Shown: piece after piece, positions 1-64,000 of the stretch
Numbering within the stretch: position 1 is the stretch's first letter
How the letters are laid out: each line of letters begins with the position of its first letter
Origin: Nitrososphaera sp.
Lineage (GTDB): Archaea > Thermoproteota > Nitrososphaeria > Nitrososphaerales > Nitrososphaeraceae
Assembly: GCF_013388945.1 (NCBI RefSeq)
Contig: NZ_JACAEH010000004.1
Span: 62,001 to 126,000 of the forward strand
Length of the DNA: 64,000 nucleotides
Direction: 5' to 3'
Program-made: the position numbers and the translations under genes
The notes under the pieces: model-generated
The model's database searches: none
Seen by the model: the letters and a program-made list of their open reading frames with translations, nothing else
Told to the model about the DNA's origin: nothing

Positions 1-66
1 AATTCTGCGCACGAGATTGTTTTTGCCTCTTGCCATCATGCAAAATTGTATCATTTTTTCGTGCTC

Positions 67-202
67 AAAATGTTACATGATGTAACATTTTTTCTGCAGG
101 TAGAAAAGGGGTCAGGACCTGTCCGGATTGGGTACAGAGTCCGACCCTGGCTTTGTAAATGTGCAGGCAGAGGCATCTAGAGGCGGCTTTTTTTACAAAG
201 CC
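67..202. repeat. Three consecutive inverted repeats upstream of rnhB
   Basis: Three secondary-structure elements lie end to end. (1) A perfect 25-bp palindrome with a single central G has 12-bp arms at 67-78 and 80-91 and a T-run through 93. (2) A hairpin has arms at 109-122 and 134-147, giving 13 base pairs with one bulged A on each side (114 and 138) and an 11-nt loop. (3) A perfect 11-bp inverted repeat, GGCTTTGTAAA at 149-159 against TTTACAAAGCC at 192-202, encloses 32 nt. No ORF is convincing here. It could be a terminator plus operator for flanking genes, or a small structured RNA; the sequence alone does not decide. Confidence 0.6.
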
Positions 203-252
203 TTGTCAAGCGCAATCTTAATAGCTAACCGTCTTTTTCAAATACACGGCTT

Positions 253-897
253 ATGCTCATAGGCGGCGTCGACGAGGCAGGGAGGGGCTCCATTCTGGGG
301 CCGCTTGTGGTCGCCGGCGTGTCTGTGCGCGAGTCCAAAGTCCTGAAGCTGAAGCGGATGGGCGTCAAGGACTCCAAGAAGCTGACGCCAAAGGCCCGCG
401 AAAGGCTCTATGACGAAATAGTCAGCCTTGCAGACCATTACCACATACACACGATAAAATCCGCCGAGGTGGACAGCCACGTGCTTGAGCGAGGGCTGAA
501 CAGGCTCGAGGCGATGGCGATGGCGCACGTGATAGGCAGGATAAAGGTCGACGAGGTGTACGTCGACTGCTGCGATACAAACCCGGAGCGCTACAGGGAG
601 CACATTGCCTGCCACCTAAAGAGCGCGCCGGCGATACACTCGCTGCACCACGCAGACAGGATAAACGTCGTCGTGTCGGCCGCGTCGATACTTGCCAAGG
701 TCGAGCGCGACTTTGAGATCCAAAAGCTGCGCAAAAAGCACCGCAACATAGGCTCGGGCTACCCGTCTGACGAAAAGACAATGCTCTTTATCCGCAACTG
801 GGTCGCCCGCAAAAAGAGCGCGCCTGCTTTTGCCAGAAAGTCCTGGAAGCCGATGCGGGTTTTGCTTGAGGGACTGGAGCAGAGGACGCTTGTCTAG
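253..897 (+). CDS. rnhB: Ribonuclease HII
   Basis: This enzyme cleaves the RNA strand of RNA-DNA hybrids and acts at ribonucleotides misincorporated in DNA. At 214 aa it has the family's usual size. The start of the protein carries the hallmark GGVDEAGRG, with the first acidic pair at D7-E8, and later the VDCCD and HHADR segments that supply the other metal ligands, followed by the conserved SAASILAKVERD helix. The ATG at 253 puts the catalytic Asp at its usual distance from the N terminus. Its stop overlaps the stop of the convergent Nop5-fibrillarin gene by 4 bp. A weak TATA-like CTTAATAG lies about 30 nt upstream. Confidence 0.95.
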   Translation: MLIGGVDEAGRGSILGPLVVAGVSVRESKVLKLKRMGVKDSKKLTPKARERLYDEIVSLADHYHIHTIKSAEVDSHVLERGLNRLEAMAMAHVIGRIKVDEVYVDCCDTNPERYREHIACHLKSAPAIHSLHHADRINVVVSAASILAKVERDFEIQKLRKKHRNIGSGYPSDEKTMLFIRNWVARKKSAPAFARKSWKPMRVLLEGLEQRTLV

Positions 898-2873
898 GGC
901 TTGAACACGCAGTATATCATGCCGTGGTCCTTGTCAAACGGCTCGAGGTTGATTATCTGCTCGACTGCAAAGCCGGCCTTTTCCAGCTTTTTCGCCTCCT
1001 GCACGACGACTGCCTTTGGGTCCATCGTCACGTCGATGCTGCGCGTCTTTACGACAAGGAGCATCACGCCGCCCGGCTTGAGGTAGGCCTGGCAGTTTGT
1101 GATTGCAATCTCTGTCTGGTCCGGCTGGGCAATATCGCAGTAGACGACGTCGACCTTGCCAAAGACCGAAAAATACGACTGCGGCCGCCTGGCGTCCTCT
1201 AGGACCGGCACGACGTTTTTGCGCTTTGATGCCACGTTCTCTATCAATTCGCGGGCGACGCGCGGCGCCGGCTCTACTGCAAATACTATCCCCGCGTTTC
1301 CAACGATGTCAGATACGTGGCTCACCGTGGTGCCTGTTGAGGCTCCGAGGTACAGCACCTTTGTGCCGTGCTTTATCGGCATGCCCTTCAACCCCTTGCG
1401 CATGGCGCCGGCAAGCTTGCTCCTGTAAGGGTCCCACAGCCGGTACTCGTCGCCGTCCTGCTTGACCAGCTTTTCGCCGTAGACGCTGTTTCCAGGCACC
1501 AGGTTCAAAGTCGCCGCGTGCTTTTCGCCTGCGACGTAGATCCACTTAATACCGTCGTTTTCCAAAGCGCTTTCGGTCCTTTCCCGGTCCGCCCCTGCTC
1601 GGGCCGCCAAATCCCCTGTCGCGGCCTCTATCGCGTCCTCCGCCGCCAAACCTGCGCCTGCCACCAAATCCGCGCCTTCCACCTTCGCGGCGCTCGTGCT
1701 CGACGTGCTTTCTCTCGCGCTCCTTTTCAGGAACGGGCTCCTTGTACTTTCGCGTATCTCCTCGAGCCGGGTGTTAAGTTTCTCGGTTATCGCGGCGTCC
1801 TTGCCCTCGTGGCGGTAATAGTCAATCCTCGCCGCTATTGCGACCTTTGAGGCTATTGCCCTTGCAATCTTGCCCCTCTGCCACTTTGGAGCAGAATGGA
1901 TGAGCGGGTGCTGGAAAAGTATTCCGTGCTTTGGCGGCCGCGCGCCGGTCTTGAGCGCCCTGAAAAGCGCCTTTTCTGCGCCAAGGACCTGAATAGTGCT
2001 TGCAGGCAAAGTAGCAAGCCTAGCAAGGCTTCCTGCCTTGGCTATCAGCCTGGCGCCGACTGCAGCTGTCAAGAGCTCCTTGACGTTTGGAGCCACTGCC
2101 TCCATCGCGGCTTCGATGTGGTCTGAAAGGACGCGCCTTATGTCCGACTGCAGTATGACCTGATCTGCAAGTTTCTTCACAATCGCAAGGTTCTCCGGCG
2201 TCATGTCGCCTCCCTTGCTCCTGCCTGCCGCGTCGAGGATTATCTCCAGCTTGCGGTCCTGGAACCCGGCGCTCTCGAGGACCTCCTTGGTTATCTTGTC
2301 ACGCGAGCCTGCCCTGCTTATTATCTCTGCGTGCGCCACCAGGCTCTGCACCATGTTGTCAAGCTCTGGGAAGTGCAGGCCGTACCACTCGCGCATCCTG
2401 GTGCCGACGGTGTTGATAATCTTGTCAAGCTCGTCCAGCGCGTTTATCGACTGGACAATGTGCAGGTCTAGCCGCTCTGACGCCTCTTTTACGCGCGACG
2501 ACGACAGCTGGATTGCAAAGTCGCGCAGTGCCTGCATCGCGTCCTGGGCGCTTGCCGCAAACCCGGCCTTGACGATATAGTCGGGCTTGTTTGCCTGATA
2601 CTCCTGCTGTTTTTCTTCGCCCATAAGGTGGGTGTTCAGGCCGGCCTGGCGCAGCATTATCTCCACGCTTGCGTCGTTTACCGCTATCGAGTCAAAAGAG
2701 CGCAGGCTGTCGACGAACGTCCTGACCTCGTCGGGCGCGCCCCCGCTTTTGAGGAGGCGGTACGAGCGCAGCGCGCTGTCAAACTTTTTTGAGGCGGCTA
2801 CGTTTCCTGCGCCGTCAAAGGCTACTAGGCCCAGCTCCAGCAGGACCACGGAGCAACTGTTACTGGAAGACAT
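894..2873 (-). CDS. Fused Nop5 - fibrillarin rRNA/tRNA 2'-O-methyltransferase
   Basis: One 659-aa frame carries both core proteins of the archaeal C/D-box sRNP. Residues 1 to about 380 are Nop5/Nop56-like: an N-terminal fibrillarin-binding domain, a coiled-coil region, then the Nop domain with LGAEKALFRAL and the HGILFQHP segment near 297-325, which binds the kink-turn/L7Ae complex. Residues about 381-440 are a Ser/Ala/Glu-rich linker. Residues 441-659 are fibrillarin: SAM motif VLYLGASTGTT (506-516), acidic VEPAPR (533-538), DVVYCDIAQP (575-584) and the VVKTRSID segment with the catalytic Lys. Most archaea encode these as two adjacent genes. The two halves presumably still form the usual Nop5-fibrillarin heterotetramer; that is inference. 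Confidence 0.93.
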   Translation of the reverse strand: MSSSNSCSVVLLELGLVAFDGAGNVAASKKFDSALRSYRLLKSGGAPDEVRTFVDSLRSFDSIAVNDASVEIMLRQAGLNTHLMGEEKQQEYQANKPDYIVKAGFAASAQDAMQALRDFAIQLSSSRVKEASERLDLHIVQSINALDELDKIINTVGTRMREWYGLHFPELDNMVQSLVAHAEIISRAGSRDKITKEVLESAGFQDRKLEIILDAAGRSKGGDMTPENLAIVKKLADQVILQSDIRRVLSDHIEAAMEAVAPNVKELLTAAVGARLIAKAGSLARLATLPASTIQVLGAEKALFRALKTGARPPKHGILFQHPLIHSAPKWQRGKIARAIASKVAIAARIDYYRHEGKDAAITEKLNTRLEEIRESTRSPFLKRSARESTSSTSAAKVEGADLVAGAGLAAEDAIEAATGDLAARAGADRERTESALENDGIKWIYVAGEKHAATLNLVPGNSVYGEKLVKQDGDEYRLWDPYRSKLAGAMRKGLKGMPIKHGTKVLYLGASTGTTVSHVSDIVGNAGIVFAVEPAPRVARELIENVASKRKNVVPVLEDARRPQSYFSVFGKVDVVYCDIAQPDQTEIAITNCQAYLKPGGVMLLVVKTRSIDVTMDPKAVVVQEAKKLEKAGFAVEQIINLEPFDKDHGMIYCVFKP

Positions 2874-3024
2874 TTGTCGTGTGTGCTACATTGACGCCAT
2901 TAAAAAAGGTAGAGTCAAGTGAACTGCCAAGCCTTGCAAGTGTGTGGAGTTGCGTTTATTCAGGTCGGAAGGTCCGCTAGGACTTCTTGCTAGAATTTAT
3001 ACCCATCCCACCCAACATGCAGGC

Positions 3025-3318
3025 ATGGGCCTGACTGCGGCTGACAGGCGCGCTCTTGAGGCGCTGATAAAGGCGGCTGCCAGGGACCCGAGGGTGCCAG
3101 TCGAGCTTGCAAGAAAGATGGTTCCGGGGCAGGGCGACATCGAAGAATTCGCGTACGGCCTCGTGTCGGGGATGGTGCTTGGCAACTTTATGGCTCTTTT
3201 CGAGTCGCGGAACGGCAGGCAGGCCGACAGGGACGAGACTGCCGACGTGCTTGCCACCGTGGGCGCCAGGATGCCTCTTTTGCGCAAGGCGATAATGAAG
3301 CACCTCGAGCTCCGCTAG
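3025..3318 (+). CDS. Conserved hypothetical small helical protein
   Basis: A 97-aa soluble, mostly helical protein of unknown function. The frame is open from 2944, but the ATG at 3025 is preferred because the TATA-like AATTTATA at 2994-3001 lies about 27 nt upstream, fitting a leaderless transcript. The protein has no Cys, no membrane segment and no motif I recognise; it contains an amphipathic stretch around DIEEFAYGLVSGMVLGNF. It sits 32 bp before the signal peptidase gene on the same strand, so the two may be co-transcribed. Confidence 0.6.
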   Translation: MGLTAADRRALEALIKAAARDPRVPVELARKMVPGQGDIEEFAYGLVSGMVLGNFMALFESRNGRQADRDETADVLATVGARMPLLRKAIMKHLELR

Positions 3319-3350
3319 CACGCAGCACGGGTCTATAAGGCAGCAGGAAC

Positions 3351-3944
3351 TTGGTTAGAAAACGTTTATCTAACGAACTTGGGTCAGAACGTGCGTTGGA
3401 GCAAAAGAAGGCCAGGCTGCCAGTGGCAATGCGCGACGTCATAATCGTCGTGGCAGGCGTCGCCATCGTGTGGCTCGGCCTGCGCCTTGCGTTTGACACC
3501 AACAACCCCTTTTACGTCGTTTCGTCAAGCAGCATGGTCCCGACATTGCAGGTAAACGACGTGCTTGTAGTGCGCAACGGCGGCTCGTGGGACACACTGA
3601 AAGTGGGCGACATCATTGTCTTTGACAGGCCCGACGGCGAGGACAGGGTCATCGTGCACCGCGTGGTTGACATAGACGTCCAGCCGGACGGCGACAGGAT
3701 AGTGAGGACCAAAGGCGACGCAAACCCGGCCTCGATACCGGGTACTGACTATCCCATCCAGGAGGACAACTACATCGGCATTGTAGTCTACGTGATGCCC
3801 GGGGCCGGCCTTGTAACCAAGGTGATAAGCCCGCCTGTCAACTATATCATAATCGCGGTAATCCTTGTTATCCTGTTCTTCAGCAAGTGGGGAAGGAAAA
3901 AGGACACCACGCCGGCGCCGCCTTCCACCGGCCCGCAGCCATGA
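3351..3944 (+). CDS. Signal peptidase I (archaeal/ER type, S26B)
   Basis: Membrane-bound serine protease that removes signal peptides from Sec-exported proteins. The 197-aa protein has an N-terminal membrane segment at about 28-46, then the catalytic Ser in SSSSM (S61), a His in IVHRVV (His103) and an Asp in KGDANP (D123). The Ser-His pairing is typical of archaeal and eukaryotic-ER signal peptidases, where His replaces the bacterial Lys. A second hydrophobic segment at about 163-178 is followed by a basic, Pro-rich tail. The start is a TTG at 3351; an in-frame ATG at 3429 would remove 26 residues but keep the membrane anchor. Its stop overlaps the next ATG (ATGA). Confidence 0.92.
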
Positions 3945-4357
3945 AGTCCAGGACCGAGTACCTGACTTTTAACACGCCGGAGCGCAGGGCGTTTATCAAC
4001 ATCACGCCGCAGGTGCGAAAGGTGGTGGAGGCATCAGGCGTCAGGGAAGGCCTTGTGCTTGTAAACGCGATGCACATCTCTGCAAGCGTGTTCATAAACG
4101 ACGACGAGAGCGGCCTGCACCAGGACTTTGACAGGTGGCTTGAAAAGCTGGCGCCCTATGCGCCTGAAAGCTATATGCACAACAGGACCGGCGAGGACAA
4201 CGCCGACGCGCACCTGAAGAGGCAGGTTATGGGCCGCGAAGTTGTCGTCGCCATAACGGGCGGCAGGCTCGACTTTGGGCCCTGGGAGCAGATATTCTAT
4301 GGCGAGTTTGACGGCCAGCGGCCAAAGCGCGTGCTCGTCAAGGTAATCGGCGAGTAG
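3941..4357 (+). CDS. YjbQ/UPF0047 family protein (secondary thiamine-phosphate synthase-like)
   Basis: A 138-aa protein of the YjbQ family, small beta-rich proteins conserved in bacteria and archaea; some members can substitute for ThiE activity. Visible family features are the central [16 protein letters not shown] block, whose His and acidic residues form the presumed active site, and the C-terminal [13 protein letters not shown] segment. The ATG at 3941 was chosen over the upstream frame because it forms an ATGA overlap with the signal peptidase stop and begins exactly where family similarity starts. Translational coupling with the upstream gene is likely. Confidence 0.85.
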
Positions 4358-4440
4358 TGCAGTATTTGGAAAGCGGCGTTTTTGCCGGTTCAATTTTAAT
4401 GCAAAAAACGCGAGGTTAATTCAAAATAATCGCAAGAGGG

Positions 4441-4470
4441 TATATATACGGCCCCTTTATAAAGGGGACT
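4441..4470 (+). promoter_or_regulatory. tbp promoter: TATA box plus perfect 16-bp palindrome
   Basis: TATATATA at 4441-4448 is centred about 26 nt before the tbp ATG, as expected for a leaderless archaeal transcript. Between it and the ATG is CCCCTTTATAAAGGGG (4452-4467), a perfect palindrome whose core TTTATAAA is itself a good TATA-like sequence. A factor bound here would cover the transcription start, so it looks like an operator. Because the core resembles a TBP site, autoregulation by TBP is a reasonable guess. Confidence 0.7.
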
Positions 4471-5034
4471 ATGCCGCAGACCAAGCCCATAGTCAGCATC
4501 GAGAACGTGGTTGCTTCAGCCACCGTGAACCAGACGGTCAACCTCAACCTTATCACCCAGATATTCCCGGACGTCGAATATCACCCGGACCAGTTCCCGG
4601 GGCTCGTTTTCAGGCTCCGAAACCCCAAGACGGCGACTCTAATCTTCAGCTCGGGCAAGATGGTCTGCACCGGCGCCAAGTCGGAAAAGATGGCAGTGAC
4701 TGCGGTCAAAAACGTGGTGACAAAGCTGAAGAAGGGCGGAATCCCGCTGCAGCACGAGCCGCAGATAGAGATACAGAACATCGTCGCTTCCGCAAGCCTC
4801 GGGGGCAAGATCCACCTAGAGCTTGCCGCAAGAGTGCTTCCAAGGAGCATGTACGAGCCCGAGCAGTTCCCGGGCCTCATCCACAGGATGCTTGACCCAA
4901 AGACCGTGATACTGCTGTTTGCGTCCGGCAAGCTGGTGTGCACCGGCGCCAAGAAGGAGAGCGAGGTCTACCGCGCGGTTCAGAACCTGCACGCCCTGCT
5001 CGAAGAAAAGAACCTCATGATCTACGAGGGCTAA
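4471..5034 (+). CDS. tbp: TATA-box-binding protein
   Basis: General transcription initiation factor that binds TATA boxes and recruits TFB and RNA polymerase. The 187-aa protein is two direct repeats of about 85 residues (roughly 8-92 and 98-183). Each has the saddle-forming pattern: IENVVASA / IQNIVASA, then QFPGLVFRL / QFPGLIHRM and SGKMVCTGAK / SGKLVCTGAK. The intercalating Phe pairs are replaced or shifted in places, as is common in archaeal TBPs. It has its own promoter with an unusual palindrome. Confidence 0.97.
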   Translation: MPQTKPIVSIENVVASATVNQTVNLNLITQIFPDVEYHPDQFPGLVFRLRNPKTATLIFSSGKMVCTGAKSEKMAVTAVKNVVTKLKKGGIPLQHEPQIEIQNIVASASLGGKIHLELAARVLPRSMYEPEQFPGLIHRMLDPKTVILLFASGKLVCTGAKKESEVYRAVQNLHALLEEKNLMIYEG

Positions 5035-5061
5035 ACGGTTATTAGCACTCCCCGTCACAGC

Positions 5062-5877
5062 ATGGGCGTGGCTTTGCGCCTCGCGCTTTTCTCCATCCTC
5101 TTCCTAGTCGTGGCCGCGTCCGCCTTCTCGCCGGCGTTCTCGCAGAGGGGCTCGAGGCCGGCATACATCTACGACTATGCAGGCATCATATCGTCGTCGC
5201 AAGAGGACGCCATCGACACATATTTGCGCGGGCTTGACGACGCGACCACGAACGAGATAGTGATATACACCATTCCAAGCTTTGTCGGGCACGGCATAAA
5301 GAAGGACGGAGTCGAGATCCAGGACCGGGACTTTCTTGCCAACTATATCTACAACGAGGTCACCCTGGAAGGCATAAAGGGCATCGGCAAGGCCGGCAAG
5401 GACAACGGCGTGCTCGTGCTTTTCTCGCTTGAGCGCGACGCCGGCGGGGGCTCGATGCGCATCGAGGTGGGCAGGGGGCTTGAAGGCGACATAACGGACG
5501 GGACCGCGGGCCAGATACTTGACAGCTACCTTGTCCCGGCAAGGGACGAGTACGAGCAGTCAGGTGCAACATCTCAGTTTGACGACGCGTTTCTGAACAC
5601 GGTGTACGCGCTTGCAGGGCAGATGGGCTACACCGGAGAGGGTCAGCCGATTGACGGCGGCGACTTTGTCGAAGACCCCTTTGACGAGAATGACGCAATA
5701 TTCATCGCAGTCATGTTTGCGATCTTTATCGGCATCGCCGTCCTCCAGCTGAAATACGGCAGGCGCCGGCGCCGCTTTTACGGCGGGTACTATGGCGGCT
5801 GGGGCGGCGGAGGAGGTGGCGGTGGTGGCTTTGGCGGCGGAGGCGGGGGATCCGGCGGTGGTGGAGCAGGGCGCTAA
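5062..5877 (+). CDS. TPM-domain membrane protein with Gly-rich tail
   Basis: Exported, membrane-anchored protein of the TPM (Psb32/YgcG) family. Order of parts: signal peptide (about 1-28, ending near AFSPAFS), TPM domain (about 36-195) with YDYAGIISSSQEDAID at its start and NGVLVLFSLE and RIEVGRGLEGDI inside, an acidic spacer, one membrane segment (about 214-232), a basic RRRRR patch, then a tail that is almost pure glycine (about 241-271). The tail matches the YgcG type, in which the Gly-rich segment follows the membrane helix. It lies 38 bp upstream of a LemA gene; TPM-LemA pairing is widespread in bacteria and archaea, but the role of the pair in the envelope is not settled. Confidence 0.85.
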   Translation: MGVALRLALFSILFLVVAASAFSPAFSQRGSRPAYIYDYAGIISSSQEDAIDTYLRGLDDATTNEIVIYTIPSFVGHGIKKDGVEIQDRDFLANYIYNEVTLEGIKGIGKAGKDNGVLVLFSLERDAGGGSMRIEVGRGLEGDITDGTAGQILDSYLVPARDEYEQSGATSQFDDAFLNTVYALAGQMGYTGEGQPIDGGDFVEDPFDENDAIFIAVMFAIFIGIAVLQLKYGRRRRRFYGGYYGGWGGGGGGGGGFGGGGGGSGGGGAGR

Positions 5878-5915
5878 AAGAGTAATAAGTAGGTGGCATA
5901 AATGAAAAGCAGCGC

Positions 5916-6524
5916 ATGGTCAGCAAGGGCATCATCATAGGCGGAGCAGTCGCAGGCGCCATCGCAATCACCTTTGCAGTTTTGTTCAGTATGTATTTCT
6001 CGGGCTTTAACGCGGCCCAGCTAAAGGACGAGAACGTCAAGAGGCTTGCCGGCGACATTGATGTTCAGCTGCAGCGCAGGTACGACCTGATACCCAACCT
6101 AGTCAACTCTGTCAGGGGCTACATGCAGTTTGAGCGCGAGGTGCTCGAGCAGGTGACGCAGCTTCGCACCGACTGGCAGCGCGCCACTAACGTGAACGAA
6201 CGCGTCGAGCTTTCAAACCAGATAGAGGAGGCCCTTTCAAAGATAATACTTACCTACGAAGCGTATCCAGATCTCAAGTCTGACCAGGTTGTGGTCAGGC
6301 TGATGGACGAGCTTGCCGGGACTGAGAACAGGATAGCAGTAGCAAGGACATACTACAACGACGGAGTGCGCGACTACAACACGCACCTGCGCGTCTTCCC
6401 GAACAACGTGTTCAACGAAGGTGGATTTCTAGGACTCGGACCGTGGGGACTGGAACCGTACACGCCGTACGAGGCGACTGCAACTGCGCAGACGACTGTC
6501 CCGCAGGTGGACCTCTCGCCCTAG
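5916..6524 (+). CDS. LemA family protein
   Basis: A 202-aa protein with one N-terminal membrane segment (about 5-27) followed by a long helical-bundle domain. The diagnostic LemA stretch is present: DIDVQLQRRYDLIPNLVNSV with the conserved Arg-Tyr-Asp-Leu-Ile-Pro-Asn-Leu core, then FEREVLEQVTQLR. It sits directly after the TPM-domain gene and the two are very likely co-transcribed. Function is uncertain; family members associate with the cell envelope. Its stop overlaps the convergent pyrE stop. Confidence 0.88.
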   Translation: MVSKGIIIGGAVAGAIAITFAVLFSMYFSGFNAAQLKDENVKRLAGDIDVQLQRRYDLIPNLVNSVRGYMQFEREVLEQVTQLRTDWQRATNVNERVELSNQIEEALSKIILTYEAYPDLKSDQVVVRLMDELAGTENRIAVARTYYNDGVRDYNTHLRVFPNNVFNEGGFLGLGPWGLEPYTPYEATATAQTTVPQVDLSP

Positions 6525-7147
6525 TCGCCTTCAAACTCGCCGCTTTCGCCAATCTGGTCCATGACTGACTGGAGCGTACTGTCGTCGACAAGGCCGGCCC
6601 CGTGCAGCGTGTTTACGATGTCGTGTATGGTCGCAACCGCGGTGAGCCTGACGCCCATTCCTTGCAGCTTTTCCTCCGCGCCTTCAAGCCTGCTGACAAC
6701 TGCGACCACGTCCTCCACCACGCCGCCGTTTGCCCTAATGGCCTCGACTGCCTTGCTAACGGAAATGCCCGTAGTGGCGACGTCGTCGATGATTACTACC
6801 CTTGCGCCTGACGCAAGGTGGCCTTCGATGAGCTTGCTCGTGCCGTAGCCCTTTGACTCCTTGCGGACGTAGAGAAACGGCTTGTTCATCTCGTACGCAA
6901 GCGCCGAGCCAAATACCAGGCCGGACGTCGGCACAGACGCAAGGCAGTCAAAGCCGGCGACGCCCTTTTCCACGGTCTTTCTCAGAGCGCCTATGGTGAG
7001 GCGAAAGTGGGAGGGGAAGCTGGGGAGCATGCGCAGGTCGATGTAGTACGGGCTTGGCTTGCCCGACGCAAGCGTAAAGGCGCCGAACTTTAGTGCGTTG
7101 CTCTTGAGCAGGAACGACGCAAATTCAAGGGTAAAATCGTCTGTCAC
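6521..7147 (-). CDS. pyrE: Orotate phosphoribosyltransferase
   Basis: Catalyses orotate + PRPP to orotidine 5'-phosphate in de novo pyrimidine synthesis. The 208-aa protein has the PRPP-binding loop VVIIDDVATTGIS (about 117-129) and the FLYVRKESKGYGTSKLIEG segment, which supplies the catalytic Lys residues and the flexible hood loop. The start is GTG at 7147; no ATG is available further up. It is divergent from the LarA-like gene across 50 bp of AT-rich sequence (about 7160-7186) that must hold both promoters. Confidence 0.94.
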   Translation of the reverse strand: MTDDFTLEFASFLLKSNALKFGAFTLASGKPSPYYIDLRMLPSFPSHFRLTIGALRKTVEKGVAGFDCLASVPTSGLVFGSALAYEMNKPFLYVRKESKGYGTSKLIEGHLASGARVVIIDDVATTGISVSKAVEAIRANGGVVEDVVAVVSRLEGAEEKLQGMGVRLTAVATIHDIVNTLHGAGLVDDSTLQSVMDQIGESGEFEGD

Positions 7148-7197
7148 ACCTTGTCTATGAAAACGTTTTATTTTATCTTTTATAACCCCAAGAGGGG

Positions 7198-8331
7198 ATG
7201 CCAGAGATTTGGCTCAAGTACGGCAGCACAGACGTCGTGCTTGACATCAGGTTCGAGAACCTTGCAAGCCAGGTCTCGTCCAGTTTGCAGGCAATCCCGG
7301 ACGAGCAGGCAAAGGCCGCACTTGACGCGGTGCCTGTCACTGACAGCATGCTCATGCTTGCGCTCTCGTCGTCAAGGGCGTCGGCAAAAGCGGTCAGCGC
7401 CATATTTGAGAATGCAAGGGCAAAGGGGTTTGCAAGCGTCGCGGTAGACGTGCCGGCACGGCTTGCAGGTTCGTTGCGGACAAACCTTGCCGCGCTCGCG
7501 CCGGACCCCCAGGCGCAGGCAATATCGATAAACCGCATAGACTACCACTCGCTTGCAGAGCGCATGTCAAAGTTCCAGAGCACCGTCATAGTGTCTCAGG
7601 TGGCGTACGACCCACTCTTTGGGTTTGCAGGCGCCCCGAGCGCGCTTGTGCGCAGCATGCTGCCGGAAAAAATGGCCGAAGCGTTCTCTGCAAGGCAGTC
7701 AAACGCTCCGGCGCCCGGCACCGAAGGCGCGCCGCTCAAAGTCGCGCTCGGCGCCGTTGAAGGTCTGCAGGCAACGTCAGTCGAGCTTGTCGCAGGCGCG
7801 TCCGGCATCGCAGGCGTGCACGCTGGAACCGTGCCCGAGGCGTTCTCAAAGGCGCTTGCGCAGTTCAAGCCCGCGACAGAAGTGCAGGTAGATTCTGTCA
7901 AGTCGGCGATAATCAGCGCATCGGGCGAATCTGGGGCGCACACGACCCTTTCAAGCGCGCTCAACTCTCTTTGGAACTCTGTCCACGCAGTCAAGGACGG
8001 CGGGAGCGCGGTGCTGCTTGCCGAGTGCAGGGAGGGCCTTGGCGGCGGGGCGCTTCAGGCCTACGTGGAGGGCAGGCTTGCGCAGGAGCAGGTTTCAAAC
8101 ACCCCGTACAGCGACGGCCTTGAGCACCTGCTCTACATCCAGGAGCTCAAGGAGAAAAAAGAGCTTGCGCTCGTGTCGACTCTTCCGCACTATTACGCCA
8201 CAAAGCTTGGCTTTACCACCTTTGGCGGCGCGCGCGACGCGCTTGAAGGCATGCTTGCAAAGCACGGCAGGGGCCACAAGGCGCTGGTCGTCGCCGACGC
8301 GGACATCACTTTGCTCAAAACAGCGGCCTGA
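7198..8331 (+). CDS. Divergent LarA-like (DUF2088) protein
   Basis: A 377-aa protein that I place with low-to-moderate confidence in the lactate racemase LarA/DUF2088 superfamily. The N terminus (MPEIWLKYG..) fits the LarA opening strand. AYDPLFGFAGAPSALV (about 136-151) aligns with the LarA segment usually written EPhxFAGxSGGxK. GGSAVLLAECREGLGG (268-283) and the LALVSTLPHYYATKLGF..ALEGML region (323-353) match the C-terminal domain. The Lys that anchors the nickel-pincer cofactor in LarA is replaced here, so lactate racemisation is unlikely. The 17-bp tail overlaps the convergent site-2 protease gene. An unusual CCCC-AAGA-GGGG hairpin directly abuts the ATG. Confidence 0.5.
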   Translation: MPEIWLKYGSTDVVLDIRFENLASQVSSSLQAIPDEQAKAALDAVPVTDSMLMLALSSSRASAKAVSAIFENARAKGFASVAVDVPARLAGSLRTNLAALAPDPQAQAISINRIDYHSLAERMSKFQSTVIVSQVAYDPLFGFAGAPSALVRSMLPEKMAEAFSARQSNAPAPGTEGAPLKVALGAVEGLQATSVELVAGASGIAGVHAGTVPEAFSKALAQFKPATEVQVDSVKSAIISASGESGAHTTLSSALNSLWNSVHAVKDGGSAVLLAECREGLGGGALQAYVEGRLAQEQVSNTPYSDGLEHLLYIQELKEKKELALVSTLPHYYATKLGFTTFGGARDALEGMLAKHGRGHKALVVADADITLLKTAA

Positions 8332-9478
8332 ACGGCTCCTGCGGGATGGGTACGCACAGCACTGCCAGCGCCATCGCGACCCAGAAGAGCATCTTGCGCT
8401 TCTTTGAGAGCGGCGAGACATCGTCAAGCGGCGTGCTCTCCGGCGCCCTCGACGCGATGAAAAGCACCAGAATTGCCATGACTACGTATCCCAGGCCGGC
8501 CAGAACCCCTATGCTGCTGTACGTCAGTATGCGGTGCCACCTGACGCCGAGCGTAGACCTCACTATATGTCCACCGTCAAGCTGCGCTGCAGGCATCAGG
8601 TTTAGGAATGTGACGAAAAACCCCACCCATGCCGCAAAGAGCACTGGCGACATTATTAGCACGTCGTCGCCGTTTGCTCCCTCGTTCCCGACAAGATAGT
8701 TGGTAGCAGACATCAGGATACTGGTGTTAAGTTTGAGCAGCTGGACATCTCCAAGGAGTTCCTCCACTTGGTCAGCGGGTATCAGAACCGACGTGTACGA
8801 GCCGTAAACGGAAACGATGATTGTCACTATCAGCCCCGCTACCGGGCCGGAGATTCCGACGTCAAAGAGCACGTTCCTGTTCGTCATGTTGGCCCTGCTC
8901 ACTATTACGGCGCCCAGCGTCGGGATGAAAGCTCCGGGGTAGAGCGGTATGAAATGCGGCCACGACGTCTTGATGCCGTGCCACCTGTTGGCTATCATGT
9001 GTCCCATCTCGTGCACGCCGAGGATGCCCATCAGGGACATGGTGTAGACCGATGCTATGAGTAACGGATCCCGGATGAAAGCCTGCGCAAACACGTCGTT
9101 TGCCCTGATCATGCCGTCGAGGAAAACTACGGTGAGTGTGACTGCAAAGAGTATGGCAGGGAGATAGACGAGGTACTTGCGCGGCTTCGTGCTTGCCATC
9201 TTGGATATTGTTATCACGATGCCGTTTTCTGCGGTGATAGACGAGGACGAGAGCGTTGGCATCAGCCTCGACTCGTATTTGGATCTCTTTGCGGTGGCTA
9301 TCATGCCCACCTTGGCAAGCTCCTTCAAGAGCTTGGGAAACGTTTCCTGTATTGTAGTCTCTGAAATCAAGAACCTGATGGCCTCCTCGCTTGGGTGCTT
9401 TTGCGTGTCGACTATGGTGTAAAATGAGGAGACTATGGGCGCGGCCCTTGAAAAGTCGCCATTGAGAAACGTGGCCAC
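8315..9478 (-). CDS. Site-2 protease family zinc metalloprotease (M50)
   Basis: Intramembrane zinc protease of the M50 family. A soluble N-terminal region (about 1-100) precedes several membrane helices. The zinc motif HEMGH is at 156-160 inside a helix, and the third ligand is in the LMPAAQLDGGH segment (about 294-304). The motif order and spacing are typical of site-2 proteases, which release membrane-bound regulators or trim membrane proteins; the substrate cannot be read from this locus. Start is GTG at 9478. The gene is divergent from the acetyltransferase at 9599. Confidence 0.88.
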   Translation of the reverse strand: MATFLNGDFSRAAPIVSSFYTIVDTQKHPSEEAIRFLISETTIQETFPKLLKELAKVGMIATAKRSKYESRLMPTLSSSSITAENGIVITISKMASTKPRKYLVYLPAILFAVTLTVVFLDGMIRANDVFAQAFIRDPLLIASVYTMSLMGILGVHEMGHMIANRWHGIKTSWPHFIPLYPGAFIPTLGAVIVSRANMTNRNVLFDVGISGPVAGLIVTIIVSVYGSYTSVLIPADQVEELLGDVQLLKLNTSILMSATNYLVGNEGANGDDVLIMSPVLFAAWVGFFVTFLNLMPAAQLDGGHIVRSTLGVRWHRILTYSSIGVLAGLGYVVMAILVLFIASRAPESTPLDDVSPLSKKRKMLFWVAMALAVLCVPIPQEPFRPLF

Positions 9479-9598
9479 CGAAGAATCTATACTGCATCTG
9501 GATTAAAGCCTTGTCCTGAAAAGTTCCATCGCGCTTGAAAATTACTGGAAGCAAACCTGTTAAGGTTAAATAGTGTCTTTCTTGCTCTAAATTTTGGT

Positions 9599-10096
9599 TT
9601 GCAGACAGCCCTGCGCAAGGTAGGAGACTATGTCATCCGCCGGTGCGAGGAACAGGACCTTCCGGCCGTCATCGACATAAACATGGCCGCGCTCCCCGAG
9701 CACTACTCGGACTACTTTTTCGAGTCAATCCTGAGGGAGTTGCCCGAGGCGTTCATAGTGGCAGAGCTTGACGGCAAGATAGTGGGCTACATCATGTGCA
9801 AGATAGAGTTTGGCTTCTCCAACTTCCGCAAGCTGGGATTTGTGAAAAAAGGCCACGTGGTTTCAGTAGCGGTGCTTGAAGAGCACAGGGACAAGGGCAT
9901 AGGAAAGGCCCTGATGCTTGAAGGCATAAACGGCGTGCTCCAGAGAAAGGCCGACGAGATCTACCTCGAAGTCAGGGTGAGCAACACGGGTGCCGTCAGG
10001 ATGTACGAGAGGCTGCGCTTTGAGACAAAGTCGAGGCTGCGGTCCTACTACCGCGACGGCGAGGACGCCTACCTCATGGCGCTAGAACTTGTCTAG
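9599..10096 (+). CDS. GNAT N-terminal acetyltransferase (Ard1/RimI type)
   Basis: A 165-aa acetyltransferase resembling the archaeal Ard1/RimI enzymes that acetylate protein N termini. Visible parts: YVIRRCEEQDLPAVIDI at the N terminus, the long VVSVAVLEEHRDKGIGKALM segment with the acetyl-CoA pyrophosphate loop (R-D-K-G-I-G-K), then EVRVSNTGAVRMYERLRF, typical of the RimI/Ard1 C-terminal half. The start is TTG at 9599. Its 3' end overlaps the convergent gene by 4 bp. Confidence 0.85.
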   Translation: MQTALRKVGDYVIRRCEEQDLPAVIDINMAALPEHYSDYFFESILRELPEAFIVAELDGKIVGYIMCKIEFGFSNFRKLGFVKKGHVVSVAVLEEHRDKGIGKALMLEGINGVLQRKADEIYLEVRVSNTGAVRMYERLRFETKSRLRSYYRDGEDAYLMALELV

Positions 10097-11538
10097 TCGA
10101 TGAACGTGTTTGATATGTTGCTCACGGCCTCTATCATGCGGGGCTCGTGCGCCTTCTTGTTAATTAGCACTACCACGCTTGCGTCCTCGTAGGTCGAGAC
10201 CACGCCTGCAAGCCTGCGCAAGAGCGAGAACACCCTGTCAAACCCGAGTGTGTATATCAGCTCAGTCGCGTTGTCCAGAAGCACGGTGGATGCAGGGTTT
10301 TCCCTCACCAGGTCCTCGACTGCCTGGGCCAGATCTGCCTCGTCGTCGGAAGGCACGACTCGCTCGTCTGCCTTTCTGCCGTTCTGCGCAGGGTCTCCAA
10401 GCACGCAGACCGCGTACTTGCCCTGGGCCTGGTGGTAAAAGTTGCTTCCCCGCCGGGTCAAAAGCACCAGCTTGGGCGACTCGAACAGCTGGTTCATCGT
10501 CCATGTGACCCTCGGGCTTGCACGGGAGTTGCCGCCGTAGTTTATCATGACAAGCTTGCCCTTGAGCTCCTGGCCGGCTGCCGCAAGTGGCTCATAGTCT
10601 TCCACGAACGCCTTGGTGCCGGTCTGCGTTGCCGGCTGCTCTTTCTTGGCGCCGCCTATCACGATGTCGGCCTGCGAGGGCACGACTGCGGTGGTGATGT
10701 CGGCCTGCTGCACGACCGGCTGCTCCTCGCTCATCTGGCTCTTCACCATTGCAAGCAGTGCATCGGCGCCCCCACCTATGAGGTCGCGAAGCGTAGTCTC
10801 GACAAGCTCCAGTTTTGTCATCCTGACAAGGTCGCCCAGGACGACCCTCTTTGACACAAGGATAGCCGCGGCAGTAGCAGACGCGGCAGATATCGCAGAC
10901 GCAAAGCCGCCATAGATGAACGCAAGCTGCATGGTCTGCAATGATCGTTCTCTGAGCGCGTCGCCTATCTGCACGTTGACTGTATATAGCGAGTCGTAAG
11001 AGGCGATGAGCCTGTCTGCCTGCGTCATGAGCTGGCTGGCCTCGGCGTTTGCCTGCGCGCTAAACGACGGGTCGGATGCAAGTATCGACAGGTCTTCTAC
11101 GCGCGTGCTGTAGCTGTCCCACTGCTGGTTGACGTCGGCCACAAGGAGCGTCTCGTCTGACGCCAGCTTGGAGACGTTAAAGCTGTCTACGGGAAAGACA
11201 AAGCCGAAAGGCTGATCAAACGCCTTTGGCAGGTCCTCTATGCGCTTGTACTCGTCCATGCTGCCGTCGATGCCCGATTTCAGCTCCAGCATGTGCGACA
11301 TGCGCGCGCTTTTTTGCGGTTCGCTCGTAGCCGTGAACTGGACGAGATCCGACCTGATGCCTGCAAGGTCTGCCTTGTTCTTTGAGAGTATTCCGAGGTT
11401 AGGGACAAACCCTTGGTACACGATTGACATCTCCTCTCGGAATTTTATGACCGTGAACGAGAAGACGGCTGAGAGGGCCGCAACGGGGATGATTGCGATA
11501 AGGATGAAAAACAGGATCATCCTGTTCTTATAATCCAA
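10093..11538 (-). CDS. Two-TM sensor-like protein with C-terminal DUF835-like domain
   Basis: A 481-aa membrane protein of unknown role. An N-terminal membrane helix (about 8-29), an extracellular helical region of about 175 residues, and a second membrane helix (about 207-229) give the outline of a receptor. A Pro/Gln-rich cytoplasmic linker follows, then a C-terminal alpha/beta domain from about 330 (KLVMINYGG, SPKLVLLTRRG, STVLLDNATELIYTLGF, DASVVVLINKKAHE) that resembles the degenerate RecA-like DUF835 proteins of archaea. No kinase, HAMP or methyl-accepting motif is visible. No obvious partner is nearby, so any signal or output is unknown. Confidence 0.65.
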   Translation of the reverse strand: MDYKNRMILFFILIAIIPVAALSAVFSFTVIKFREEMSIVYQGFVPNLGILSKNKADLAGIRSDLVQFTATSEPQKSARMSHMLELKSGIDGSMDEYKRIEDLPKAFDQPFGFVFPVDSFNVSKLASDETLLVADVNQQWDSYSTRVEDLSILASDPSFSAQANAEASQLMTQADRLIASYDSLYTVNVQIGDALRERSLQTMQLAFIYGGFASAISAASATAAAILVSKRVVLGDLVRMTKLELVETTLRDLIGGGADALLAMVKSQMSEEQPVVQQADITTAVVPSQADIVIGGAKKEQPATQTGTKAFVEDYEPLAAAGQELKGKLVMINYGGNSRASPRVTWTMNQLFESPKLVLLTRRGSNFYHQAQGKYAVCVLGDPAQNGRKADERVVPSDDEADLAQAVEDLVRENPASTVLLDNATELIYTLGFDRVFSLLRRLAGVVSTYEDASVVVLINKKAHEPRMIEAVSNISNTFID

Positions 11539-11617
11539 TTCGGGGAAACGTTGGTCGTATCCCGTATGTAAGGATTTTTAGTACCGCCCCTCAATGGGCC
11601 TCCCCGACGAACGGTGG

Positions 11618-11648
11618 GTTTAAAAACTCTGTACATCCTATACGCGCA
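11618..11648 (+). promoter_or_regulatory. Dodecin promoter (TATA box)
   Basis: TTTAAAAA at 11619-11626 is centred about 26 nt before the dodecin ATG at 11648, consistent with a leaderless transcript. Confidence 0.55.
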
Positions 11649-11857
11649 TGGTCTTCAAGTACATAGACATCCTGGGGGAATCCACCGAGGGCTTTGACGA
11701 CGCTGTCAGGAACGCCATATCAGAGACGGCACAGACCGTCAAGGACATCAGGACCGCCGAGGTGGTGAGGCTCAACGTCATAGTCAGCGACGACAAGATA
11801 GTTGAATACCAGGCGTACATGCGGGTTGCGTTCAAGGTAAAGCGCAAAGAAGGATAA
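11648..11857 (+). CDS. Dodecin family flavin-binding protein
   Basis: A 69-aa protein with the full dodecin fold: KYIDILGESTEGFDDAVRNAI, the helix that follows, and the closing strands EVVRLNVIVSDDKIVEYQAYMRVAFKV. Dodecins assemble into hollow dodecamers that store or buffer flavins (riboflavin, FMN or FAD). The aromatic residue that stacks on the flavin in halophilic dodecins is not evident at its usual place, so the ligand is uncertain. A small membrane-protein gene follows 34 bp downstream. Confidence 0.88.
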   Translation: MVFKYIDILGESTEGFDDAVRNAISETAQTVKDIRTAEVVRLNVIVSDDKIVEYQAYMRVAFKVKRKEG

Positions 11858-11891
11858 AGGTTGATAAGATGCGCCGGACGCCAACAACTGC

Positions 11892-12110
11892 ATGAACGCA
11901 AAGCGCGGCAACAGGGGCGCAGGTGCAGCCTTGCTTGCGGTTGCCATAGCGGCGTTTCTTATCTACGCGTATTTTCTGCTTGGCACAGACTACAGCACGG
12001 TCATCATCCAGTTCACGGTCCTTGGCGCCGTCGGCGTGCTCCTGGCGGTGCTTGGCTGGATAGGCTACACGATGCTGACCGCGCCAAAGGAAGACGCTAC
12101 GCCTTCGTGA
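11892..12110 (+). CDS. Small membrane protein, two TM helices
   Basis: A 72-aa protein with a basic N terminus (MNAKRGNRG) and two hydrophobic helices (about 11-31 and 38-61) separated by the short loop GTDYST, ending in a polar tail. No family recognised. It follows dodecin on the same strand and overlaps the stop of the convergent Trm5 gene by 14 bp. Confidence 0.6.
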   Translation: MNAKRGNRGAGAALLAVAIAAFLIYAYFLLGTDYSTVIIQFTVLGAVGVLLAVLGWIGYTMLTAPKEDATPS

Positions 12111-12942
12111 CTGTCACGTCTGCAACTATCTGGTAAACCCGCGGCCCGACTTCTCTGACGACTGTGGTTTCTGTCACATCATGTTCATAGTCTTTGAATG
12201 CCTCGTGCGCGTCCTTTTCCCCAAGCTCCTTGGCGTGTTTTTTGCTGTCGGCCCGCACGTGCGCAAAATAGTGCACCACGCCCTTTTCTTTGAGCGCCGC
12301 AACGGCTGGCGCGATAAACTCTTTTGCGCGCTCGGGAAGCGGCATCAGCACCCTGTCGGCCACGCCCGTCAATTGGTCGCGGATTGCTGAAGTCGCGTCG
12401 GCGCAGACAGGGATCACGCGATCAGAGACCTTGTTCAGCCTGGCGTTTTCTATGCAGAGCTCATTAGCAACGGGGTTTGAGTCGATGCTGTAGACTCTGC
12501 AGGTCTTGTTTGCCTTGGCGATTATTATCGAATACGTCCCGACGCCGGCAAACATGTTCACGATTGTTTCGCCCTCGCCGACAAGGCTCGCTATCCTCTG
12601 TCTCTCAGTCGACAGCCGTGGCGAAAAATAAGCCCTAGCCACGTCGACTTTGAACCTGCACCCGTGCTCCTTGTACTCCGTTACTGTCCTGTTCTCGCCG
12701 GCAAGAAACTCCAAGTCGCGCACCCTAAAGTCGCCCCTTACTGCAGATGCCTGCGCAAACACGGCCTTTGCAGTCTTGACATTTGCAAGTATTGCCTGCG
12801 CTATCACCGTCTTTTTGCCGGCAAGGCCGTCGGGTATCTTTATGACGACTATGTCTCCGACCTGGTCAAAAGCGGAATACACCTGCGCCGCTTCCTCGGC
12901 GTCAAGCACGCCTGCAAGCACGTTCTTGAGCATGTGGGGCAT
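12097..12942 (-). CDS. tRNA methyltransferase, Trm5/Tyw2 family
   Basis: SAM-dependent methyltransferase of the archaeal/eukaryotic Trm5 type, which makes m1G37 next to the tRNA anticodon and prevents +1 frameshifting. The 281-aa protein has an N-terminal RNA-binding part with LSTERQRIASLV, then the SAM motif VNMFAGVGTYSIIIAK, SIDSNPVANELCIENARLN, and the RVLMPLPERAKEFI segment equivalent to the catalytic N-x-P-P/L-P loop. The first loop residue is Met rather than the common Asn. The related wyosine enzyme Tyw2 is the main alternative. It lies 1 bp downstream of the ABCE1 gene. Confidence 0.85.
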   Translation of the reverse strand: MPHMLKNVLAGVLDAEEAAQVYSAFDQVGDIVVIKIPDGLAGKKTVIAQAILANVKTAKAVFAQASAVRGDFRVRDLEFLAGENRTVTEYKEHGCRFKVDVARAYFSPRLSTERQRIASLVGEGETIVNMFAGVGTYSIIIAKANKTCRVYSIDSNPVANELCIENARLNKVSDRVIPVCADATSAIRDQLTGVADRVLMPLPERAKEFIAPAVAALKEKGVVHYFAHVRADSKKHAKELGEKDAHEAFKDYEHDVTETTVVREVGPRVYQIVADVTVTKA

Positions 12943-12943
12943 G

Positions 12944-14749
12944 TCACTGCTTGACGTAGTAATAGTTGCCCGAGTCTTTCTGCTCCCTGTCCAGCCTGCC
13001 CCCCTCCTTGTTCACCCGGGGCCGGCCGGTGGTCTCGTCGCGCCTGTAGGTTATCGAAAGAGCTTTTAGGAACCTGTTCATGCCGTCCTCCTTGCGCATG
13101 GGCGCGGTCGCCGTGCCCCTCAGGCCCGGCTCGCCTTCGAATATTACAAGCGTGTCTGACACCAGGTCGATGAGCTGCATGTCGTGGTCGATTATAATCG
13201 CGGACTTGCCCTGAGCCTTTACAAACCTCTGTAGGAACTTTGCAACGGCTATCCTGTCCTCTGCGTCCAGAAAAGCCGACGGCTCGTCCAGCGCGTAAAT
13301 GTCTGCCGGGCGCAAAAGCGACGCGGCGACTGCGACCTTCTGCAGTTCCCCGCCGCTCAGGTTTTTGACGCTTTTTTCGTACAACTTTTTGGCGCCAAGC
13401 GGTATGATTATCTGCTCCTCCGCCGGCGAGCCCTCTATAGGCCCCTGGTACGCAGTATACATGAGCGAGCGCACGTCGCCGTCGTATTCCTGGCTGAGGT
13501 ACTGCGGCTTGTACGAGATCTTGGCGCCGACCTCTATCTTGCCAGAATCCGGCTTGTCCACGCCGGCGAGCATGCGCATGAACGTGGTCTTGCCAAGCGC
13601 GTTTGCGCCCACGATGCCGACGACTTCACCCTTGCGTATCTTGCCCGCAGATACATGGAGCTCAAACAACGGGAACTTTTTGGAAATGTCAGAGTAGCTT
13701 GCGACAGGCACGTCGAGCACTACCGAGTCTTCGGAAGTCGCGATGTCGAATCGGAACGCCTTGTCACGGAACCGCACGTTCTCTGCTGGAAGGAAGCCTT
13801 CAAGGAAGCTGTTGATGCCCACCTTCGTGCCCTGCAACGAAGAGACGATGCCGTAGGCGCCTGGCTCGCCGTATATGATGTGGACATAGTCTGACAGGTA
13901 GTCAAGGAGCGTCATGTCGTGCTCTACCACCATCACGCTCTTGCCGGCGTCGGCCAGGTCCTTCATCACCCTTGCGACTGCGAGGCGCTGGTAGACGTCG
14001 TTGTAAGAGGAAGGCTCGTCAAAGAAATAATACTCGGCGTCCTTTGCCGCCGCGACTGCGACTGCGAGCCTCTGAAGCTCGCCTCCGCTCAGAGTCGCAA
14101 GGTCCCGGTCAAGGATGTTCTGCAGTCCGAGCTGCGATATCAGCTTGTCTGCCACCTTGCGCTCGTCGTATTTCTTCAAAAGCTCTTTTGGCGTTCCTTT
14201 GAACGCCTTTGGTATCATGTAGACCAGCTGCGGCTTTATAGAAGCGCGCATCTGGTTGTTTGCTATCTTTTCAAAGTGCGACTTCAGCTCAGTCCCCTGG
14301 AAGTATTTCAGGACGGCGTCCCAGGACGTCTCGCCCTCGAAGTTGCCAAGGTTTGGCTTCATGCTGCCTGACAGGATGTTCACTATCGTGGACTTGCCCA
14401 TGCCGTTTCTTCCCACAAGGCCGACGACTGCGCCCTTTTTCGGGGTCGGGAGCCGGTAAAAGCGGAACGAGTTGACGCCGTACTGGTGGATTTTCTCCTC
14501 CGACAGCTCCTTTGCAAGGTTGACGATGACAATCGCGTCAAAGGGGCACTTCTTTATGCAGATGCCGCAGCCCGTGCACAGCTCCTCGGATATCAGCGCT
14601 TTTCCGTCCTCCTCCCGCTGGATGATGCACTGGCCGCCTGTCTTGTTCACCGGGCAGTAGACTATGCACTCTAGCCCGCACTTGCGGGGCTGGCACAGCT
14701 CGTAGTCCATGACTGCGACCCTGTGGGTAGAGGAAGGATCGTCTCCCAT
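12944..14749 (-). CDS. ABCE1/Rli1 ribosome recycling ATPase
   Basis: Splits post-termination ribosomes into subunits together with aRF1/Pelota. The 601-aa protein has the diagnostic N-terminal iron-sulfur region with two [4Fe-4S] sites (CQPRKCGLECIVYCPV and LCTGCGICIKKCPFDAI), then two ABC ATPase domains. Domain 1 has Walker A GRNGMGKST and signature LSGGELQRLAVA; domain 2 has GANALGKTT and LSGGELQKVAVA. The hinge and C-terminal segments characteristic of ABCE are present. The neighbouring trm5 gene also acts in translation, so the two form a plausible translation operon. Confidence 0.97.
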   Translation of the reverse strand: MGDDPSSTHRVAVMDYELCQPRKCGLECIVYCPVNKTGGQCIIQREEDGKALISEELCTGCGICIKKCPFDAIVIVNLAKELSEEKIHQYGVNSFRFYRLPTPKKGAVVGLVGRNGMGKSTIVNILSGSMKPNLGNFEGETSWDAVLKYFQGTELKSHFEKIANNQMRASIKPQLVYMIPKAFKGTPKELLKKYDERKVADKLISQLGLQNILDRDLATLSGGELQRLAVAVAAAKDAEYYFFDEPSSYNDVYQRLAVARVMKDLADAGKSVMVVEHDMTLLDYLSDYVHIIYGEPGAYGIVSSLQGTKVGINSFLEGFLPAENVRFRDKAFRFDIATSEDSVVLDVPVASYSDISKKFPLFELHVSAGKIRKGEVVGIVGANALGKTTFMRMLAGVDKPDSGKIEVGAKISYKPQYLSQEYDGDVRSLMYTAYQGPIEGSPAEEQIIIPLGAKKLYEKSVKNLSGGELQKVAVAASLLRPADIYALDEPSAFLDAEDRIAVAKFLQRFVKAQGKSAIIIDHDMQLIDLVSDTLVIFEGEPGLRGTATAPMRKEDGMNRFLKALSITYRRDETTGRPRVNKEGGRLDREQKDSGNYYYVKQ

Positions 14750-14823
14750 TTGCAGCTGATTTTCGACGTGAATGCGTTATATAGCTATTCCCAGAAATTG
14801 AGAAAGAAAAGAGGGGAGGGCCA

Positions 14824-16248
14824 CTAGTACGTCCTGTTCCAGTAGGGCGTGATTGTCGCCTGCGTGGGCTTTTCCTTCTTGATGAAGTTGACCGTCTCTT
14901 TCATCACCTGCTCTGCCCATTTCTTGAACTCCTTCTCTCCCAGCGGCAGCGGATCCGGCGCGCGCACAAAGTCTATGCTCTCTGCCGTCAGGGCGCCTGC
15001 CACCATCTCGTAGCCGCTCCCGCTTCCTGTCGCCGGCATAAGGACGACCCGGGTCGCGCCGGTCTGCGCCATCGCGGCCTCTATCTTGTCTACCGCGCTC
15101 TGCACCGCTGCAGGCGACAGCGTTGGCCAGTCCTCCCGTGCAGTCACACCAAACGCGTCTGCAAACTTCATCTTCTTCTTGGCAAACATGGCAGCGTTGG
15201 TGAGCTCCTGTTTCTGGGCCATGTCGTTTGCATCCGACTTGGCACCGTGGCCAACCAGAACGAGCACTTCCTTCTTGGCGTTTTCGCTCACGGCCTTGGC
15301 CTGCTTGACAAATATGTCCCTCAGCTCTGGGTGGTCCGGCCTCGCCGGCTCGGCAAACACCAGGACTGTCTGGCCGTTTGTCGGCTCTAGGCTCGTTATC
15401 TGACCCATGTACATGCACGAGTCTCCCATCGGCACGCCGGGGCAGTAGTCGTATTCTGGAATTCCGCCAAAGACGCCGCGGGTGACGTTGTGTATCACAG
15501 TCGAGTTGGGCCCGAACATGTCGGTGTACATGAACACTGCGTACTTGACGTCGCTGTCAAGCGACAAGAGTCCGTCGTCCCAGTTGTATGGCATGTGGTA
15601 TACGACTTCGACCGGGGTCTTGCCCTCGTTTTCGATTGCGCTCTCCATCAGCAGCATCCTTTCCACGTTTGGCGTTCCGTGGTGGTTCATCATGTCGCCG
15701 TGCGTGTATAGGAGGGCGCCGATGTCGTTCTTTGGCCCCTTGGATTTTTTGGCCTGGTCAAACGTCTTGGTTATGCACGTGCCTGCGTCTGTTTCTGAGA
15801 GCTCCAGTGTCATGACCTTTGACACCGAAGTGGCGCCGGTCTCAAGCACCGTGACCCGGTTTGTGGCCATCTCCGCCTCGCCGTCCTCGGTCATCGAAGA
15901 GACGCATTTGTCGTCAAACACGACCTTGTGGGCGTGCCACTCAAGCTCGTCGTGCTCCTCGCCAGGTGTGTCGTCGCCCATGTGCGACGTCACGGCGTAG
16001 GTGCCGGCGTCGGTGACAAACGCATACGCGAATATTTCTCCCTCTTCGTGTGGCATCTCTGCTCCGGCCGTGCCTTTCACTGTAAGGTAGGGGTTCCCGT
16101 TCTTGTCCATCCCGAAGCTCTGTATCTTGAAGCTCTTGCCGTGCGCCGGGCCATCGTCGTCGTGCCCGTGCGCAAAGCTGGGTGCGACTGCAGTCGGTGT
16201 CAAAAGGGCAAACACGAGTATGCCCGCAAGAATAATGCTTCTTATCAT
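14824..16248 (-). CDS. Secreted WHxH-domain protein with two chelatase-like (CbiX-like) halves
   Basis: A 474-aa exported protein with three parts. A signal peptide (1-26) leads into a His/Asp-rich stretch (HGHDDDGPAHGK). Residues about 39-165 form a domain marked by VKGTAG, VTSH, WHAHKVVFDD and two Cys (C115, C158); it is shared with the secreted protein at 28836-29645. Residues about 175-455 resemble two halves of a CbiX/sirohydrochlorin cobalt-chelatase-type fold: YTHGDMMNHH near 181-190 (H183), and VLVLVGHGAKSDAN near 328-341 (H334) with TRVVLMPATGSGSGYE. Known chelatases are cytoplasmic, so an exported one is unusual. Possible roles are metal or tetrapyrrole binding at the cell surface; this is inference. 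Confidence 0.6.
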   Translation of the reverse strand: MIRSIILAGILVFALLTPTAVAPSFAHGHDDDGPAHGKSFKIQSFGMDKNGNPYLTVKGTAGAEMPHEEGEIFAYAFVTDAGTYAVTSHMGDDTPGEEHDELEWHAHKVVFDDKCVSSMTEDGEAEMATNRVTVLETGATSVSKVMTLELSETDAGTCITKTFDQAKKSKGPKNDIGALLYTHGDMMNHHGTPNVERMLLMESAIENEGKTPVEVVYHMPYNWDDGLLSLDSDVKYAVFMYTDMFGPNSTVIHNVTRGVFGGIPEYDYCPGVPMGDSCMYMGQITSLEPTNGQTVLVFAEPARPDHPELRDIFVKQAKAVSENAKKEVLVLVGHGAKSDANDMAQKQELTNAAMFAKKKMKFADAFGVTAREDWPTLSPAAVQSAVDKIEAAMAQTGATRVVLMPATGSGSGYEMVAGALTAESIDFVRAPDPLPLGEKEFKKWAEQVMKETVNFIKKEKPTQATITPYWNRTY

Positions 16249-16365
16249 CGGGCAGATACGCCGGAAATCGTTATTTATTCAGCCAAGGCCATTTTCGTTC
16301 TCTGCTCTCGTTATCTGGAACGAAAAAGGTTGGCATAAGATTAAATTGAACCTCCCTGAAAAAGA

Positions 16366-16487
16366 GGTAAGCCGGTCATAGCGGCAGGGTGCGACCCGGT
16401 CCCATTCCGAACCCGGAAGTCAAACCTGTCGTCGCTGCTGTGTTACTGATCTGCGTGAGCGGTCGGGAAGCAGCAGTGCTGGCATTA
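16366..16487 (+). rRNA. 5S ribosomal RNA
   Basis: The highly conserved 5S core is present: CCGGTCATAGCGGC, then CCCATTCCGAACCCGGAAGT and the late segment GATCTGCGTGAGCGGTCGGG. The 5' GTAAGCC and 3' GGCATTA ends pair imperfectly to close helix I, giving about 120 nt; ends may be off by a few bases. A TATA-like TTAAATT at 16341-16347 lies about 25 nt upstream, so it has its own promoter. No 16S or 23S gene is nearby. Its 3' end touches the stop codon of the convergent gene at 16485. Confidence 0.9.
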
Positions 16488-17057
16488 TCTATCCACATAC
16501 TCTCCAAAGTGCACCTGCTTTAGCAATTGTCGCGTGTGCGTCGCCATCATGTCTATTATTGGAAACACGGCCGCAAGGCCGGCGGGGTCCCACACGCCGG
16601 TTTCTATTATGCAGCAATAGTCGTGCGCCTTGACTTTCAGGCGCTTTACCTCCTCCCTTGTAATGCTCTGTGAAAGGGCCTGCGTCAGCCCGGCGTCCTT
16701 GGCAAGGTAGGTAGAGAGCACGCCTCCGCTCCACCCTAGGTTCGTGGCCTTGCCGTTTTTTAGCTTGTAGTAGGGGCTTGCGTCGAGCAGGTTGTGCGCG
16801 TTGTCGTCGTTGTCTGCCACAAAGTCGTTTGCCACCATGCAGTGGACGTCAAAGAACGGGCCCATCCTTACGACCTCCTCTATGCCGATATAGTCGATAT
16901 TGCCACTTTGCATGGTCACAAAGCCGTCGCGGTTGGCAAGCCAGCGCTCAAAGTAAGGACGCCGCTCGGGCATGACGTCGGCCATGCTGCCTGCCTTGCA
17001 CCGGTAGCCCTGCTCCGAAAGCAGGCGGACAAGCGAGGAGAGGTCAAACACCGGCAA
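16485..17057 (-). CDS. Conserved hypothetical protein
   Basis: A 190-aa soluble alpha/beta protein with no family I can name. It contains several aromatic and acidic patches (YIGIEEVVRMGPFFDVHCMVANDFVADNDDNAH) and a Cys pair in YCCIIETGVWD. There is no signal peptide or membrane helix. It follows the leucyl aminopeptidase gene after 6 bp, so co-transcription is likely, and its stop codon overlaps the 3' end of the 5S rRNA on the other strand. Confidence 0.6.
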   Translation of the reverse strand: MPVFDLSSLVRLLSEQGYRCKAGSMADVMPERRPYFERWLANRDGFVTMQSGNIDYIGIEEVVRMGPFFDVHCMVANDFVADNDDNAHNLLDASPYYKLKNGKATNLGWSGGVLSTYLAKDAGLTQALSQSITREEVKRLKVKAHDYCCIIETGVWDPAGLAAVFPIIDMMATHTRQLLKQVHFGEYVDR

Positions 17058-17063
17058 GGGCGA

Positions 17064-18560
17064 TCACGCAGGTGGCTTTTCCTCTTCCGACAGCTGTTTT
17101 ACCAGCGTCCTTATGCCAAAGCCGGTCGCGCCCTTGGGGTTGTAGCTCCTCTCGTATGTGCCGTCCTGCGTCCACGCGGTGCCTGCGATGTCCATGTGGA
17201 CCCACGGCGCCGAGCCGACAAAGTTTGAGAGAAACGCTGCCGCCGTTATGGCGCCTCCGGGCCGGCCGCCGATGTTCTTGATGTCGGCGTGCGTGCTCTT
17301 TATCTGCTCGTGGAACTCGTCGTACAGCGGGAGGTCCCACATGCGCTCGCCGGTCTTTTCTGCCATCCTGCGCACCCTGTCAGTCAGCTGCTTGTTGTTG
17401 CCAACAAGCGCCGCGACATTGGCGCCAAGCGCGATTATCGCGGCGCCTGTCAGCGTCGCCATGTCTATCACCGCCTTTGGGCTGTAGGTGGCAATGCCGT
17501 AGGCAAGCGCGTCTGCAAGTATCATCCTGCCTTCCGCGTCCGTGTTCAAAACTTCGACGGTCTTGCCGTTGTACATCTTGACGATGTCGCCGGGCCTGTA
17601 CGCGGTGCTTGACGGCATGTTCTCTACAGAAGGCACGATGCCGACGACGTTTACTGCCAGCTTCATCGACGCGACTGCGCGAAGAAGTGCAAGCACGTTG
17701 CACCCGCCGCACTTGTCAAACTTCATCTCGTCCATCTTGTCCCCCGGCTTGAGTGATATCCCGCCCGTGTCAAAGGTGACTGCCTTTCCGACGAGCAGGT
17801 AGGGCTTGGCGTCGCCGGCCCCGTTGTACTCGAGGATTATCAGTTTCGGTGGGTTGTTGCTCCCCTTGCCCACTGCCACTATGCCGCCAAGGCCCATGGT
17901 CTCCATTTCGTAGCGCTCCACCACCCGCGCCTTCATGCCGTACTCGGACGCAAGCGATAGCGCCACCGAGGCAAGGTGCGCCGGCGGGCAGTCGTTTGGA
18001 GGCAGGTTGCCAAGGTCCCGGGCAAAGTTGACTGCCTCTGCCACGTGGCCTGCCTTCTCTGCTATCATCTGAAAGCGCGGCGAGTCCGAGTTTATCAGAA
18101 TCGTGACCTCTTCCACCTTGACAGACTCGGGGTCGGGCGCCTTGTATTTGTCAAAGGAATAGAGGGCAAGGGCGATGCCTTCGGTCATGGCCTCGACCAG
18201 CCCCTCGTCGAGGTTTGAGAACTGCAGTATGGAAAACTCCTTCGTGCCAAGCTCCTTTGCCCGGAGGACCGCCTTGCCTGCCGCTATGCGTGCCATCTCG
18301 TCTGTGAACTGCTTGCGCTTTCCAAGGCCCAGCAGCAGTATCTTTTTCATGGGCCCCTTGCCCAGCGTGTAGACTATCATGCTTGAGCCGAAATTGCCGC
18401 GAAAGTCCTTGTCGTCAAGCGTTTCTTTTATGTACGTCAGGACGGAAGGGTCCAGCTCCTTTGACTGCGAAAAGTTCTGCTCGTTTTCAAAAACGCCGAT
18501 TATCAGAAGCGAGGTCTGTTTCTGGTCTATCTTTGCCTTCTCAACCTTGATCTGGGCCAT
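17064..18560 (-). CDS. pepA: Leucyl aminopeptidase (M17)
   Basis: Cytosolic dinuclear-metal aminopeptidase that trims N-terminal residues from peptides. The 498-aa protein has an N-terminal macro-like domain and a catalytic domain with VGKAVTFDTGGISLKPGDKMDEMKFD (metal ligands Lys/Asp, catalytic region) and the signature NTDAEGRMILADALAYG. DMATLTGAAIIALG and the C-terminal GGRPGGAITAAAFLSNFV segment are also typical. Length matches the family. ATG at 18560. It is the first gene of a short cluster with the hypothetical gene at 16485. Confidence 0.95.
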   Translation of the reverse strand: MAQIKVEKAKIDQKQTSLLIIGVFENEQNFSQSKELDPSVLTYIKETLDDKDFRGNFGSSMIVYTLGKGPMKKILLLGLGKRKQFTDEMARIAAGKAVLRAKELGTKEFSILQFSNLDEGLVEAMTEGIALALYSFDKYKAPDPESVKVEEVTILINSDSPRFQMIAEKAGHVAEAVNFARDLGNLPPNDCPPAHLASVALSLASEYGMKARVVERYEMETMGLGGIVAVGKGSNNPPKLIILEYNGAGDAKPYLLVGKAVTFDTGGISLKPGDKMDEMKFDKCGGCNVLALLRAVASMKLAVNVVGIVPSVENMPSSTAYRPGDIVKMYNGKTVEVLNTDAEGRMILADALAYGIATYSPKAVIDMATLTGAAIIALGANVAALVGNNKQLTDRVRRMAEKTGERMWDLPLYDEFHEQIKSTHADIKNIGGRPGGAITAAAFLSNFVGSAPWVHMDIAGTAWTQDGTYERSYNPKGATGFGIRTLVKQLSEEEKPPA

Positions 18561-18587
18561 GCCAAGAGTTGGACGTGCCTCGTTATT

Positions 18588-18989
18588 TTAAGATGATCGA
18601 AAGTAAAAGCTTTCGCCGTGCGACAGCATCTTTGCCAGTCGCTCAAGCGTGCTGTCAGGGCTGCTGCACGCCGGGTTTATCGACGACAAAAACGCGTCGT
18701 CGTTTTTCCCGCCCTTGAACCAGCCTGCGATTATTTCGCGCACAAGGGGCACGAGCCCTGACCTTGCGCCAAACGCGCCGCGCCTGTTTATGAGCCAGAA
18801 CATTCTAGTCGCGTCGTAGCCCTGCGGGAAAACAGCGGCCTTGGCCTTTATCGCCTCCTGCGAGCCGTGGCCGGCAGTCCTTATCCAGCCTCTGGAAAGA
18901 TTGCTTGCCGCCCTTGCAAACCCCGTGCAGGGGCCGCACGAGTCGTCGTATATGAGAAGCGGCCTTGCAAAGAGCGACGAAAGTGACAC
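18588..18989 (-). CDS. DUF393 (DCC family) thiol-disulfide oxidoreductase-like protein
   Basis: A 133-aa protein whose N terminus LLIYDDSCGPCTGFAR carries the CxxC motif (C18, C21) in the position typical of DCC/DUF393 proteins, a thioredoxin-like group. The middle (MFWLINRRGAFGARSGLVPLVREIIAGW) also fits the family. The name implies dithiol chemistry, but activity is not established for most members. It lies upstream of the aminopeptidase on the same strand, separated by 27 bp. Confidence 0.7.
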   Translation of the reverse strand: MSLSSLFARPLLIYDDSCGPCTGFARAASNLSRGWIRTAGHGSQEAIKAKAAVFPQGYDATRMFWLINRRGAFGARSGLVPLVREIIAGWFKGGKNDDAFLSSINPACSSPDSTLERLAKMLSHGESFYFRSS

Positions 18990-19098
18990 AGCATGATTTC
19001 GCCTGTTTGGCTATTAAGTCTTGCAGGTGGTGGAGCTATCTTTTTATTTTCCTCAAAGTCAGTTTGAGCTGCAGTGGAATTATTCTCCGGTGAAAGAT

Positions 19099-20739
19099 AT
19101 GGGCCTTGACCTGCGCTACCTCGAGCTGAAAAGGAAGATCCGCGAAGTCCGCATGTGGGCTATTCAGGGCATAGCCGAGGCCGGCTCGGGCCACCCCGGC
19201 GCCTCGTTTTCTGCAGCCGAAATAATGGGCACGCTTTACTTCCGCAGGATGAGGCACGACCCGAAAAACCCTTCATGGGACGAGCGGGACTACTTCATCA
19301 ACTCAAAGGCGCACTCGGCGCCCGGATATTACTCGACACTTGCTGTAGCAGGCTACTTCCCGCCCGAAGAGATAAAGACCCTGCGCAAGCTGGGCTCGCG
19401 CCTGCAGGGCCACCCTGTGAGGTATTCCGATCACCAGAAGCACCACAGCGTGCCGGGCATCGAGTATTCCGGCGGCTCGGAGGGCATCGGGCTTTCAGTC
19501 GGCGTCGGCATCGCGCTTGCAAGCCGGCTTGACGGCAAGAAAAACCGCGTCTACGTCATGATAGGGGACGGCGAGTCAAACGAGGGCCAGATATGGGAAG
19601 CGTCCATGGCGGCTGCAAAGTTCAAGCTAGACAACCTTGTAGCGGTGCTTGACAGAAACCGCATTCAGCAGGACGGCTTTACCGAGGACATCATGCCGCT
19701 TGACCCCACCAAGAACAAGTGGGAGGCTTTCAACTGGCAGGTCTTTGAAGTCGACGGTCACAGGGTTGAGCAGCTGATGGACGCGTTCAGCAGGGCTGCG
19801 CTGATAAAAGACAAGCCTGTCATGATAATCGCAAACACGGTCAAGGGGAACGGCGTCAGGCACATGGCAAACAGCCCCCAGTGGCACGGCAAGGCGCCTT
19901 CGAAAAAGCACACGCCGGTCCTGCTTGAAGAGCTTGAAAGCGAGTTTCTCATAGCGCCTTCCATCATAGCTGGCGAGAAGGAGAACTACGAGGACAAGAT
20001 CAAAAAGGCCGAGCGCGAGGGCGTGGAGCTGATACACCTCGACGTGATGGACGGCAGGTTCGTTCCAAACAGCACGTTTTTGGCAGACACGATAAAGAAG
20101 CTCAGGCCGGTGACGACGCTTCCCTTTGACGCCCACCTGATGATAGAAAAACCAATCGACCATATCGACGAGTACATCGACGCAAGGTGCGACATCATAA
20201 CGGTGCACGCAGAAGCCTGCACGGAAAAAGAGTTTGCGGTAATTCAGGAAAGATGCCTTGCGGCAGGAATCAGCCCGGGCATTGCGATAAACCCTAAAAC
20301 AGACGTGCCAAAGTGGCTCTACCCGTATCTTCCCGACCTTGACATCGTAATAGTGATGTCGGTGAACCCCGGCTTTGCAGGGCAGAAGTTCATACCCGAG
20401 ACCCTGCCCAAGATGGTCGCAGTCAACAAAGAATTAAGAGAGCACGGCTTCAAAGGCTACATAGAGGCCGACGGCGGCATCGACGCCACGACCCTGCAGC
20501 CAGTCTACGACGCCGGCGCCCGCATATTTGTCGCAGGAAGCGCCGTGTATGGCAACTCGGACATACACTCTGCAGTCATACACCTGCGCCACAAGGCCGC
20601 TGTAACGCTTGAGAAGAGGCTCCTTGAGCACTCGACAAAACTTGGCATAAGGGCCGACTGGATGAAGGCGCGGAAGAATATATTGATCCCTTACGCATCT
20701 GAACTTGCCATAGAGGAAGAGCTCAATGCTATTAAGTAG
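19099..20739 (+). CDS. Transketolase N-terminal subunit fused to ribulose-phosphate 3-epimerase
   Basis: One frame encodes two pentose phosphate enzymes. Residues 1 to about 282 (from the ATG at 19099) are the thiamine-diphosphate-binding half of transketolase: GSGHPGASFSAAEI, then GDGESNEGQIWEASMAAAKF, the TPP motif. From about residue 283 (near 19945) comes a full ribulose-5-phosphate 3-epimerase barrel: FLIAPSIIAG, HLDVMDGRFVPN, DAHLMIEKP, MSVNPGFAGQKF and EADGGID, including both catalytic Asp residues and the metal-binding His. A 45-residue helical tail follows. The frame is open from a TTG at 19021, but the TK similarity and AT-rich upstream sequence favour the ATG. The C-terminal TK half is the next gene, overlapping by 14 bp. 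Confidence 0.93.
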   Translation: MGLDLRYLELKRKIREVRMWAIQGIAEAGSGHPGASFSAAEIMGTLYFRRMRHDPKNPSWDERDYFINSKAHSAPGYYSTLAVAGYFPPEEIKTLRKLGSRLQGHPVRYSDHQKHHSVPGIEYSGGSEGIGLSVGVGIALASRLDGKKNRVYVMIGDGESNEGQIWEASMAAAKFKLDNLVAVLDRNRIQQDGFTEDIMPLDPTKNKWEAFNWQVFEVDGHRVEQLMDAFSRAALIKDKPVMIIANTVKGNGVRHMANSPQWHGKAPSKKHTPVLLEELESEFLIAPSIIAGEKENYEDKIKKAEREGVELIHLDVMDGRFVPNSTFLADTIKKLRPVTTLPFDAHLMIEKPIDHIDEYIDARCDIITVHAEACTEKEFAVIQERCLAAGISPGIAINPKTDVPKWLYPYLPDLDIVIVMSVNPGFAGQKFIPETLPKMVAVNKELREHGFKGYIEADGGIDATTLQPVYDAGARIFVAGSAVYGNSDIHSAVIHLRHKAAVTLEKRLLEHSTKLGIRADWMKARKNILIPYASELAIEEELNAIK

Positions 20740-21703
20740 CGAGAAAAAGACTGCCGACATGAGGGGCGCCTACGGCGACGCCCTCGTGGAGCTGGGCAAG
20801 TCAGACCCGCGCGTGGTGTGCGTCGGGGGCGACACGACTGACTCGCTCAAGACCAAGAAATTCGGCGACAAGTTCCCCGAGCGCATGTTCAACGTCGGCA
20901 TTGCAGAGGCAAACCTCGTGTCGATTGCCGCCGGCCTTGCGATTGCAGGCAAGGTCTCGTTTGCAAGCACCTACGCGGCATTCATCCCGGGCAGGGCCGT
21001 TGACCAGATCCGCAACACGATATGCTATCCTGCTCTGAACGTCAAGCTTGTTGTATCGCACGGCGGCCTCACGGTGGGGCCTGACGGTGCGTCGCACCAG
21101 CAGATTGAAGACCTGAGCACCACGCGGGCGATGCCCAACATGCGCGTGATTGTCCCGTCAGACGCAGTGGCAGTCAGGCACCTGATAAAGACGATAGCGA
21201 ACACGCCGGGACCGTTTTACATGCGCCTTGCAAGGCCGACGACGGAGCTCGTGTATTCCGAGTCGACGCCGGCTGAGCAGTTTACAGTCGGCAGGGGCAA
21301 CGTGCTTGTCGACGGCTCTGACGCCACGATAATAGCGTGCGGTCTGATGGTCGGAAAGGCACTTGAGGCCGCGGCCGCGCTAAAGCGCGAGCAGGGGCTG
21401 GCTGTCCGGGTGGTGGACATGTTCACGATAAAGCCCATTGACACCGGGCTTGTAGCCAAGTGTGCCAGAGAAACCGGCGCGATTGCGACTGCCGAGGAGC
21501 ACAACATCATAGGCGGGCTTGGCTCTGCGGTGTCAGAGGCCGCAGGCGAGACCTATCCGGTCCCGATAAAGCGCGTCGGCGTGAAAGACACTTTTGGCGA
21601 GTCTGCAAGGGACGAGGAGGTTGACACTCTCCTGGAGCAGTACGGGCTGACCGCAACAGAAATAGCAAAGGCAGTGGTGGAAGCAAGGAGTAGGGCCAGA
21701 TGA
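20726..21703 (+). CDS. Transketolase C-terminal subunit
   Basis: The pyrimidine-binding and C-terminal domains of a split transketolase, 325 aa. It contains RMFNVGIAEANLVSIAAGLA (the Glu that activates thiamine diphosphate), VSHGGLTVGPDGASHQQIEDL and VVDMFTIKPIDTGLVAK. It must pair with the N-terminal half encoded just upstream to form the active enzyme transferring two-carbon units between sugar phosphates. The 14-bp overlap with the upstream gene and 4-bp overlap with the downstream transaldolase suggest tight translational coupling. Confidence 0.95.
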   Translation: MLLSSEKKTADMRGAYGDALVELGKSDPRVVCVGGDTTDSLKTKKFGDKFPERMFNVGIAEANLVSIAAGLAIAGKVSFASTYAAFIPGRAVDQIRNTICYPALNVKLVVSHGGLTVGPDGASHQQIEDLSTTRAMPNMRVIVPSDAVAVRHLIKTIANTPGPFYMRLARPTTELVYSESTPAEQFTVGRGNVLVDGSDATIIACGLMVGKALEAAAALKREQGLAVRVVDMFTIKPIDTGLVAKCARETGAIATAEEHNIIGGLGSAVSEAAGETYPVPIKRVGVKDTFGESARDEEVDTLLEQYGLTATEIAKAVVEARSRAR

Positions 21704-22365
21704 AGATATTCCTAGACACGGCAAACCTCGACTCGATAAGAAAGTACAACGACATGGGGCTCGTCGACGGCGTGACAACAAACCCGACGCTCCTCTCAAA
21801 GGAGAAGGGCAACCCTGCAGAGATAATGCGCGAGATTGTAAAGATAATCACCGGCCCAGTCAGCCTGGAAGTGGTCTCAACTGACTATAACGGCATGATG
21901 GAAGAGGCCCACAGGCTGAAAAAGTACGGCAAGAACGTGGTGGTCAAGATCCCCATGATACCGGAGGGCCTGAAGGCCGTGAAAAAGCTAAAGGAAGAAG
22001 GCATACAAACAAACGTGACGCTCGTGTTCTCTGCAAACCAGGCGGTCCTGGCCGCAAAGGCCGGCGCGGCGTACGTCAGCCCGTTCATAGGCAGGCTGGA
22101 CGATGCGGGCCAAAATGGTATGACACTAATCGAGGAGATAGTCAAGATATTCAAAAACTATAACTTCAAGACAGAAGTGCTCGTCGCAAGCGTGAGGCAC
22201 CCGATGCACGTGGTAGAAGCCGGCAAGATAGGCGCGCACGTAGTGACGCTGCCTCCCGATATCCTAGGCAAGATGACGTCGCACCCGCTCACCGACAAGG
22301 GACTTGCCGCTTTCTTGGCGGACTGGGAAAAGGTCAAGAAGGAAAACCCGAAACTGTCAATCTAG
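21700..22365 (+). CDS. Transaldolase (short, fructose-6-phosphate aldolase-like type)
   Basis: A 221-aa single-barrel transaldolase of the short type. MKIFLDTANLDSIRKY, VDGVTTNPTLLSKE and VVVKIPMIPEG are diagnostic; the Schiff-base Lys is K83 in VKIPM. It exchanges dihydroxyacetone units between sugar phosphates, or may act as a fructose-6-phosphate aldolase. With the upstream TK/RPE genes it completes a non-oxidative pentose phosphate operon for making ribose 5-phosphate and erythrose 4-phosphate from glycolytic intermediates. ATGA overlap with the transketolase gene; stop overlaps the convergent VWA gene by 4 bp. Confidence 0.92.
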   Translation: MKIFLDTANLDSIRKYNDMGLVDGVTTNPTLLSKEKGNPAEIMREIVKIITGPVSLEVVSTDYNGMMEEAHRLKKYGKNVVVKIPMIPEGLKAVKKLKEEGIQTNVTLVFSANQAVLAAKAGAAYVSPFIGRLDDAGQNGMTLIEEIVKIFKNYNFKTEVLVASVRHPMHVVEAGKIGAHVVTLPPDILGKMTSHPLTDKGLAAFLADWEKVKKENPKLSI

Positions 22366-23936
22366 TAGCGCAAAAGCTTTATCACTTTTTTCGGCATGTC
22401 CTGCAGCCTGCTGACTGCCAGTATCTTTTCATAGTTCAGGTACTTCAGGTTGTGGCCGATGCCGACGGCGTCGTTCAGGTGCCTGCCTACACCTATTGCG
22501 ACCATCCTTATTCCTGTCTTTCTGTACGAGAGCACCATCGCCCTCACAGCGTCAAAGTCCGACGGCTCGCCGTCAGTCAGCGTCACGAAGATGTCGGGCC
22601 GGAACGACTTTATCGCCGGCTGCAACAATCCATAGACTTCTGCAAGGGGCGTGCCGCCGACTGCCTTTATCTGCGCAAGGCGCCTGGCAGAGGCTGTCGA
22701 CCACTTTACATTTGGCGGTTTTACAACCCAGCACTTTACCTGGCGGTTTTCAGTCGAAAACGCATAGACTGCAAATTTCACCCCGAGGTACGCCAGGGCC
22801 TCGCACAGCGCTACTGTCGCCTGCTTGTATTCAAGCTCGACGTCGGCTATGCTGCTTGAATGATCCAGCAAAAGCACTATCTTTGTCTTTATCGACAGCT
22901 TCATGTCAGCCAGGAAGGGCTTTGGCAGGGCCTCGGTGAAGGTCTCGATGTCAAGCTCCTCGCCGGTCTCGTCGTGCCTCTCTATCCAGCCGGTCTTCCA
23001 GTCCCTAAATGCAGCCTTGACTTTCTGTATCAGGTCAAGGTCGTATATCCTGCTCTCGTCCACGTCCATCCTGCTTGGAACCGAGAGCCCGAAATTCTCG
23101 AGGCTGTCGTAGCCCTTGTTCTCTGTCTTTTTGCTCTCCTTGACAAGCGTCTCGAACTCTTGCAGGACGTCGCTTCCTTCGTAGATCTCTTTTGCCTTTT
23201 CCTCCGCGTCTTTCTCCTTCTTCTTTGTGCGAACAATCTTTTCTATCTGCTTCAAGACGTCGCTCTGCGTCAGCGACGCTCCCATCCTTGTGCGCGGAGC
23301 TAGCACCGGTATTGAAACAAGCGGGTCGAGCTCCAGCATCTTTATCAGCTTTGGTATGTGCTGCTCCACCCACTCCGTGCCGTGGCTGTTTTCAATCGCT
23401 TCTTTTACTACCTCGTTGGCAAATTCGGTTGCCTTTTGCACCTTTTCCTGCTCGCCCCCGAACAGCTCGCCCTTGACGTAGCCTGTGAGGAAGAACTGGG
23501 AAAACGCCTCGGCTATCTTGTACCGGCCGTATATCGTGTTCAAGAGCTGCCGGGACATCCACGATATGCCTTCGTTGAATATCAGCTCGTCTGCCATGCC
23601 CTCCCAGTCCCGCAGGCCGAGTATCTCCACGCGCTTTGTCTCAAGCGTGTTCAGCAGAAAACCGAACGCGTGCTCGTTTGAAAGTACCTTTGACGAGTGC
23701 TTCATGCGCATCGACTCGTACCAGAGCGCGACGCGCCACTGTCGGTATCTCTGAAAGTCAGAGCCCACGTAGTACTGCAGCGCCGGAAGCGAGATCTGGT
23801 TCTTGTCAGGCTTTGCAGCCGCCTGCCTGTCCGGCACCAGCACCACGGTGACGCTGTTGTTTCCGGACCACCTGCGTGAAAGGAACGTGGCGATGTCGAG
23901 GAGGACGTCGTTTCTCATCGTGGCAGCTGCTGACAT
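22362..23936 (-). CDS. VWA-domain protein (CbbO/CoxE/NorD-like)
   Basis: A 524-aa protein with a C-terminal von Willebrand A domain. The MIDAS motif is in LLLDHSSSIADV (D-x-S-x-S), with the distal Thr and Asp in FVTLTDGEPSD. The N-terminal half is helical and charged. Such proteins work with MoxR-type AAA+ ATPases to insert metals or remodel enzyme complexes. The start ATG at 23936 forms a TAATG overlap with the upstream MoxR gene, which is why it is preferred over the GTG at 23999. No client enzyme is adjacent, except the convergent pentose phosphate operon. Confidence 0.82.
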   Translation of the reverse strand: MSAAATMRNDVLLDIATFLSRRWSGNNSVTVVLVPDRQAAAKPDKNQISLPALQYYVGSDFQRYRQWRVALWYESMRMKHSSKVLSNEHAFGFLLNTLETKRVEILGLRDWEGMADELIFNEGISWMSRQLLNTIYGRYKIAEAFSQFFLTGYVKGELFGGEQEKVQKATEFANEVVKEAIENSHGTEWVEQHIPKLIKMLELDPLVSIPVLAPRTRMGASLTQSDVLKQIEKIVRTKKKEKDAEEKAKEIYEGSDVLQEFETLVKESKKTENKGYDSLENFGLSVPSRMDVDESRIYDLDLIQKVKAAFRDWKTGWIERHDETGEELDIETFTEALPKPFLADMKLSIKTKIVLLLDHSSSIADVELEYKQATVALCEALAYLGVKFAVYAFSTENRQVKCWVVKPPNVKWSTASARRLAQIKAVGGTPLAEVYGLLQPAIKSFRPDIFVTLTDGEPSDFDAVRAMVLSYRKTGIRMVAIGVGRHLNDAVGIGHNLKYLNYEKILAVSRLQDMPKKVIKLLRY

Positions 23937-24760
23937 TACCTGTCGCCAAAAATAGAAGTTATCATGTCCATGACCTTCTGGAACTCGACCTGGCCCCACT
24001 GGTCGTACACGTTGGCGTAGACCACCTCCGCGGCCTGCCTCCCGGTAAGGCCGGCTCCGAGCATCTTGGCAAAAGCTATAGTCTCGCGCAAAGACGGGCT
24101 GTAGTACAGCTCCTCTACCGCCGCCGCGTCTCGCAGGTTCCTTGCAAGCTGTATTGCGTGCTTGACGTCGCGGGTCTTTTGCTCGTCCAGGTTGACGTGG
24201 CGCTTTACTATTTCAAGCTCCAGCTCCTCCGGCGGGTAGTCAAGCTTCATGCGCACCGGGAACCTGCTCAAGAGCTGCGGCGGGAGCTCCTTTGTCCCGA
24301 CGTGCGAAAGCGGGTTTATGGTCGCTATCACGAACCAGCCCGGCGCGGCCCTCACTACCTGGCCCTCGGCCTCCTTGAGGACCAGCTGGCGCCTGTCGTC
24401 CAGCGCTTCATCAAGCCTGAGGAGCACGTCGGCCTCGGCCGCGTTCAGCTCGTCAAGGTAGAGCATGCTTCCTTCCTTCATCGACTTTACCAGCACACCT
24501 TCTGCAAAGTTGATCTGGCCGTGTTCCACGGTGCGGGTCCCCACCAGGTGCGACTCTCTGGTGCGCAGCGAAAAGTTCACAGAGTGCAGCGGCTTTTTCA
24601 TCTTGGCCGCAAACTTGCGCACAAGCGTGGTCTTGCCCGTGCCCTTTGGGCCGATGATTAGCACGAACAGGCCTGAGCTGTAGGCCTTGTCCAAAACGTC
24701 GAGGGCGTTGTTCCAGTCAAGGTAAACTATCTCCTGACTGTCAAGTTCTGTCGCTGACAT
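23936..24760 (-). CDS. MoxR-family AAA+ ATPase
   Basis: AAA+ chaperone ATPase of the MoxR/CbbQ/NorQ type, 274 aa from the ATG at 24760. Walker A is GPKGTGKTT (about 36-44), Walker B LYLDELN; the sensor region FVIATINPLSHVGTKELPP and the RFPVRMKLDYPPEE arginine-finger segment are all present. A TTG at 24781 would add 7 residues, but the TATA-like CAAATACC about 26 nt before 24760 favours the shorter form. It is followed directly by a VWA-domain partner. The pair resembles CbbQ-CbbO and NorQ-NorD, so its job is likely to mature or activate a metalloenzyme encoded elsewhere. Confidence 0.85.
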   Translation of the reverse strand: MSATELDSQEIVYLDWNNALDVLDKAYSSGLFVLIIGPKGTGKTTLVRKFAAKMKKPLHSVNFSLRTRESHLVGTRTVEHGQINFAEGVLVKSMKEGSMLYLDELNAAEADVLLRLDEALDDRRQLVLKEAEGQVVRAAPGWFVIATINPLSHVGTKELPPQLLSRFPVRMKLDYPPEELELEIVKRHVNLDEQKTRDVKHAIQLARNLRDAAAVEELYYSPSLRETIAFAKMLGAGLTGRQAAEVVYANVYDQWGQVEFQKVMDMITSIFGDR

Positions 24761-24832
24761 CTGCGCATAATTGCTTTTCAAGGTATTTGAGCGTTTAACG
24801 TCGCTCGGCTATTATATGGCCGGCCGGCATCA

Positions 24833-25390
24833 ATGCACGTGAGCACGCAGGACCTCAAGCAGGACCACGTTACAGTGCGCAGGATCCGCGACATTGCGCA
24901 GCGATGCTCCGACAGGTTGTACGAGGGCGCAAACATCCCGCTTGAAGATATTGATGTCATATCAGTAGTCATCGAAGAGTTCGTCGACGCGTTCCACCAC
25001 GGCAAGGAGGAAAAGGCGTACTTTCCGTCCACGGAAATCAAGAATGATGCGTACGCGGAGGACGTGCGCAAGTTCAAGATAGAGCACGAGTTCGGGCGCA
25101 GGGTCGCGCAGATGATGCGCCGGCACCTGAAAGAATGGAAGAGCGGCGTCGACGGCCGCGAGCCTGTGGCACGGTTCTTGAAGACCTACGCCATCTACGT
25201 CACCGACCACACAGGAAAGGAGGACAGGTTCTTTGACATGATTGAAGAAATGAAAAGCCTTTCAGACAAAGAGGACCGGCAGATACTGGAGCACTATGAA
25301 ATGTGCAAAAACGATGCCGGCGGGAGCGCAAGGATAGAGGAGCTATTGAGGCTCATCGCGTGGCTTGAAGGGCGCGACTGGATGAAATGA
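24833..25390 (+). CDS. Hemerythrin-domain protein
   Basis: A 185-aa cytosolic protein with a four-helix hemerythrin/HHE domain. Likely di-iron ligands are H12 (LKQDH), H55/H56 and E60 (AFHHGKEEKAYF), H85 (IEHEFGRR) and H126 with E130 (VTDHTGKEDRFF). Such proteins bind O2, NO or iron and act in storage, sensing or protection. It is monocistronic with a TATA-like ATTATATGG about 20 nt upstream of the ATG. Confidence 0.85.
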   Translation: MHVSTQDLKQDHVTVRRIRDIAQRCSDRLYEGANIPLEDIDVISVVIEEFVDAFHHGKEEKAYFPSTEIKNDAYAEDVRKFKIEHEFGRRVAQMMRRHLKEWKSGVDGREPVARFLKTYAIYVTDHTGKEDRFFDMIEEMKSLSDKEDRQILEHYEMCKNDAGGSARIEELLRLIAWLEGRDWMK

Positions 25391-25435
25391 GAATCAAGTT
25401 TTGTTTTAAATAACGGACTGCCACAGATTGACCGC

Positions 25436-25750
25436 ATGGAACTTCCAGTTGTCAGCGAGAAGGGCAAGTTTGTCGTGATATCTGACATCGAGCTGAAAAA
25501 AGAGTCGATGCAGGAATTCAAGAAGTGGTTTGTCGAGTCAAACAAGGTGATATCAAAATTTGACGGCTTTGTCGCAAGGAGGCTTTTAGAGTCGCAGGAC
25601 GGGAAGCACAGGATAATGGTCGTGTTTGCCGACCGCGACTCGTTTGCAAGGATGCACCAGACGCAGGAGCACGCCGCCGTCCACGCGCAGGCCGTCAGGT
25701 TCATGGCACGGCCCCCGATGCCGGCGTTCTACAGCGTGGTGGCAGAATGA
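25436..25750 (+). CDS. Antibiotic-biosynthesis-monooxygenase (ABM) domain protein
   Basis: A 104-aa ferredoxin-fold protein: FVVISDIELKKESMQEFKKWFVESNKVISKFDGFVARRLL, then HRIMVVFADRDSFARMHQTQEH, fits the ABM dimeric alpha-beta barrel. ABM proteins include monooxygenases and haem-degrading enzymes; no haem ligand can be assigned here. TATA-like TTTAAATA lies about 28 nt before the ATG. The stop overlaps the next ATG (ATGA), so it forms an operon with the 92-aa gene. Confidence 0.75.
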   Translation: MELPVVSEKGKFVVISDIELKKESMQEFKKWFVESNKVISKFDGFVARRLLESQDGKHRIMVVFADRDSFARMHQTQEHAAVHAQAVRFMARPPMPAFYSVVAE

Positions 25751-26025
25751 CAGAGCTTTCAGAGGCGCAGGCCTGGGAAATACTCAAGCCCGTGTGCCGC
25801 GAGCTGTTCGAGCTTGTAAATGAGAAGATGCTGACGTTCGTGTCGGCAAGCGAGAGCAGCGGCGCGTTTTCAATACACCTGAAGTCAAGCAGGCTGCACT
25901 TTGCGTCAAGGGGCTTCAAGGACAGCATAGGCGACGTCGAGTACGGCGACGGCAGGTTGCGTATAGGGCTTCGCGCAGGCGGAAGGCCGGGCAACGTATT
26001 TGTCGACCTTGCCGGGCAGCCTTAA
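25747..26025 (+). CDS. Hypothetical protein in ABM operon
   Basis: A 92-aa soluble protein (MTELSEAQAWEILKPV..) with an N-terminal helix followed by beta strands (FSIHLKSSRLHFASRGF, GRLRIGLRAGGRPGNVFVDL). No family recognised. It begins with an ATGA overlap with the ABM gene, and the trypco2-like gene follows after 31 bp, so the three probably form one transcript. Confidence 0.6.
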   Translation: MTELSEAQAWEILKPVCRELFELVNEKMLTFVSASESSGAFSIHLKSSRLHFASRGFKDSIGDVEYGDGRLRIGLRAGGRPGNVFVDLAGQP

Positions 26026-26056
26026 AAGCAACAATTTGCATACTATAGCAAGCCTC

Positions 26057-26323
26057 ATGCAAGCAGTCGAGGGCAAGGAGCTGTCAGAGTACATAAAAGG
26101 CGTCATCGACGCGGTGAAGGAAGGGACCAGGGGCACGGGCTACGCAGTCGACGGCGAGATATCGCTCGAGCTTGCAGTGGTCAACGCAAAAAAGTCAAAG
26201 GACGGCATAAAGATTCTGGTCGTGGATTCAAAGGGCAGGCGCGGCAAGGGCGCGGTCTCGACGATAAAGCTGTCGTTGAGGGTTGACGAGAGCGTGTCAG
26301 GCGTGCTTATGCCAAGCGACTAG
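26057..26323 (+). CDS. Trypsin-co-occurring-domain-like (trypco2-like) protein
   Basis: An 88-aa protein from the ATG at 26057. The layout is an N-terminal helix ELSEYIKGVIDAVKEGTRGTG, then DGEISLELAVVNAKKSKDGIKILVV and a final strand AVSTIKLSLRV. This resembles the trypco2 domain, a small domain named for its co-occurrence with trypsin-like proteases in conflict-type systems. No protease is adjacent here, so its role is open. The frame extends to 26000, but the ATG avoids overlap with the upstream gene. Confidence 0.55.
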   Translation: MQAVEGKELSEYIKGVIDAVKEGTRGTGYAVDGEISLELAVVNAKKSKDGIKILVVDSKGRRGKGAVSTIKLSLRVDESVSGVLMPSD

Positions 26324-26364
26324 CCGCAGTTTATAACTGCATTTGCGCCGAAAGTAATCGGCTC

Positions 26365-27216
26365 TTGGTTTCCATAAGCCCGCTCCAGGCAATCATGTGG
26401 ACCTTCCGGCGCAGCGAGCGGGACGTCGTAAACCTGTACAACTCGCTCTCGCCGGTGATGCAGCTGGCGACAGGCGGCGATATGCTGAACTTTGGCTACT
26501 GGGAGGGCGCGCGTGATCCTATCGATGCGCAGCGCAGGCTCTGCTCGCTTGTAGGCGACATAGCCGGGCTTGCATCTGCAAAGATGCTCGTCGATGTCGG
26601 AAGCGGGCTTGGTGCTCCGGCGGCAGAGTGGAGAGCAGCGCACGGCTCAGAGATCGTCTGCGTGAACATCAACAAAGAGCAGCTATTGCTTTCTGCAAAG
26701 CCTGACGGCATATCCTTTGTGAACGCGACTTCCACCGCCCTCCCCTTTTCTGACAGGTCTGCCGACAGGATAGTGGCGCTCGAGTCCGCCCAGCATTTCA
26801 GGCCCCTTGAGCGGTTCATAGCGGAGTCGAGAAGGATCCTGAAAGACGACGGCATTTTGGTGATGGCACTTCCTGTGATGAAAAAAGGCGACGGGCACAT
26901 GAAGGCAGTAACCGGGCTTGGCATACTTTCGTTCACCTGGTCGTCGGAACACTACGGGCTGGAGTACGTCAAGTCGGCGGTTGCTGGTGGCGGATTTGCT
27001 ATAGACGACATCAGGCACATTGGGCACCAGGTGTACGAGCCTCTGACAGACTATTACGTCAAAAACAGGCAGGCGCTCAGGGAGAACATCTTGAAGGAGT
27101 ACTCCTCTTTTATCGAGGGCGTGCTTTACAGGTCGCTTTTGAAAATGAAGGACGCCTCTGAAAAATGCATAATCGATTATGTCATAATAAAGGCACTACG
27201 TCTTGAACCACTTTGA
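26365..27216 (+). CDS. Class I SAM-dependent methyltransferase
   Basis: A 283-aa methyltransferase. Motif I is MLVDVGSGLGAPAAEW, the acidic end of strand 2 is VCVNINKEQL, motif II/III SADRIVALESAQHF and RILKDDGILVMALP. The upstream segment VNLYNSLSPVMQLATGGDMLNFGYWEG is typical of small-molecule methyltransferases related to tocopherol/sterol and UbiE-type enzymes. The substrate cannot be inferred. Start is TTG at 26365 or the ATG at 26395. Its 3' end overlaps the convergent transglutaminase-like gene by 21 bp. Confidence 0.78.
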   Translation: MVSISPLQAIMWTFRRSERDVVNLYNSLSPVMQLATGGDMLNFGYWEGARDPIDAQRRLCSLVGDIAGLASAKMLVDVGSGLGAPAAEWRAAHGSEIVCVNINKEQLLLSAKPDGISFVNATSTALPFSDRSADRIVALESAQHFRPLERFIAESRRILKDDGILVMALPVMKKGDGHMKAVTGLGILSFTWSSEHYGLEYVKSAVAGGGFAIDDIRHIGHQVYEPLTDYYVKNRQALRENILKEYSSFIEGVLYRSLLKMKDASEKCIIDYVIIKALRLEPL

Positions 27217-28566
27217 GGTGCTCTCTATGGTTGAAAAGTTGTCGCCATAGACTTGGATGTGCAGTCTTGTATCCTTGCCCCGCGGCGGCGACAGCGTGAT
27301 CTCCCAGTAGTATGTCCCGCCTGCCTCTAGGTCAATCGGGTCGGTAGTTATCTGCTTCCAGACCTTGCCTGCCTGCTGCGCGTCAAACGCGGTCCATGTC
27401 TTCAAGTTCTTGGCCGCAGCCGAGCCTTCGTTGTTTATCGTGATCAGGATCTTGTACGTTGCGTACGAATTACTATAATTTACAAGCTCGGATTCCCATC
27501 TGAAAGTTATGGTCGGCTTGGCGGTCAGTGGGTAAAGGTCGGCTGTTGTGCCCCTGTACTCTTCTGGCAGTTCTCCAATCTGCCAGTTTTCGCCGGTCGT
27601 TTCCACGTAAAAGTAGTCCCTCCCTTCAAACTCGTAGTAGCTGCCGTCGCAGCTTGTGCAGTACACGCCGACAGCCATGTGCTCCGGTGGATTTATCAGT
27701 ATGGCGCCATACCCCAGTTTTTGGATGAGGTCGGCGGCAAGGATTGAGGTGTCTTCGCAGTCGCCCCCGTTGTCCACCAGGGTCTCTATTGGATAGCGCG
27801 GGTATTCATCAAAAGCAGTTGTCACGCTGTCAGACGTGTAGGGTAGGCTCTGGACGAAGCTTATCACGAAATTAATTGTCTGCCACTCGGTCCAGCCTCT
27901 TTCCTTGGCAACCTCTCTTATGCTGTCAACGAGGCTTGAGATCATCTTGTCGTCGTAGGTGTCCGTGACGTAGACGGAGTAGTCGGTAGGTGGCCGGTCT
28001 TTGTACCTGTAATAGTCGTACAGGGCCTTTGAAAATGCAGGATCCCACGTCCACTCCTCGCCTTCAAACGTCCACTTGTAATTCCTCTTGATTGTGGCAG
28101 ACGACCAGTTGATGTTGGTGTCCTTGACGCCCCAGTCGGTGTAGGCGCCGTCCGTGCTTTTGACAACCCACCTGAAGAAAAAGATAGGCGCAGGCGAGCT
28201 TATCTCAAACGTGGCCGAGGTGCCGGGGCGCATTGCCTTTGTTGAAAATGAGACTGTGCCATCACGGGTTTTGGCCATCCAGCCTGACGGAGCTTTGTAC
28301 TTGGTAATGTCCTGTTTTGAAAGCGATATTTCTATGGACTGGAGAGAGTAGCCGCTGTCCCTCGGGTTTGAGAACTTGGCTTTCAGAGTGTACAAGCCGT
28401 TGGAAGTAACGCCTTTGCTGACGGTGATTTTTACAGGCGTTTGGGCGTGGGCGACGGTTTGAAAACTGGCTAGAATGACAGATGAGATCAGGATGGATGC
28501 AAGTATGATGGCCAGCACGCAGGGGTTGGCCATGGATCGCATGGAAGGAGATGGACCGGGATTCAT
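27196..28566 (-). CDS. Secreted transglutaminase-like protein
   Basis: A 456-aa exported protein with a signal peptide (about 9-41, ending TVAHAQ). An N-terminal beta-rich region precedes a transglutaminase-like cysteine-protease fold: TEWQTINFVISFVQSLPY, then GGDCEDTSILAADLIQ (C270), PPEHMAVGV (H296) and DYFYVETTG, which supplies the third active-site position. A C-terminal Ig-like/CARDB-like domain ends the protein. Members of this group may act as peptidases or amidases at the cell surface. A 7-bp inverted repeat (28582-28600) lies in its promoter. Confidence 0.78.
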   Translation of the reverse strand: MNPGPSPSMRSMANPCVLAIILASILISSVILASFQTVAHAQTPVKITVSKGVTSNGLYTLKAKFSNPRDSGYSLQSIEISLSKQDITKYKAPSGWMAKTRDGTVSFSTKAMRPGTSATFEISSPAPIFFFRWVVKSTDGAYTDWGVKDTNINWSSATIKRNYKWTFEGEEWTWDPAFSKALYDYYRYKDRPPTDYSVYVTDTYDDKMISSLVDSIREVAKERGWTEWQTINFVISFVQSLPYTSDSVTTAFDEYPRYPIETLVDNGGDCEDTSILAADLIQKLGYGAILINPPEHMAVGVYCTSCDGSYYEFEGRDYFYVETTGENWQIGELPEEYRGTTADLYPLTAKPTITFRWESELVNYSNSYATYKILITINNEGSAAAKNLKTWTAFDAQQAGKVWKQITTDPIDLEAGGTYYWEITLSPPRGKDTRLHIQVYGDNFSTIESTSKWFKT

Positions 28567-28581
28567 ATAACATTATTCCAT

Positions 28582-28600
28582 TGAAATATCCTGTATTTCA
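28582..28600. promoter_or_regulatory. Inverted repeat in the transglutaminase-like gene promoter
   Basis: TGAAATA (28582-28588) and TATTTCA (28594-28600) form perfect 7-bp arms with a 5-bp spacer, 16-34 nt upstream of the ATG at 28566. This is where the TATA box and transcription start should lie, so it is a candidate regulator site. Confidence 0.4.
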
Positions 28601-28678
28601 TTAACAGAAAAGGTATGTTGTGATATAAGATGGTCGCATTACACTAGTGTGCACTGCATTCCAAGTTTAGATATATGG

Positions 28679-28753
28679 TGCGAAGTGCGGGATTTGAACC
28701 CGCGATCCCGAGCTTGGGAAGCTCGTACCTTAACCGGGCTGGGCTAACTTCGC
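28679..28753 (-). tRNA. tRNA-Gly (anticodon CCC)
   Basis: Read on the minus strand: acceptor stem GCGAAGT/ACTTCGC, anticodon stem CGAGC/GCTCG with 7-nt loop TTCCCAA (anticodon CCC, reads GGG), and T arm GCGGG-TTCAAAT-CCCGC. 75 nt with the discriminator base; CCA is not encoded and no intron interrupts the anticodon loop. An AT-rich, TATA-like TTTTATCTT lies about 25 nt upstream on the minus strand. Confidence 0.95.
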
Positions 28754-28835
28754 GCAAAATTTTTCGACTGCATTGAAGATAAAAGCCTTGTCATTTTGTC
28801 TGCAAGAAAAATGCGATAAAAAAAGAGGGAGGCGC

Positions 28836-29645
28836 CTAGTCGTTGCGCTCTCTCTTTGTCAGGTCTGCCGTGTCGTATACCTGCACCACCAGCGCGATGC
28901 ACGTCGTGCCTGGTGGCGGGTTGTCCGGGTCGTCCACCTGCAGCTGGAGCCGGACAGTCGCGGCGGAAGTGATCTTCTTTGCGTCTATCCCCTCCACGCC
29001 CTTCTTGCTCTTTACCTTCATGTCCTCGAATATCGCGCGCTTGCCTTTCATCATCGCATGCGTGACCTGGTCGACCTCGTTGAGGCAGGTGGCGTCCACT
29101 TCAGGGGTCGCAGGGTTGTCAGTCAGGTGCACCCGGTGCCCGTGCCATGCCGATCCCGTGCCGGTGTCGCCGTGCTGGATTTCATGCGAGTCAACCGCCC
29201 AGGTCTGCTCCTCGCCGCTTCTTGTGATTATGTTAAGGACGTATCCTATTGCCTCGTCATGCTCGCCAAGCGTCCCGCCTGCAGTGCCATACACTTCGAC
29301 GTATGCGTCCTTGCCCTTGAACCCATAGTCCTTTATGTCAAGGTCCAGGAAAGGGCTGTCGCCCTTGGGGTCGACCTTTGGCTTTTTGTCCTTGTCCTTT
29401 TCCTTGTCTTTATTCTTGCCAAATAACCTTGAAAACTCTTTTTTCTTCTCCTTGTCATCGTCGTCGTCATCGTTGTCGCGCTCTTTGTCATTGTTCTTGC
29501 CATTGCTGCGCTCCTTGTCATCATCGTCTGAATCTGCCTGCGCGGCGCCCAGCAGTCCAGGTGATGGGATCGCAAATACGGCCAGAAGCAAAACCGATGC
29601 CAGCAGGGCCGCTATCAAGAGATTGGCGTCATGCTTTTCCGCCAT
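28836..29645 (-). CDS. Secreted charged-linker protein with WHxH domain
   Basis: A 269-aa exported or membrane-anchored protein. An N-terminal hydrophobic helix (about 9-36) is followed by a very highly charged linker (about 38-97) made of Asp, Lys and Glu runs, then a domain (about 100-262) with EVYGTAGG, WAVDSH, WHGHRVHLTD and two Cys (C187, C249). The same pattern occurs in the chelatase-like protein at 14824-16248, so these are paralogous domains. The conserved His residues suggest metal binding. No function is known to me. Confidence 0.6.
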   Translation of the reverse strand: MAEKHDANLLIAALLASVLLLAVFAIPSPGLLGAAQADSDDDDKERSNGKNNDKERDNDDDDDDKEKKKEFSRLFGKNKDKEKDKDKKPKVDPKGDSPFLDLDIKDYGFKGKDAYVEVYGTAGGTLGEHDEAIGYVLNIITRSGEEQTWAVDSHEIQHGDTGTGSAWHGHRVHLTDNPATPEVDATCLNEVDQVTHAMMKGKRAIFEDMKVKSKKGVEGIDAKKITSAATVRLQLQVDDPDNPPPGTTCIALVVQVYDTADLTKRERND

Positions 29646-29716
29646 TTGGACTCTTAGAGTCCGCCTTCCTATTAAGAATTGTTATGTAACAATCTTCTAT
29701 ACCTCGCGAGACGCTC

Positions 29717-30346
29717 TCATCTTGACAGCAGAAACGCCCTGCCTTCCCTGAAGGCTATGGTCCTTGCCGACGAGCGGTCCCGCATCCCCCGCCTGTGCAC
29801 GTCTGCGGTCTGCGAGGTGCCGTGTTCGTCCACTATCTCTACGTGCAAATAGTCGCCAAACCTCTTCTTCAGTGCCCATGCCATCTGCCTTGCCATCGTG
29901 ATGTTGCCGTCGCCTATCCTGACGATTTTCTTGTGCGAGCTTATACCTCCGACAAGGGCCGCCACCTGCTCGACTGCGCGCTGGGGCGACGACTCGAGCA
30001 TGCTTGCTATCTCTTCGTGCAGGTAGATTACAGAGATGCCTATCCTGGTGCCAGGGTCGATGCCTATTATCAGCTGGTCGTCTGCAGCCGTTCCAATCAC
30101 GGTCTTCAGGATCTTTGCCTTGGCGATTGCAGGATACTTTTCAAGCTCGGTGTCAAGCAGGACTGTCTTGTTGCTTCCTGCAAAGGCGCCGGCTTCCTCG
30201 CGCGTCGTTATTATCACCTTGGCGCCGGAAAGCGAGGCTTCCTCCGGCGACATCGAGTCGTATTTTACCCCAATTGACTTTAGCGCACGCACAATCTCGT
30301 AATAAGAGCGGCCGCGCACCGTGGCTACGGTCACCCGGGTTTGCAA
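29717..30346 (-). CDS. RNase H-fold protein, RuvX/YqgF-like
   Basis: A 209-aa protein with an N-terminal extension (about 1-90) and an RNase H-like core: LIIGIDPGTRIGISVIY (D97), KIVRIGDGN (D146) and IVDEHGTSQTADVHRR (D173, E174) ending in ARTIAFREGRAF. The order and the DE-x-x-T-S motif resemble YqgF/RuvX (Holliday junction resolvase-like or rRNA-processing nucleases). Whether it cuts DNA or RNA is unknown. It is monocistronic; the coiled-coil gene starts at its upstream side after 63 bp. Confidence 0.65.
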   Translation of the reverse strand: MQTRVTVATVRGRSYYEIVRALKSIGVKYDSMSPEEASLSGAKVIITTREEAGAFAGSNKTVLLDTELEKYPAIAKAKILKTVIGTAADDQLIIGIDPGTRIGISVIYLHEEIASMLESSPQRAVEQVAALVGGISSHKKIVRIGDGNITMARQMAWALKKRFGDYLHVEIVDEHGTSQTADVHRRGMRDRSSARTIAFREGRAFLLSR

Positions 30347-30409
30347 AAGCTCCTTTGTCAGGGGCGCTTCATCGACAGCTAGAGTTGACAGAAAAGCGCT
30401 TTTAAGTTT

Positions 30410-30832
30410 TTAGTTTTCAGACTTTTTCCGGCTCTTTTTCGCCTTGGGTGCTTCCTGCTCCACGCCAAGTACGGTCTGGACGATGTTCTCGACTGCCTTG
30501 CCAAACGACGAGTCGATGTTCTTTTTTATGGCGACAAGGTTCTTCTCGGCCTCGGCGGCAATGACCTTGGACTCGGCTTCGGCTTCGGCCCTTGCGATGT
30601 CGACTATCTTCTTGGCCTCGGCGTTTGCCATGGAGATGAGCTCCTGCTTCAGCTTTTCCACCTGCTCGTTGGAGCGAGCCATCAGGCGCTTCTTCATCTC
30701 GTCTACGCGTGCGTTCATCCCGTCGATCTCCTTTTCAAGCTCGCCGAGCGCGCTCACTATCGACTCGACTTCAGAATGTGCGGTGGAAACGGTCTCTGTC
30801 TTTTCGTGGCCCAAGTCACCAGAAATGCGCAA
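30410..30832 (-). CDS. Coiled-coil protein, A-type ATPase subunit H-like
   Basis: A 140-aa protein that is one long charged coiled coil (about 20-115), with an Ala/Glu-rich stretch AEAKKIVDIARAEAEAESKVIAAEAEK cut by few helix breakers and a Lys-rich tail (KAKKSRKKSEN). This composition fits the peripheral-stalk subunit H/G of A/V-type ATPases, but such similarity can come from the coiled coil alone, and no other ATPase genes are here. Start codon is uncertain within about 15 residues. Confidence 0.5.
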   Translation of the reverse strand: MRISGDLGHEKTETVSTAHSEVESIVSALGELEKEIDGMNARVDEMKKRLMARSNEQVEKLKQELISMANAEAKKIVDIARAEAEAESKVIAAEAEKNLVAIKKNIDSSFGKAVENIVQTVLGVEQEAPKAKKSRKKSEN

Positions 30833-30857
30833 TGAGGGTTATTTAAAAGTAGAGAGC

Positions 30858-31193
30858 CTAGGTGGTCAGGCTCAGGATTGCCTGCGCCATGTCGCCCTTT
30901 GACTCGGTGAGCGCGACTATCGCCTTTTCCCTCGACACGTTTGCCTGCTGCATCACAAGCACGATGTCCTCCTCCTTGAAGGTGGGCACCTCGCGCTGCT
31001 TTTCCTCGATGTCGGTAGCCACCACCTGGAAGATGGTGCTGTCCTTGCTTTTCATCTCTATCACCTGCGGCTTTATCACGTAGAACTCTTTGGTGTCCGT
31101 CTTTATGATGACCTCTTCCACGTTTGGCATCTCCTTCATGTCGAGGCCCATCTTGTCCAGCATGCGCCTCATCTCGCGGTTGCCGCGCATCAT
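30858..31193 (-). CDS. nac: Nascent polypeptide-associated complex protein
   Basis: Archaeal homologue of alpha-NAC, a ribosome-associated homodimeric chaperone that contacts emerging chains. The 111-aa protein has the NAC core (VEEVIIKTDTKEFYVIKPQVIEMKSKD..FQVVATDIEE) and a C-terminal UBA domain (FKEEDIVLVMQQANVSREKAIVALTESKGDMAQAILSL). Both are in the standard order and length. It is followed by the coiled-coil gene and preceded by a PUA-domain gene after 8 bp, probably one transcript. Confidence 0.95.
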   Translation of the reverse strand: MMRGNREMRRMLDKMGLDMKEMPNVEEVIIKTDTKEFYVIKPQVIEMKSKDSTIFQVVATDIEEKQREVPTFKEEDIVLVMQQANVSREKAIVALTESKGDMAQAILSLTT

Positions 31194-31201
31194 GCCCCTT
31201 G

Positions 31202-31681
31202 CTAGGCCGTTCTACCTTTTATTCCTTCTCGCACCTTGACCGCCACGCCGCGGCTGTACCTGTTCATGAGCGACGAGTTCAGAACCGCTATCCCTACGGC
31301 AATCACGCCGTCGTCGTCAAGGACAGCGACGTCAGAGCCTGCGCGCACGTTCTGGCCGGACCACTGCACGTGCCTGCAGAAAAGCGAGCGGCCCTCGCTG
31401 ACAAACGGCACGGCCTCTTCAACAGGGACTATGCAGTTTTGCCGAAACTGCTTGCTGTTTTGCACAAAGTGCCGCGCGCCCTCTATGGTGAGCGCAAGTC
31501 CGCCGTCGGTGCGGAGCGTCGCCAAGAGCCTGCCGTCCAGGCTGAAGTTCTTTATCCTGCCGGTCCTCCGGGAAAACTCGAACTGCAGCGTGTCAGGCAG
31601 GGCTTCTGACACGCCTGCGCCAAATATCGCGTCGACGTGCCTCGATACTTTTACCAGCGGGTCGACCGGCAGCGGGTTCAA
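31202..31681 (-). CDS. PUA-domain protein
   Basis: A 159-aa protein whose C-terminal half is a PUA RNA-binding domain: QNCIVPVEEAVPFVSEGRSLFCRHVQW, VRAGSDVAVLDDDGVIAVGIAVLNS and MNRYSRGVAVKVREGIKG. PUA domains bind structured RNA such as tRNA or rRNA. The frame is open up to 31891, but that would run into the divergent PhoU-like gene; the TTG at 31681 gives a normal-sized protein. It is co-directional with NAC, 8 bp away. Confidence 0.75.
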   Translation of the reverse strand: MNPLPVDPLVKVSRHVDAIFGAGVSEALPDTLQFEFSRRTGRIKNFSLDGRLLATLRTDGGLALTIEGARHFVQNSKQFRQNCIVPVEEAVPFVSEGRSLFCRHVQWSGQNVRAGSDVAVLDDDGVIAVGIAVLNSSLMNRYSRGVAVKVREGIKGRTA

Positions 31682-31782
31682 TTCGCAGCATGTTAAATGT
31701 ACCCCAATAAATACGGTACAACCATGCGATGTTTCTGCATCTATATAGTAAAAGCTACACATATATAGAATCGAGGAAAAAT

Positions 31783-32862
31783 ATGCTTTTGATGGAAAGC
31801 ATTGAGAACGGGAACGGCAAGTCCGCGCACGGCGAGGAAACGAGGAAGCTGCAGTATACGGGCGGCTCGTCGTACATCGTGTCGCTGCCAAAGAAATGGA
31901 TCCAGGAACTCGGCCTCAAGCAGGGCGACCACGTCGTCATTTTGAGGCAGGGCAACTCGAGCCTGCAGATAGCCCCGGCATCAAGGCGCGTCGCAAAGGA
32001 GCAGAAGGAGGCCACTATCGAGGTCGCAAAGGACAACAACCCGTACTTTATTGCGAGAAAGCTGATTGCGCTTTACTTTCTTGGCTACAACATCATCAAC
32101 ATAGTGCCAAAGGACGGCAGGCTGCAGGTGGAGCAGCGCGAAGTCATCAAGAACATTGCCCGGCGCGTGCTCATGGGAACCGAGATAATTGCTGATTCTG
32201 CAGGAGGCATAACACTCCAGGTGCTCATCAACCTGCTCGACCTCTCCGTTGACGCCGCTTTCAAGAGGATGCTCCTCATCTCAAAGTCGATGTACCGCGA
32301 CGTGCTTGCCGCGCTGCGTGAGAACAACAGCGAGCTTGCAGAAGAGGTGATAAAATCCGACGACGAGGTGGACCGGTTCAGCTTCTATATAGTCAGGCAG
32401 CTGAAAATAGCGATAAAGAACGAGCACCTGCTCAAGGAGATAGGACTCGAAGAAGCCAGAAACTGCCTTGGCTACAGACTGATAGCAAAGTCGGTTGAGC
32501 GCGTCGCCGACCACGCCGCGATAATCGCAAAGGACATCATCGACATGAAGCAGCCGATAAACAAGGACGTGGTGGAGAAGATAGACGCGATGTGCACCTT
32601 TGCACTCGAGGTCCTGGACGACGCGTGCCTGTCTATGTTCAAGCGCGACTACGAGGCCGCTGACAGGGCGATTGAAAAGGCGCGCAGGATAGAAGACATG
32701 GAAAAGGCCATCCTGCGCTCGGTCACAAAGCCAAAAGACGTGAACGAGACTTACAGGATAAAGCTGATAACAGAGAACATCAGGCGCGTCGCCGAATACG
32801 CAAGCGACATAGCCGAGATAGTGCTCAACATGACGGTGCAGCAGACGGTAAGGAAAGGATAA
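31783..32862 (+). CDS. PhoU-family regulator with N-terminal AbrB-like domain
   Basis: A 359-aa protein starting with an AbrB/SpoVT-like DNA-binding segment (TRKLQYTGGSSYIVSLPKKWIQELGLKQGDHVVIL), followed by two PhoU helical bundles (around FKRMLLISKSMYRDVLAAL and FALEVLDDACLSMFKRDYEAADRAIEKARRIEDMEK). PhoU proteins tune phosphate transport and signalling; the DNA-binding part suggests a transcriptional regulator of phosphate uptake, which is inference. The ATG at 31783 is chosen over the open frame from 31729. It is divergent from the PUA gene. Confidence 0.82.
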   Translation: MLLMESIENGNGKSAHGEETRKLQYTGGSSYIVSLPKKWIQELGLKQGDHVVILRQGNSSLQIAPASRRVAKEQKEATIEVAKDNNPYFIARKLIALYFLGYNIINIVPKDGRLQVEQREVIKNIARRVLMGTEIIADSAGGITLQVLINLLDLSVDAAFKRMLLISKSMYRDVLAALRENNSELAEEVIKSDDEVDRFSFYIVRQLKIAIKNEHLLKEIGLEEARNCLGYRLIAKSVERVADHAAIIAKDIIDMKQPINKDVVEKIDAMCTFALEVLDDACLSMFKRDYEAADRAIEKARRIEDMEKAILRSVTKPKDVNETYRIKLITENIRRVAEYASDIAEIVLNMTVQQTVRKG

Positions 32863-32888
32863 ATCGCTCTTTCACAGGTGTTCCGGCA

Positions 32889-33281
32889 GTGTCATACTGC
32901 GAGCTGTGCGGCAAGTCTGCACCGGAGCGAAAGCGCGTGATTGTGGACGGCACAGTGTTCAACGTCTGCATGTCCTGCTCAAGGCACGGCAAGCCCTACG
33001 AGCCGGCGCCGGTGCCAAAGAAAAAGAAGGTCGTCGCCCCAGCGACAAAAAAGATAACGCTTGCAGACGACCTTGTGCTGGACCCTGAATTCCCGCGCAT
33101 AATCAGGGAGGCGCGCATGAAGCGCGGGCTTTCGCACGAGCAGCTCGGGATGCAGATGAGTGAAAAGTCCAACCTGCTCAGGAGGTTTGAGACAGGCGCG
33201 CTCAAGCCCGACGAGCTGATGGCAAAAAAGCTCGAGCGCCACCTTGGGATAAAGCTATACGTTAGCGCAGAAGGCGAGTGA
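32889..33281 (+). CDS. Multiprotein bridging factor 1 (MBF1)
   Basis: Archaeal MBF1: an N-terminal zinc ribbon with C4, C7, C27 and C30 (YCELCG ... VCMSC), a Lys/Pro-rich linker, then a Cro-type helix-turn-helix (FPRIIREARMKRGLSHEQLGMQMSEKSNLLRRFETG). 130 aa with a GTG start at 32889. MBF1 is known to associate with ribosomes and may link transcription or translation factors. HflX follows 1 bp after its stop. Confidence 0.92.
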   Translation: MSYCELCGKSAPERKRVIVDGTVFNVCMSCSRHGKPYEPAPVPKKKKVVAPATKKITLADDLVLDPEFPRIIREARMKRGLSHEQLGMQMSEKSNLLRRFETGALKPDELMAKKLERHLGIKLYVSAEGE

Positions 33282-33282
33282 T

Positions 33283-34410
33283 TTGACGCAGGAAAGGCGC
33301 GCCATACTCATAACATACCCCGTCGAGCAGGCCATAGAGGAGGCGGTAGCCCTTGCCGGCGCCGCAGGCTACAAGATTGAAAAGATAGTGACGCAGAAAA
33401 ACCTGACGAGGTCGCGCTACGGCGTAGGCCGGGGCAAGGCAGAGGAGGTAAAAGCCATAGCCGACGAGATAAAGCCGGACAACATACTTTTCGACGAGGT
33501 CCTGAAGCCGAGCCAGACGTACAACCTCGCAAGCGTAGTCAAGGTGGAAGTCATCGACAGGGAGCGCCTGATACTAGAGATATTTGAGCGCAGGGCCAGC
33601 ACGACAGAGTCAAAGACTCAGATAAAGCTGGCGCAGCTGCGCTACGACATGACACGGGCCCGGGAAGCTGTGCGGCTTTCAAGGGCCGGCGAGCAGCCGG
33701 GTTTCTACGGCCTTGGCAAGTACGAGGCAGACGCGTACCTGCTTGACATAAAGAGGAGGGCGTCGGCGCTCAAGAAAAAGCTTGAAAAAGAGGTCACGAG
33801 GCGCGAGCTCCACAGGAGCCAGCGCGCAAAGGAGGGCCTGATGTCGATATCGCTTGCAGGGTACACCTCCGCCGGCAAGACCACGCTTTTCAACGCCCTG
33901 GCGGGCGAGGGCAAGACCACCGCGGCAAGCGTGTTCACCACGCTTTCTACGACGACTCGAGCGATCGACCTGCAGGGAGACAAGGTGCTGCTGTCAGACA
34001 CCGTTGGTTTCATAAGCAAGCTCCCGGCGTACATGATAGACGCGTTCAAGTCCACCCTTGAAGAGCTATCCTATGCGGATCTCGTTCTGCTTGTCATAGA
34101 CGCGAGCGAGGAGGTGCGCGAAGTCAGGTACAAGCTTGCAAGCTCGCTTGACGTGATAAGGGAGTTCAAGGTCCCGGAATCAAGGATCGTGTACGTGCTG
34201 AACAAGGTGGACAGGACGGGCGTGGAGGACGCCTTTGAAAAGGCGGGGCAATTAGGGATTCTTGCGTCAAGGCGCGCAATTCCTGTCTCTGCAAAGACAG
34301 GCTTTAACCTGGTACAGCTTAAAGACCTCGCAAGGTCGCTTCTGTTTGAAACGGAGAAGACAAAGGATGAGAGTGCAGGTTCTCAGGATAGGGCACAGAC
34401 TGGTCCGTGA
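33283..34410 (+). CDS. hflX: GTPase HflX
   Basis: Ribosome-associated GTPase that can split stalled ribosomes. The 375-aa protein has the HflX N-terminal domain (RSRYGVGRGKAEEVKAIADE), a helical linker, and a G domain with GYTSAGKTTLFNAL (G1), SDTVGFISKLP (G3) and YVLNKVDR (G4). The start is TTG at 33283 directly after mbf1. The last 44 nt overlap the start of trm56, so translation is probably coupled. Confidence 0.94.
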   Translation: MTQERRAILITYPVEQAIEEAVALAGAAGYKIEKIVTQKNLTRSRYGVGRGKAEEVKAIADEIKPDNILFDEVLKPSQTYNLASVVKVEVIDRERLILEIFERRASTTESKTQIKLAQLRYDMTRAREAVRLSRAGEQPGFYGLGKYEADAYLLDIKRRASALKKKLEKEVTRRELHRSQRAKEGLMSISLAGYTSAGKTTLFNALAGEGKTTAASVFTTLSTTTRAIDLQGDKVLLSDTVGFISKLPAYMIDAFKSTLEELSYADLVLLVIDASEEVREVRYKLASSLDVIREFKVPESRIVYVLNKVDRTGVEDAFEKAGQLGILASRRAIPVSAKTGFNLVQLKDLARSLLFETEKTKDESAGSQDRAQTGP

Positions 34411-34888
34411 CGACAGGGTGACCACGCACGCGGCGCTGGTCTCCCGGGCGTTTGGGGCTGAAAAGATCTACATGACAGGCATCGACCAGTCTGTTAAAGA
34501 AACGGTTGACGCCGTCGGAAAAAGGTGGGGCGGCAGGTTCGAGCTTGAAATAATCGACGACTGGAAAAAGGTCGCAAGGGCCTGGAAGAAAGACGGCGGG
34601 AAAATAGCGCACCTGACCATGTACGGCGTAAACGTCAACGACGCCATTTCAAAGATAAGAAAAGAAAAAGACCTGCTCGTGATAATAGGCGCCGAAAAGG
34701 TGCCAAGGGAGGCGTACGACCTTGCGGACTACAACGTCGCAGTCGGCAGCCAGCCGCACTCGGAGATAGCCGCGCTTGCGGTGTTTCTGGACAGGCTCTC
34801 AGGCGGCAGGCAGCTTGAAAAAGCATTTGAGGGCGGCAGGCTGCGCGTCGTGCCGTCTGAGCGTGGCAAGAGGGTCGAGGAAAGGTAA
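34367..34888 (+). CDS. tRNA cytidine(56)-2'-O-methyltransferase (aTrm56)
   Basis: SPOUT-class enzyme that methylates C56 in the T loop of archaeal tRNAs, a modification specific to Archaea. The 173-aa protein begins VQVLRIGHRLVRDDRVTTHAALVSRAFGAE and carries the SPOUT knot region LLVIIGAEKVPREAYDLADYNVAVGSQPHSEIAALAVFLDRL. The ATG at 34367 is the only sensible start; the longer frame lies inside hflX. It overlaps hflX by 44 bp. Confidence 0.9.
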   Translation: MRVQVLRIGHRLVRDDRVTTHAALVSRAFGAEKIYMTGIDQSVKETVDAVGKRWGGRFELEIIDDWKKVARAWKKDGGKIAHLTMYGVNVNDAISKIRKEKDLLVIIGAEKVPREAYDLADYNVAVGSQPHSEIAALAVFLDRLSGGRQLEKAFEGGRLRVVPSERGKRVEER

Positions 34889-34890
34889 GC

Positions 34891-35018
34891 CTTTAATCGC
34901 TCTGCATTTCAAGCGATGCCAGTGATGACACTAACCTGCGCCGACCGCCCATTCAGCGGGATGAGGAAATGCACCTCGACTGACACACCGTGTCCATAGG
35001 TGCACATCACTTTTCTTT
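34891..35018 (+). ncRNA. Candidate C/D-box sRNA
   Basis: In the gap after trm56: a TATA-like CTTTAAT (34891-34897), then about 26 nt later GTGATGA (34922-34928, a perfect C box), GGGATGA (34958-34964, one mismatch to the C' box) and CTGA (34980-34983, D box), about 62 nt in total. A T-rich run (35010-35018) follows. No clear D' box is seen and the terminal stem is weak. A 27-codon ORF (34916-34999) overlaps the same stretch and is the competing explanation. Confidence 0.3.
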
Positions 35019-35546
35019 TCAGCGCTGCCAGGAAGGGTAGGACCCCTTGACGGCGTCATAGCGCTCCTGCCAGTCTGGAAGCTTTTCGCGATTCAGGTGG
35101 GCAGACAGGCGGTCTAGGAATGCGTGCATGCCCGGCGCAAAGCCAAGGCCCGTGGGTTTGGTAAGGCGGCTGTGTGTCACCGTGAGGATTGTGGCTGAAT
35201 CGCCGTCACGTACGAGTTCCCACCGTATGACGGATTCTGTTTCGCCGTTTGGAAGGTGCGGATGTGAGTCCATGTGCCATTCATGTTCAAAGACGCGCGG
35301 CGGGTCCCAGACCAGAATGCGCCCTGTAGTGTGGAACCCTGCCGGCGCGCTTACAAAGTCTATTGTGCCGCCGTTGCGTCCGTCAATGACTGCTTTGGTA
35401 TTGAACCACGCTGCCAGCTCTTTTGGATCGGTGATTGCTTTCCACACCACTTCTCGCGGATGGGGAAGCCGCCGCTCGTAGCGCAGGGTAGCGTAGCCTC
35501 CTTCGATTGTCACCGTCCCGGTTTTCGCGTTATTGCCTGCGTTCAT
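35019..35546 (-). CDS. SRPBCC/AHSA1-family protein (copy 1)
   Basis: A 175-aa START-like (SRPBCC) protein of the AHSA1 group: LRYERRLPHPREVVWKAITDPKELAAWFNTKAVIDG, then FEHEWHMDSHPHLPNGETESVIRWELVRDGD and SRLTKPTGLGFAPGMHAFLDRLSAHL. The fold makes a hydrophobic ligand cavity, but ligands are unknown. It is a tandem paralogue of the next gene and lies in an ArsR-headed operon, a common arrangement for AHSA1 proteins. Confidence 0.85.
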   Translation of the reverse strand: MNAGNNAKTGTVTIEGGYATLRYERRLPHPREVVWKAITDPKELAAWFNTKAVIDGRNGGTIDFVSAPAGFHTTGRILVWDPPRVFEHEWHMDSHPHLPNGETESVIRWELVRDGDSATILTVTHSRLTKPTGLGFAPGMHAFLDRLSAHLNREKLPDWQERYDAVKGSYPSWQR

Positions 35547-35564
35547 TTTCGATCTTCTCCAGCG

Positions 35565-36083
35565 CTATTGCGCAAGATAGAGCCCCCTGACTGCAGCTGT
35601 CCTCTCGGCCCAGTCCGGCAGCGCCGCGTGTTCGAGGTGGGCTTCAAGGCGATCTAGGTAGGCATGGGTGCCGGGAGCGAAGCGAAGGCCCGTGGGTTTG
35701 GTAAGGCCGGTGAAAGTCACAGTAAGGATTGTGAAGTCGCCGTCTCGCTCAAGGCTCCAGCGGATGGCGCCTTTGGGCTCGCCATTTGGCAATTGTGGAT
35801 TTGGCGCTATGTGCCATTCATGCCCAAAAGCGCGCGGCGGATCCCACACAGTAATGCGGCCCGTGGTGTGGAATCCTGACGCCGTATTGACATAATCTAT
35901 GGTTCCGCCGGGGTGCGCATCTATCTTTGCCTTGGCGTTGAACCACACAGCCAGCTCATTGGGGTCCGTGATGGCCTTCCATACAACTTCAATCGGGTGT
36001 CGCAGGCGGCGCTCGTACCTGAGAGTCACGTAGCCGCCTTTTATCGTGACGATTCCGTTTTTTATTTCATTTTTTGTGCTCAT
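35565..36083 (-). CDS. SRPBCC/AHSA1-family protein (copy 2)
   Basis: A 172-aa paralogue of the neighbouring gene with nearly collinear sequence (LRYERRLRHPIEVVWKAITDPNELAVWFNAKAKIDA; TGLTKPTGLRFAPGTHAYLDRLEAHL). A 23-nt stretch is identical in both genes at 35145-35167 and 35685-35707, exactly 540 bp apart, showing a fairly recent tandem duplication or gene conversion. It starts with an ATGA overlap with the ArsR gene. Confidence 0.85.
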   Translation of the reverse strand: MSTKNEIKNGIVTIKGGYVTLRYERRLRHPIEVVWKAITDPNELAVWFNAKAKIDAHPGGTIDYVNTASGFHTTGRITVWDPPRAFGHEWHIAPNPQLPNGEPKGAIRWSLERDGDFTILTVTFTGLTKPTGLRFAPGTHAYLDRLEAHLEHAALPDWAERTAAVRGLYLAQ

Positions 36084-36397
36084 TTTTCGATCTCTTCCTT
36101 TTTGGACAGGTGCCTCTCCAGTGCGTCGAGGCGCTCTGACCAGAAGACCTTGTACTTGGCTATCCAGGCGTCAAGCTCGGTCAGGGCCTTTGGCTGGAGG
36201 CTGTAAATCCTCTGCTGGGCGTGGACTCGCACGCTTACAAGCCCGGCGTTTCGGAGCACGCGCAGATGCTTTGACACAGCCGGCTGACTGATAGCGGGGA
36301 AAGCCGCTACTAGGTCGCCTGCCGGACGCTCGCCTTTCACGAGAAGATCCAGCATGGCTCTGCGCGTCGGGTCGGCCACGGCAGTGAACGTGTCCAT
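36080..36397 (-). CDS. ArsR-family winged-helix repressor
   Basis: A 105-aa winged-helix regulator: ADPTRRAMLDLLVKGERPAGDLVAAFPAISQPAVSKHLRVLRNAGLVSVRVHAQQRIYSLQ is the classic ArsR/HTH_5 domain. The ArsR-type Cys metal ligands are absent, as in the subgroup paired with SRPBCC proteins. The ATG at 36397 is about 25 nt from a TATA box that lies inside a 9-bp inverted repeat, which should be its own operator. Downstream genes are the two SRPBCC copies. Confidence 0.9.
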   Translation of the reverse strand: MDTFTAVADPTRRAMLDLLVKGERPAGDLVAAFPAISQPAVSKHLRVLRNAGLVSVRVHAQQRIYSLQPKALTELDAWIAKYKVFWSERLDALERHLSKKEEIEK

Positions 36398-36403
36398 GCA
36401 GTG

Positions 36404-36425
36404 TATATAACCTGACGGTTATATA
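36404..36425. promoter_or_regulatory. ArsR operator: 9-bp inverted repeat over the TATA box
   Basis: TATATAACC (36404-36412) and GGTTATATA (36417-36425) are perfect arms with a 4-bp spacer TGAC. The TATA box TTATATAA (36419-36426) lies inside the right arm, about 25 nt before the ArsR ATG at 36397. A repressor dimer bound here would block TBP. A further half-site GGTTAT follows at 36427-36432. Confidence 0.75.
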
Positions 36426-36466
36426 AGGTTATGCGAAGGTTGGCAATTGCTTTCGATTGTCACCGG

Positions 36467-36868
36467 CTACCTTAGCCGGTTGAAACTTCCTGTGACGAGG
36501 CTCGATCCCCTGGTTATGAGGCCAAAGAACTCGTTTCCGAGCGGCTCGAGGCTCTTGTCCTGCATCATTTTTGTAAACGTGTCGTCGCGGTGTCTGCTGT
36601 CCCTGTAGTACTGCAGCTCCACCCAGACTTCCTCGTCTTCGCCTGCTGAAAGCGCCTTGTCTAGGCCCTGCATCGACATGCCTTCCATGAGCTTGCTTTC
36701 AGCGAACTGGAAGTAATCTATCCTTACGCCGGCCCTTTCAAACCAAGGTACAAACTTTTTCAGGTTTGCCGCAATCGCGTCGTGGTTCTTTTTCGGTGCC
36801 CTATAGAAAAAGACTTCAAGGTGGTTGCCGATTTCTTTTGTAGCGGATTCAGTTTTATTCATAGGCAT
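36467..36868 (-). CDS. DUF1428-like protein
   Basis: A 133-aa small protein: NHLEVFFYRAPKKNHDAIAANLKKFVPWFERAGVRIDYFQF, then EDEEVWVELQYYRDSRHRDDTFTKMMQD. The order of a strand, a long helix and a YRSRxHRD segment resembles DUF1428 proteins (dimeric ferredoxin-like fold). Function unknown. The ATG at 36868 or the one two codons later (36862) may be used; a TATA-like segment at 36881-36890 fits the latter. It is divergent from the HTH gene at 36943. Confidence 0.6.
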   Translation of the reverse strand: MPMNKTESATKEIGNHLEVFFYRAPKKNHDAIAANLKKFVPWFERAGVRIDYFQFAESKLMEGMSMQGLDKALSAGEDEEVWVELQYYRDSRHRDDTFTKMMQDKSLEPLGNEFFGLITRGSSLVTGSFNRLR

Positions 36869-36911
36869 ATTTTCGCAGATTACATAAAAGGCGTTGCTCC
36901 CCAAGGGGAGG

Positions 36912-36943
36912 CTTATTAATTACAAAGGTAAACTGATCTTATT
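36912..36943 (+). promoter_or_regulatory. Promoter of the HTH gene (TATA box)
   Basis: TTATTAAT at 36913-36920 is centred about 26 nt upstream of the TTG at 36943 and supports that start as leaderless. Confidence 0.5.
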
Positions 36944-37245
36944 TGCCGAAACCGAAGCGAAACAGGATGGAGATATACAACGACATCCTAAGCGCAATCG
37001 CGCAGGAACTTACAAACGGTGAGGCAAAGCCTACCAGGGTTCAGGCGCTCAGCAACCTTGCCTACGACAAACTGGTCAGGTACCTGAACGAACTGGAAGG
37101 CAAGAAGATGGTCATGCAAAACCCGCTAGGGCTGACCGAGAAGGGCCGGGACTTTCTGCAGGACTACAACCGCATCAAGGACTTTGTGGCCGAAATGGGA
37201 GTGAAGTACCTGGACGTCTCTGGGAGGGAGGTCTATGGAAGCTAG
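36943..37245 (+). CDS. Winged-helix DNA-binding protein (HTH_45-like)
   Basis: A 100-aa winged-helix protein of the archaeal type related to Sso10a/HTH_45: RMEIYNDILSAIAQELTNGEAKPTRVQALSNLAYDKLVRYLNELEGKKMVMQ then LTEKGRDFLQDYNRIKDFVAEMG (recognition helix, wing and C-terminal dimerisation helix). TTG start with good promoter spacing. The following MEDS-type gene starts 11 bp inside its 3' end, so it was or is an HTH-sensor operon. Confidence 0.8.
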   Translation: MPKPKRNRMEIYNDILSAIAQELTNGEAKPTRVQALSNLAYDKLVRYLNELEGKKMVMQNPLGLTEKGRDFLQDYNRIKDFVAEMGVKYLDVSGREVYGS

Positions 37246-37837
37246 GGACTACCGCCCGGTGAAGCTGCTCGACCGGCTGGAAGGGAATAACCACATCGTG
37301 CTCCTGTACGACAGGCAAGAGTACGCGGACCTGATAATTGCCCGCTATTTCAAAAACGGCCTTGAAAAGGGCGAGTCGTGCATATTCTTTACAGCCGACG
37401 AGCCCGGGACAGTCGAAAGAAGGCTCGCCGCAAGCGGCATCGACGTTGAGCGGTACGGGAAAAAGAACATGCTGCGCATCTTCCACATCGAAAGGTCCGA
37501 CTAGGGCAAGCGCGACGTGCTTGCCACCCTCAAGACGATAAGAGAGGAGGCCACCAGGGGCATGAAGGGGCCTTTCAGGTTTGCAGGCAGGACGATAACT
37601 GACACGAAATCAATAGAGGGGATGAACCTCGGGATGGTCGTGGAAAGGACGGGCCACCAGCATTTTGCAGAGTTTGACAACTCGCAGCTGTGCTACTACG
37701 ACATCTCGGGGCTCGAGAAATCCAGAAGGGACGAATGGGTGGCAGGGCTCCTCAGGAACCACCACTATGTCATCTATGCCGCAGAGCCTGAAAAGGCAGT
37801 CGCGTTTGACACCACGCTTCTTGAAAAAGAGGAGTAG
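37235..37837 (+). pseudogene. MEDS-type sensory domain gene interrupted by an in-frame TAG
   Basis: Two open segments, 37235-37504 and 37505-37837, are in the same frame and separated only by TAG at 37502-37504. Joined, they give about 200 residues typical of a MEDS (DcmR sensory) domain: HIVLLYDRQEYADLIIARYF, a KGESCIFFTADEP segment, then GMKGPFRFAGRTITDTK, and a C-terminal SRRDEWVAGLLRNHHYVIYAAEP. No frameshift is present; one base change in the stop would restore the gene. Reinitiation at GTG 37517 could give a 106-aa fragment. It follows an HTH gene, matching the HTH-MEDS signalling theme. Confidence 0.7.
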
Positions 37838-37838
37838 A

Positions 37839-38558
37839 TTACTGCGACATTACTGCCACTATCGCCTTTGCGGCTTCCGAGTCGCCAAACAGGAGCTCGG
37901 CTTTCTTCTTCCTTTTTGCAGGGTTCAGCTCTATTATGTTGAGCCGGCCATCAACAAGGAATTCAAGGTGAAGCGAAGTCCTTATCAGCCCTGCGTTGCG
38001 GATGCCAAACCTCCTGCCTGCGAGGCTGTTCGGGCTTGACTCGTCCATGTACGACAGCCTGCACACGGCGTCCACGAACTGGTCGAGCAGCGCAAACAGC
38101 GGGTCGGGCTTTTCGCCGACTCCCCAGCGCACCTTGCTCTGCGAAGCAGACGCAAGGGTGTCAAAGCTTTTCACAAACTCGCCAAACATTGACTCCATGG
38201 TCACGTCTATGACGTGGCCGGTCCTGACAAACGTCGTCGTCACCTTCTGGTCGGTAAATGCCATCCCGCTGTACTTGACATAGAGGAGCGGCTGGCCGTA
38301 CTTGACAAGTGTGGTCTCGCACTCCTCCATCTGCGAGACCAGCTTCTCAAAGTATTCCCTTGACGCCTTGTTCCTAGCAGGCGAGTTCATCTTGGATATT
38401 ATCATCAGCTTGACAAGGTCGCGTACAAAGTCGTCTGCATACTTTTGGTGCTCTTCAAAATCGTACCGGACCTCCTCTACGACCAAGTCACCGGGTATGG
38501 CCGGGCATCTGCATTTAATTTTTCGTGCCAGTAACGGGCCGGCTTGAGCCTTCAACAC
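37839..38558 (-). CDS. Conserved hypothetical protein
   Basis: A 239-aa soluble protein with no recognised family. It is helical in the first half (EEHQKYADDFVRDLVKLMIISKMNSPARNKASREYFEKLVSQMEE) and has alternating strands in the second (LLYVKYSGMAFTD, VTTTFVRTGHVIDVTMES, HLEFLVDGRLNIIELNPAKRKKK). The start codon is uncertain: TTG at 38558 gives the length quoted; a TTG near 38486 is also possible. It is convergent with the MEDS gene, with stops 1 bp apart. Confidence 0.55.
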   Translation of the reverse strand: MLKAQAGPLLARKIKCRCPAIPGDLVVEEVRYDFEEHQKYADDFVRDLVKLMIISKMNSPARNKASREYFEKLVSQMEECETTLVKYGQPLLYVKYSGMAFTDQKVTTTFVRTGHVIDVTMESMFGEFVKSFDTLASASQSKVRWGVGEKPDPLFALLDQFVDAVCRLSYMDESSPNSLAGRRFGIRNAGLIRTSLHLEFLVDGRLNIIELNPAKRKKKAELLFGDSEAAKAIVAVMSQ

Positions 38559-38604
38559 TGCCGGTTAGGAAAGTAAAATAGGCATCAAGCGCGCCAAAGC
38601 CGGG

Positions 38605-40476
38605 TTGGAAGGCTTTGCGCACGTGCCACAAGAGCCCCACCTTTCGGGCAGCAACGTAGCACGCTTCATGAAAAGGCACGGAATTTCCGACTACAAAGAG
38701 CTTGTCAGGCGCGCAAACAGCGACATTGCGTGGTACTGGGACGCAGTCAACGACGACCTCGGGCTTGCGTGGCAGCGCAAGTATGACAGGGTTTTAGACT
38801 CCTCTGCAGGCCTGCCGTGGACAAAATGGTTCGTAGGTGGCAAGTGCAACATCATCTCAAACGCGATCGACAGGCATGCAAGGTCGCAGCCTGACAAGAC
38901 GGCCTACATATTTGCCGGCGAGAACGGCTTAAGGAAGGTCACATACGGCCAGCTCGACTTTGAGGTGGGCAGGCTTGCCTCTGCCCTGAAGCAGGCAGGC
39001 GTAGGCAGGGGCGACGTCGTGGGCATCTACCTGCCCATGGTGCCTGAAGCGTTCTATGCCGCCTTTGCGTGCTCAAAGATAGGCGCCGTGCACGCCACAG
39101 TGTTTTCAGGCTTTAGCGCGCCTGCGCTCAAAGAGAGGCTTGCAGACTCGGGCGCCAAGATGCTCATAACTGCAGACACCGCAAGGAGGCGTGGCAAGGA
39201 CATCGACCTGAAGGGCCAGTGGTCAAAGGCAGTCGATGGCACCAGGGTCTCCAAGGTGGTGTCAGTTGGCGGGAGCAAAAACAATTACGATGATTTCGTG
39301 CATGGGCACGGCAGGTGCGAGACCGAGGTGATGGACGCTGAGGATCCGCTTTTCATACTCTACACCTCAGGCACGACCGGCCGGCCGAAGGGGACGCTGC
39401 AGGTGCACGGCGGCTTTATGGCAGTAGCAGCCCAGCAGGCGTCGTACCTTGTCGACATGAAGCCTGATGATGTGCTTTTCTGGTACGCCGACATCGGCTG
39501 GATAACGGGCCAGGTCTGGGTCGTGTACGGGAGCCCGATAGTAGGCGGCACGTCGCTTGTCTACGAAGACGCGCTCGACTACCCGGACGCGGCGGCATGG
39601 TCAAGGCTTGTCGAGCAGCACAAAGTGAGCATCTTTGGAGCCGCGCCCACCGCAATCAGGATGTTCATGAAGGCAGGAATGCCGGAGGCAGGCCTGTCGT
39701 CGCTGCGAATCCTTGCGTGCACGGGCGAGCCGATAAACAGCGAGGCGTGGAACTGGTTCTACGATAAAGTCGGCGGAAAGAGGTGCCCCGTGATAAACCT
39801 CTCGGGAGGAACAGAAATCGGCGGCGCCATCCTGAGCGCCCTTCCGGTAATGCCTTTAAAAGAGTGCACTGTGGGCGTGCCCATCCCGGGCTTTGACGCG
39901 GACGTTTTCGACGACGAAGGCAGGCCGGCAAAAGAGGGCTACCTTGTCATAAAAAAGCCGTGGCCGTCCATGACACGGGGCATACTGAACGACCCGGACA
40001 GGTTCATCGCCACCTACTGGTCAAAATACAGAGGCGTCTGGTACCACGGCGACATTGTTCTGGTGGATGCCGACGGCCTGTGGTACATGCGCGGAAGGGC
40101 CGACGACGTCATCAAGGTGGCAGGGCACAGGATAGGCACGGCAGAGGTAGAAGCTGCCGCGTCGTCGCACCCGGCAGTCGCAGAGGCAGTCGCAGTCGGC
40201 AAACCTGACGAGCTGAAGGGCGAGGTGATAGTGGTCTGCGCCATCGCAAGGGCGGGCTTTGACCGCGATAGCCTCAAGGCCGAGATAGCCAGGAAAGTGG
40301 AGGAGGCGATAGGCAGGTTCGCCCGGCCCGACGAGGTAAGGATTGTTCCAGACCTGCCGAGGACCAGGACGGGCAAGCTCGTGAGGCGGCTTGTGAGGGC
40401 AAAGGTGGCCGGCGAGGGCATGTCTGGGCAGGACCTTTCTACAGTCGAGAACCCCGCCTCGCTTGAAGGCATTTAG
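38605..40476 (+). CDS. AMP-forming acyl-CoA synthetase (acetyl-CoA synthetase-like)
   Basis: A 623-aa enzyme that activates a carboxylate to its CoA thioester through an acyl-AMP. Adenylate-forming motifs: ILYTSGTTGRPKGTLQVHGG (P loop), LSGGTEIGGAI, YHGDIVLVDADGLWYMRGRADDVIKVAGHRIG (hinge), and the C-terminal RTRTGKLVRR with the catalytic Lys that is acetylated in Acs. The N-terminal part (WQRKYDRVLDSSAGLPWTKWFVGGK) is the ACAS_N cap, which points to the acetyl/propionyl-CoA synthetase branch. Exact acid is not certain. Start TTG at 38605. Confidence 0.85.
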   Translation: MEGFAHVPQEPHLSGSNVARFMKRHGISDYKELVRRANSDIAWYWDAVNDDLGLAWQRKYDRVLDSSAGLPWTKWFVGGKCNIISNAIDRHARSQPDKTAYIFAGENGLRKVTYGQLDFEVGRLASALKQAGVGRGDVVGIYLPMVPEAFYAAFACSKIGAVHATVFSGFSAPALKERLADSGAKMLITADTARRRGKDIDLKGQWSKAVDGTRVSKVVSVGGSKNNYDDFVHGHGRCETEVMDAEDPLFILYTSGTTGRPKGTLQVHGGFMAVAAQQASYLVDMKPDDVLFWYADIGWITGQVWVVYGSPIVGGTSLVYEDALDYPDAAAWSRLVEQHKVSIFGAAPTAIRMFMKAGMPEAGLSSLRILACTGEPINSEAWNWFYDKVGGKRCPVINLSGGTEIGGAILSALPVMPLKECTVGVPIPGFDADVFDDEGRPAKEGYLVIKKPWPSMTRGILNDPDRFIATYWSKYRGVWYHGDIVLVDADGLWYMRGRADDVIKVAGHRIGTAEVEAAASSHPAVAEAVAVGKPDELKGEVIVVCAIARAGFDRDSLKAEIARKVEEAIGRFARPDEVRIVPDLPRTRTGKLVRRLVRAKVAGEGMSGQDLSTVENPASLEGI

Positions 40477-40509
40477 CACTCATATAGGGTGGCGCCCATA
40501 GCACCGGCC

Positions 40510-42960
40510 ATGCAGGAGGACAGCAAGAAAAAGTTCGAGCTTCCAGGGAGCAGGGCCCACTACGCCCCGTCGCTTTCAGTCACGGTCACACACATGCGCC
40601 TAGAGATAGAGCCCGACCTCGAGAAACAGGCCATATCCTGCAGGCAGGAACTTGAAATTGCTGTCGTCCAGAAAACCGACGTTGTAGAGCTTGACGCGGC
40701 CGAGCTAGATGTCAAGTCCGTCACCTTGTCAAACAAAAAACTGCCGTTCAGGGCGGTGGGCGACAGGCTCTCCATAAAGCTGGGCAAGAGCCTTGAAGAG
40801 GGCGCAAGGGCAAAGATAGCCATCGCCTACACGGCAAGGCCCAGAAAGGGCTTGTACTTTGTCGCCCCAGACAAGCACTACCCGGACAAGCGCTTGGAGG
40901 CCTGGACGCAGGGCGAGACGACTGAAGCAAAGTACTGGTTCCCGTGCATTGACCACCCGCAGGTGAAATTTTCAAGCGAGATAACCGTGGTCGCGCCAGC
41001 AGGCTACACCGCGATATCAAACGGCCGGCTCGTAAAGGTGGAGAAGGGCAAGAAGTGGAAATATTCCTGGCACGAGGACAACCCGCACCCGTCCTACCTT
41101 GCATCTGTAGTGGTCGGCAAGTACGTCGAGATAAACGAAGGCAATCTGTATCACTACGTGCCGGCCGAGCAGGCGCACGACGCCAAGAGGACGTTTGACA
41201 GGACGTCTGAAATGGTCGAGTTCTTTGAAGACTACCTTGGAACAAAGTACCCGTTTGCGAAATACTCGCAGGTGTGCGTCCAGGACTTTGTCTACGGTGG
41301 CATGGAAAACTCCAGCTGCACAACCCTGACGCAGGACACGCTACACGACAAGAAGGCGCACGCAGACTTTTCAAGCGACTACCTTGTGTCGCACGAGCTT
41401 GCCCACCAGTGGTTCGGCGACCTTGTGACCTGCCGGGACTGGCAGCACGTCTGGCTCAACGAGGGGTTTGCCACGTACTGCGAGGCGCTGTACTGGGAAA
41501 AGAGCAGGGGCACCGACGAGTTCCTGTACTACGTCATGCAGACTGCCGACGACTATTTTGAAGAAGCCGCAAACAGGTATATGCGGCCAATTGTCACCAA
41601 GGTGTACAAGCACCCTGATGAACTCTTTGACAGGCACACTTACGAAAAGGCCGGCTGCGTGCTTCACATGCTGCGCCACGCGGTGGGCGACGGCTATTTC
41701 CGGCGCGCGCTCAAGACATACCTGCAGAGGTTTGCAAACGGCAACGCAGAGACCGAGGACCTGCGAAGGGTGTTCGAGCTTGAAACGGGGAAGAGCCTGC
41801 AAGAGTTCTTTGACCAGTGGCTGTACCGCGCAGGCCACCCGGACCTGAAGGTCGAGTTTTCATTAGAGGGCAAGGTCGCAAGGATAAAGGTCGAACAGGC
41901 ACAGGAGGGCGAGCCTTTCTCGTTCCCGCTTGAAGTAAGGCTTGTGTTTTCCAAGGGCGAGAAGGTGATGACCTTTGACGTTTCTGAAAAAGAGAGTGTG
42001 TTTCAGGTCCCGGTTGACAGGGAAATCGAATGGTTCTCAATCGACCCGGATTTCAAGGTGCTAAAGACTGTATCGATAAAGGCGCCAAAGGAGATGCTGA
42101 TAAAGCAGCTGCAGAAAGGCAGGACAGTCGCTGAAAGGGCCGCCGCGGCGCACGCCCTTGCAGGCCACGGCTCTGACGCCGCCATCGACGCTCTGCAGAA
42201 GGCAGTCATGTCTGACTTTTGGGGCGTTGCAGCAGAAGCTGCAAAGTCGCTTGGCTCCATAAGGACAGACAGGGCGTTTGAAGCGCTGAAAAAGTGCCTT
42301 AAAGTGGCGCACCCAAAGGCAAGGCGCGCAGTCGTGCGGGCAATAGGCGAGTTCAGGCGCGAAGAGGCCGTCAGCCTGCTAAAGTCTCACCTGCACGAGG
42401 AGAGCTACTTTGTCGAGTCCGAGGCGGCAACGGCCATTGGCAAGACAAAGAGCATGGATGCGATGCCGCTTTTGAAAAAGGCCCTTGAAACGCAGACATT
42501 CCAGAACGTGGTAGCGCAGGGCGCGATAGCGGGCCTGAAAGAGTTTGCCGACGAGAAGGAGGTGGCGTCTATTCTTGTTGAAAAGAGCAGGTACGGCAAC
42601 CACCACAGGGTAAGGGAGGCAGCCACGTTTGCGCTTGGCAGGTTCGTGGACGGCAACAACACCGTAGTCGACCACCTGAAAATGCTTCTTTCCGACAAGT
42701 GGTTCCGCGTCAGGATAAACGCATGCAGGGCTTTTGCCGATGCCGGCTATGCAAAGGCGCTTCCAGACCTTACCAGGGTTGCAGAGACCGACCTTGACCA
42801 CAGGGTAAGGCGCATTGCAGAGGAGTGCATCAACCTGATAAAGGAGGCGACGAGGAAGCCCAGGGAGATAGCGCAGCTGCGCGAGGAGCTTGACAAGGCC
42901 CGGGCAAGGTCGCTTGAGATGATGCAAAGGATGGACCGTCTCGAGCGTGACATGCGCTAG
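40510..42960 (+). CDS. M1-family aminopeptidase with HEAT repeats
   Basis: Zinc aminopeptidase, 816 aa from the ATG at 40510 (TATA-like CATATAGG at 40481-40488 is about 26 nt upstream; a GTG at 40489 would add 7 residues). The exopeptidase motif is FVYGGMENSSC (G-x-M-E-N), zinc motif HELAHQW, third ligand in NEGFATY. After the catalytic domain (to about residue 530) a run of HEAT repeats (AAAHALAGHGSDAAIDALQ, AAEAAKSLGSIRTDRAFEAL and so on) occupies about 540-780, and a short coiled coil ends the protein. The HEAT tail replaces the usual M1 C-terminal domain. Confidence 0.92.
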   Translation: MQEDSKKKFELPGSRAHYAPSLSVTVTHMRLEIEPDLEKQAISCRQELEIAVVQKTDVVELDAAELDVKSVTLSNKKLPFRAVGDRLSIKLGKSLEEGARAKIAIAYTARPRKGLYFVAPDKHYPDKRLEAWTQGETTEAKYWFPCIDHPQVKFSSEITVVAPAGYTAISNGRLVKVEKGKKWKYSWHEDNPHPSYLASVVVGKYVEINEGNLYHYVPAEQAHDAKRTFDRTSEMVEFFEDYLGTKYPFAKYSQVCVQDFVYGGMENSSCTTLTQDTLHDKKAHADFSSDYLVSHELAHQWFGDLVTCRDWQHVWLNEGFATYCEALYWEKSRGTDEFLYYVMQTADDYFEEAANRYMRPIVTKVYKHPDELFDRHTYEKAGCVLHMLRHAVGDGYFRRALKTYLQRFANGNAETEDLRRVFELETGKSLQEFFDQWLYRAGHPDLKVEFSLEGKVARIKVEQAQEGEPFSFPLEVRLVFSKGEKVMTFDVSEKESVFQVPVDREIEWFSIDPDFKVLKTVSIKAPKEMLIKQLQKGRTVAERAAAAHALAGHGSDAAIDALQKAVMSDFWGVAAEAAKSLGSIRTDRAFEALKKCLKVAHPKARRAVVRAIGEFRREEAVSLLKSHLHEESYFVESEAATAIGKTKSMDAMPLLKKALETQTFQNVVAQGAIAGLKEFADEKEVASILVEKSRYGNHHRVREAATFALGRFVDGNNTVVDHLKMLLSDKWFRVRINACRAFADAGYAKALPDLTRVAETDLDHRVRRIAEECINLIKEATRKPREIAQLREELDKARARSLEMMQRMDRLERDMR

Positions 42961-43745
42961 GCTTCAAGCGCAAATCCAGATACAAGGCTGTTGAAAAGCT
43001 CCGGCCGGTCGCGGTGCACGCGGTGCCCGCATTTTTCCAAAAGCACCACGCGGCTTTTCTTCATCTGTATGAACGGCTGCGCGTACTGCACCGGTATCAT
43101 GATGTCGTCCTTGCCCCAGAGCACGAGCGCGGGCATCTGCAGTCTGTCAAGCCGGCTGTTAAGCCGCGGAGCTTTTGCACTGCCGGCAAGTGCAGACAGG
43201 AACGCGTCGCGGGCGCCCGGCATCGACATCTTTTCAAAAGCCGACCTTGCGTAGGCGTCGTCGACGGGCTTGTTGTCAACAGCTGCAAGCGCTTCCTTTG
43301 TCTCCTTCACGCTTGTCGCTTTAAGCACCTTTGAGTAGCGCCAGAGCGCCGGCGAGCCCTTGAACGACCTCGGGAGCGCGCCCGGGGGGCAGACCAGCAC
43401 CAGCCTCGATACGAGGTCCGGCCGGTGGAGCGCAAGCTCTGCAGCTACATGGCCGCCAAGCGACGAGCCGCAGACTGCTACCGGCGCTATTTTGAGCGAC
43501 TCGACGAACCTTGCCACAAAGCCGTAGTAGAACTTTATAGAATAGTTTATCCGGGGCTTGTCGCTCAGCCCGAATCCCGGAAGATCCAGCGCGACGACAC
43601 GCAGTCGCCTTGAAAGCGGCCCGATGTTGTTCTCCCAGCTGTCAGTCGAGCCTCCAAGCCCGTGTATCAAAAGTATCGTCTTTTTGCCCCTGCCTGCTTC
43701 CACGTAATGGGCGCGGATCTTGCCTATCTTGACGAATTTGTCCAA
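42957..43745 (-). CDS. Alpha/beta hydrolase
   Basis: A 262-aa alpha/beta hydrolase: ILLIHGLGGSTDSWENNIGPL (oxyanion region), LDLPGFGLSDKP, the nucleophile elbow AVCGSSLGGHVAAELAL (S95), VLWGKDDIMIPVQY (acid) and EKCGHRVHRDRPELFN (His). The substrate is not evident. Start TTG at 43745. Its first 104 nt overlap the 3' end of the GNAT gene in a different frame, and its stop overlaps the convergent aminopeptidase stop by 4 bp. Confidence 0.85.
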   Translation of the reverse strand: MDKFVKIGKIRAHYVEAGRGKKTILLIHGLGGSTDSWENNIGPLSRRLRVVALDLPGFGLSDKPRINYSIKFYYGFVARFVESLKIAPVAVCGSSLGGHVAAELALHRPDLVSRLVLVCPPGALPRSFKGSPALWRYSKVLKATSVKETKEALAAVDNKPVDDAYARSAFEKMSMPGARDAFLSALAGSAKAPRLNSRLDRLQMPALVLWGKDDIMIPVQYAQPFIQMKKSRVVLLEKCGHRVHRDRPELFNSLVSGFALEA

Positions 43746-44616
43746 CAGGGCGCAGAGCCTTTCTTGGCGTAAAAACTTTCTTGCTGTAGAGCAAAAACAC
43801 CTCCGACTCGTCCATCCCGGATTTTTCCACCATTGGTGTCATTTCCGGGCTGTTGTGGCACAGGACGTGCAGGGTGGAATATCCCTGCGAGTGGAGGTTT
43901 GAGGCAAAGGCGATGATGTCCTGCAGCGGTTTTGCGCCGGAAGCGTCAAGGTAGGAAACCTGCAGTATGTCCGGCCTGTCCCAGTAGCCTGTCTTGTTGA
44001 GGACCGCAAGTCCGCTTACAGGCCTGCCTGTCACGACCACGCGCTTTGCCAGCACAAGCTGGCGCAGGGCCTTTCTGTCAAGCGGGTACCACTTCCACGA
44101 GCTGACGTAGCGCCCGGCCGACCTTTGGTATATGTGCGAGCCCTGCAGGAACTGCCATGCTTTTTCGATGTCCTGCTTTGTCGCAAGCCGGGCGGATGTT
44201 GCGCGCTTGTTCATTTTCTTCTCTGTGCCGTAGTATATCCACGCAGATACCATGGAAAAGCCGTTTTTCTCTAGCATGCGCTGCGAAGGCACGTTTTCCT
44301 GCGAGACTATTGCAGACGCCTCTTTTGCGCCGTGCCTTGCCGCCCAGCCTGCCATCCTCTCTAGGAGCGCGGTCGCGACTTTTGCACGCCTGAAGTCCGG
44401 GTGCACCCTCACTCCTTCAAGCCATGCGATGTTGCCGGGGCACATGCTCACGCGCGCAAGGGCCATCTTTTTCCCGGCAGACTCGCCGACAAGGAGCCGG
44501 CCTTTTGTGTCGGCGAGCCACCTGTCCCAGACGCGGTCTATATAGTCGCCCCAAGAAAATGTGTCTTTGCAAAACGAGAGTATCTCCTCCCTGTCGGATT
44601 CCCTTGCAGTCCTTAT
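43642..44616 (-). CDS. Tandem-GNAT acetyltransferase with no conventional start codon
   Basis: Two GNAT-like units in one frame. The first conventional start, ATG at 44466, lies inside the first GNAT domain; the same frame continues upstream with clear GNAT sequence (RIRTARESDREEILSFCKD, then DRVWDRWLADTKGRLLVGE) but has no ATG, GTG or TTG before a stop at 44710. An ATA at 44614-44616 overlaps the upstream gene's TAA (ATAA), so non-AUG initiation or a sequence change is implied. Unit 1 has the acetyl-CoA loop VRVHPDFRRAKVATALLERM; unit 2 (from MNKRATSARL) is divergent. The last 35 codons overlap the downstream hydrolase. Confidence 0.65.
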   Translation of the reverse strand: MRTARESDREEILSFCKDTFSWGDYIDRVWDRWLADTKGRLLVGESAGKKMALARVSMCPGNIAWLEGVRVHPDFRRAKVATALLERMAGWAARHGAKEASAIVSQENVPSQRMLEKNGFSMVSAWIYYGTEKKMNKRATSARLATKQDIEKAWQFLQGSHIYQRSAGRYVSSWKWYPLDRKALRQLVLAKRVVVTGRPVSGLAVLNKTGYWDRPDILQVSYLDASGAKPLQDIIAFASNLHSQGYSTLHVLCHNSPEMTPMVEKSGMDESEVFLLYSKKVFTPRKALRPVGQIRQDRQDPRPLRGSRQGQKDDTFDTRAWRLD

Positions 44617-45290
44617 GCGGATGCCCGCTCCATCTCCTGCATCATTGTGGAGACAAACTGCCTGACGCCGGCTATGGACTTGAGCGCAAGAGCAAGCGAG
44701 GCAGTCTCGTTAAAGATGGTCACCACGTACGAGCTTTCGTTGAACTGGCTCACGCGAATGTCGCTCCAGTCGCTCTGCGAAAGCTCGCCCCCTGTCTTTG
44801 TGACAAGCTGAATTGCGTCCATCGGGTTCTTGTGCGCCACGAACCGGCCTGCAAGCGACGGGATGCCGTCTATCGCGGTTATCTTGGAAAGCACGCGGTG
44901 AACATGCGGGCTGCCACTCACTATCGAGTGCGACACCACCCGGACAGCATAGACGTCCCCCTCGAGGTCTATTTTCAGGTGCTCCTGCAGCCGGCCGGCC
45001 ACAAAGCGCAGGCAGGCAAGCGTCTCCGCGTCCGGCTCTGCAAGAACGTTTGGGTAGCTCATCACCTGCAGTATGCGGAACGGAAGCACGTTTGACTGGA
45101 CAGGCGATATGCGAAACCCCTCGCGGGAAAACGCGGTCGTCCCCTGCATCGGGTGGTCGCCATAGTCCTGCAGGATTGGGCTTGAAGAAAAGCCGTCGGC
45201 GCCTGTGAAGGCGTCTTTTAGCCGCTCGCTGTCAAGCACGGGCCTTTTGAAATAGAGCTGGACGTTGAACTGCGTTATGTGGACCTGCAT
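44613..45290 (-). CDS. Conserved hypothetical protein
   Basis: A 225-aa protein with no family I can name. It is mainly beta/alpha mixed (MQVHITQFNVQLYFKRPVLDSERLKDAF, FRISPVQSNVLPFRILQVMS, DVYAVRVVSHSIVSG, SSYVVTIFNETASLALALKSI). No signal peptide, membrane helix or metal motif. Start directly follows the dCMP deaminase stop with no gap; its own stop overlaps the GNAT frame. It probably belongs to a four-gene transcript (deaminase - this gene - GNAT - hydrolase). Confidence 0.6.
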   Translation of the reverse strand: MQVHITQFNVQLYFKRPVLDSERLKDAFTGADGFSSSPILQDYGDHPMQGTTAFSREGFRISPVQSNVLPFRILQVMSYPNVLAEPDAETLACLRFVAGRLQEHLKIDLEGDVYAVRVVSHSIVSGSPHVHRVLSKITAIDGIPSLAGRFVAHKNPMDAIQLVTKTGGELSQSDWSDIRVSQFNESSYVVTIFNETASLALALKSIAGVRQFVSTMMQEMERASA

Positions 45291-45827
45291 CTACTTGCTT
45301 ACAGCTCTTGCGGAAGTTTCGGGGTCTTTTGGAATTATTGTTATCCACGGCGTGAGTTTTTCCGGGTTTATTTTAACAAGTTCCACTCCGGCGTCGCGCA
45401 AGAGCTGCGTCCCGTCCTCGGGGTAGTCTGCAAGCACCACAATGCGCTTTATGCCGACTGTTATTGCCATCTTGCTGCACTCTATGCAGGGCGCAAAAGT
45501 GGAATACAGGGTCGCGCCGCGGGTGCTTCCGGCGTTGCCAAACAGCGCGCACTGCATTATGGCGTTTGCCTCCGCATGGGTGCACAGACAGCGATCAAGG
45601 CCCTCGCCGGACTTGACCTCGCCCCTCACGCGCGCCGCGCACCTGGGGCAGCCACCCTCAAAGCAGTTTGTGACTCCCGGCGGCGTGCCGTTGTATCCGG
45701 TGGCTATCTGCCTGTTGTCCTTGACTATGACTGCGCCGATGTGCCGGGTAAGGCAGTTTGAGCGAAGTTTTGCTATCTCGGCCTGAAGCATAAAGTAGGT
45801 GTCCCAGTCGGGTCTCTGCATCCGCAC
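45291..45827 (-). CDS. Deoxycytidylate (dCMP) deaminase family protein
   Basis: Zinc-dependent deaminase that converts dCMP to dUMP for dTTP synthesis. The 178-aa protein has HAEANAIM (H84, E86) and the PCIEC motif (C114, C117) for zinc, plus ATGYNGTPPGVTNC near the N terminus, which is typical of dCMP deaminases rather than cytidine deaminases. An extra Cys cluster CFEGGCPRC is present, as in ComEB-like enzymes. It starts a co-directional gene cluster. Confidence 0.88.
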   Translation of the reverse strand: MRMQRPDWDTYFMLQAEIAKLRSNCLTRHIGAVIVKDNRQIATGYNGTPPGVTNCFEGGCPRCAARVRGEVKSGEGLDRCLCTHAEANAIMQCALFGNAGSTRGATLYSTFAPCIECSKMAITVGIKRIVVLADYPEDGTQLLRDAGVELVKINPEKLTPWITIIPKDPETSARAVSK

Positions 45828-45899
45828 TATCTGGGCAGTGTTGCTATAAAAGCTGTTGGCAAGATGCAGTAATATAGAGCAGGCCTTCCAAAAGATGCC

Positions 45900-46355
45900 A
45901 TGAGCAAGCGCGTTCGAGCCAAAAAGTCAGCGACGGTTGAAGAGATCATGAGCCGCAAAGTCGTGTCGGTGGACGCGGACGCAAGCGCACAGAAAGCGGC
46001 AGAAATCATGGCAAAGAAAAACGTCAGTTCTGTCATGCTCAAGGACGGCGACAGGATAGTCGGGATACTCACCGAGCGCGACCTTGCCAGAAACGTTTGT
46101 GCAAAGGACGGCCTCGCAAGCAAGACCCCTGCAGTGTCCATAATGTCGACCCCAGTGCAGGCAGTCAGCAAGAACGCGCCTGTCGGAAGGGCGGCAAGCA
46201 TGATGGCCGAGCACCGCCTGAGGCACCTCGCAGTCGAGGGCGACTACCAGGAAATAATCGGCGTTGTCACCACCACCGACCTTGCCAGGTACCTGCGCAA
46301 AAAGCTGGGCGTCACCGGCGCAGATCTGGAAATAGTAGAAGCGTTGTATGCCTAG
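45900..46355 (+). CDS. CBS-domain pair protein
   Basis: A 151-aa protein composed of two CBS domains (EEIMSRKVVSVDADASAQKAAEIMAKKNVSSVMLKDGDRIVGILTERDLARN and VSIMSTPVQAVSKNAPVGRAASMMAEHRLRHLAVEGDYQEIIGVVTTTDLARYL). CBS pairs bind adenine nucleotides and act as energy sensors. No effector domain is fused. It overlaps the convergent USP gene by 4 bp. Confidence 0.88.
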   Translation: MSKRVRAKKSATVEEIMSRKVVSVDADASAQKAAEIMAKKNVSSVMLKDGDRIVGILTERDLARNVCAKDGLASKTPAVSIMSTPVQAVSKNAPVGRAASMMAEHRLRHLAVEGDYQEIIGVVTTTDLARYLRKKLGVTGADLEIVEALYA

Positions 46356-46831
46356 TGCACGATGAGCACCGGACACTTTGCTTTTTCAGACACGGTCCTT
46401 GAAACGCTGCCAATCGCCCTGAGCTTTGAAAATCCCGAGAGCCCGACGTTGCCTATCACTATCAGGTCCACGTCCTCCTCGTCGGCTATGGCAAGTATCC
46501 TGTCTGAAGGGTAGCCCACCTCGACGCGCATCTTTACCTCCACGCCCGCCGCTTCCAAGTCGGGTTTTTTTTCGGAAAGCATCTTTTGCGCGGCCGATTT
46601 CAGGTCCTGGTGGAGCTCCTTCCATACCGCTGCAACAGAGGTCTCCTCCCCTGTCTTTGTAGAGCGCATCCGGGACTCGAACATCATCGGCGGTATGGGT
46701 ATCTCCTGGACGATGTTTAGAAGTACGAGCTTGCCGGACTTGACGAGCTTTAAAAGTGAGACTGCATGTTTCAGTGCAGCTTCGGATGGCTTTGAGCCGT
46801 CGTAGGGGACGAGGATTTTACGAAAAGTCAC
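46352..46831 (-). CDS. Universal stress protein (UspA) family
   Basis: A 159-aa USP fold: ILVPYDGSKPSEAALKHAVSL at the N terminus, and the ATP-binding motif VIGNVGLSGFSKLRAIGSVSRTVSEKAKCPVLIV (G-x-x-G-x9-G-S). It probably binds ATP. The ATG at 46831 overlaps the stop of a small membrane-protein gene, so three genes (46971, 46828, 46352) form one operon. Confidence 0.9.
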   Translation of the reverse strand: MTFRKILVPYDGSKPSEAALKHAVSLLKLVKSGKLVLLNIVQEIPIPPMMFESRMRSTKTGEETSVAAVWKELHQDLKSAAQKMLSEKKPDLEAAGVEVKMRVEVGYPSDRILAIADEEDVDLIVIGNVGLSGFSKLRAIGSVSRTVSEKAKCPVLIVH

Positions 46832-46974
46832 GCATGTAAATCGGTGCTAGCCGATATATCCTTTGCCTGCCTTGCGCGCCTGAGCCTCTGCTCGTCCCGG
46901 GCTATGCGCAGGCCCAGCAGGCACGCAATAAAGGCCACGCCGGCAGCGCCGGCGATTGTCAGGGCGTCTGTCAC
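46828..46974 (-). CDS. Tiny single-TM membrane protein, USP operon
   Basis: A 48-aa protein from GTG 46974: hydrophobic helix ALTIAGAAGVAFIACLLGL, then a charged tail RIARDEQRLRRARQAKD. The GTG overlaps the stop of the upstream 38-aa gene as GTGA, and its own stop overlaps the USP start (46828-46831). The frame is open to 47022, but the GTGA junction favours the short form. Confidence 0.5.
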   Translation of the reverse strand: MTDALTIAGAAGVAFIACLLGLRIARDEQRLRRARQAKDISASTDLHA

Positions 46975-47087
46975 CTTGCCTTCACTTCGAGGAGCGCAGG
47001 CTGGCGCCTTCCCATCCTCCAAGCGGCCTCCATCGCGGCCAGGGTGACCGCAAACCCGATTGCCACGTATCCGATTTCTTCGATCAT
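46971..47087 (-). CDS. Tiny single-TM membrane protein, 38 aa
   Basis: ATG at 47087, stop TGA at 46971-46973. Sequence runs MIEEIGYVAIGFAVTLAAME and continues AAWRMGRRQPALLEVKAR: one hydrophobic helix and a basic tail. It is linked by a GTGA overlap to another tiny membrane gene and then to a universal stress protein. Coding status is inferred from the coupled overlaps and the hydrophobic-then-basic pattern. Confidence 0.45.
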   Translation of the reverse strand: MIEEIGYVAIGFAVTLAAMEAAWRMGRRQPALLEVKAR

Positions 47088-47464
47088 GATACTACTATAG
47101 CAAGAAGAAAGATTAACGGTGCTAAAATGCAGGCACGATCCTTCAGAGCCGGTTGCTAGAGCTCATCGCTGCATGCAGATGTCAGCGGCGCTTTTGCGCT
47201 ATCATAACGGCGCGCTAGCAATCAAGAGCGCGTTATATCAACGGTAAAATCGCCCGGCGCGCATACGCAATCAACGACTTCACAGGAACATGGGGAGTGG
47301 ATCGGCATTTCCAACCAAGTCCCCACTTCCCATGTTTTTATCAAAATGTGACCAACTCAGAGCTAGAAAGCCATCATCACCGCTGGTCAGCAGTTAACAG
47401 CACCTATTGTAATGACAACCTAGCAGATAAACGTTAAGAACGGTAGGACCTGCATATACAGTGC
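47088..47464. other. 376-bp intergenic region with RNA-like structure
   Basis: No plausible ORF. A TATA-like GCTAAAAT lies at 47121-47128. About 25 nt on begins a structured stretch: closing stem TTGCTAG/CTAGCAA (47153-47159 with 47215-47221) enclosing hairpins at 47167-47171/47183-47187 and 47188-47191/47196-47199. Further on is a strong hairpin, 47287-47300 with 47323-47336, 14 pairs including one G-U, a 22-nt loop, followed by a T-run. The stretch up to 47340 could be a small RNA of about 190 nt. The remainder to the PolX start holds its promoter. Confidence 0.45.
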
Positions 47465-49195
47465 TTGGGCAAAAACGAGCAGCTTGCAAAGGCTCTCCGT
47501 GACATCGGCTTTCTCACTGAGGTCGAGGACGCTGAAAACGCCCAGTTCAAGTCCAAGGCGTACTACAGGGCTGCTGACAGCGTCGAAAATCTTTCTGCAG
47601 ACGTTGCCGACATTTACAAAAAGGGCGGCGTTGCTGCCCTGCTGGAAATACCGGGCATAGGCAAGGCGATAGGTGAAAAGATAGTGGAGTTCATCAACAA
47701 AGGTGCTATTCACCACCTCGAGGAGCTGAAAAAGCAGATACCGGTGGACGTCGACCAGATGAGCTCCATTGAAGGTATCGGTCCCAAGACGGTCAAGGCC
47801 ATCTACAAAAAGCTGGGCGTGACGGACTTGGCAAGCCTTGAAAGCGCGGCAAAAGAGGGCCGGCTGAAGACCGTCCCGGGCATCTCTGCAAAAAAAGAGC
47901 AGGACATTTTGAAAAAGATAGAGTTTGCGAAAAAGAGCGGAGGCAGGCGCATAATAGGAGAAGTGTGGCCGCTTGCAAAGGGTATAGAGTCGCGGCTCCA
48001 AGAGCTGGACGGAGTTCTGTCAGCCGCGCTCGTCGGTTCTGCCCGGCGCATGAAAGAGACTGTGGGCGACCTTGATTTCTTGGTCGCCGCCAAGGACGCA
48101 GGTTCTGTCATGGACTTTTTCACGAAAATGCAAGAAGTCGAGGAGGTCAAGGGCAGGGGTCCGGCAAAGGCGTTTGTCAGGCTGGAAGGAGGCATCGACG
48201 CCGACGTGCTGGTCGTGCCGGAGGAGAGCTGGGGGTCGGCGCTTCTGTATTTCACCGGAAGCAAGGACCACAACGTGGAGCTGCGCAAGGTTGCCATTGA
48301 CAAAAAGCTGAGGCTCAACGAGTGGGGCCTGTTCGAGGCAGGCACCGAAAAGATGGTTGCCGGCAGGACAGAGGAGCAGGTCTACAGGGCCCTCGGCCTG
48401 CAGTGGATACCGCCTGAGATGCGCGAGAACACGGGCGAGATACAGCTGGCGGCAAAAAACCGGATACCGGGCCTTGTGGAGTACGGCAGCCTAAAAGGCG
48501 ACCTGCAGGTTCACAGTAACAGCACCGACGGCACGGCTACCATAGAAGAGATGGCCCGCGCCGCAAAAGAGTTTGGCCTTGACTACATCGCGCTGACCGA
48601 CCACACCAAGAGCCTTGCAATGGCAGGAGGCCTTGACGGCGGCGAGCTCTTGGAGCAGGCACACGAAATTGCCGAGCTTAACGACAGGCTGGACGGTTTC
48701 CGCGTCCTTGCGTCTGCCGAAGTGAACATCATGAAGGACGGCTCGCTTGACATCCCAAACAACGTGCTTGACAAGCTTGACATCGTGGGCGCGGCTATCC
48801 ACTCTAACTTTAACCTGCCAAAGGAAGAACAGACTGCGCGCCTTGCAAAGGCGGCGGAGAACCCTAGCGTGGACATCATATTCCACCCGACAGGCAGGCT
48901 CATCAACAGGCGCGAGGGCTACCCCGTCGACATTGAAAGGCTGGTGCAGGTTGCCAGAGACACCGGCACCGTCTTGGAGATAGACGCGCACTACAACCGG
49001 CTCGACCTGAAGGACGAGTACGTGAGGCTTGCCGTGGAAAACGGCGTCAAGCTGGTCATAGACTCTGACGCCCACCACCCCGTGCACTTTGCGTTCCTCC
49101 AGTTCGGGATAGGGCAGGCGAGGCGTGGCTGGGCAAAGCCATCAGACGTCCTCAACACGCTTTCGGCAGACAGGCTTCTCAAGGCAATCAAGTAA
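47465..49195 (+). CDS. polX: DNA polymerase X family protein with PHP domain (PolX)
   Basis: A 576-aa repair polymerase with 3'-5' exonuclease-type PHP domain. N-terminal 8-kDa lyase and helix-hairpin-helix motifs (IPGIGKAIGEKI and IEGIGPKTVKAI), then the polymerase palm ALVGSARRMKETVGDLDFLV with D202/D204 and GGIDADVLVV (D245/D247), and the PHP domain from about 345 (DLQVHSNSTDG, ALTDHT, DSDAHH). This is the bacterial/archaeal PolX architecture, used in base-excision repair. Start TTG at 47465. Confidence 0.93.
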   Translation: MGKNEQLAKALRDIGFLTEVEDAENAQFKSKAYYRAADSVENLSADVADIYKKGGVAALLEIPGIGKAIGEKIVEFINKGAIHHLEELKKQIPVDVDQMSSIEGIGPKTVKAIYKKLGVTDLASLESAAKEGRLKTVPGISAKKEQDILKKIEFAKKSGGRRIIGEVWPLAKGIESRLQELDGVLSAALVGSARRMKETVGDLDFLVAAKDAGSVMDFFTKMQEVEEVKGRGPAKAFVRLEGGIDADVLVVPEESWGSALLYFTGSKDHNVELRKVAIDKKLRLNEWGLFEAGTEKMVAGRTEEQVYRALGLQWIPPEMRENTGEIQLAAKNRIPGLVEYGSLKGDLQVHSNSTDGTATIEEMARAAKEFGLDYIALTDHTKSLAMAGGLDGGELLEQAHEIAELNDRLDGFRVLASAEVNIMKDGSLDIPNNVLDKLDIVGAAIHSNFNLPKEEQTARLAKAAENPSVDIIFHPTGRLINRREGYPVDIERLVQVARDTGTVLEIDAHYNRLDLKDEYVRLAVENGVKLVIDSDAHHPVHFAFLQFGIGQARRGWAKPSDVLNTLSADRLLKAIK

Positions 49196-49228
49196 ATCAT
49201 TATATCCCTTCCCACAATACACTAGCCC

Positions 49229-49780
49229 GTGCGCTCAGAGCTCAGAGACGACCGCAGCGCGAGAAAGATCTACCTCGGCGTGTTCTACTTTTGCGCCTTC
49301 GTGATGGCAGCCGTCACGTTCTACGCTCTGTACGCCAGCATCGACGAGTACCAGAGGACCGGCAAGGTTGTGATAGGCGAGGTTCTCGTCGAGACCGAGT
49401 TCCCGTTCCCCGGCCTTGCCAAGCTTGTGACGTACCTGATGATAGTCTCCGTGGTGGGCTGGTACTGCGTTGTCAAGCTCGGTGGCGACAAGGTGAGCAG
49501 CATACCCAAGTGGGCAAAGTCCATCCTGCAGCTGATAGTGCTTGCGATAGCGGTGGTTTCGCTGTACGAGTTTGTCTACAACTTTATGGTCTGGAACTCG
49601 CTCATAACAGCCGACGTGATACAGGGCATATTCAGGTTCGACAGCATCAACGTCGAATACCCTAAGCCCGAGACGCCGTGGAACCTGGTGTTTGCGACCA
49701 AGATGTCGCTTGCCGCGTTTCTGATATCCGCGCACGGCTTTTACACGATGTCAAAGCCGGAGAAAAAGGATCTACAGTAG
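49229..49780 (+). CDS. Hypothetical membrane protein, four TM helices
   Basis: A 183-aa polytopic protein: helices at about 14-36, 65-83, 96-119 and 151-169, with an extracellular loop (TGKVVIGEVLVETEFPFPG) and a charged C-terminal tail. GTG start at 49229. No family recognised, but its size and layout resemble small membrane proteins common in ammonia-oxidising archaea. It is convergent with the flavoprotein gene, with an 9-bp overlap at the stops. Confidence 0.6.
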   Translation: MRSELRDDRSARKIYLGVFYFCAFVMAAVTFYALYASIDEYQRTGKVVIGEVLVETEFPFPGLAKLVTYLMIVSVVGWYCVVKLGGDKVSSIPKWAKSILQLIVLAIAVVSLYEFVYNFMVWNSLITADVIQGIFRFDSINVEYPKPETPWNLVFATKMSLAAFLISAHGFYTMSKPEKKDLQ

Positions 49781-50926
49781 CCACTCTTTCAGCCGGCTGC
49801 GCTCAAACTCGTGTTTCTTCTCAAAGTACTTTTCTGCAGGCGCGTCGAGCTTGAACGCGGGCCCGGCGGAATTGTAAAAGTCGGCCTCCACGTAGCCGGC
49901 CGTCCTGTTGCCTGCCTCTACGTAGCAGTACCCCTGCCCGTTGTATGCGGCCTGCGGCTTTTGGCCTGCTATCTCGTCTGTTATCTCCTGCGCGACGACC
50001 TTGGCCTCGCCCTCTGCAAAGATGCCGGCCTTGGGCATCGCAAGCTGGCCCATCTTTATCTCCGTCACGTCGCCTATCGCAAAGACGTTTTCAAACTGCG
50101 TCCGCAATGTTTCTCTGTCGACGGCTATCCATTCGGCTGCAAGGCCGGAGCTCTTGATGACGTCAGGAGCCCTGTGCTGCGGTATTCCTATGAGCACGTC
50201 GAATTTTTCACGCCTGCCATTTTCAAACTCTACCTCGCCGTCCCTCACAACCTTTGGCTTGCAGTTTGGCGAAAACTTGATGCCGAATTTTCCTATCATC
50301 TCCACCACGTCGGCGCTCACCTTTGGGCCGGCGACCGGCAGCGCGATGGGCGACGGCGCAAAGACTTCAAGATCTATCGCCTTCCTCGTCCCGTTATTTT
50401 CAAGCATGTCGCTTATCATCATGGCAGCCTCGTAGGGCGCTGGCGGGCACTTGTAGGGCGCGCCCATTATCGAGATTGCCACCTTGCCCTTCCTTAGCGC
50501 CAACAGTTTTTCCCGGAGCCCGGGCACCTGCTTTGAGTCGTAGAGGTTGAACCCCCTCCCCTCAAAGCCTTCCACCCTCTCCGGCGCAAGCTCTGTCCCG
50601 AGCGCGACAACAAGGTAGTCGTATTCGAGCCACCCGTGCCCCTTTACCTGCACGCGCTTTTTTGCCACCTCTATCTTTGTTATCTCGTCGTTCAGGTACT
50701 CGATGCCCTTGGCGTTGAGGCTTGAAAGCGGGGTCTGCGATTCTTCCAGATTCCTGGTGCCGTTGAGCACCCATAGCTTGACCAGCCCCATCATGAACGA
50801 CTTTTTCCTGTCGATGATTATTATCCTGTGTTCCTGCCCCAGGTTCTTGCGAAGTGTGTTTGCACATGCAAGGCCGCCAAAGCCGGCCCCAAGTATCAAT
50901 ATCCGCTTGCCCACAGTTCCAGACAC
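49772..50926 (-). CDS. FAD-dependent oxidoreductase (SQR/type II NADH dehydrogenase-like)
   Basis: A 384-aa flavoprotein. FAD-binding Rossmann motif ILILGAGFGGLACANTL at the N terminus, GTELAP (second glycine-rich segment), and NVFAIGDVTEIKMGQLAMPKAGIFAEGEA at the C terminus are typical of the sulfide:quinone oxidoreductase, flavocytochrome c and NDH-2 group. The Cys pair required for sulfide oxidation is not evident, so NAD(P)H or other quinone reduction is possible. The frame extends to 51154 without meaningful sequence; GTG at 50926 is the likely start. Confidence 0.82.
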   Translation of the reverse strand: MSGTVGKRILILGAGFGGLACANTLRKNLGQEHRIIIIDRKKSFMMGLVKLWVLNGTRNLEESQTPLSSLNAKGIEYLNDEITKIEVAKKRVQVKGHGWLEYDYLVVALGTELAPERVEGFEGRGFNLYDSKQVPGLREKLLALRKGKVAISIMGAPYKCPPAPYEAAMMISDMLENNGTRKAIDLEVFAPSPIALPVAGPKVSADVVEMIGKFGIKFSPNCKPKVVRDGEVEFENGRREKFDVLIGIPQHRAPDVIKSSGLAAEWIAVDRETLRTQFENVFAIGDVTEIKMGQLAMPKAGIFAEGEAKVVAQEITDEIAGQKPQAAYNGQGYCYVEAGNRTAGYVEADFYNSAGPAFKLDAPAEKYFEKKHEFERSRLKEWLL

Positions 50927-50952
50927 AAGATACAGAGTAAAAAGTCTAGTGG

Positions 50953-51693
50953 CTAGCGTTCCTGCGGCGTGGGCCGGAGCATTATCTCGTTGACGTTCAT
51001 GTGCGGGGGCGACTCGACGGCAAAGAGAATGGCGCTTGCGATGTCCTCGGCCTTGAGCGTCACCGCCTGCTTTGTGGACTCGACGAACTTGGCAAGAGAC
51101 TCGTCGGTTATGGTGTCGTTCAGCTCTGTATCCACCACGCCGGGCTCGATGCACGTGACGCGTATGTTAGAGCGCGTGCTGAACTCCTGCCTGAGCCCTT
51201 CTGAAAAGGCTGTGACTGCGTGCTTGGTCGCGCAGTAGACGCTCCCTGAGGGGAACACCACCCTGCCTGCTATCGACGACATGTTGACGATGTGGCCCGA
51301 TTTCCTGGCAAGCATGTGCGGAATTGCGGCAGCTGTGCAGTAGATGACGCCCTTTAGGTTGACATCTATCATCTGGTCCCACTCGGCGACCTTGAGCTTT
51401 TTGAAAAACGAAAGTGGCATGAGGCCTGCGTTGTTGACAAGTATGTCGACTGAACCCCATTTGCCGACCGCGGCCTCTACAAAGGCGTCGCACTCGGCCT
51501 TTTTGGTGACGTCAAGCTTCATCACTATCGCCTCGCCACCGGCCTTCTCTATCTCCTGCTTTAGTGCATCAAGCCTGTCCGTGCGCCTTGCGCCCGCAGC
51601 GACCTTGGCGCCTGCGCGAGAAAGCGCAAGCGCAGTCGCGTAGCCTATGCCGCTGCTTGCCCCCGTGACCAGCGCGACCTTGCCCTTTATCAT
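50953..51693 (-). CDS. Short-chain dehydrogenase/reductase
   Basis: A 246-aa classical SDR: KVALVTGASSGIGYATALAL (TGxxxGxG), NNAGLMPLS, and the catalytic Ser-Tyr-Lys in NMSSIAGRVVFPSGSVYCATKHA. The Tyr/Lys pair is present as YCATK. Substrate not determined; NADP(H) or NAD(H) use not clear. ATG at 51693; the longer frame is spurious. Separated by 26 bp from the downstream flavoprotein gene. Confidence 0.88.
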   Translation of the reverse strand: MIKGKVALVTGASSGIGYATALALSRAGAKVAAGARRTDRLDALKQEIEKAGGEAIVMKLDVTKKAECDAFVEAAVGKWGSVDILVNNAGLMPLSFFKKLKVAEWDQMIDVNLKGVIYCTAAAIPHMLARKSGHIVNMSSIAGRVVFPSGSVYCATKHAVTAFSEGLRQEFSTRSNIRVTCIEPGVVDTELNDTITDESLAKFVESTKQAVTLKAEDIASAILFAVESPPHMNVNEIMLRPTPQER

Positions 51694-51767
51694 GGCCGTA
51701 CGGATTTGCTTGCGCCGTAATATTCTTTTGCAACGCTTAAGTACTGAAGAGCCGATTACTTCTCTCG

Positions 51768-51953
51768 ATGGATCTGGACGACGGCGACGAGCTGGCCTAC
51801 CTCTGGACAAAGGTCAAGTTCGTGCAAAAGTACATGAGCGCCAACAACTGCTCTTTTGACGTGGCAGAAAAAGAGTTCCGCCGGTGGATAGACGGGCTCA
51901 TGGACAGCAGGATAGAGCTTTCAAACCGCATGCTGAACTCGTCGAATATTTGA
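51768..51953 (+). CDS. Small hypothetical protein
   Basis: A 61-aa protein, strongly acidic at the N terminus (MDLDDGDEL) then amphipathic helices (YLWTKVKFVQKYMSAN, FDVAEKEFRRWIDGLMDSR). Could be a small regulatory or partner protein. No family known to me. It sits between an SDR and a membrane-protein gene pointing the other way. Confidence 0.45.
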   Translation: MDLDDGDELAYLWTKVKFVQKYMSANNCSFDVAEKEFRRWIDGLMDSRIELSNRMLNSSNI

Positions 51954-51970
51954 AAAAACAGCTGCCCGGA

Positions 51971-52552
51971 TTACCCGAGCAGCTCCCTTGAAGATGTCCC
52001 GAGCCTCCCGAGGAACCCGAGCACGCAGCCAAAAAGGATGTGCATGGCAAGCGCGCCGGCCACAATCGTGCCTGACAGTTCTACGAGCCTTGCTGCAAGC
52101 TGGGCACTTGATATCTCTGCAAGCTGGCCGGCAATAGTAAAGTCTGCAGATGTGGCTCCCTGCGCCATCGCCTGGAGCATCGGCAGAATAACGCCAAAGT
52201 GCAGCGGCAAGAACAGCACCGCCCACACCACGGCGCCTGTCATCGGCCCCGTCGCCAGGCCCTTGAAGACCGAGCTTATGTAGAGTGCCCTCACGCGGTC
52301 TGAGATTGTCATGTAGATGATGCCAATCACGGTGGCAGTCACCATGTGCATGACAAAGCCTACGTAGACGTCGGTTGCAGGGCCCTGGCCGAGGGCCATG
52401 CCTATCACCTTGTAGAACGTGCCCGGCGGGGTCAAAAGCGCCGAGTCGATTGCAAGGAACACGCCAAATATCGCCCACGCTGCCGCCTGGCCTGCCACTA
52501 TCCCTGACTTGACCGAGTCCCTGATTGGTGCGACTTTGCGCATTGACTGCAT
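51971..52552 (-). CDS. Hypothetical membrane protein, about five TM helices
   Basis: A 193-aa polytopic protein from ATG 52552: helices start with SGIVAGQAAAWAIFGVFLAI, then VYVGFVMHMVTATVIGIIYM, LATGPMTGAVVWAVLFLPLHFGV and a C-terminal IVAGALAMHILFGCVLGFLG. Gly/Ala-rich helices without motifs of known transporters. Function unknown. Convergent with the 61-aa gene. Confidence 0.6.
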   Translation of the reverse strand: MQSMRKVAPIRDSVKSGIVAGQAAAWAIFGVFLAIDSALLTPPGTFYKVIGMALGQGPATDVYVGFVMHMVTATVIGIIYMTISDRVRALYISSVFKGLATGPMTGAVVWAVLFLPLHFGVILPMLQAMAQGATSADFTIAGQLAEISSAQLAARLVELSGTIVAGALAMHILFGCVLGFLGRLGTSSRELLG

Positions 52553-52666
52553 GGCGTTACTATCGCACTCCAGATATTTACGGGATCGATCAGGATATTT
52601 GCAAAGCTTTTGGAAAACGGCGACGCTATTCAAGAACGTGCAAAACTAGATCTGAAAAGCTGAAAT

Positions 52667-52948
52667 TTATGCGCTCTGCGGCTCGGCCTTTAATTTTTGC
52701 TTCCGGGCCATGAAGAGCAACAGCGCGCCAAACATGGCAAGGATTATCGCTATCCCTTGCGCGCCTCCAAGTGGAATCAGCGCAAAGTACGCCGCCGCAA
52801 ACGCAAAGCACACGGCTGCCTGGATTATGTAGGTGTAAAGCTGCTTCATGCCGGTCTTTTTTGCGGCAAGCCCAACTGCGAAAAACGCCGCCGTCGGGTA
52901 GACCGTGTACAGCACAAAGTCAATGATGTCGACGCCGTTGTGCGACAA
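52667..52948 (-). CDS. Small membrane protein, three TM helices
   Basis: A 93-aa protein with helices at about 7-26, 38-58 and 62-82 and a short basic tail (ARKQKLKAEPQSA). The loop AKKTGMKQL between helices 1 and 2 is basic. No family recognised. Lies 33 bp downstream of the GINS gene on the same strand. Confidence 0.55.
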   Translation of the reverse strand: MSHNGVDIIDFVLYTVYPTAAFFAVGLAAKKTGMKQLYTYIIQAAVCFAFAAAYFALIPLGGAQGIAIILAMFGALLLFMARKQKLKAEPQSA

Positions 52949-52981
52949 GCGTGCTGCATTACTCTTTATCGGTATTTAATT

Positions 52982-53548
52982 TTACAGATGGGCGTGCACC
53001 TGGACTGCCACGCCGGCCTCGACAAGCGAGCGGGCGTTCTCTAAAGGAAGGGTGGCGACGTTTTCCTGCTGGAAGGGGCCGTATTTGGTCATGTCGACTC
53101 CGATGAACTGCTCCATCGGCCTTACAAAGCGCACTATGATGCGCTTTTCGCGCATCCTTGCAGATATTGCCTCGAGCACCTTGGGCCTGCCCCTGCTTGC
53201 GGCCTCGACGACTTCTTCCATGCGGCTTGCAGACTCGTTCTTGCCGTCAAGCACATACTTTTCCTCGTCGGTGAGCCTTGAATAGTCTAGCTGCTCGGCG
53301 CCTGACTGGGCCTTTCTCTGCCTGACTTCCACTAAAAGCCGCGCGGACGACGACATCAGCTCCACTATCCTGTCGCGCACCTTGGCTTCCATCCCTTCAA
53401 AGCCCTGGCCCTTCAGGCTGCCAAGCGACGACGCTATCTTTTGGTAGATGTCCGGCTCGACTTCCTGCAGGCCGGAAGACTCGACTTCCCGGCGCAAGAG
53501 CTCGCCTACATCCTTCAGAGAAATGCCGCCGTCATTTTGTTCACTCAA
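52982..53548 (-). CDS. GINS complex subunit (Gins15/51-like)
   Basis: A 188-aa replication protein. The first part is a helical A-domain (VRDRIVELMSSSARLLVEVRQRKAQ and SRLTDEEKYVLDG), the end a small B-domain: RFVRPMEQFIGVDMTKYGPFQQENVATLPLENARSLVEAGVAVQV. A-then-B order and the FIGVD..YGPF..VATLP signature mark the archaeal Gins51/Gins15 subunit, which joins MCM and Cdc45/GAN in the replicative helicase. It is divergent from glnA. Confidence 0.85.
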   Translation of the reverse strand: MSEQNDGGISLKDVGELLRREVESSGLQEVEPDIYQKIASSLGSLKGQGFEGMEAKVRDRIVELMSSSARLLVEVRQRKAQSGAEQLDYSRLTDEEKYVLDGKNESASRMEEVVEAASRGRPKVLEAISARMREKRIIVRFVRPMEQFIGVDMTKYGPFQQENVATLPLENARSLVEAGVAVQVHAHL

Positions 53549-53587
53549 TTTTTTTCCCTGCGAATAACCTTAAAGTAGAGGGTTTCC

Positions 53588-55084
53588 GTGTCCTACTGCG
53601 AGAGGTTAGCCAGGTTGCCTTATAAACTGATTGACGGAAGAATCGTGCCGCTTACATTCACAGCCCCGGAAGTAATGCGCCGGCTCAAGGACGACGACAT
53701 CAAGTTCATCGACCTCCAGTTTACCGGGCTCTTTGGCAGGTTCCACCACACGACGATGGACGCCAAGATGTTCCGCATAGAAGACTTTGAGGACGGCCTG
53801 CCCAAGGTGGACGGCTCGTCCATCAGGGGCTTTACCGAAATCCACGAGTCTGACCTAATAATAAGGCCCGACCCTGCTACCTATGCAATAATACCGTGGA
53901 TAGAGCCGGAGCACAAGACTGCAAGGCTCATCTGCGACATACTGAGCGGCGGCGCAGAACGCGACGTGTTTCCCCGCGACCCGAGGGGCCTTGCGAGAAA
54001 GGCCGAGCGCTACACCGCAGAGCAGGGGTACGACACGTCGTACTGGGGGCCCGAAGTAGAGTTTTTCGTGTTTGACAAGATAGAGGTCAACACCATGACG
54101 CCGTACCAGGGGCAGAGCTACCACATCACCTCGAAAGAAGCCCCGTGGTCTACAGACAACGTCGGCTACGCGCTCAGGCTGAAAGAGGGCTACCTGCCAA
54201 GCGCGCCGGGCGACACGCTCATGGAATACCGAAACGAGTGCGTTGACGCGCTTGCAAACAACTTTGGCATTGTCTGCGACGCGCACCACCACGAGGTCGC
54301 AACCGCAGGCCAGTGCGAGATAGACATCCGCTTTGACACTCTGACAAACGCTGCCGACGGCGTGCAGAGCTACAAGTACATCGTGAAAAACATAGCGAAA
54401 AAGAGGAACATGATAGCGACGATGATGCCAAAGCCCATTGCACTTGACAACGGTTCCGGCATGCACGTCAACGTCAGCCTCTGGAACAAGGGCAAGAACC
54501 TGTTCTACGACCCAGACGACGACTATGCGGAGCTGTCGCAGACGGGGCGGTATTTCGGCGGAGGCATAATGGAGCACGCGCAGGCCCTTGCCGCAATAAT
54601 CGCGCCCACTACAAACTCGTACCGCAGGCTCGTGCCCGGGTACGAGGCGCCGGTCTACGTGGCGTGGAGCACCGGCAACAGGTCCGCGATCATCAGGATA
54701 CCGGCCCACTACAAGGGCAAAAAGTTTGCAAACATGAAGCGCATAGAGTTCCGCGCGCCTGACCCGTCGTGCAACCCGTACCTTGCGTTCTCGGCCATCA
54801 TGGCCGCCGGCCTTGACGGAATCAAGAAAAAGCGCGACATGGGCGAGCCGGTCAAGGAGGACATATTCAAGATGAGTCCAAAGCGCAGGCGCGAGCTTGG
54901 GATAAAGCAGCTGCCCGCGTCGTTGCGCGACGCGTACGAGGCGCTTGACAGCGACAACGCGTTCTTAAAGCCGGTGTTCGACGACCTGACGATAGAAAAG
55001 ATAATCGAGCACGCGCATGCAGAGCACGTGGAGGTCACCGTGAGGCCGCACCCCCACGAGTTCTCGATGTACGCCGATGTCTAG
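53588..55084 (+). CDS. glnA: Glutamine synthetase (type I)
   Basis: Assimilates ammonia by ATP-dependent amidation of glutamate; central for a nitrogen-oxidising cell. The 498-aa protein has the N-terminal beta-grasp (FIDLQFTGLFGRFHHTTMDAK), DGSSIRGF, the metal site GPEVEFFVFD, DAHHHEVATAGQCEIDIRF, and NGSGMHVN (LDNGSGMHVNVSLW) and RNRSA-like NRSAIIRIP. GTG start at 53588. Adenylylation site Tyr is not obvious at the C terminus. Monocistronic. Confidence 0.95.
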   Translation: MSYCERLARLPYKLIDGRIVPLTFTAPEVMRRLKDDDIKFIDLQFTGLFGRFHHTTMDAKMFRIEDFEDGLPKVDGSSIRGFTEIHESDLIIRPDPATYAIIPWIEPEHKTARLICDILSGGAERDVFPRDPRGLARKAERYTAEQGYDTSYWGPEVEFFVFDKIEVNTMTPYQGQSYHITSKEAPWSTDNVGYALRLKEGYLPSAPGDTLMEYRNECVDALANNFGIVCDAHHHEVATAGQCEIDIRFDTLTNAADGVQSYKYIVKNIAKKRNMIATMMPKPIALDNGSGMHVNVSLWNKGKNLFYDPDDDYAELSQTGRYFGGGIMEHAQALAAIIAPTTNSYRRLVPGYEAPVYVAWSTGNRSAIIRIPAHYKGKKFANMKRIEFRAPDPSCNPYLAFSAIMAAGLDGIKKKRDMGEPVKEDIFKMSPKRRRELGIKQLPASLRDAYEALDSDNAFLKPVFDDLTIEKIIEHAHAEHVEVTVRPHPHEFSMYADV

Positions 55085-55332
55085 TACTTCCACTCGCCGG
55101 CGATGCCGTTCCACCACGACCGGTAGGGACGCGCGTCGGCGCCTATCTCGCCCTGTATGCGGTTCTCTATCGCAAAGAACATGTTCTCCATAGCGTCCGC
55201 GCCGCCGTCGGCTGCAAGCTCTTTTCCTATCTCGACGACCCTGCTTTTCCTTGCTGCAAGCTCGCGCGATTCTGGCTGCTGTATGCACCGCGTCAGGAGA
55301 TCGTACAGCTCTTCTTCAAGCCCGGCATCCAT
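55081..55332 (-). CDS. Small conserved hypothetical protein
   Basis: An 83-aa acidic helical protein (LEEELYDLLTRCIQQPESRELAARKSRVVEIGKELAADGG) ending with a Trp-rich tail (YRSWWNGIAGEWKY). No known family. TGATG overlap with the parvulin gene upstream suggests a two-gene operon; its stop overlaps glnA stop by 4 bp. Confidence 0.6.
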   Translation of the reverse strand: MDAGLEEELYDLLTRCIQQPESRELAARKSRVVEIGKELAADGGADAMENMFFAIENRIQGEIGADARPYRSWWNGIAGEWKY

Positions 55333-55610
55333 CAGTCAACCCTCTTGATTATGTGGTATCCAAATTCCGTTTTCACCGGCTCTGACATCTGGCCCTTTTC
55401 GAGCTTGAACGCGGCGTTTTCAAACGGCTTGACCATCATGCCTCTTGTAAAGTAGCCGAGGTCGCCCCCGCGCTTGCCCGATCCCCTGTCGATTGAAAGC
55501 TCCTGCGCAAGCTTGGAGAAGCTCTCGCCCTTTTTCAGCCTCTCGAGTATGGCAAGGGCCTCGCTCTGCTTCTGCACCAGTATGTGCGAGCACTTGATCT
55601 TGTTTGACAT
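55332..55610 (-). CDS. Parvulin-type peptidyl-prolyl isomerase
   Basis: A 92-aa single-domain parvulin: KIKCSHILVQKQSEALAILERLKKGESFSKLAQELSIDRGSGKRGGDLGYFTRGMMVKPFENAAFKLEKGQMSEPVKTEFGYHIIKRV is the complete fold, with C7/H9 and the final His of YHIIK at catalytic positions. Stand-alone parvulins are known in this archaeal group (for example CsPinA of Cenarchaeum). ATG at 55610; the longer frame has no coding features. Confidence 0.92.
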   Translation of the reverse strand: MSNKIKCSHILVQKQSEALAILERLKKGESFSKLAQELSIDRGSGKRGGDLGYFTRGMMVKPFENAAFKLEKGQMSEPVKTEFGYHIIKRVD

Positions 55611-55688
55611 TGCAAGGATTGAAACGGTGCATGAATTAACCTTTGCTGGCCCGAAACTGTGATATAAGCGCCAAAAGATGTGCCTGTG

Positions 55689-55982
55689 ATGTCCGACGAC
55701 ACGGAAGCCGCCGGCCCCATACCCTTCCCGACCCTCACCATCCTCTATGTCCCCGTCGAGGCCGCGTCGGTGGTAGAAGACGTGAGCCAGAAATATCCAA
55801 ACATCACCGTCGAGGAGTGCGTCGGCTTTTTCCACGGCGGCCAGAGAAACTACAAGAAGGTGACTATTTGGAGTCAGGGCATAGATAGTTTGTGGATGGA
55901 CGCAGTTATTGCAAGGACAAAGGAGCTTGGCGGCGTCGAGTTTGTCACGGTAGTGTCTGGCGGCATGATGCACATATTGTGA
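55689..55982 (+). CDS. Small conserved hypothetical protein
   Basis: A 97-aa protein: FPTLTILYVPVEAASVVEDVSQKYPNITVEECVGFF, then YKKVTIWSQGIDSLWMDAVIARTKELGGVEFVTVV; alternating strands and helices suggest a ferredoxin-like or Rossmann-like mini-fold. No motif known. A GTG at 55680 would add 3 residues. A mini zinc-ribbon gene starts 25 bp downstream. Confidence 0.6.
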   Translation: MSDDTEAAGPIPFPTLTILYVPVEAASVVEDVSQKYPNITVEECVGFFHGGQRNYKKVTIWSQGIDSLWMDAVIARTKELGGVEFVTVVSGGMMHIL

Positions 55983-56007
55983 AATACGGGAGCTGCGTAT
56001 CTAGTGC

Positions 56008-56124
56008 ATGGAAGAGATAAAGCGCTGCCCGATATGCGGCTGTACGGAGCACAGGCTTGTTGGCTGCCACAGGCACTGGGGAAAGCACAAGCAGGGCCCT
56101 GACGGCCGCTGCGTGGCTACTTGA
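56008..56124 (+). CDS. Mini zinc-ribbon protein, 38 aa
   Basis: ATG 56008 to TGA 56122-56124. The product MEEIKRCPICGCTEHRLVGC is followed by HRHWGKHKQGPDGRCVAT, with a CPICGC knuckle and further Cys/His (C7, C10, C12, H15, C20, H21, H23, H27, C35) that could bind zinc. Too short for default gene finding. Its 3' end overlaps the convergent HD gene by 8 bp. Coding status is inferred from the regular Cys/His spacing. Confidence 0.5.
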   Translation: MEEIKRCPICGCTEHRLVGCHRHWGKHKQGPDGRCVAT

Positions 56125-56677
56125 TCTCGTACAGTGCGACTGAGAGCTTGAACGCAAAGCGCTCGTCGGTGTTCTGGGCAAGCGGGACGGCGTACTTTTG
56201 CGCGTCTTCCTTGAACCTGAGCGCTTTTTCGCGGTGGGCATGATTTTTCATAAGCCGCGCTATGTCCAGCTGCTCGGCAAGTTTTACAAGCCTTGCGCCC
56301 TTGGATTCCTTGGCAAGCCTTGCGTAGTATTCGTCAAGGCCAGAACCCTGCTTTGGGTCTGCAGTGGCGCGGACAATCCCTGCTATGCTGTCGCCGCACT
56401 CTTCTTTCACGTCGTTTTCAGACACGCTTTCAAGCGCGTCGTGCAAAAACGCGGCGGCCACAAGCTCGACGTCGCGCACCTGGAACTCCTCTGCAATGAT
56501 GAGCGCGACGCGCAGCGAGTGGTCTATGTGCGGCTCGTCGAGGAACTTGCCCCGGTGGGCCCTGTTTGCAAGCGCAAAGGCTTTTGTAAGCTTGACAACG
56601 TCGTCCGTGTTTGTCTCGAAATGCTTGAGAAGGCGCGCAAATCCGGCCTTTGTAAAATCGTCAAATCCTGATTCCAC
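56117..56677 (-). CDS. HD-domain protein (SpoT-like hydrolase fold)
   Basis: A 186-aa HD phosphohydrolase: ANRAHRGKFLDEPHIDHSLRVALIIAEEF (first His), AAAFLHDALESVSE (the H-D pair), and later LVKLAEQLDIARLM (D). This resembles the (p)ppGpp hydrolase domain of SpoT/MESH1. Archaea lack classic RelA, so the true substrate may be another nucleotide. Divergent from the DnaJ-ferredoxin gene. Confidence 0.75.
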   Translation of the reverse strand: MESGFDDFTKAGFARLLKHFETNTDDVVKLTKAFALANRAHRGKFLDEPHIDHSLRVALIIAEEFQVRDVELVAAAFLHDALESVSENDVKEECGDSIAGIVRATADPKQGSGLDEYYARLAKESKGARLVKLAEQLDIARLMKNHAHREKALRFKEDAQKYAVPLAQNTDERFAFKLSVALYEIK

Positions 56678-56754
56678 GCCTTTTTGTGGATAGGGAGCCC
56701 TTTTAATGTGATTCGGAACAAGACATAATAGTTCTGACCGACGATCATGTTGCG

Positions 56755-57342
56755 TTGGCCGACAGCAAGGGCTACTATGCCACGCTTGGCGTCTCTGAAA
56801 GGGCGAGTCACCACGAGATTAAAAAAGCCTACAGGAAGATGGCAAGGAAATACCATCCTGACAGGAACGGCACCGCGTACGCGGAGGACATGATAAAAAA
56901 GATAAACGCGGCGTACGAAGTGTTGTCAGACGACCACAAGCGCGCCCAGTACGACAAGACCGGCTTTGCAGACGCAAAAGAGCAGGCCGAGCCTGCTTAT
57001 GACATGAGCGAGCATGTGCAGGAACACCACGAGCACAGGGCCGAGCGCGTCAAGACGGTCAAGAAGGACACTGACTATTACTACGGCCCCACGTTCATCG
57101 AGACGCCAAAGAGCAGGTTCCACGTTATTGTCGAGCCGTCGCTCTGCATGGCCTTTGGATCGTGCGAGACGCTTGCGCCAAAGGTGTTTGTGGTGGAAAA
57201 GAACAAGCGCGTAAACCCAAAGGCGCGTGTTGAATCTGAAACCGGCGCGGACCTTGACACCATATACGCGGCTGCGCAGACGTGCCCCACAAAGGCCATC
57301 AAGATTATCGACCGGTATACTGGCGAGCAGCTGTTTCCGTAG
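56755..57342 (+). CDS. DnaJ-ferredoxin fusion protein
   Basis: A 195-aa protein: J domain (1-70; KYHPDRNG with HPD at 34-36) stimulates DnaK ATPase; a charged His/Glu linker; then a ferredoxin domain (about 120-190) with C131, C137 and C177 (CMAFGSC and TCPTKAI). Only three Cys are visible, so a [3Fe-4S] or altered cluster is likely. Such DnaJ-Fer fusions are known in Thaumarchaeota and in plastids, and published work attributes the shared form to horizontal transfer. TTG start at 56755 with TATA-like ACATAATA about 26 nt upstream. Confidence 0.9.
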
Positions 57343-57346
57343 TCAG

Positions 57347-57946
57347 TCAGAAAAGGGCTTTGATTTCTGCTTCCAGATTTTGCTCGGTCACCGGCTCTAT
57401 TCCCTGAATCCTGTACCACTTGCTCTGGAGCAGCCTGCTTCCTTCGCCGTCCTCGCCTACAAAGACAAACTTGTCAAACAGCGCAAAGGAAGTCCAGTCA
57501 CCTTCAAGCGTCCCCAGAAAACCTTCAGTTTTTGCTACGAAGAATAGCGCTTTTTCGCCTTTCTTGTGTTCCACTGCATAATAGTTGTCCACAAACACCT
57601 CGGACCTGAACGGGTAGGCGCACCCGAACCCATACTCGGAGAATGTGACTGTAGGCCGGTGTTCTCCTGTCTCGTCCAGCAGGTATCTGTCAGCAGATAT
57701 GGTGACAACATAGCGCAGATCCGCACCTTCCAGCCGCCAGTCCGCCGGCCGCAGCTCTGCGCTCATCACGGTCCCGTACAGTATCATCGAGGAATATCCC
57801 ACCTGTCTTTCCAAGTCGGGCGCAGAAATCTGCAGACCCGGAGCCCCGCATGCGCCGACATTGGAAAATACGGAAAACATGATGACAAATGCCGCGCCCA
57901 CTGCGAGCCCGGCTATGACAGGACCGCGTTCTGAAGCCAAGTACAT
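57347..57946 (-). CDS. Exported hypothetical protein
   Basis: A 199-aa protein with an N-terminal hydrophobic helix (about 9-28) that may anchor it or act as signal peptide, then a beta-rich domain: YSSMILYGTVMSAELR, LRYVVTISADRYLLDETG, TVTFSEYGFGCAYPF, EKALFFVAKTEG. The strand pattern resembles a small OB- or TIMP-like domain, but no family can be named. Monocistronic, convergent with the DnaJ-ferredoxin gene. Confidence 0.55.
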   Translation of the reverse strand: MYLASERGPVIAGLAVGAAFVIMFSVFSNVGACGAPGLQISAPDLERQVGYSSMILYGTVMSAELRPADWRLEGADLRYVVTISADRYLLDETGEHRPTVTFSEYGFGCAYPFRSEVFVDNYYAVEHKKGEKALFFVAKTEGFLGTLEGDWTSFALFDKFVFVGEDGEGSRLLQSKWYRIQGIEPVTEQNLEAEIKALF

Positions 57947-58006
57947 GTTTTTCGCTCATCGCGCTTTTGAGCATTTATCCCGGTCCAAACGTGCATTCTG
58001 CAAGTA

Positions 58007-58043
58007 GAATATTATAAATTGCTGCAAGCGTGAGCAGTCCTCA
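58007..58043 (+). promoter_or_regulatory. cbiL promoter (TATA box)
   Basis: TATTATAAATT around 58010-58020 lies 25-30 nt upstream of the ATG at 58043. It is the only candidate promoter for the cbiL-cbiF pair. Confidence 0.5.
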
Positions 58044-58771
58044 TGAAGCTTTACTGCGTCGGTTGCGGCCCCGGCGACCCCGAGTTGCTCACGGTCAGGG
58101 CCGTGAACCTGATAAAAAGTGCAGAGGTGATATTTGCGCCAACTGCAAGAGAGGGCAAGCCCAGCATCGCGCTTTCAGTCGTAGAAAAGTACGTCGACAA
58201 GTCAACAAAGACTGCAAGCCTCGTGTTCCCGATGGTAAAAGACAAAGAGTCGCTCAAGGACTACTGGAAGCGAAACGCCGCCGAGATAGCAGAGGCGGTG
58301 CGGGCCGGCAAGAAGGTCGTATACCTTACAGTCGGCGACCCGGCGCTCTACAGCACCTGGATATACATCCACCGCCAGCTGAGAAGCGACCACCCTGACA
58401 TCGAGATAGAGGTGGTGCCCGGCGTCACGTCGCTTTTTGCAATCGCCAACAAGGCCGGGATAAGCTTGGCAGAGGGCGACGAGACGGTGGCAATAGTGCC
58501 GGCGTGCTACGACATGGAGCGCGTAAAAAAGGCGGCAGGCGCGTGCGACACGGTGATATTTCTCAAGGACGGCCGGTACTTTGACAGCGTGATCGACATG
58601 CTCGGGCAGGCAGGATTTCCCGACGACGCGTCGATATCAGTCGCGCAGGACATCTCTGTCCCCCAGAGCGAGATACTCGAGCAGACCACGCTTGCGGAGC
58701 AGCGGGGCAGGAAGGGGCCGGCGGAAAAGTACTTTGCGATAATGGTGGCAAAGAAAAATGCCAGAAAGTAA
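58043..58771 (+). CDS. cbiL: Cobalt-factor II / precorrin-2 C20-methyltransferase
   Basis: Cobalamin pathway enzyme that methylates C20 of the corrin precursor using SAM. The 242-aa protein has the tetrapyrrole methylase fold: LYCVGCGPGDPELLTVRAV (SAM loop), VVYLTVGDPALYSTW and EVVPGVTSLFAIANKAGI. The GDPALYSTW stretch is typical for the CbiL/CobI branch. Its 3' end overlaps cbiF by 14 bp, so the two are co-translated. Confidence 0.92.
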   Translation: MKLYCVGCGPGDPELLTVRAVNLIKSAEVIFAPTAREGKPSIALSVVEKYVDKSTKTASLVFPMVKDKESLKDYWKRNAAEIAEAVRAGKKVVYLTVGDPALYSTWIYIHRQLRSDHPDIEIEVVPGVTSLFAIANKAGISLAEGDETVAIVPACYDMERVKKAAGACDTVIFLKDGRYFDSVIDMLGQAGFPDDASISVAQDISVPQSEILEQTTLAEQRGRKGPAEKYFAIMVAKKNARK

Positions 58772-59534
58772 GACGGTGTATTTTGTCGGGTCCGGACCTG
58801 GCGACCCCGAGCTCATAACGCTCAAGGCCAAAAAGCTGGTCGAGCAGGCAGACGTCATAATTTACTCTGGTTCACTGTTCAACCCAAAGAACCTGGAATA
58901 CGCAAAGAAAGACGCCAAGCTCTACGACGCCGCTGTAATTGACCGGGAGAAGATCTACCAGATACTGCGCGACTCTGCCCTTGAGGGCAAGCTGGCAGTC
59001 AGGTTCCACGATGGCGACCCTGCGCTTTTCAGCACAATCAGGGAGCAGATAGACAAGCTTGAATCAGACGGCATAAAATGCAAGGTTGTGCCCGGCGTGA
59101 CTGCGATCCTTGGCGCCGCTGCCGACCTGAAGCTTGAATTGACACTGCCGGGCGTCACGCAGACGCTCATCATCACAAGGGCGGAATTGCGCACGCCGGT
59201 CCCCGAGAGGGAGTCGATTGCAGAGCTTGCAAAGCACGGCGCGACAATGGCGTTTTACCTGAGCGTGCACCTGATAAACGACGTTGTAAAGGAACTTTTG
59301 AAAGGGGGCGTCTACACAAAGGACACGCCGGCGGCAGTCGTGTACAGGGCGACGTGGGACGACGAGAAGGTGATAAAGGGCACACTTGGCGACATCGCCG
59401 AAAAGACGAAAAAGGAGAGGATAATCAAGACGGCGCTCATAATCGTCGGCGACGTGATAGCGCCCAAGAAATACGAGTATTCAAAGGTGTACGACGCAGG
59501 CTTTACGCACGGCTACAGAAAGGCAGACAAGTGA
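58758..59534 (+). CDS. cbiF: Cobalt-precorrin-4 C11-methyltransferase
   Basis: A 258-aa tetrapyrrole methylase: VYFVGSGPGDPELITLKAKKLVEQADVIIYSGSLFNP, HDGDPALFSTIREQ, and KVVPGVTAILGAAADLKLELTLPGVTQTLIITRAE. The IIYSGSL and TLPGVTQTLIITR segments place it in the CbiF/CobM group. Together with cbiL it supplies two methylations of the cobalamin corrin ring; other steps are elsewhere in the genome. Vitamin B12 synthesis is a well-known trait of this archaeal group. Confidence 0.93.
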   Translation: MPESKTVYFVGSGPGDPELITLKAKKLVEQADVIIYSGSLFNPKNLEYAKKDAKLYDAAVIDREKIYQILRDSALEGKLAVRFHDGDPALFSTIREQIDKLESDGIKCKVVPGVTAILGAAADLKLELTLPGVTQTLIITRAELRTPVPERESIAELAKHGATMAFYLSVHLINDVVKELLKGGVYTKDTPAAVVYRATWDDEKVIKGTLGDIAEKTKKERIIKTALIIVGDVIAPKKYEYSKVYDAGFTHGYRKADK

Positions 59535-59592
59535 AAGCTGTAGTCAACATGGGCGCGCCTTAATTATCCCAGCCGTCCCAGTAACTAGCCCC

Positions 59593-59811
59593 ATGACCTA
59601 CATGCTTGACAGACGCGTGATGGATGCGCTTGCTAGGTCCCTTGACGTCCTCGGCGAATCATCGAAAAAGGTCGTGCTCTACCACATTTCCCAGAGGGGC
59701 GTGAACCCGGAAGGCGCCACGCTGGAGGAGGTAGAGGCCGCGCTTTATGCGATGCTTGGGCCCGCGGCGTCGATAATCACAGGCCCGATGCTAAAAGAGC
59801 TTGAGCCCTGA
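59593..59811 (+). CDS. Small conserved hypothetical protein
   Basis: A 72-aa helical protein: RRVMDALARSLDVLGESSKKVVLYHISQRGVNPEGATLEEVEAALYAMLG. The helix-turn-helix-like layout fits a small archaeal family whose function is unknown to me. TGATG overlap with the next gene indicates a two-gene operon. Confidence 0.6.
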   Translation: MTYMLDRRVMDALARSLDVLGESSKKVVLYHISQRGVNPEGATLEEVEAALYAMLGPAASIITGPMLKELEP

Positions 59812-60218
59812 TGGATGGCTACTTTGACCTTTTCTGCCAGCGCGTCATTTCCTGCGACGGCGCCATAAGATCGGTGCGGGCCGCAAACGGCCTTGGCAGG
59901 ATCCTCGGAAGCTCGTACAGGGCCGGCCTTGCCCACATGCGGAACGACGAGGAGGAGCTCCACTCGCTCAGGTCGGTCCTGCGCGCGGCGCTCAGGGAGG
60001 ATTTCGAGCCCGTAAACGGCAGGCTGCGCTACTCGCTTTCTGTTTACGAGAGGCTTGCGCGAGCTACTGTCCCGCTGAAAGGCGGCGGCAACCCGGGCGA
60101 CAAGCTTTACCTGCTTGTCGCGTTTGAGCCCGGCGCCGACATCGGGTCGATAATCACGGGCAAGATATTTCCGGAGATAGAGCGTGCAGGGATAAAAGAA
60201 GAAAAAGCGGGGGCCTAG
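59811..60218 (+). CDS. Conserved hypothetical protein (DUF6659-like)
   Basis: A 135-aa protein with the segment RYSLSVYERLARATVPLKGG then KLYLLVAFEPGADIGSIITGKIFPEIE. This resembles a group of uncharacterised archaeal proteins with a PAS/roadblock-like sensory fold; the assignment is tentative. No membrane segment. Coupled by TGATG to the 72-aa gene. Convergent with the small membrane-protein gene at 60215. Confidence 0.55.
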   Translation: MDGYFDLFCQRVISCDGAIRSVRAANGLGRILGSSYRAGLAHMRNDEEELHSLRSVLRAALREDFEPVNGRLRYSLSVYERLARATVPLKGGGNPGDKLYLLVAFEPGADIGSIITGKIFPEIERAGIKEEKAGA

Positions 60219-60439
60219 GCCCTTCTGGCCCACGCAGTCACGGTGACCGTGCTCACCAGCGCGCCTGCGGCGCCCGTTATCATGGCAAACACGATGCTCG
60301 GGTCGACTGACAGCGTCGGGATGAGTGCCAGAAGCGCCTGGCCGACGACGGGCGAGGCCAGGTACGCAAAGAACCCGACTGCAAACCCGATCATTGCAAA
60401 TATTGCGATTACGCCTGCTCTTGATGCCACGCCGACCAC
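60215..60439 (-). CDS. Small membrane protein downstream of cdvB
   Basis: A 74-aa protein with two hydrophobic helices (about 7-26 and 47-67) and the polar loop SVDPS. GTG start at 60439 lies directly after the cdvB stop TAG (no gap), so it is co-transcribed with cdvB. No family recognised; a role with ESCRT-III at the membrane is only suggested by position. Confidence 0.55.
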   Translation of the reverse strand: MVGVASRAGVIAIFAMIGFAVGFFAYLASPVVGQALLALIPTLSVDPSIVFAMITGAAGALVSTVTVTAWARRA

Positions 60440-61084
60440 CTACTGCTGGTGCTCCTCCGACAGGCCGTAGCCTGCCGACGGGATTGAAGGGAACTTGTCG
60501 TTCACCTTCTGCTCCGCGACAGCCGATGCCTCCTGCATTATCTGGTCAATGTCTGCTCCCGAGCCTGTGTTCAGGTCGAAGGTGGGTGTGGTCCCTTGCA
60601 GCGACTCCATAAGCACGCCGCCGAGCATGTTCTGCATGTTGCTTATTTCGCCGTCTGCTCCCGGCAGGAACTGCGCAAGTCCTGGCTTCAGGCCCTTTAT
60701 CGAGGCCATCGCCGGGCCCAGCGCCACCATCGCGTCACCGAGGTCGTGCACCGTGCTGAGCCTCATCTGGACCTGCTCAAGCGCCATCTTGGCGGAGTTG
60801 AGCGTCCTTGAGATCTTGCGGACCTCGGCAAGCTCGTTTGAAAGCGCCTTTGCCGCGTCCGTGTCGTGCCTCTGCGTGGCCTCGACAACGCGCCGGAATA
60901 GTGCGGCGTCCTTCTCGTTCATCTTGCTTATCATTGTCTCTAATTTTGAGGTCTGAAGGTGAAGCTTGTTAACCGCGGTCTCGATCCTTGGCTTGAGCGG
61001 ACCCTGCGGCTTGAGAGCCTCCTTCAGCTTTTCGCTTGTGCTGACCTTGCTCTGGTTATTCCAGTTTTTTTCAAACCCGGTCAT
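60440..61084 (-). CDS. cdvB: ESCRT-III-like cell division protein CdvB
   Basis: A 214-aa Snf7-family protein: a helical core with basic N-terminal helix (TSEKLKEALKPQGPLKPRIETAVNKLHLQTSKLETMISKMNEKD), then KALSNELAEVRKISRTLNSAKMALEQVQMRL, and an acidic, Met-rich C-terminal part that ends the ESCRT-III fold. Archaeal CdvB polymers constrict the division site together with CdvA and CdvC (Vps4), genes not in this window. Several cdvB paralogues are usual. Followed immediately by a small membrane-protein gene. Confidence 0.88.
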   Translation of the reverse strand: MTGFEKNWNNQSKVSTSEKLKEALKPQGPLKPRIETAVNKLHLQTSKLETMISKMNEKDAALFRRVVEATQRHDTDAAKALSNELAEVRKISRTLNSAKMALEQVQMRLSTVHDLGDAMVALGPAMASIKGLKPGLAQFLPGADGEISNMQNMLGGVLMESLQGTTPTFDLNTGSGADIDQIMQEASAVAEQKVNDKFPSIPSAGYGLSEEHQQ

Positions 61085-61311
61085 GGCTTCGCATGAAGAT
61101 TTGCGTTATTAATTCCGGGTGTATAATCTGCTAAACCATAAGCTTAGCTTATTACAGTGACCATGAGACGCGCGCCGGTACCAGATTTTTCTAGAGCTTC
61201 CGTCTAGGATAATCCGCCGCGGCGAAAGCTTGAGAGACGCGCGGAAAAAGAAAAATCCTCTCCGCGATGCGCAGGTAGCGCCGTCTCGAAAAAGCGGCGG
61301 CAGGAGAACGA
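61085..61311. other. 227-bp intergenic region upstream of cdvB and next to 61312
   Basis: No plausible ORF. ATAAGC-TTA-GCTTAT (61138-61152) is a 6-bp palindrome. The near-direct repeat GAGACGCGCG occurs twice (about 61163 and 61231). Otherwise nothing identifiable; it holds the cdvB promoter. Confidence 0.35.
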
Positions 61312-61611
61312 CTACTTTAGTGGTATCTTGGCTACCTCTTTCATCGCCACAGAGCCCCAGGCGCCCATGCCACGGCTCTGGCCCGCCTGCGCCGGCCCGG
61401 TTATCTGGCTCACAGCTATATCGGTCGCGGCCATCGGCGGCCACAGCATGGCGACGTACTCGCCGGCGTCGCCGGCCTTGTCGAGGCTTGCCGGCACCAT
61501 GTTTTCCTGTCTAAAGCCGGCGGCTGCGAGCTTGGCCTTGACCGGCTCTATCAGGTCGCGCCTGCCGTGCACGATGATGTAGATCTTTTTATTCCCGTCT
61601 ATCTGCGACAC
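61312..61611 (-). CDS. Small conserved hypothetical protein
   Basis: A 99-aa protein: KKIYIIVHGRRDLIEPVKAKLAAAGFRQENMVPASLDKAG (possible Rossmann-like strand-helix), then a flexible Gln/Gly/Met-rich tail (QITGPAQAGQSRGMGAWGSVAM). No family recognised. Divergent from the 61641 gene; 29 bp separate the two, so they share a promoter region. Confidence 0.5.
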   Translation of the reverse strand: MSQIDGNKKIYIIVHGRRDLIEPVKAKLAAAGFRQENMVPASLDKAGDAGEYVAMLWPPMAATDIAVSQITGPAQAGQSRGMGAWGSVAMKEVAKIPLK

Positions 61612-61640
61612 AGGGTTCCAATACGGGTAGGACTATAAAC

Positions 61641-62240
61641 ATGTTGGCTATTCTTCTTCCATATTTGATAGTCGCCGACTCGCACATGGCAATGGTGCTC
61701 CCCGACGACATCTCGGCGCGCATATCCGACTTTGTGGCAGGCAGGCGGGGATTCCCGTTCATCGAAAAAGGCGAAACGATGTGTGTGATGTACCTGTACG
61801 GGAAAACAGGCGGCGTGACCGACGCCGATGTCAAGGAGGCGACGGAGCTTGCCGGGCGCACGGCTGAACAGGTGTCAGCCGATGTCGACAGGTACAGGAA
61901 CAGCTCAAAGGCGATGCTTGACCCCGAATACATCAGGAGCAAGTTTGTAAACCGCGGGCTCCAGCTTGCAGTCGAGAAAAAGCATGGAACTGGAAGGCTT
62001 GCAGGCGACCCCGCAGTTCTCGCGGACTGCTTTGCGCAGCACGTCGCCTTTTACAGGCAGGACCACTTTTTTGGCCTGTACGGTCCGCTGAAAGAAGCTG
62101 AATTAACGGCAGATATCAGGGCCGCGCTTGTCCGCAGGATGGTTATGGTCTGCTACAACAAAAAGAGCGAGAAAGAGCTGGGCACGCACCCGCTCATACC
62201 GGTGTACGTCTGGTTCAGGGACCGTGCAGGGTTGAAATAG
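61641..62240 (+). CDS. Conserved hypothetical protein
   Basis: A 199-aa protein. The first 15 residues are hydrophobic (MLAILLPYLIVADSH), then a helical soluble region with VTDADVKEATELAGRTAEQVSADVDRYRNSS and YIRSKFVNRGLQLAVEKKHGTGRLAGDPAVLADCF, ending in a short Trp-containing tail. A start at ATG 61686 (MAMVLPDDI) is equally likely and would remove the hydrophobic stretch. No recognised family. Confidence 0.5.
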   Translation: MLAILLPYLIVADSHMAMVLPDDISARISDFVAGRRGFPFIEKGETMCVMYLYGKTGGVTDADVKEATELAGRTAEQVSADVDRYRNSSKAMLDPEYIRSKFVNRGLQLAVEKKHGTGRLAGDPAVLADCFAQHVAFYRQDHFFGLYGPLKEAELTADIRAALVRRMVMVCYNKKSEKELGTHPLIPVYVWFRDRAGLK

Positions 62241-62259
62241 AAAAAGGAAAGAGGGGAGG

Positions 62260-63411
62260 TCAGGCTACCGTCGAGTCGAACAGCGCTCCCTGGTCTACTG
62301 CTGCAGCTCCGCTCTGGTCGTGCGGAACTGTCACCAGCACCTCGCCGGTGCACGAGCCGCCTGCTCCGTCGTCGGCGCTGAACATGATGTGGTACACCCT
62401 GCCGTCGCCGGTGCCAGACCTCTCGGACCTTACTTCCGCGGTGCCCGTTCCAACTCCCGCGCCGTCAGGCGACTTGTCCCCGTCGCCAAGGCCGTTTGTG
62501 GGCTCGTCCTGGAAGATGCCGGTTATGGTGACTGTCACCTCGTCGCCGTCTGCGTCAGTCACGCCTTCGATGGTCACGCTCTGCATCTTGTGGTTCGGCG
62601 GCCACAGAGTGGCAACGCTTGGCGCCGCTGCGCTGCAGTCAGGCTCCTCGTTTGCGGTTCCGCAGGTCTCTATGATGGCAAGGATTGCGTCAGCAGTTCC
62701 CGTGCCGTCGGCAGCAGTTGTTATGAACACGCCGCCGCTTGTCGTGGCGTCGTCTGCAAGTATGGCTGCCTGGCCCGCATAGTCGCCGGCTGTCGGGACG
62801 AACACGTCGGATATCCTGATGCCAAGGCCGGCCGCAGTCACTGCCACGTCGTGCATCCTGGCAACGTCTGCCGGGTCGGTGACGTCGTCAAATCCGCCTG
62901 GCGGGGCGTCGGTTATCAGGATGAGGATGTTCACTGCCCCTGCCCTCCACGGCTCGTCAAAGTCGCCTGTCTGTCCCGGCCTTGCAGCCAGATTGTTGAT
63001 TGCCGTGTTCTTGGCTTCGTCTGATGCCTCTGGCAGGCCGGCTCCGCCGCCTGCAACCGTGGCAGCTATTGATGCTTCAACCGCGGCAAGGCTGATTGTC
63101 AGCTCGTGGTGGACCGTCACGTCGTCCTTGAATGTTATGTATCCAAGACGCAGGTCGTCGTCTGCCGTGTCCGGCATGCCGTCAGGACCCGACGCTGCCT
63201 GCGCCTGGTCTATGATGGTCGGCAGCGACCCTACGACGTTGGCGATTGCGCCGCCCATGCTTCCGGTGTCGTCCAGTGCTATGGCTATGTCCATCGGCCC
63301 GCAGAATTTCTGCGCTTCTGCGTTCCTCGGGACAAATGCTGTCGCAAAGACTGCCCCCACCAGCAAGAGCGAGAGCAGCATCGTGCTTGAGAACGTAAGA
63401 TATTGCGTCAT
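62260..63411 (-). CDS. Secreted VWA-domain protein with calcium-type Ig-like domain
   Basis: A 383-aa exported protein from ATG 63411. A signal peptide (about 1-33, ending AEAQ) is followed by a VWA domain: DIAIALDDTGSMGGAIANV (MIDAS D-x-T-x-S), VNILILITDAPPGG, and TTSGGVFITTAADG. The C-terminal part has the recurrent WPPNHKMQSVTIEGVTDADGDEVTVTITGIFQDEPTNG module, rich in Asp, found in secreted proteins of many prokaryotes and likely Ca-binding. It may be a cell-surface adhesion protein. The longer frame to 63492 adds no signal features. Confidence 0.78.
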   Translation of the reverse strand: MTQYLTFSSTMLLSLLLVGAVFATAFVPRNAEAQKFCGPMDIAIALDDTGSMGGAIANVVGSLPTIIDQAQAASGPDGMPDTADDDLRLGYITFKDDVTVHHELTISLAAVEASIAATVAGGGAGLPEASDEAKNTAINNLAARPGQTGDFDEPWRAGAVNILILITDAPPGGFDDVTDPADVARMHDVAVTAAGLGIRISDVFVPTAGDYAGQAAILADDATTSGGVFITTAADGTGTADAILAIIETCGTANEEPDCSAAAPSVATLWPPNHKMQSVTIEGVTDADGDEVTVTITGIFQDEPTNGLGDGDKSPDGAGVGTGTAEVRSERSGTGDGRVYHIMFSADDGAGGSCTGEVLVTVPHDQSGAAAVDQGALFDSTVA

Positions 63412-63506
63412 CGGAAGTGACAGACGGTTGAAAATGAAATAAAGCTGGCTCACCTTGCCAATGCTCATTGGAAAAGTGAGTAACTTTTCCAAGCTACAAT
63501 GTTATG

Positions 63507-63809
63507 TCAGGTTGATGAAAGCAGTGCTGCCGCGCCATCGGTGAACTGCGTCCGGTAAAGATTCATCCCGCTTTCGCTCAAGGATATGACTTGAAAGCCT
63601 TCCTCGTCTTTTTCCCTCCTGATGAGGTCCAGCATGTCCATCCAGGCAAGGTAGAGCATGCACTTGTCATAGCCAAGGCCAGACTTCATGGCAAGGTGGG
63701 TCTTTTTCATCCGGGGGCTGGACTGCAGGATGATGATTATGCGTCGGACTATGCTCCACTCTATGCGCTTTAGCTCTCTCTTGCTGTCTCTCAGACCTGT
63801 GCCCTCCAA
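63507..63809 (-). CDS. Winged-helix DNA-binding protein (HTH_45-like)
   Basis: A 100-aa winged-helix protein from TTG 63809: RELKRIEWSIVRRIIIILQSSPRMKKTHLAMKSGLGYDKCMLYLAWMDMLDLIRREKDEEGFQVISLSESGMNLYRTQF. It has the same HTH_45/Sso10a-type layout as the gene at 36943. The extended frame (to 63914) is not supported. It could regulate the divergent partial gene at the window end. Confidence 0.6.
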   Translation of the reverse strand: MEGTGLRDSKRELKRIEWSIVRRIIIILQSSPRMKKTHLAMKSGLGYDKCMLYLAWMDMLDLIRREKDEEGFQVISLSESGMNLYRTQFTDGAAALLSST

Positions 63810-63914
63810 GGGGTATCTACTTGAGAAGTCGCTTGCTAAAGAAGTTTTTGGCAGGTGTGAACATGACAGAAAGGCAATCGCGTAGTGCAGCGATAATATA
63901 CTGAAAAACGTCAA

Positions 63915-64000
63915 ATGCTTGCGTTGCCTGCTCCAATGGTCAGGTTTTCCGAGTTTCTTGGAATCGGCTATTTTGGAGACGAAAGGCAGAGCGTTATTGC
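63915..64000 (+). CDS. Partial gene running off the window (start only)
   Basis: An ATG at 63915 opens an uninterrupted frame to the window edge: MLALPAPMVRFSEFLGIGYF and on to GDERQSVIA. A TATA-like ATAATATA lies about 20 nt upstream. Only 28 codons are visible, so the product cannot be named. Confidence 0.35.
   Translation, partial: MLALPAPMVRFSEFLGIGYFGDERQSVI

Follow-up and report, generated by a model that had tools for sequence, protein, structure and literature searches.

Two open reading frames on the minus strand of the window, i.e., the whole stretch of 64,000 nucleotides that was analysed here, from the genome of a soil ammonia-oxidising archaeon (Nitrososphaera sp.), encode proteins with hydrophobic N-termini (by reading) and a common succession of short motifs. 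The locus raises the question of whether these proteins have a homologous domain in common and, if so, how far this domain extends among archaea and what its role could be. The original prediction took the shared pattern for an undescribed, probably metal-binding extracellular domain. The genome is 2.0 Mb in size, 99% complete and distributed over 31 contigs; the relevant features of the window are as follows.

28836..29645, minus strand: gene of P0001 (269 amino acids), with a signal-like N-terminus, an acidic/basic linker and the WHxH domain (ORF and profile match)
29352..29531, minus strand: Asp/Lys/Glu-rich linker of P0001, about residues 39-98, 60 residues (translation read directly)
28860..29348, minus strand: WHxH domain of P0001, residues 100-262, predicted to be all-beta (BLASTP and profile matches, AlphaFold2 model)
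29184..29186, minus strand: His154 of the SH motif in P0001, candidate metal ligand 1
29136..29147, minus strand: WHGH of P0001, residues 167-170, in which His168 and His170 are candidate metal ligands 2 and 3
29085..29087, minus strand: Cys187 of P0001, the first cysteine of the conserved pair, a probable disulfide
28899..28901, minus strand: Cys249 of P0001, the second cysteine of the conserved pair
14824..16248, minus strand: gene of P0002 (474 amino acids), with a signal-like N-terminus, the WHxH domain and a predicted class II chelatase-like fold (ORF and profile match)
15754..16134, minus strand: WHxH domain of P0002, residues 39-165, with His89, WHAH at 104-107, Cys115 and Cys158 (BLASTP and profile matches, model)
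14827..15726, minus strand: predicted exported class II chelatase-like part of P0002, residues 175-474 (Foldseek search with the model)

The individual P0001 residues were assigned by position and column conservation. All the motifs on which the prediction was based are readily identifiable, namely GTAG in both proteins, WAVDSH in P0001 and YAVTSH in P0002, and WHGHRV and WHAHKV, respectively; the two distal cysteines of each protein and the linker of P0001 are likewise present as described.

In a direct BLASTP comparison, P0001 and P0002 align with E = 2e-5 (a single comparison) and just 32% identity over 82 alignment columns, a low value that could speak for a chance or convergent pattern in two unrelated exported proteins. 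This explanation appears extremely improbable because a profile built from members in other genomes only, when run against all 554 six-frame, stop-to-stop ORFs of at least 60 amino acids in the window, selects exactly these two, P0002 with E = 3.4e-51 and P0001 with E = 6.5e-13, the next best ORF scoring E = 2.5. With the chelatase-fused relatives removed from the profile as well, the values for the two window proteins are 1e-42 and 1.3e-11. The similarity between the two proteins is thus far beyond chance and, judged from these sequence comparisons, P0001 and P0002 share one homologous domain. The genome encodes a third copy of the domain, P0003, on its contig C7; the part that aligns with P0001 shows 42% identity to it.

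The profile search proposed along with the prediction recovered many further members, and the comparisons between the resulting profiles are significant. Of 70 family-level genomes searched, 21 contain proteins matched by profile A1, and iteration yielded three subfamilies: A2, the WHxH type to which the window proteins belong; A3, a 'FHREDF' type without the His motif that is found mostly in Nitrosocosmicus-like genomes; and a broad, more distantly related subfamily (profiles A4, A5 and A8) with the pattern HGHIP...GYG...TTHxGVLDS...WHNH, which ranges across Nitrososphaeraceae and Nitrosopumilaceae. The hhalign comparison of A2 with A3 gives E = 2e-22, and that of A2 with A4 gives E = 1e-5 at a probability of 82%. 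The link between A2 and the broad subfamily is supported from both sides because, in whole-genome searches, the A5 profile independently matches A2 members (1.9e-5 and 4.8e-5) and the A2 profile in turn matches broad-subfamily members. The WHxH motif itself, from which the domain was originally delineated, does not hold as the mark of the whole homologous family: many members have FHxH or YHxH instead, and the A3 clade lacks all three histidines. L006, a weak match, is confined to the acidic linker and was dropped as a member. One broad-subfamily member (L035/L063, G009 contig 1, about 142938-146276) contains a single in-frame TAG and, in a long tail rich in Ser, Asn and Asp, 'QGIxQSQ' repeats; it is possibly a decaying copy.

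The taxonomic distribution of the family is patchy. The A5 profile finds members in 42 of 300 class-level genomes, which appear to represent both Nitrososphaeraceae and Nitrosopumilaceae, and phylum-wide sampling added no group beyond the order of these two families. A peptide-pattern scan with one genome per GTDB species gave 19 loci, all 19 in ammonia-oxidising archaea (Nitrosocosmicus, Nitrososphaera, Nitrosopolaris, Nitrosopumilus, Cenarchaeum and further relatives); the range found in this way is a lower bound because such a scan detects close matches only. A1 is too divergent to serve as a seed for the GTDB contig scan, for which the first row and the conserved peptides of alignment A8 were used, and the same kind of scan with the whole of P0002 gave no matches. 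In profile searches, several complete genomes belonging to the same genus lack the family. Neither P0001 and P0002 nor the A2, A4 and A8 members match any Pfam or NCBIfam family at the curated cut-off, PDB sequence searches with the domain gave no match, and no description of the family was found in the literature searched, which took in a minority of subscription journals. Of 63 members examined by a hydropathy test, 55 have a hydrophobic, signal-like N-terminal segment, and some of the other sequences are truncated; this indicates that the family members are exported. Taken together, these sequence data support the conclusion that the domain represents an undescribed exported family of ammonia-oxidising archaea, as had been suspected from the two window proteins.

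Among the 37 broad-subfamily members, both histidines of HxH are invariant (37/37 and 37/37) and the upstream histidine of TH is present in 35; the first cysteine is found in 36 and the second in 35. In the group of 26 that combines A2, A3 and L052, Cys1 is present in all and Cys2 in 25. The A8 alignment, which was used for the contig scan, for finding members and for the His/Cys tallies, carries eight incorrect N-terminal letters in one row, all outside the counted columns; its first row and the conserved peptides are free of them. P0001 and P0002 have all three histidines, and the WHxH group in general keeps the triad or, in a few members, replaces one histidine by Asp or Glu (SD in L014, L029 and L015; WHAER in P0003). 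Asp and Glu are also able to bind metal. The A3 clade, recovered in the tree with support of 100/99, has lost all three histidines and kept both cysteines.

The AlphaFold2 model of the P0001 domain is all-beta, with moderate confidence (pLDDT 79.5, pTM 0.77; just 20 sequences in the alignment), and in the P0002 model the strands follow one another in the same order. The predicted strands make a three-His site plausible, the upstream histidine being close to where one of them ends and HxH being located on the following one. Comparison of the P0001 model with the PDB yielded no significant structural neighbour (best E = 0.07, probability 0.10).

In our view, the best reading of these observations, and a moderately probable one, is that the domain carries a three-His metal site on an all-beta, disulfide-stapled exported scaffold. 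It is based on the conservation of HxH and the additional histidine, the carboxylates that replace single histidines, the loss of the triad as a unit in the A3 clade and the fusion to a predicted chelatase fold. The two conserved cysteines would be linked in a disulfide and thereby staple the fold; the histidine of [S/T]H and the two histidines of HxH would make up a transition-metal site outside the cell, with Cu2+ or Zn2+ as the most likely occupants; and the A3 clade would represent a case in which the scaffold was kept and the site was lost. On the other side stand the moderate confidence of the model, the patchy distribution of the family, the lack of any recurring metal-transport or copper gene beside its members, and the Nitrosocosmicus chelatase-like protein, which has no WHxH domain.

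The same data can be read differently. An exported fold modelled as all-beta would suit an adhesion, glycan-binding or S-layer-associated module whose histidines have a structural role or form the lining of a ligand pocket, and so would the low-complexity linkers and tails of P0001 and several relatives, given that charged linkers and Asn/Ser-rich tails fit surface display; the A3 clade, moreover, retains the fold although all three histidines are missing. Near-complete conservation of the triad across diverged members, with Asp or Glu as the replacements, is nevertheless more typical of metal ligands, and no S-layer or glycan gene recurs in the neighbourhoods compared, so that we regard such a role as possible but on the unlikely side. 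Still less probable is a catalytic function, i.e., a metal-dependent extracellular enzyme built around the His triad: besides the triad itself, the broad subfamily does have other near-invariant polar positions (DS after TTHxG), but no acid/base set beyond the triad is common to the subfamilies, the P0001 model matches no enzyme fold, and the neighbouring genes give no clue to a substrate.

Gene neighbourhoods are generally of little help with respect to function. Around the chelatase-like and broad-subfamily genes, no informative gene recurs across genera, and no metal-transport or copper gene was found to recur beside members in the neighbourhoods compared. In the window, P0001 adjoins a 456-amino-acid exported protein (27196-28566, minus strand) in which a Cys-protease/transglutaminase-like stretch, GGDCEDTS, can be read and whose C-terminus gives a weak CARDB match under the cut-off. 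Elsewhere in the window, the region 19021-22365 makes up a pentose-phosphate cluster in which two genes are fused in an unusual way: a single ORF (19021-20739, plus strand) joins the N-terminal half of a transketolase (Pfam, 6e-49) to a ribulose-phosphate 3-epimerase (3.6e-58) and is directly followed by the C-terminal transketolase half, identified by reading (20726-21703), and a transaldolase-like ORF (21700-22365).

The preferred metal-site reading draws part of its support from the fusion to the C-terminal part of P0002, which, according to the structural model, has a bilobal class II chelatase fold. The Foldseek search with this model retrieved CpfC/ferrochelatase with E = 9.7e-8 and SirB with E = 3.4e-5 (target TM 0.71); the first half of the chelatase-like part is less well modelled than the second, and the stretch 253-291 is poor. 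At the sequence level, every Pfam chelatase model stays under its cut-off (CbiK scores 12.1-13.2 bits vs 26.2), and no PDB sequence is matched. An alignment of seven chelatase-like sequences contains an invariant histidine in each half (YTHG and GHG[AR]) and an invariant RED, which are candidates for the catalytic His and Glu. Known class II chelatases function in the cytoplasm or in organelles. The exported chelatase-like protein is present in only two genera among 300 class-level genomes and can be considered an unannotated oddity in its own right. A seemingly conserved in-frame TAG in the Nitrosocosmicus chelatase-like genes turned out to be just the regular stop codon where the match ends.

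The architecture of these proteins is variable. The order given in the original prediction, with the domain followed by the chelatase-like halves, applies to P0002; in relatives from two genomes of the same genus (G029 and G040), the arrangement is reversed, with the domain at the C-terminal end, after the chelatase-like part. Nitrosocosmicus-like genomes encode the chelatase-like protein without the domain, and the WHxH domain stands alone in many other proteins. The domain is, then, a mobile module relative to its chelatase-fold partner. The three chelatase-fused domains cluster in the tree, with support of 81/80, which is under the threshold for strong support; because of this clustering, the sequence data favour a single fusion event after which the order changed. 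In G042, the chelatase-like protein (L067, 1399-3024) has, instead of the WHxH domain, a different His-rich C-terminal part with AVAGHIDED...LHMHYL...CVYHAH. This part was considered as a divergent family member and rejected, being not detectably homologous (0.5-4.5 bits); it is possibly an unrelated replacement.

If the metal-site reading is right, the domain would be a small extracellular module for the capture or holding of metal, used alone, on a linker or joined to a secreted chelatase-like protein that could handle metal or a tetrapyrrole. A more specific scenario, which is tentative and rather unlikely, is that copper or another metal captured by the three-His domain is exchanged, in either direction, with the secreted chelatase-fold protein, the two constituting a lineage-specific supply route. 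No chelatase is mentioned in the publications consulted on copper limitation, on biofilm or on the glycoproteome in ammonia-oxidising archaea. Extracellular metal acquisition by these archaea is poorly understood. In any case, an exported domain with a conserved His triad that is fused to an exported chelatase-like fold is a concrete candidate for archaeal metal handling, and the family, found solely in ammonia-oxidising archaea in the searches made, would annotate many of their 'hypothetical' proteins at once. Should metal exchange indeed occur, the family would be part of the poorly known metal supply of these copper-dependent organisms; ammonia-oxidising archaea are described as relying heavily on copper enzymes (PMC7785015).

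Among known systems, the closest analogies for the domain may be with small exported copper or zinc domains such as cupredoxins, CopC and PCuAC: the present family, too, would consist of small exported beta domains, with histidine side chains as the proposed ligands. Unlike these proteins, considered as a group, the new domain has no Pfam match and finds no counterpart in the PDB by sequence or by fold; its cysteine pair looks like a disulfide, not like a type 1 copper ligand; and its pattern consists of HxH and one upstream histidine. The C-terminal part of P0002, and this part only, resembles class II chelatases (CpfC/HemH, SirB and CbiX) in its predicted fold and in having one invariant histidine per half, and differs from them in being apparently exported, in sharing about 10% identity and in its fusion to the WHxH domain in either order.
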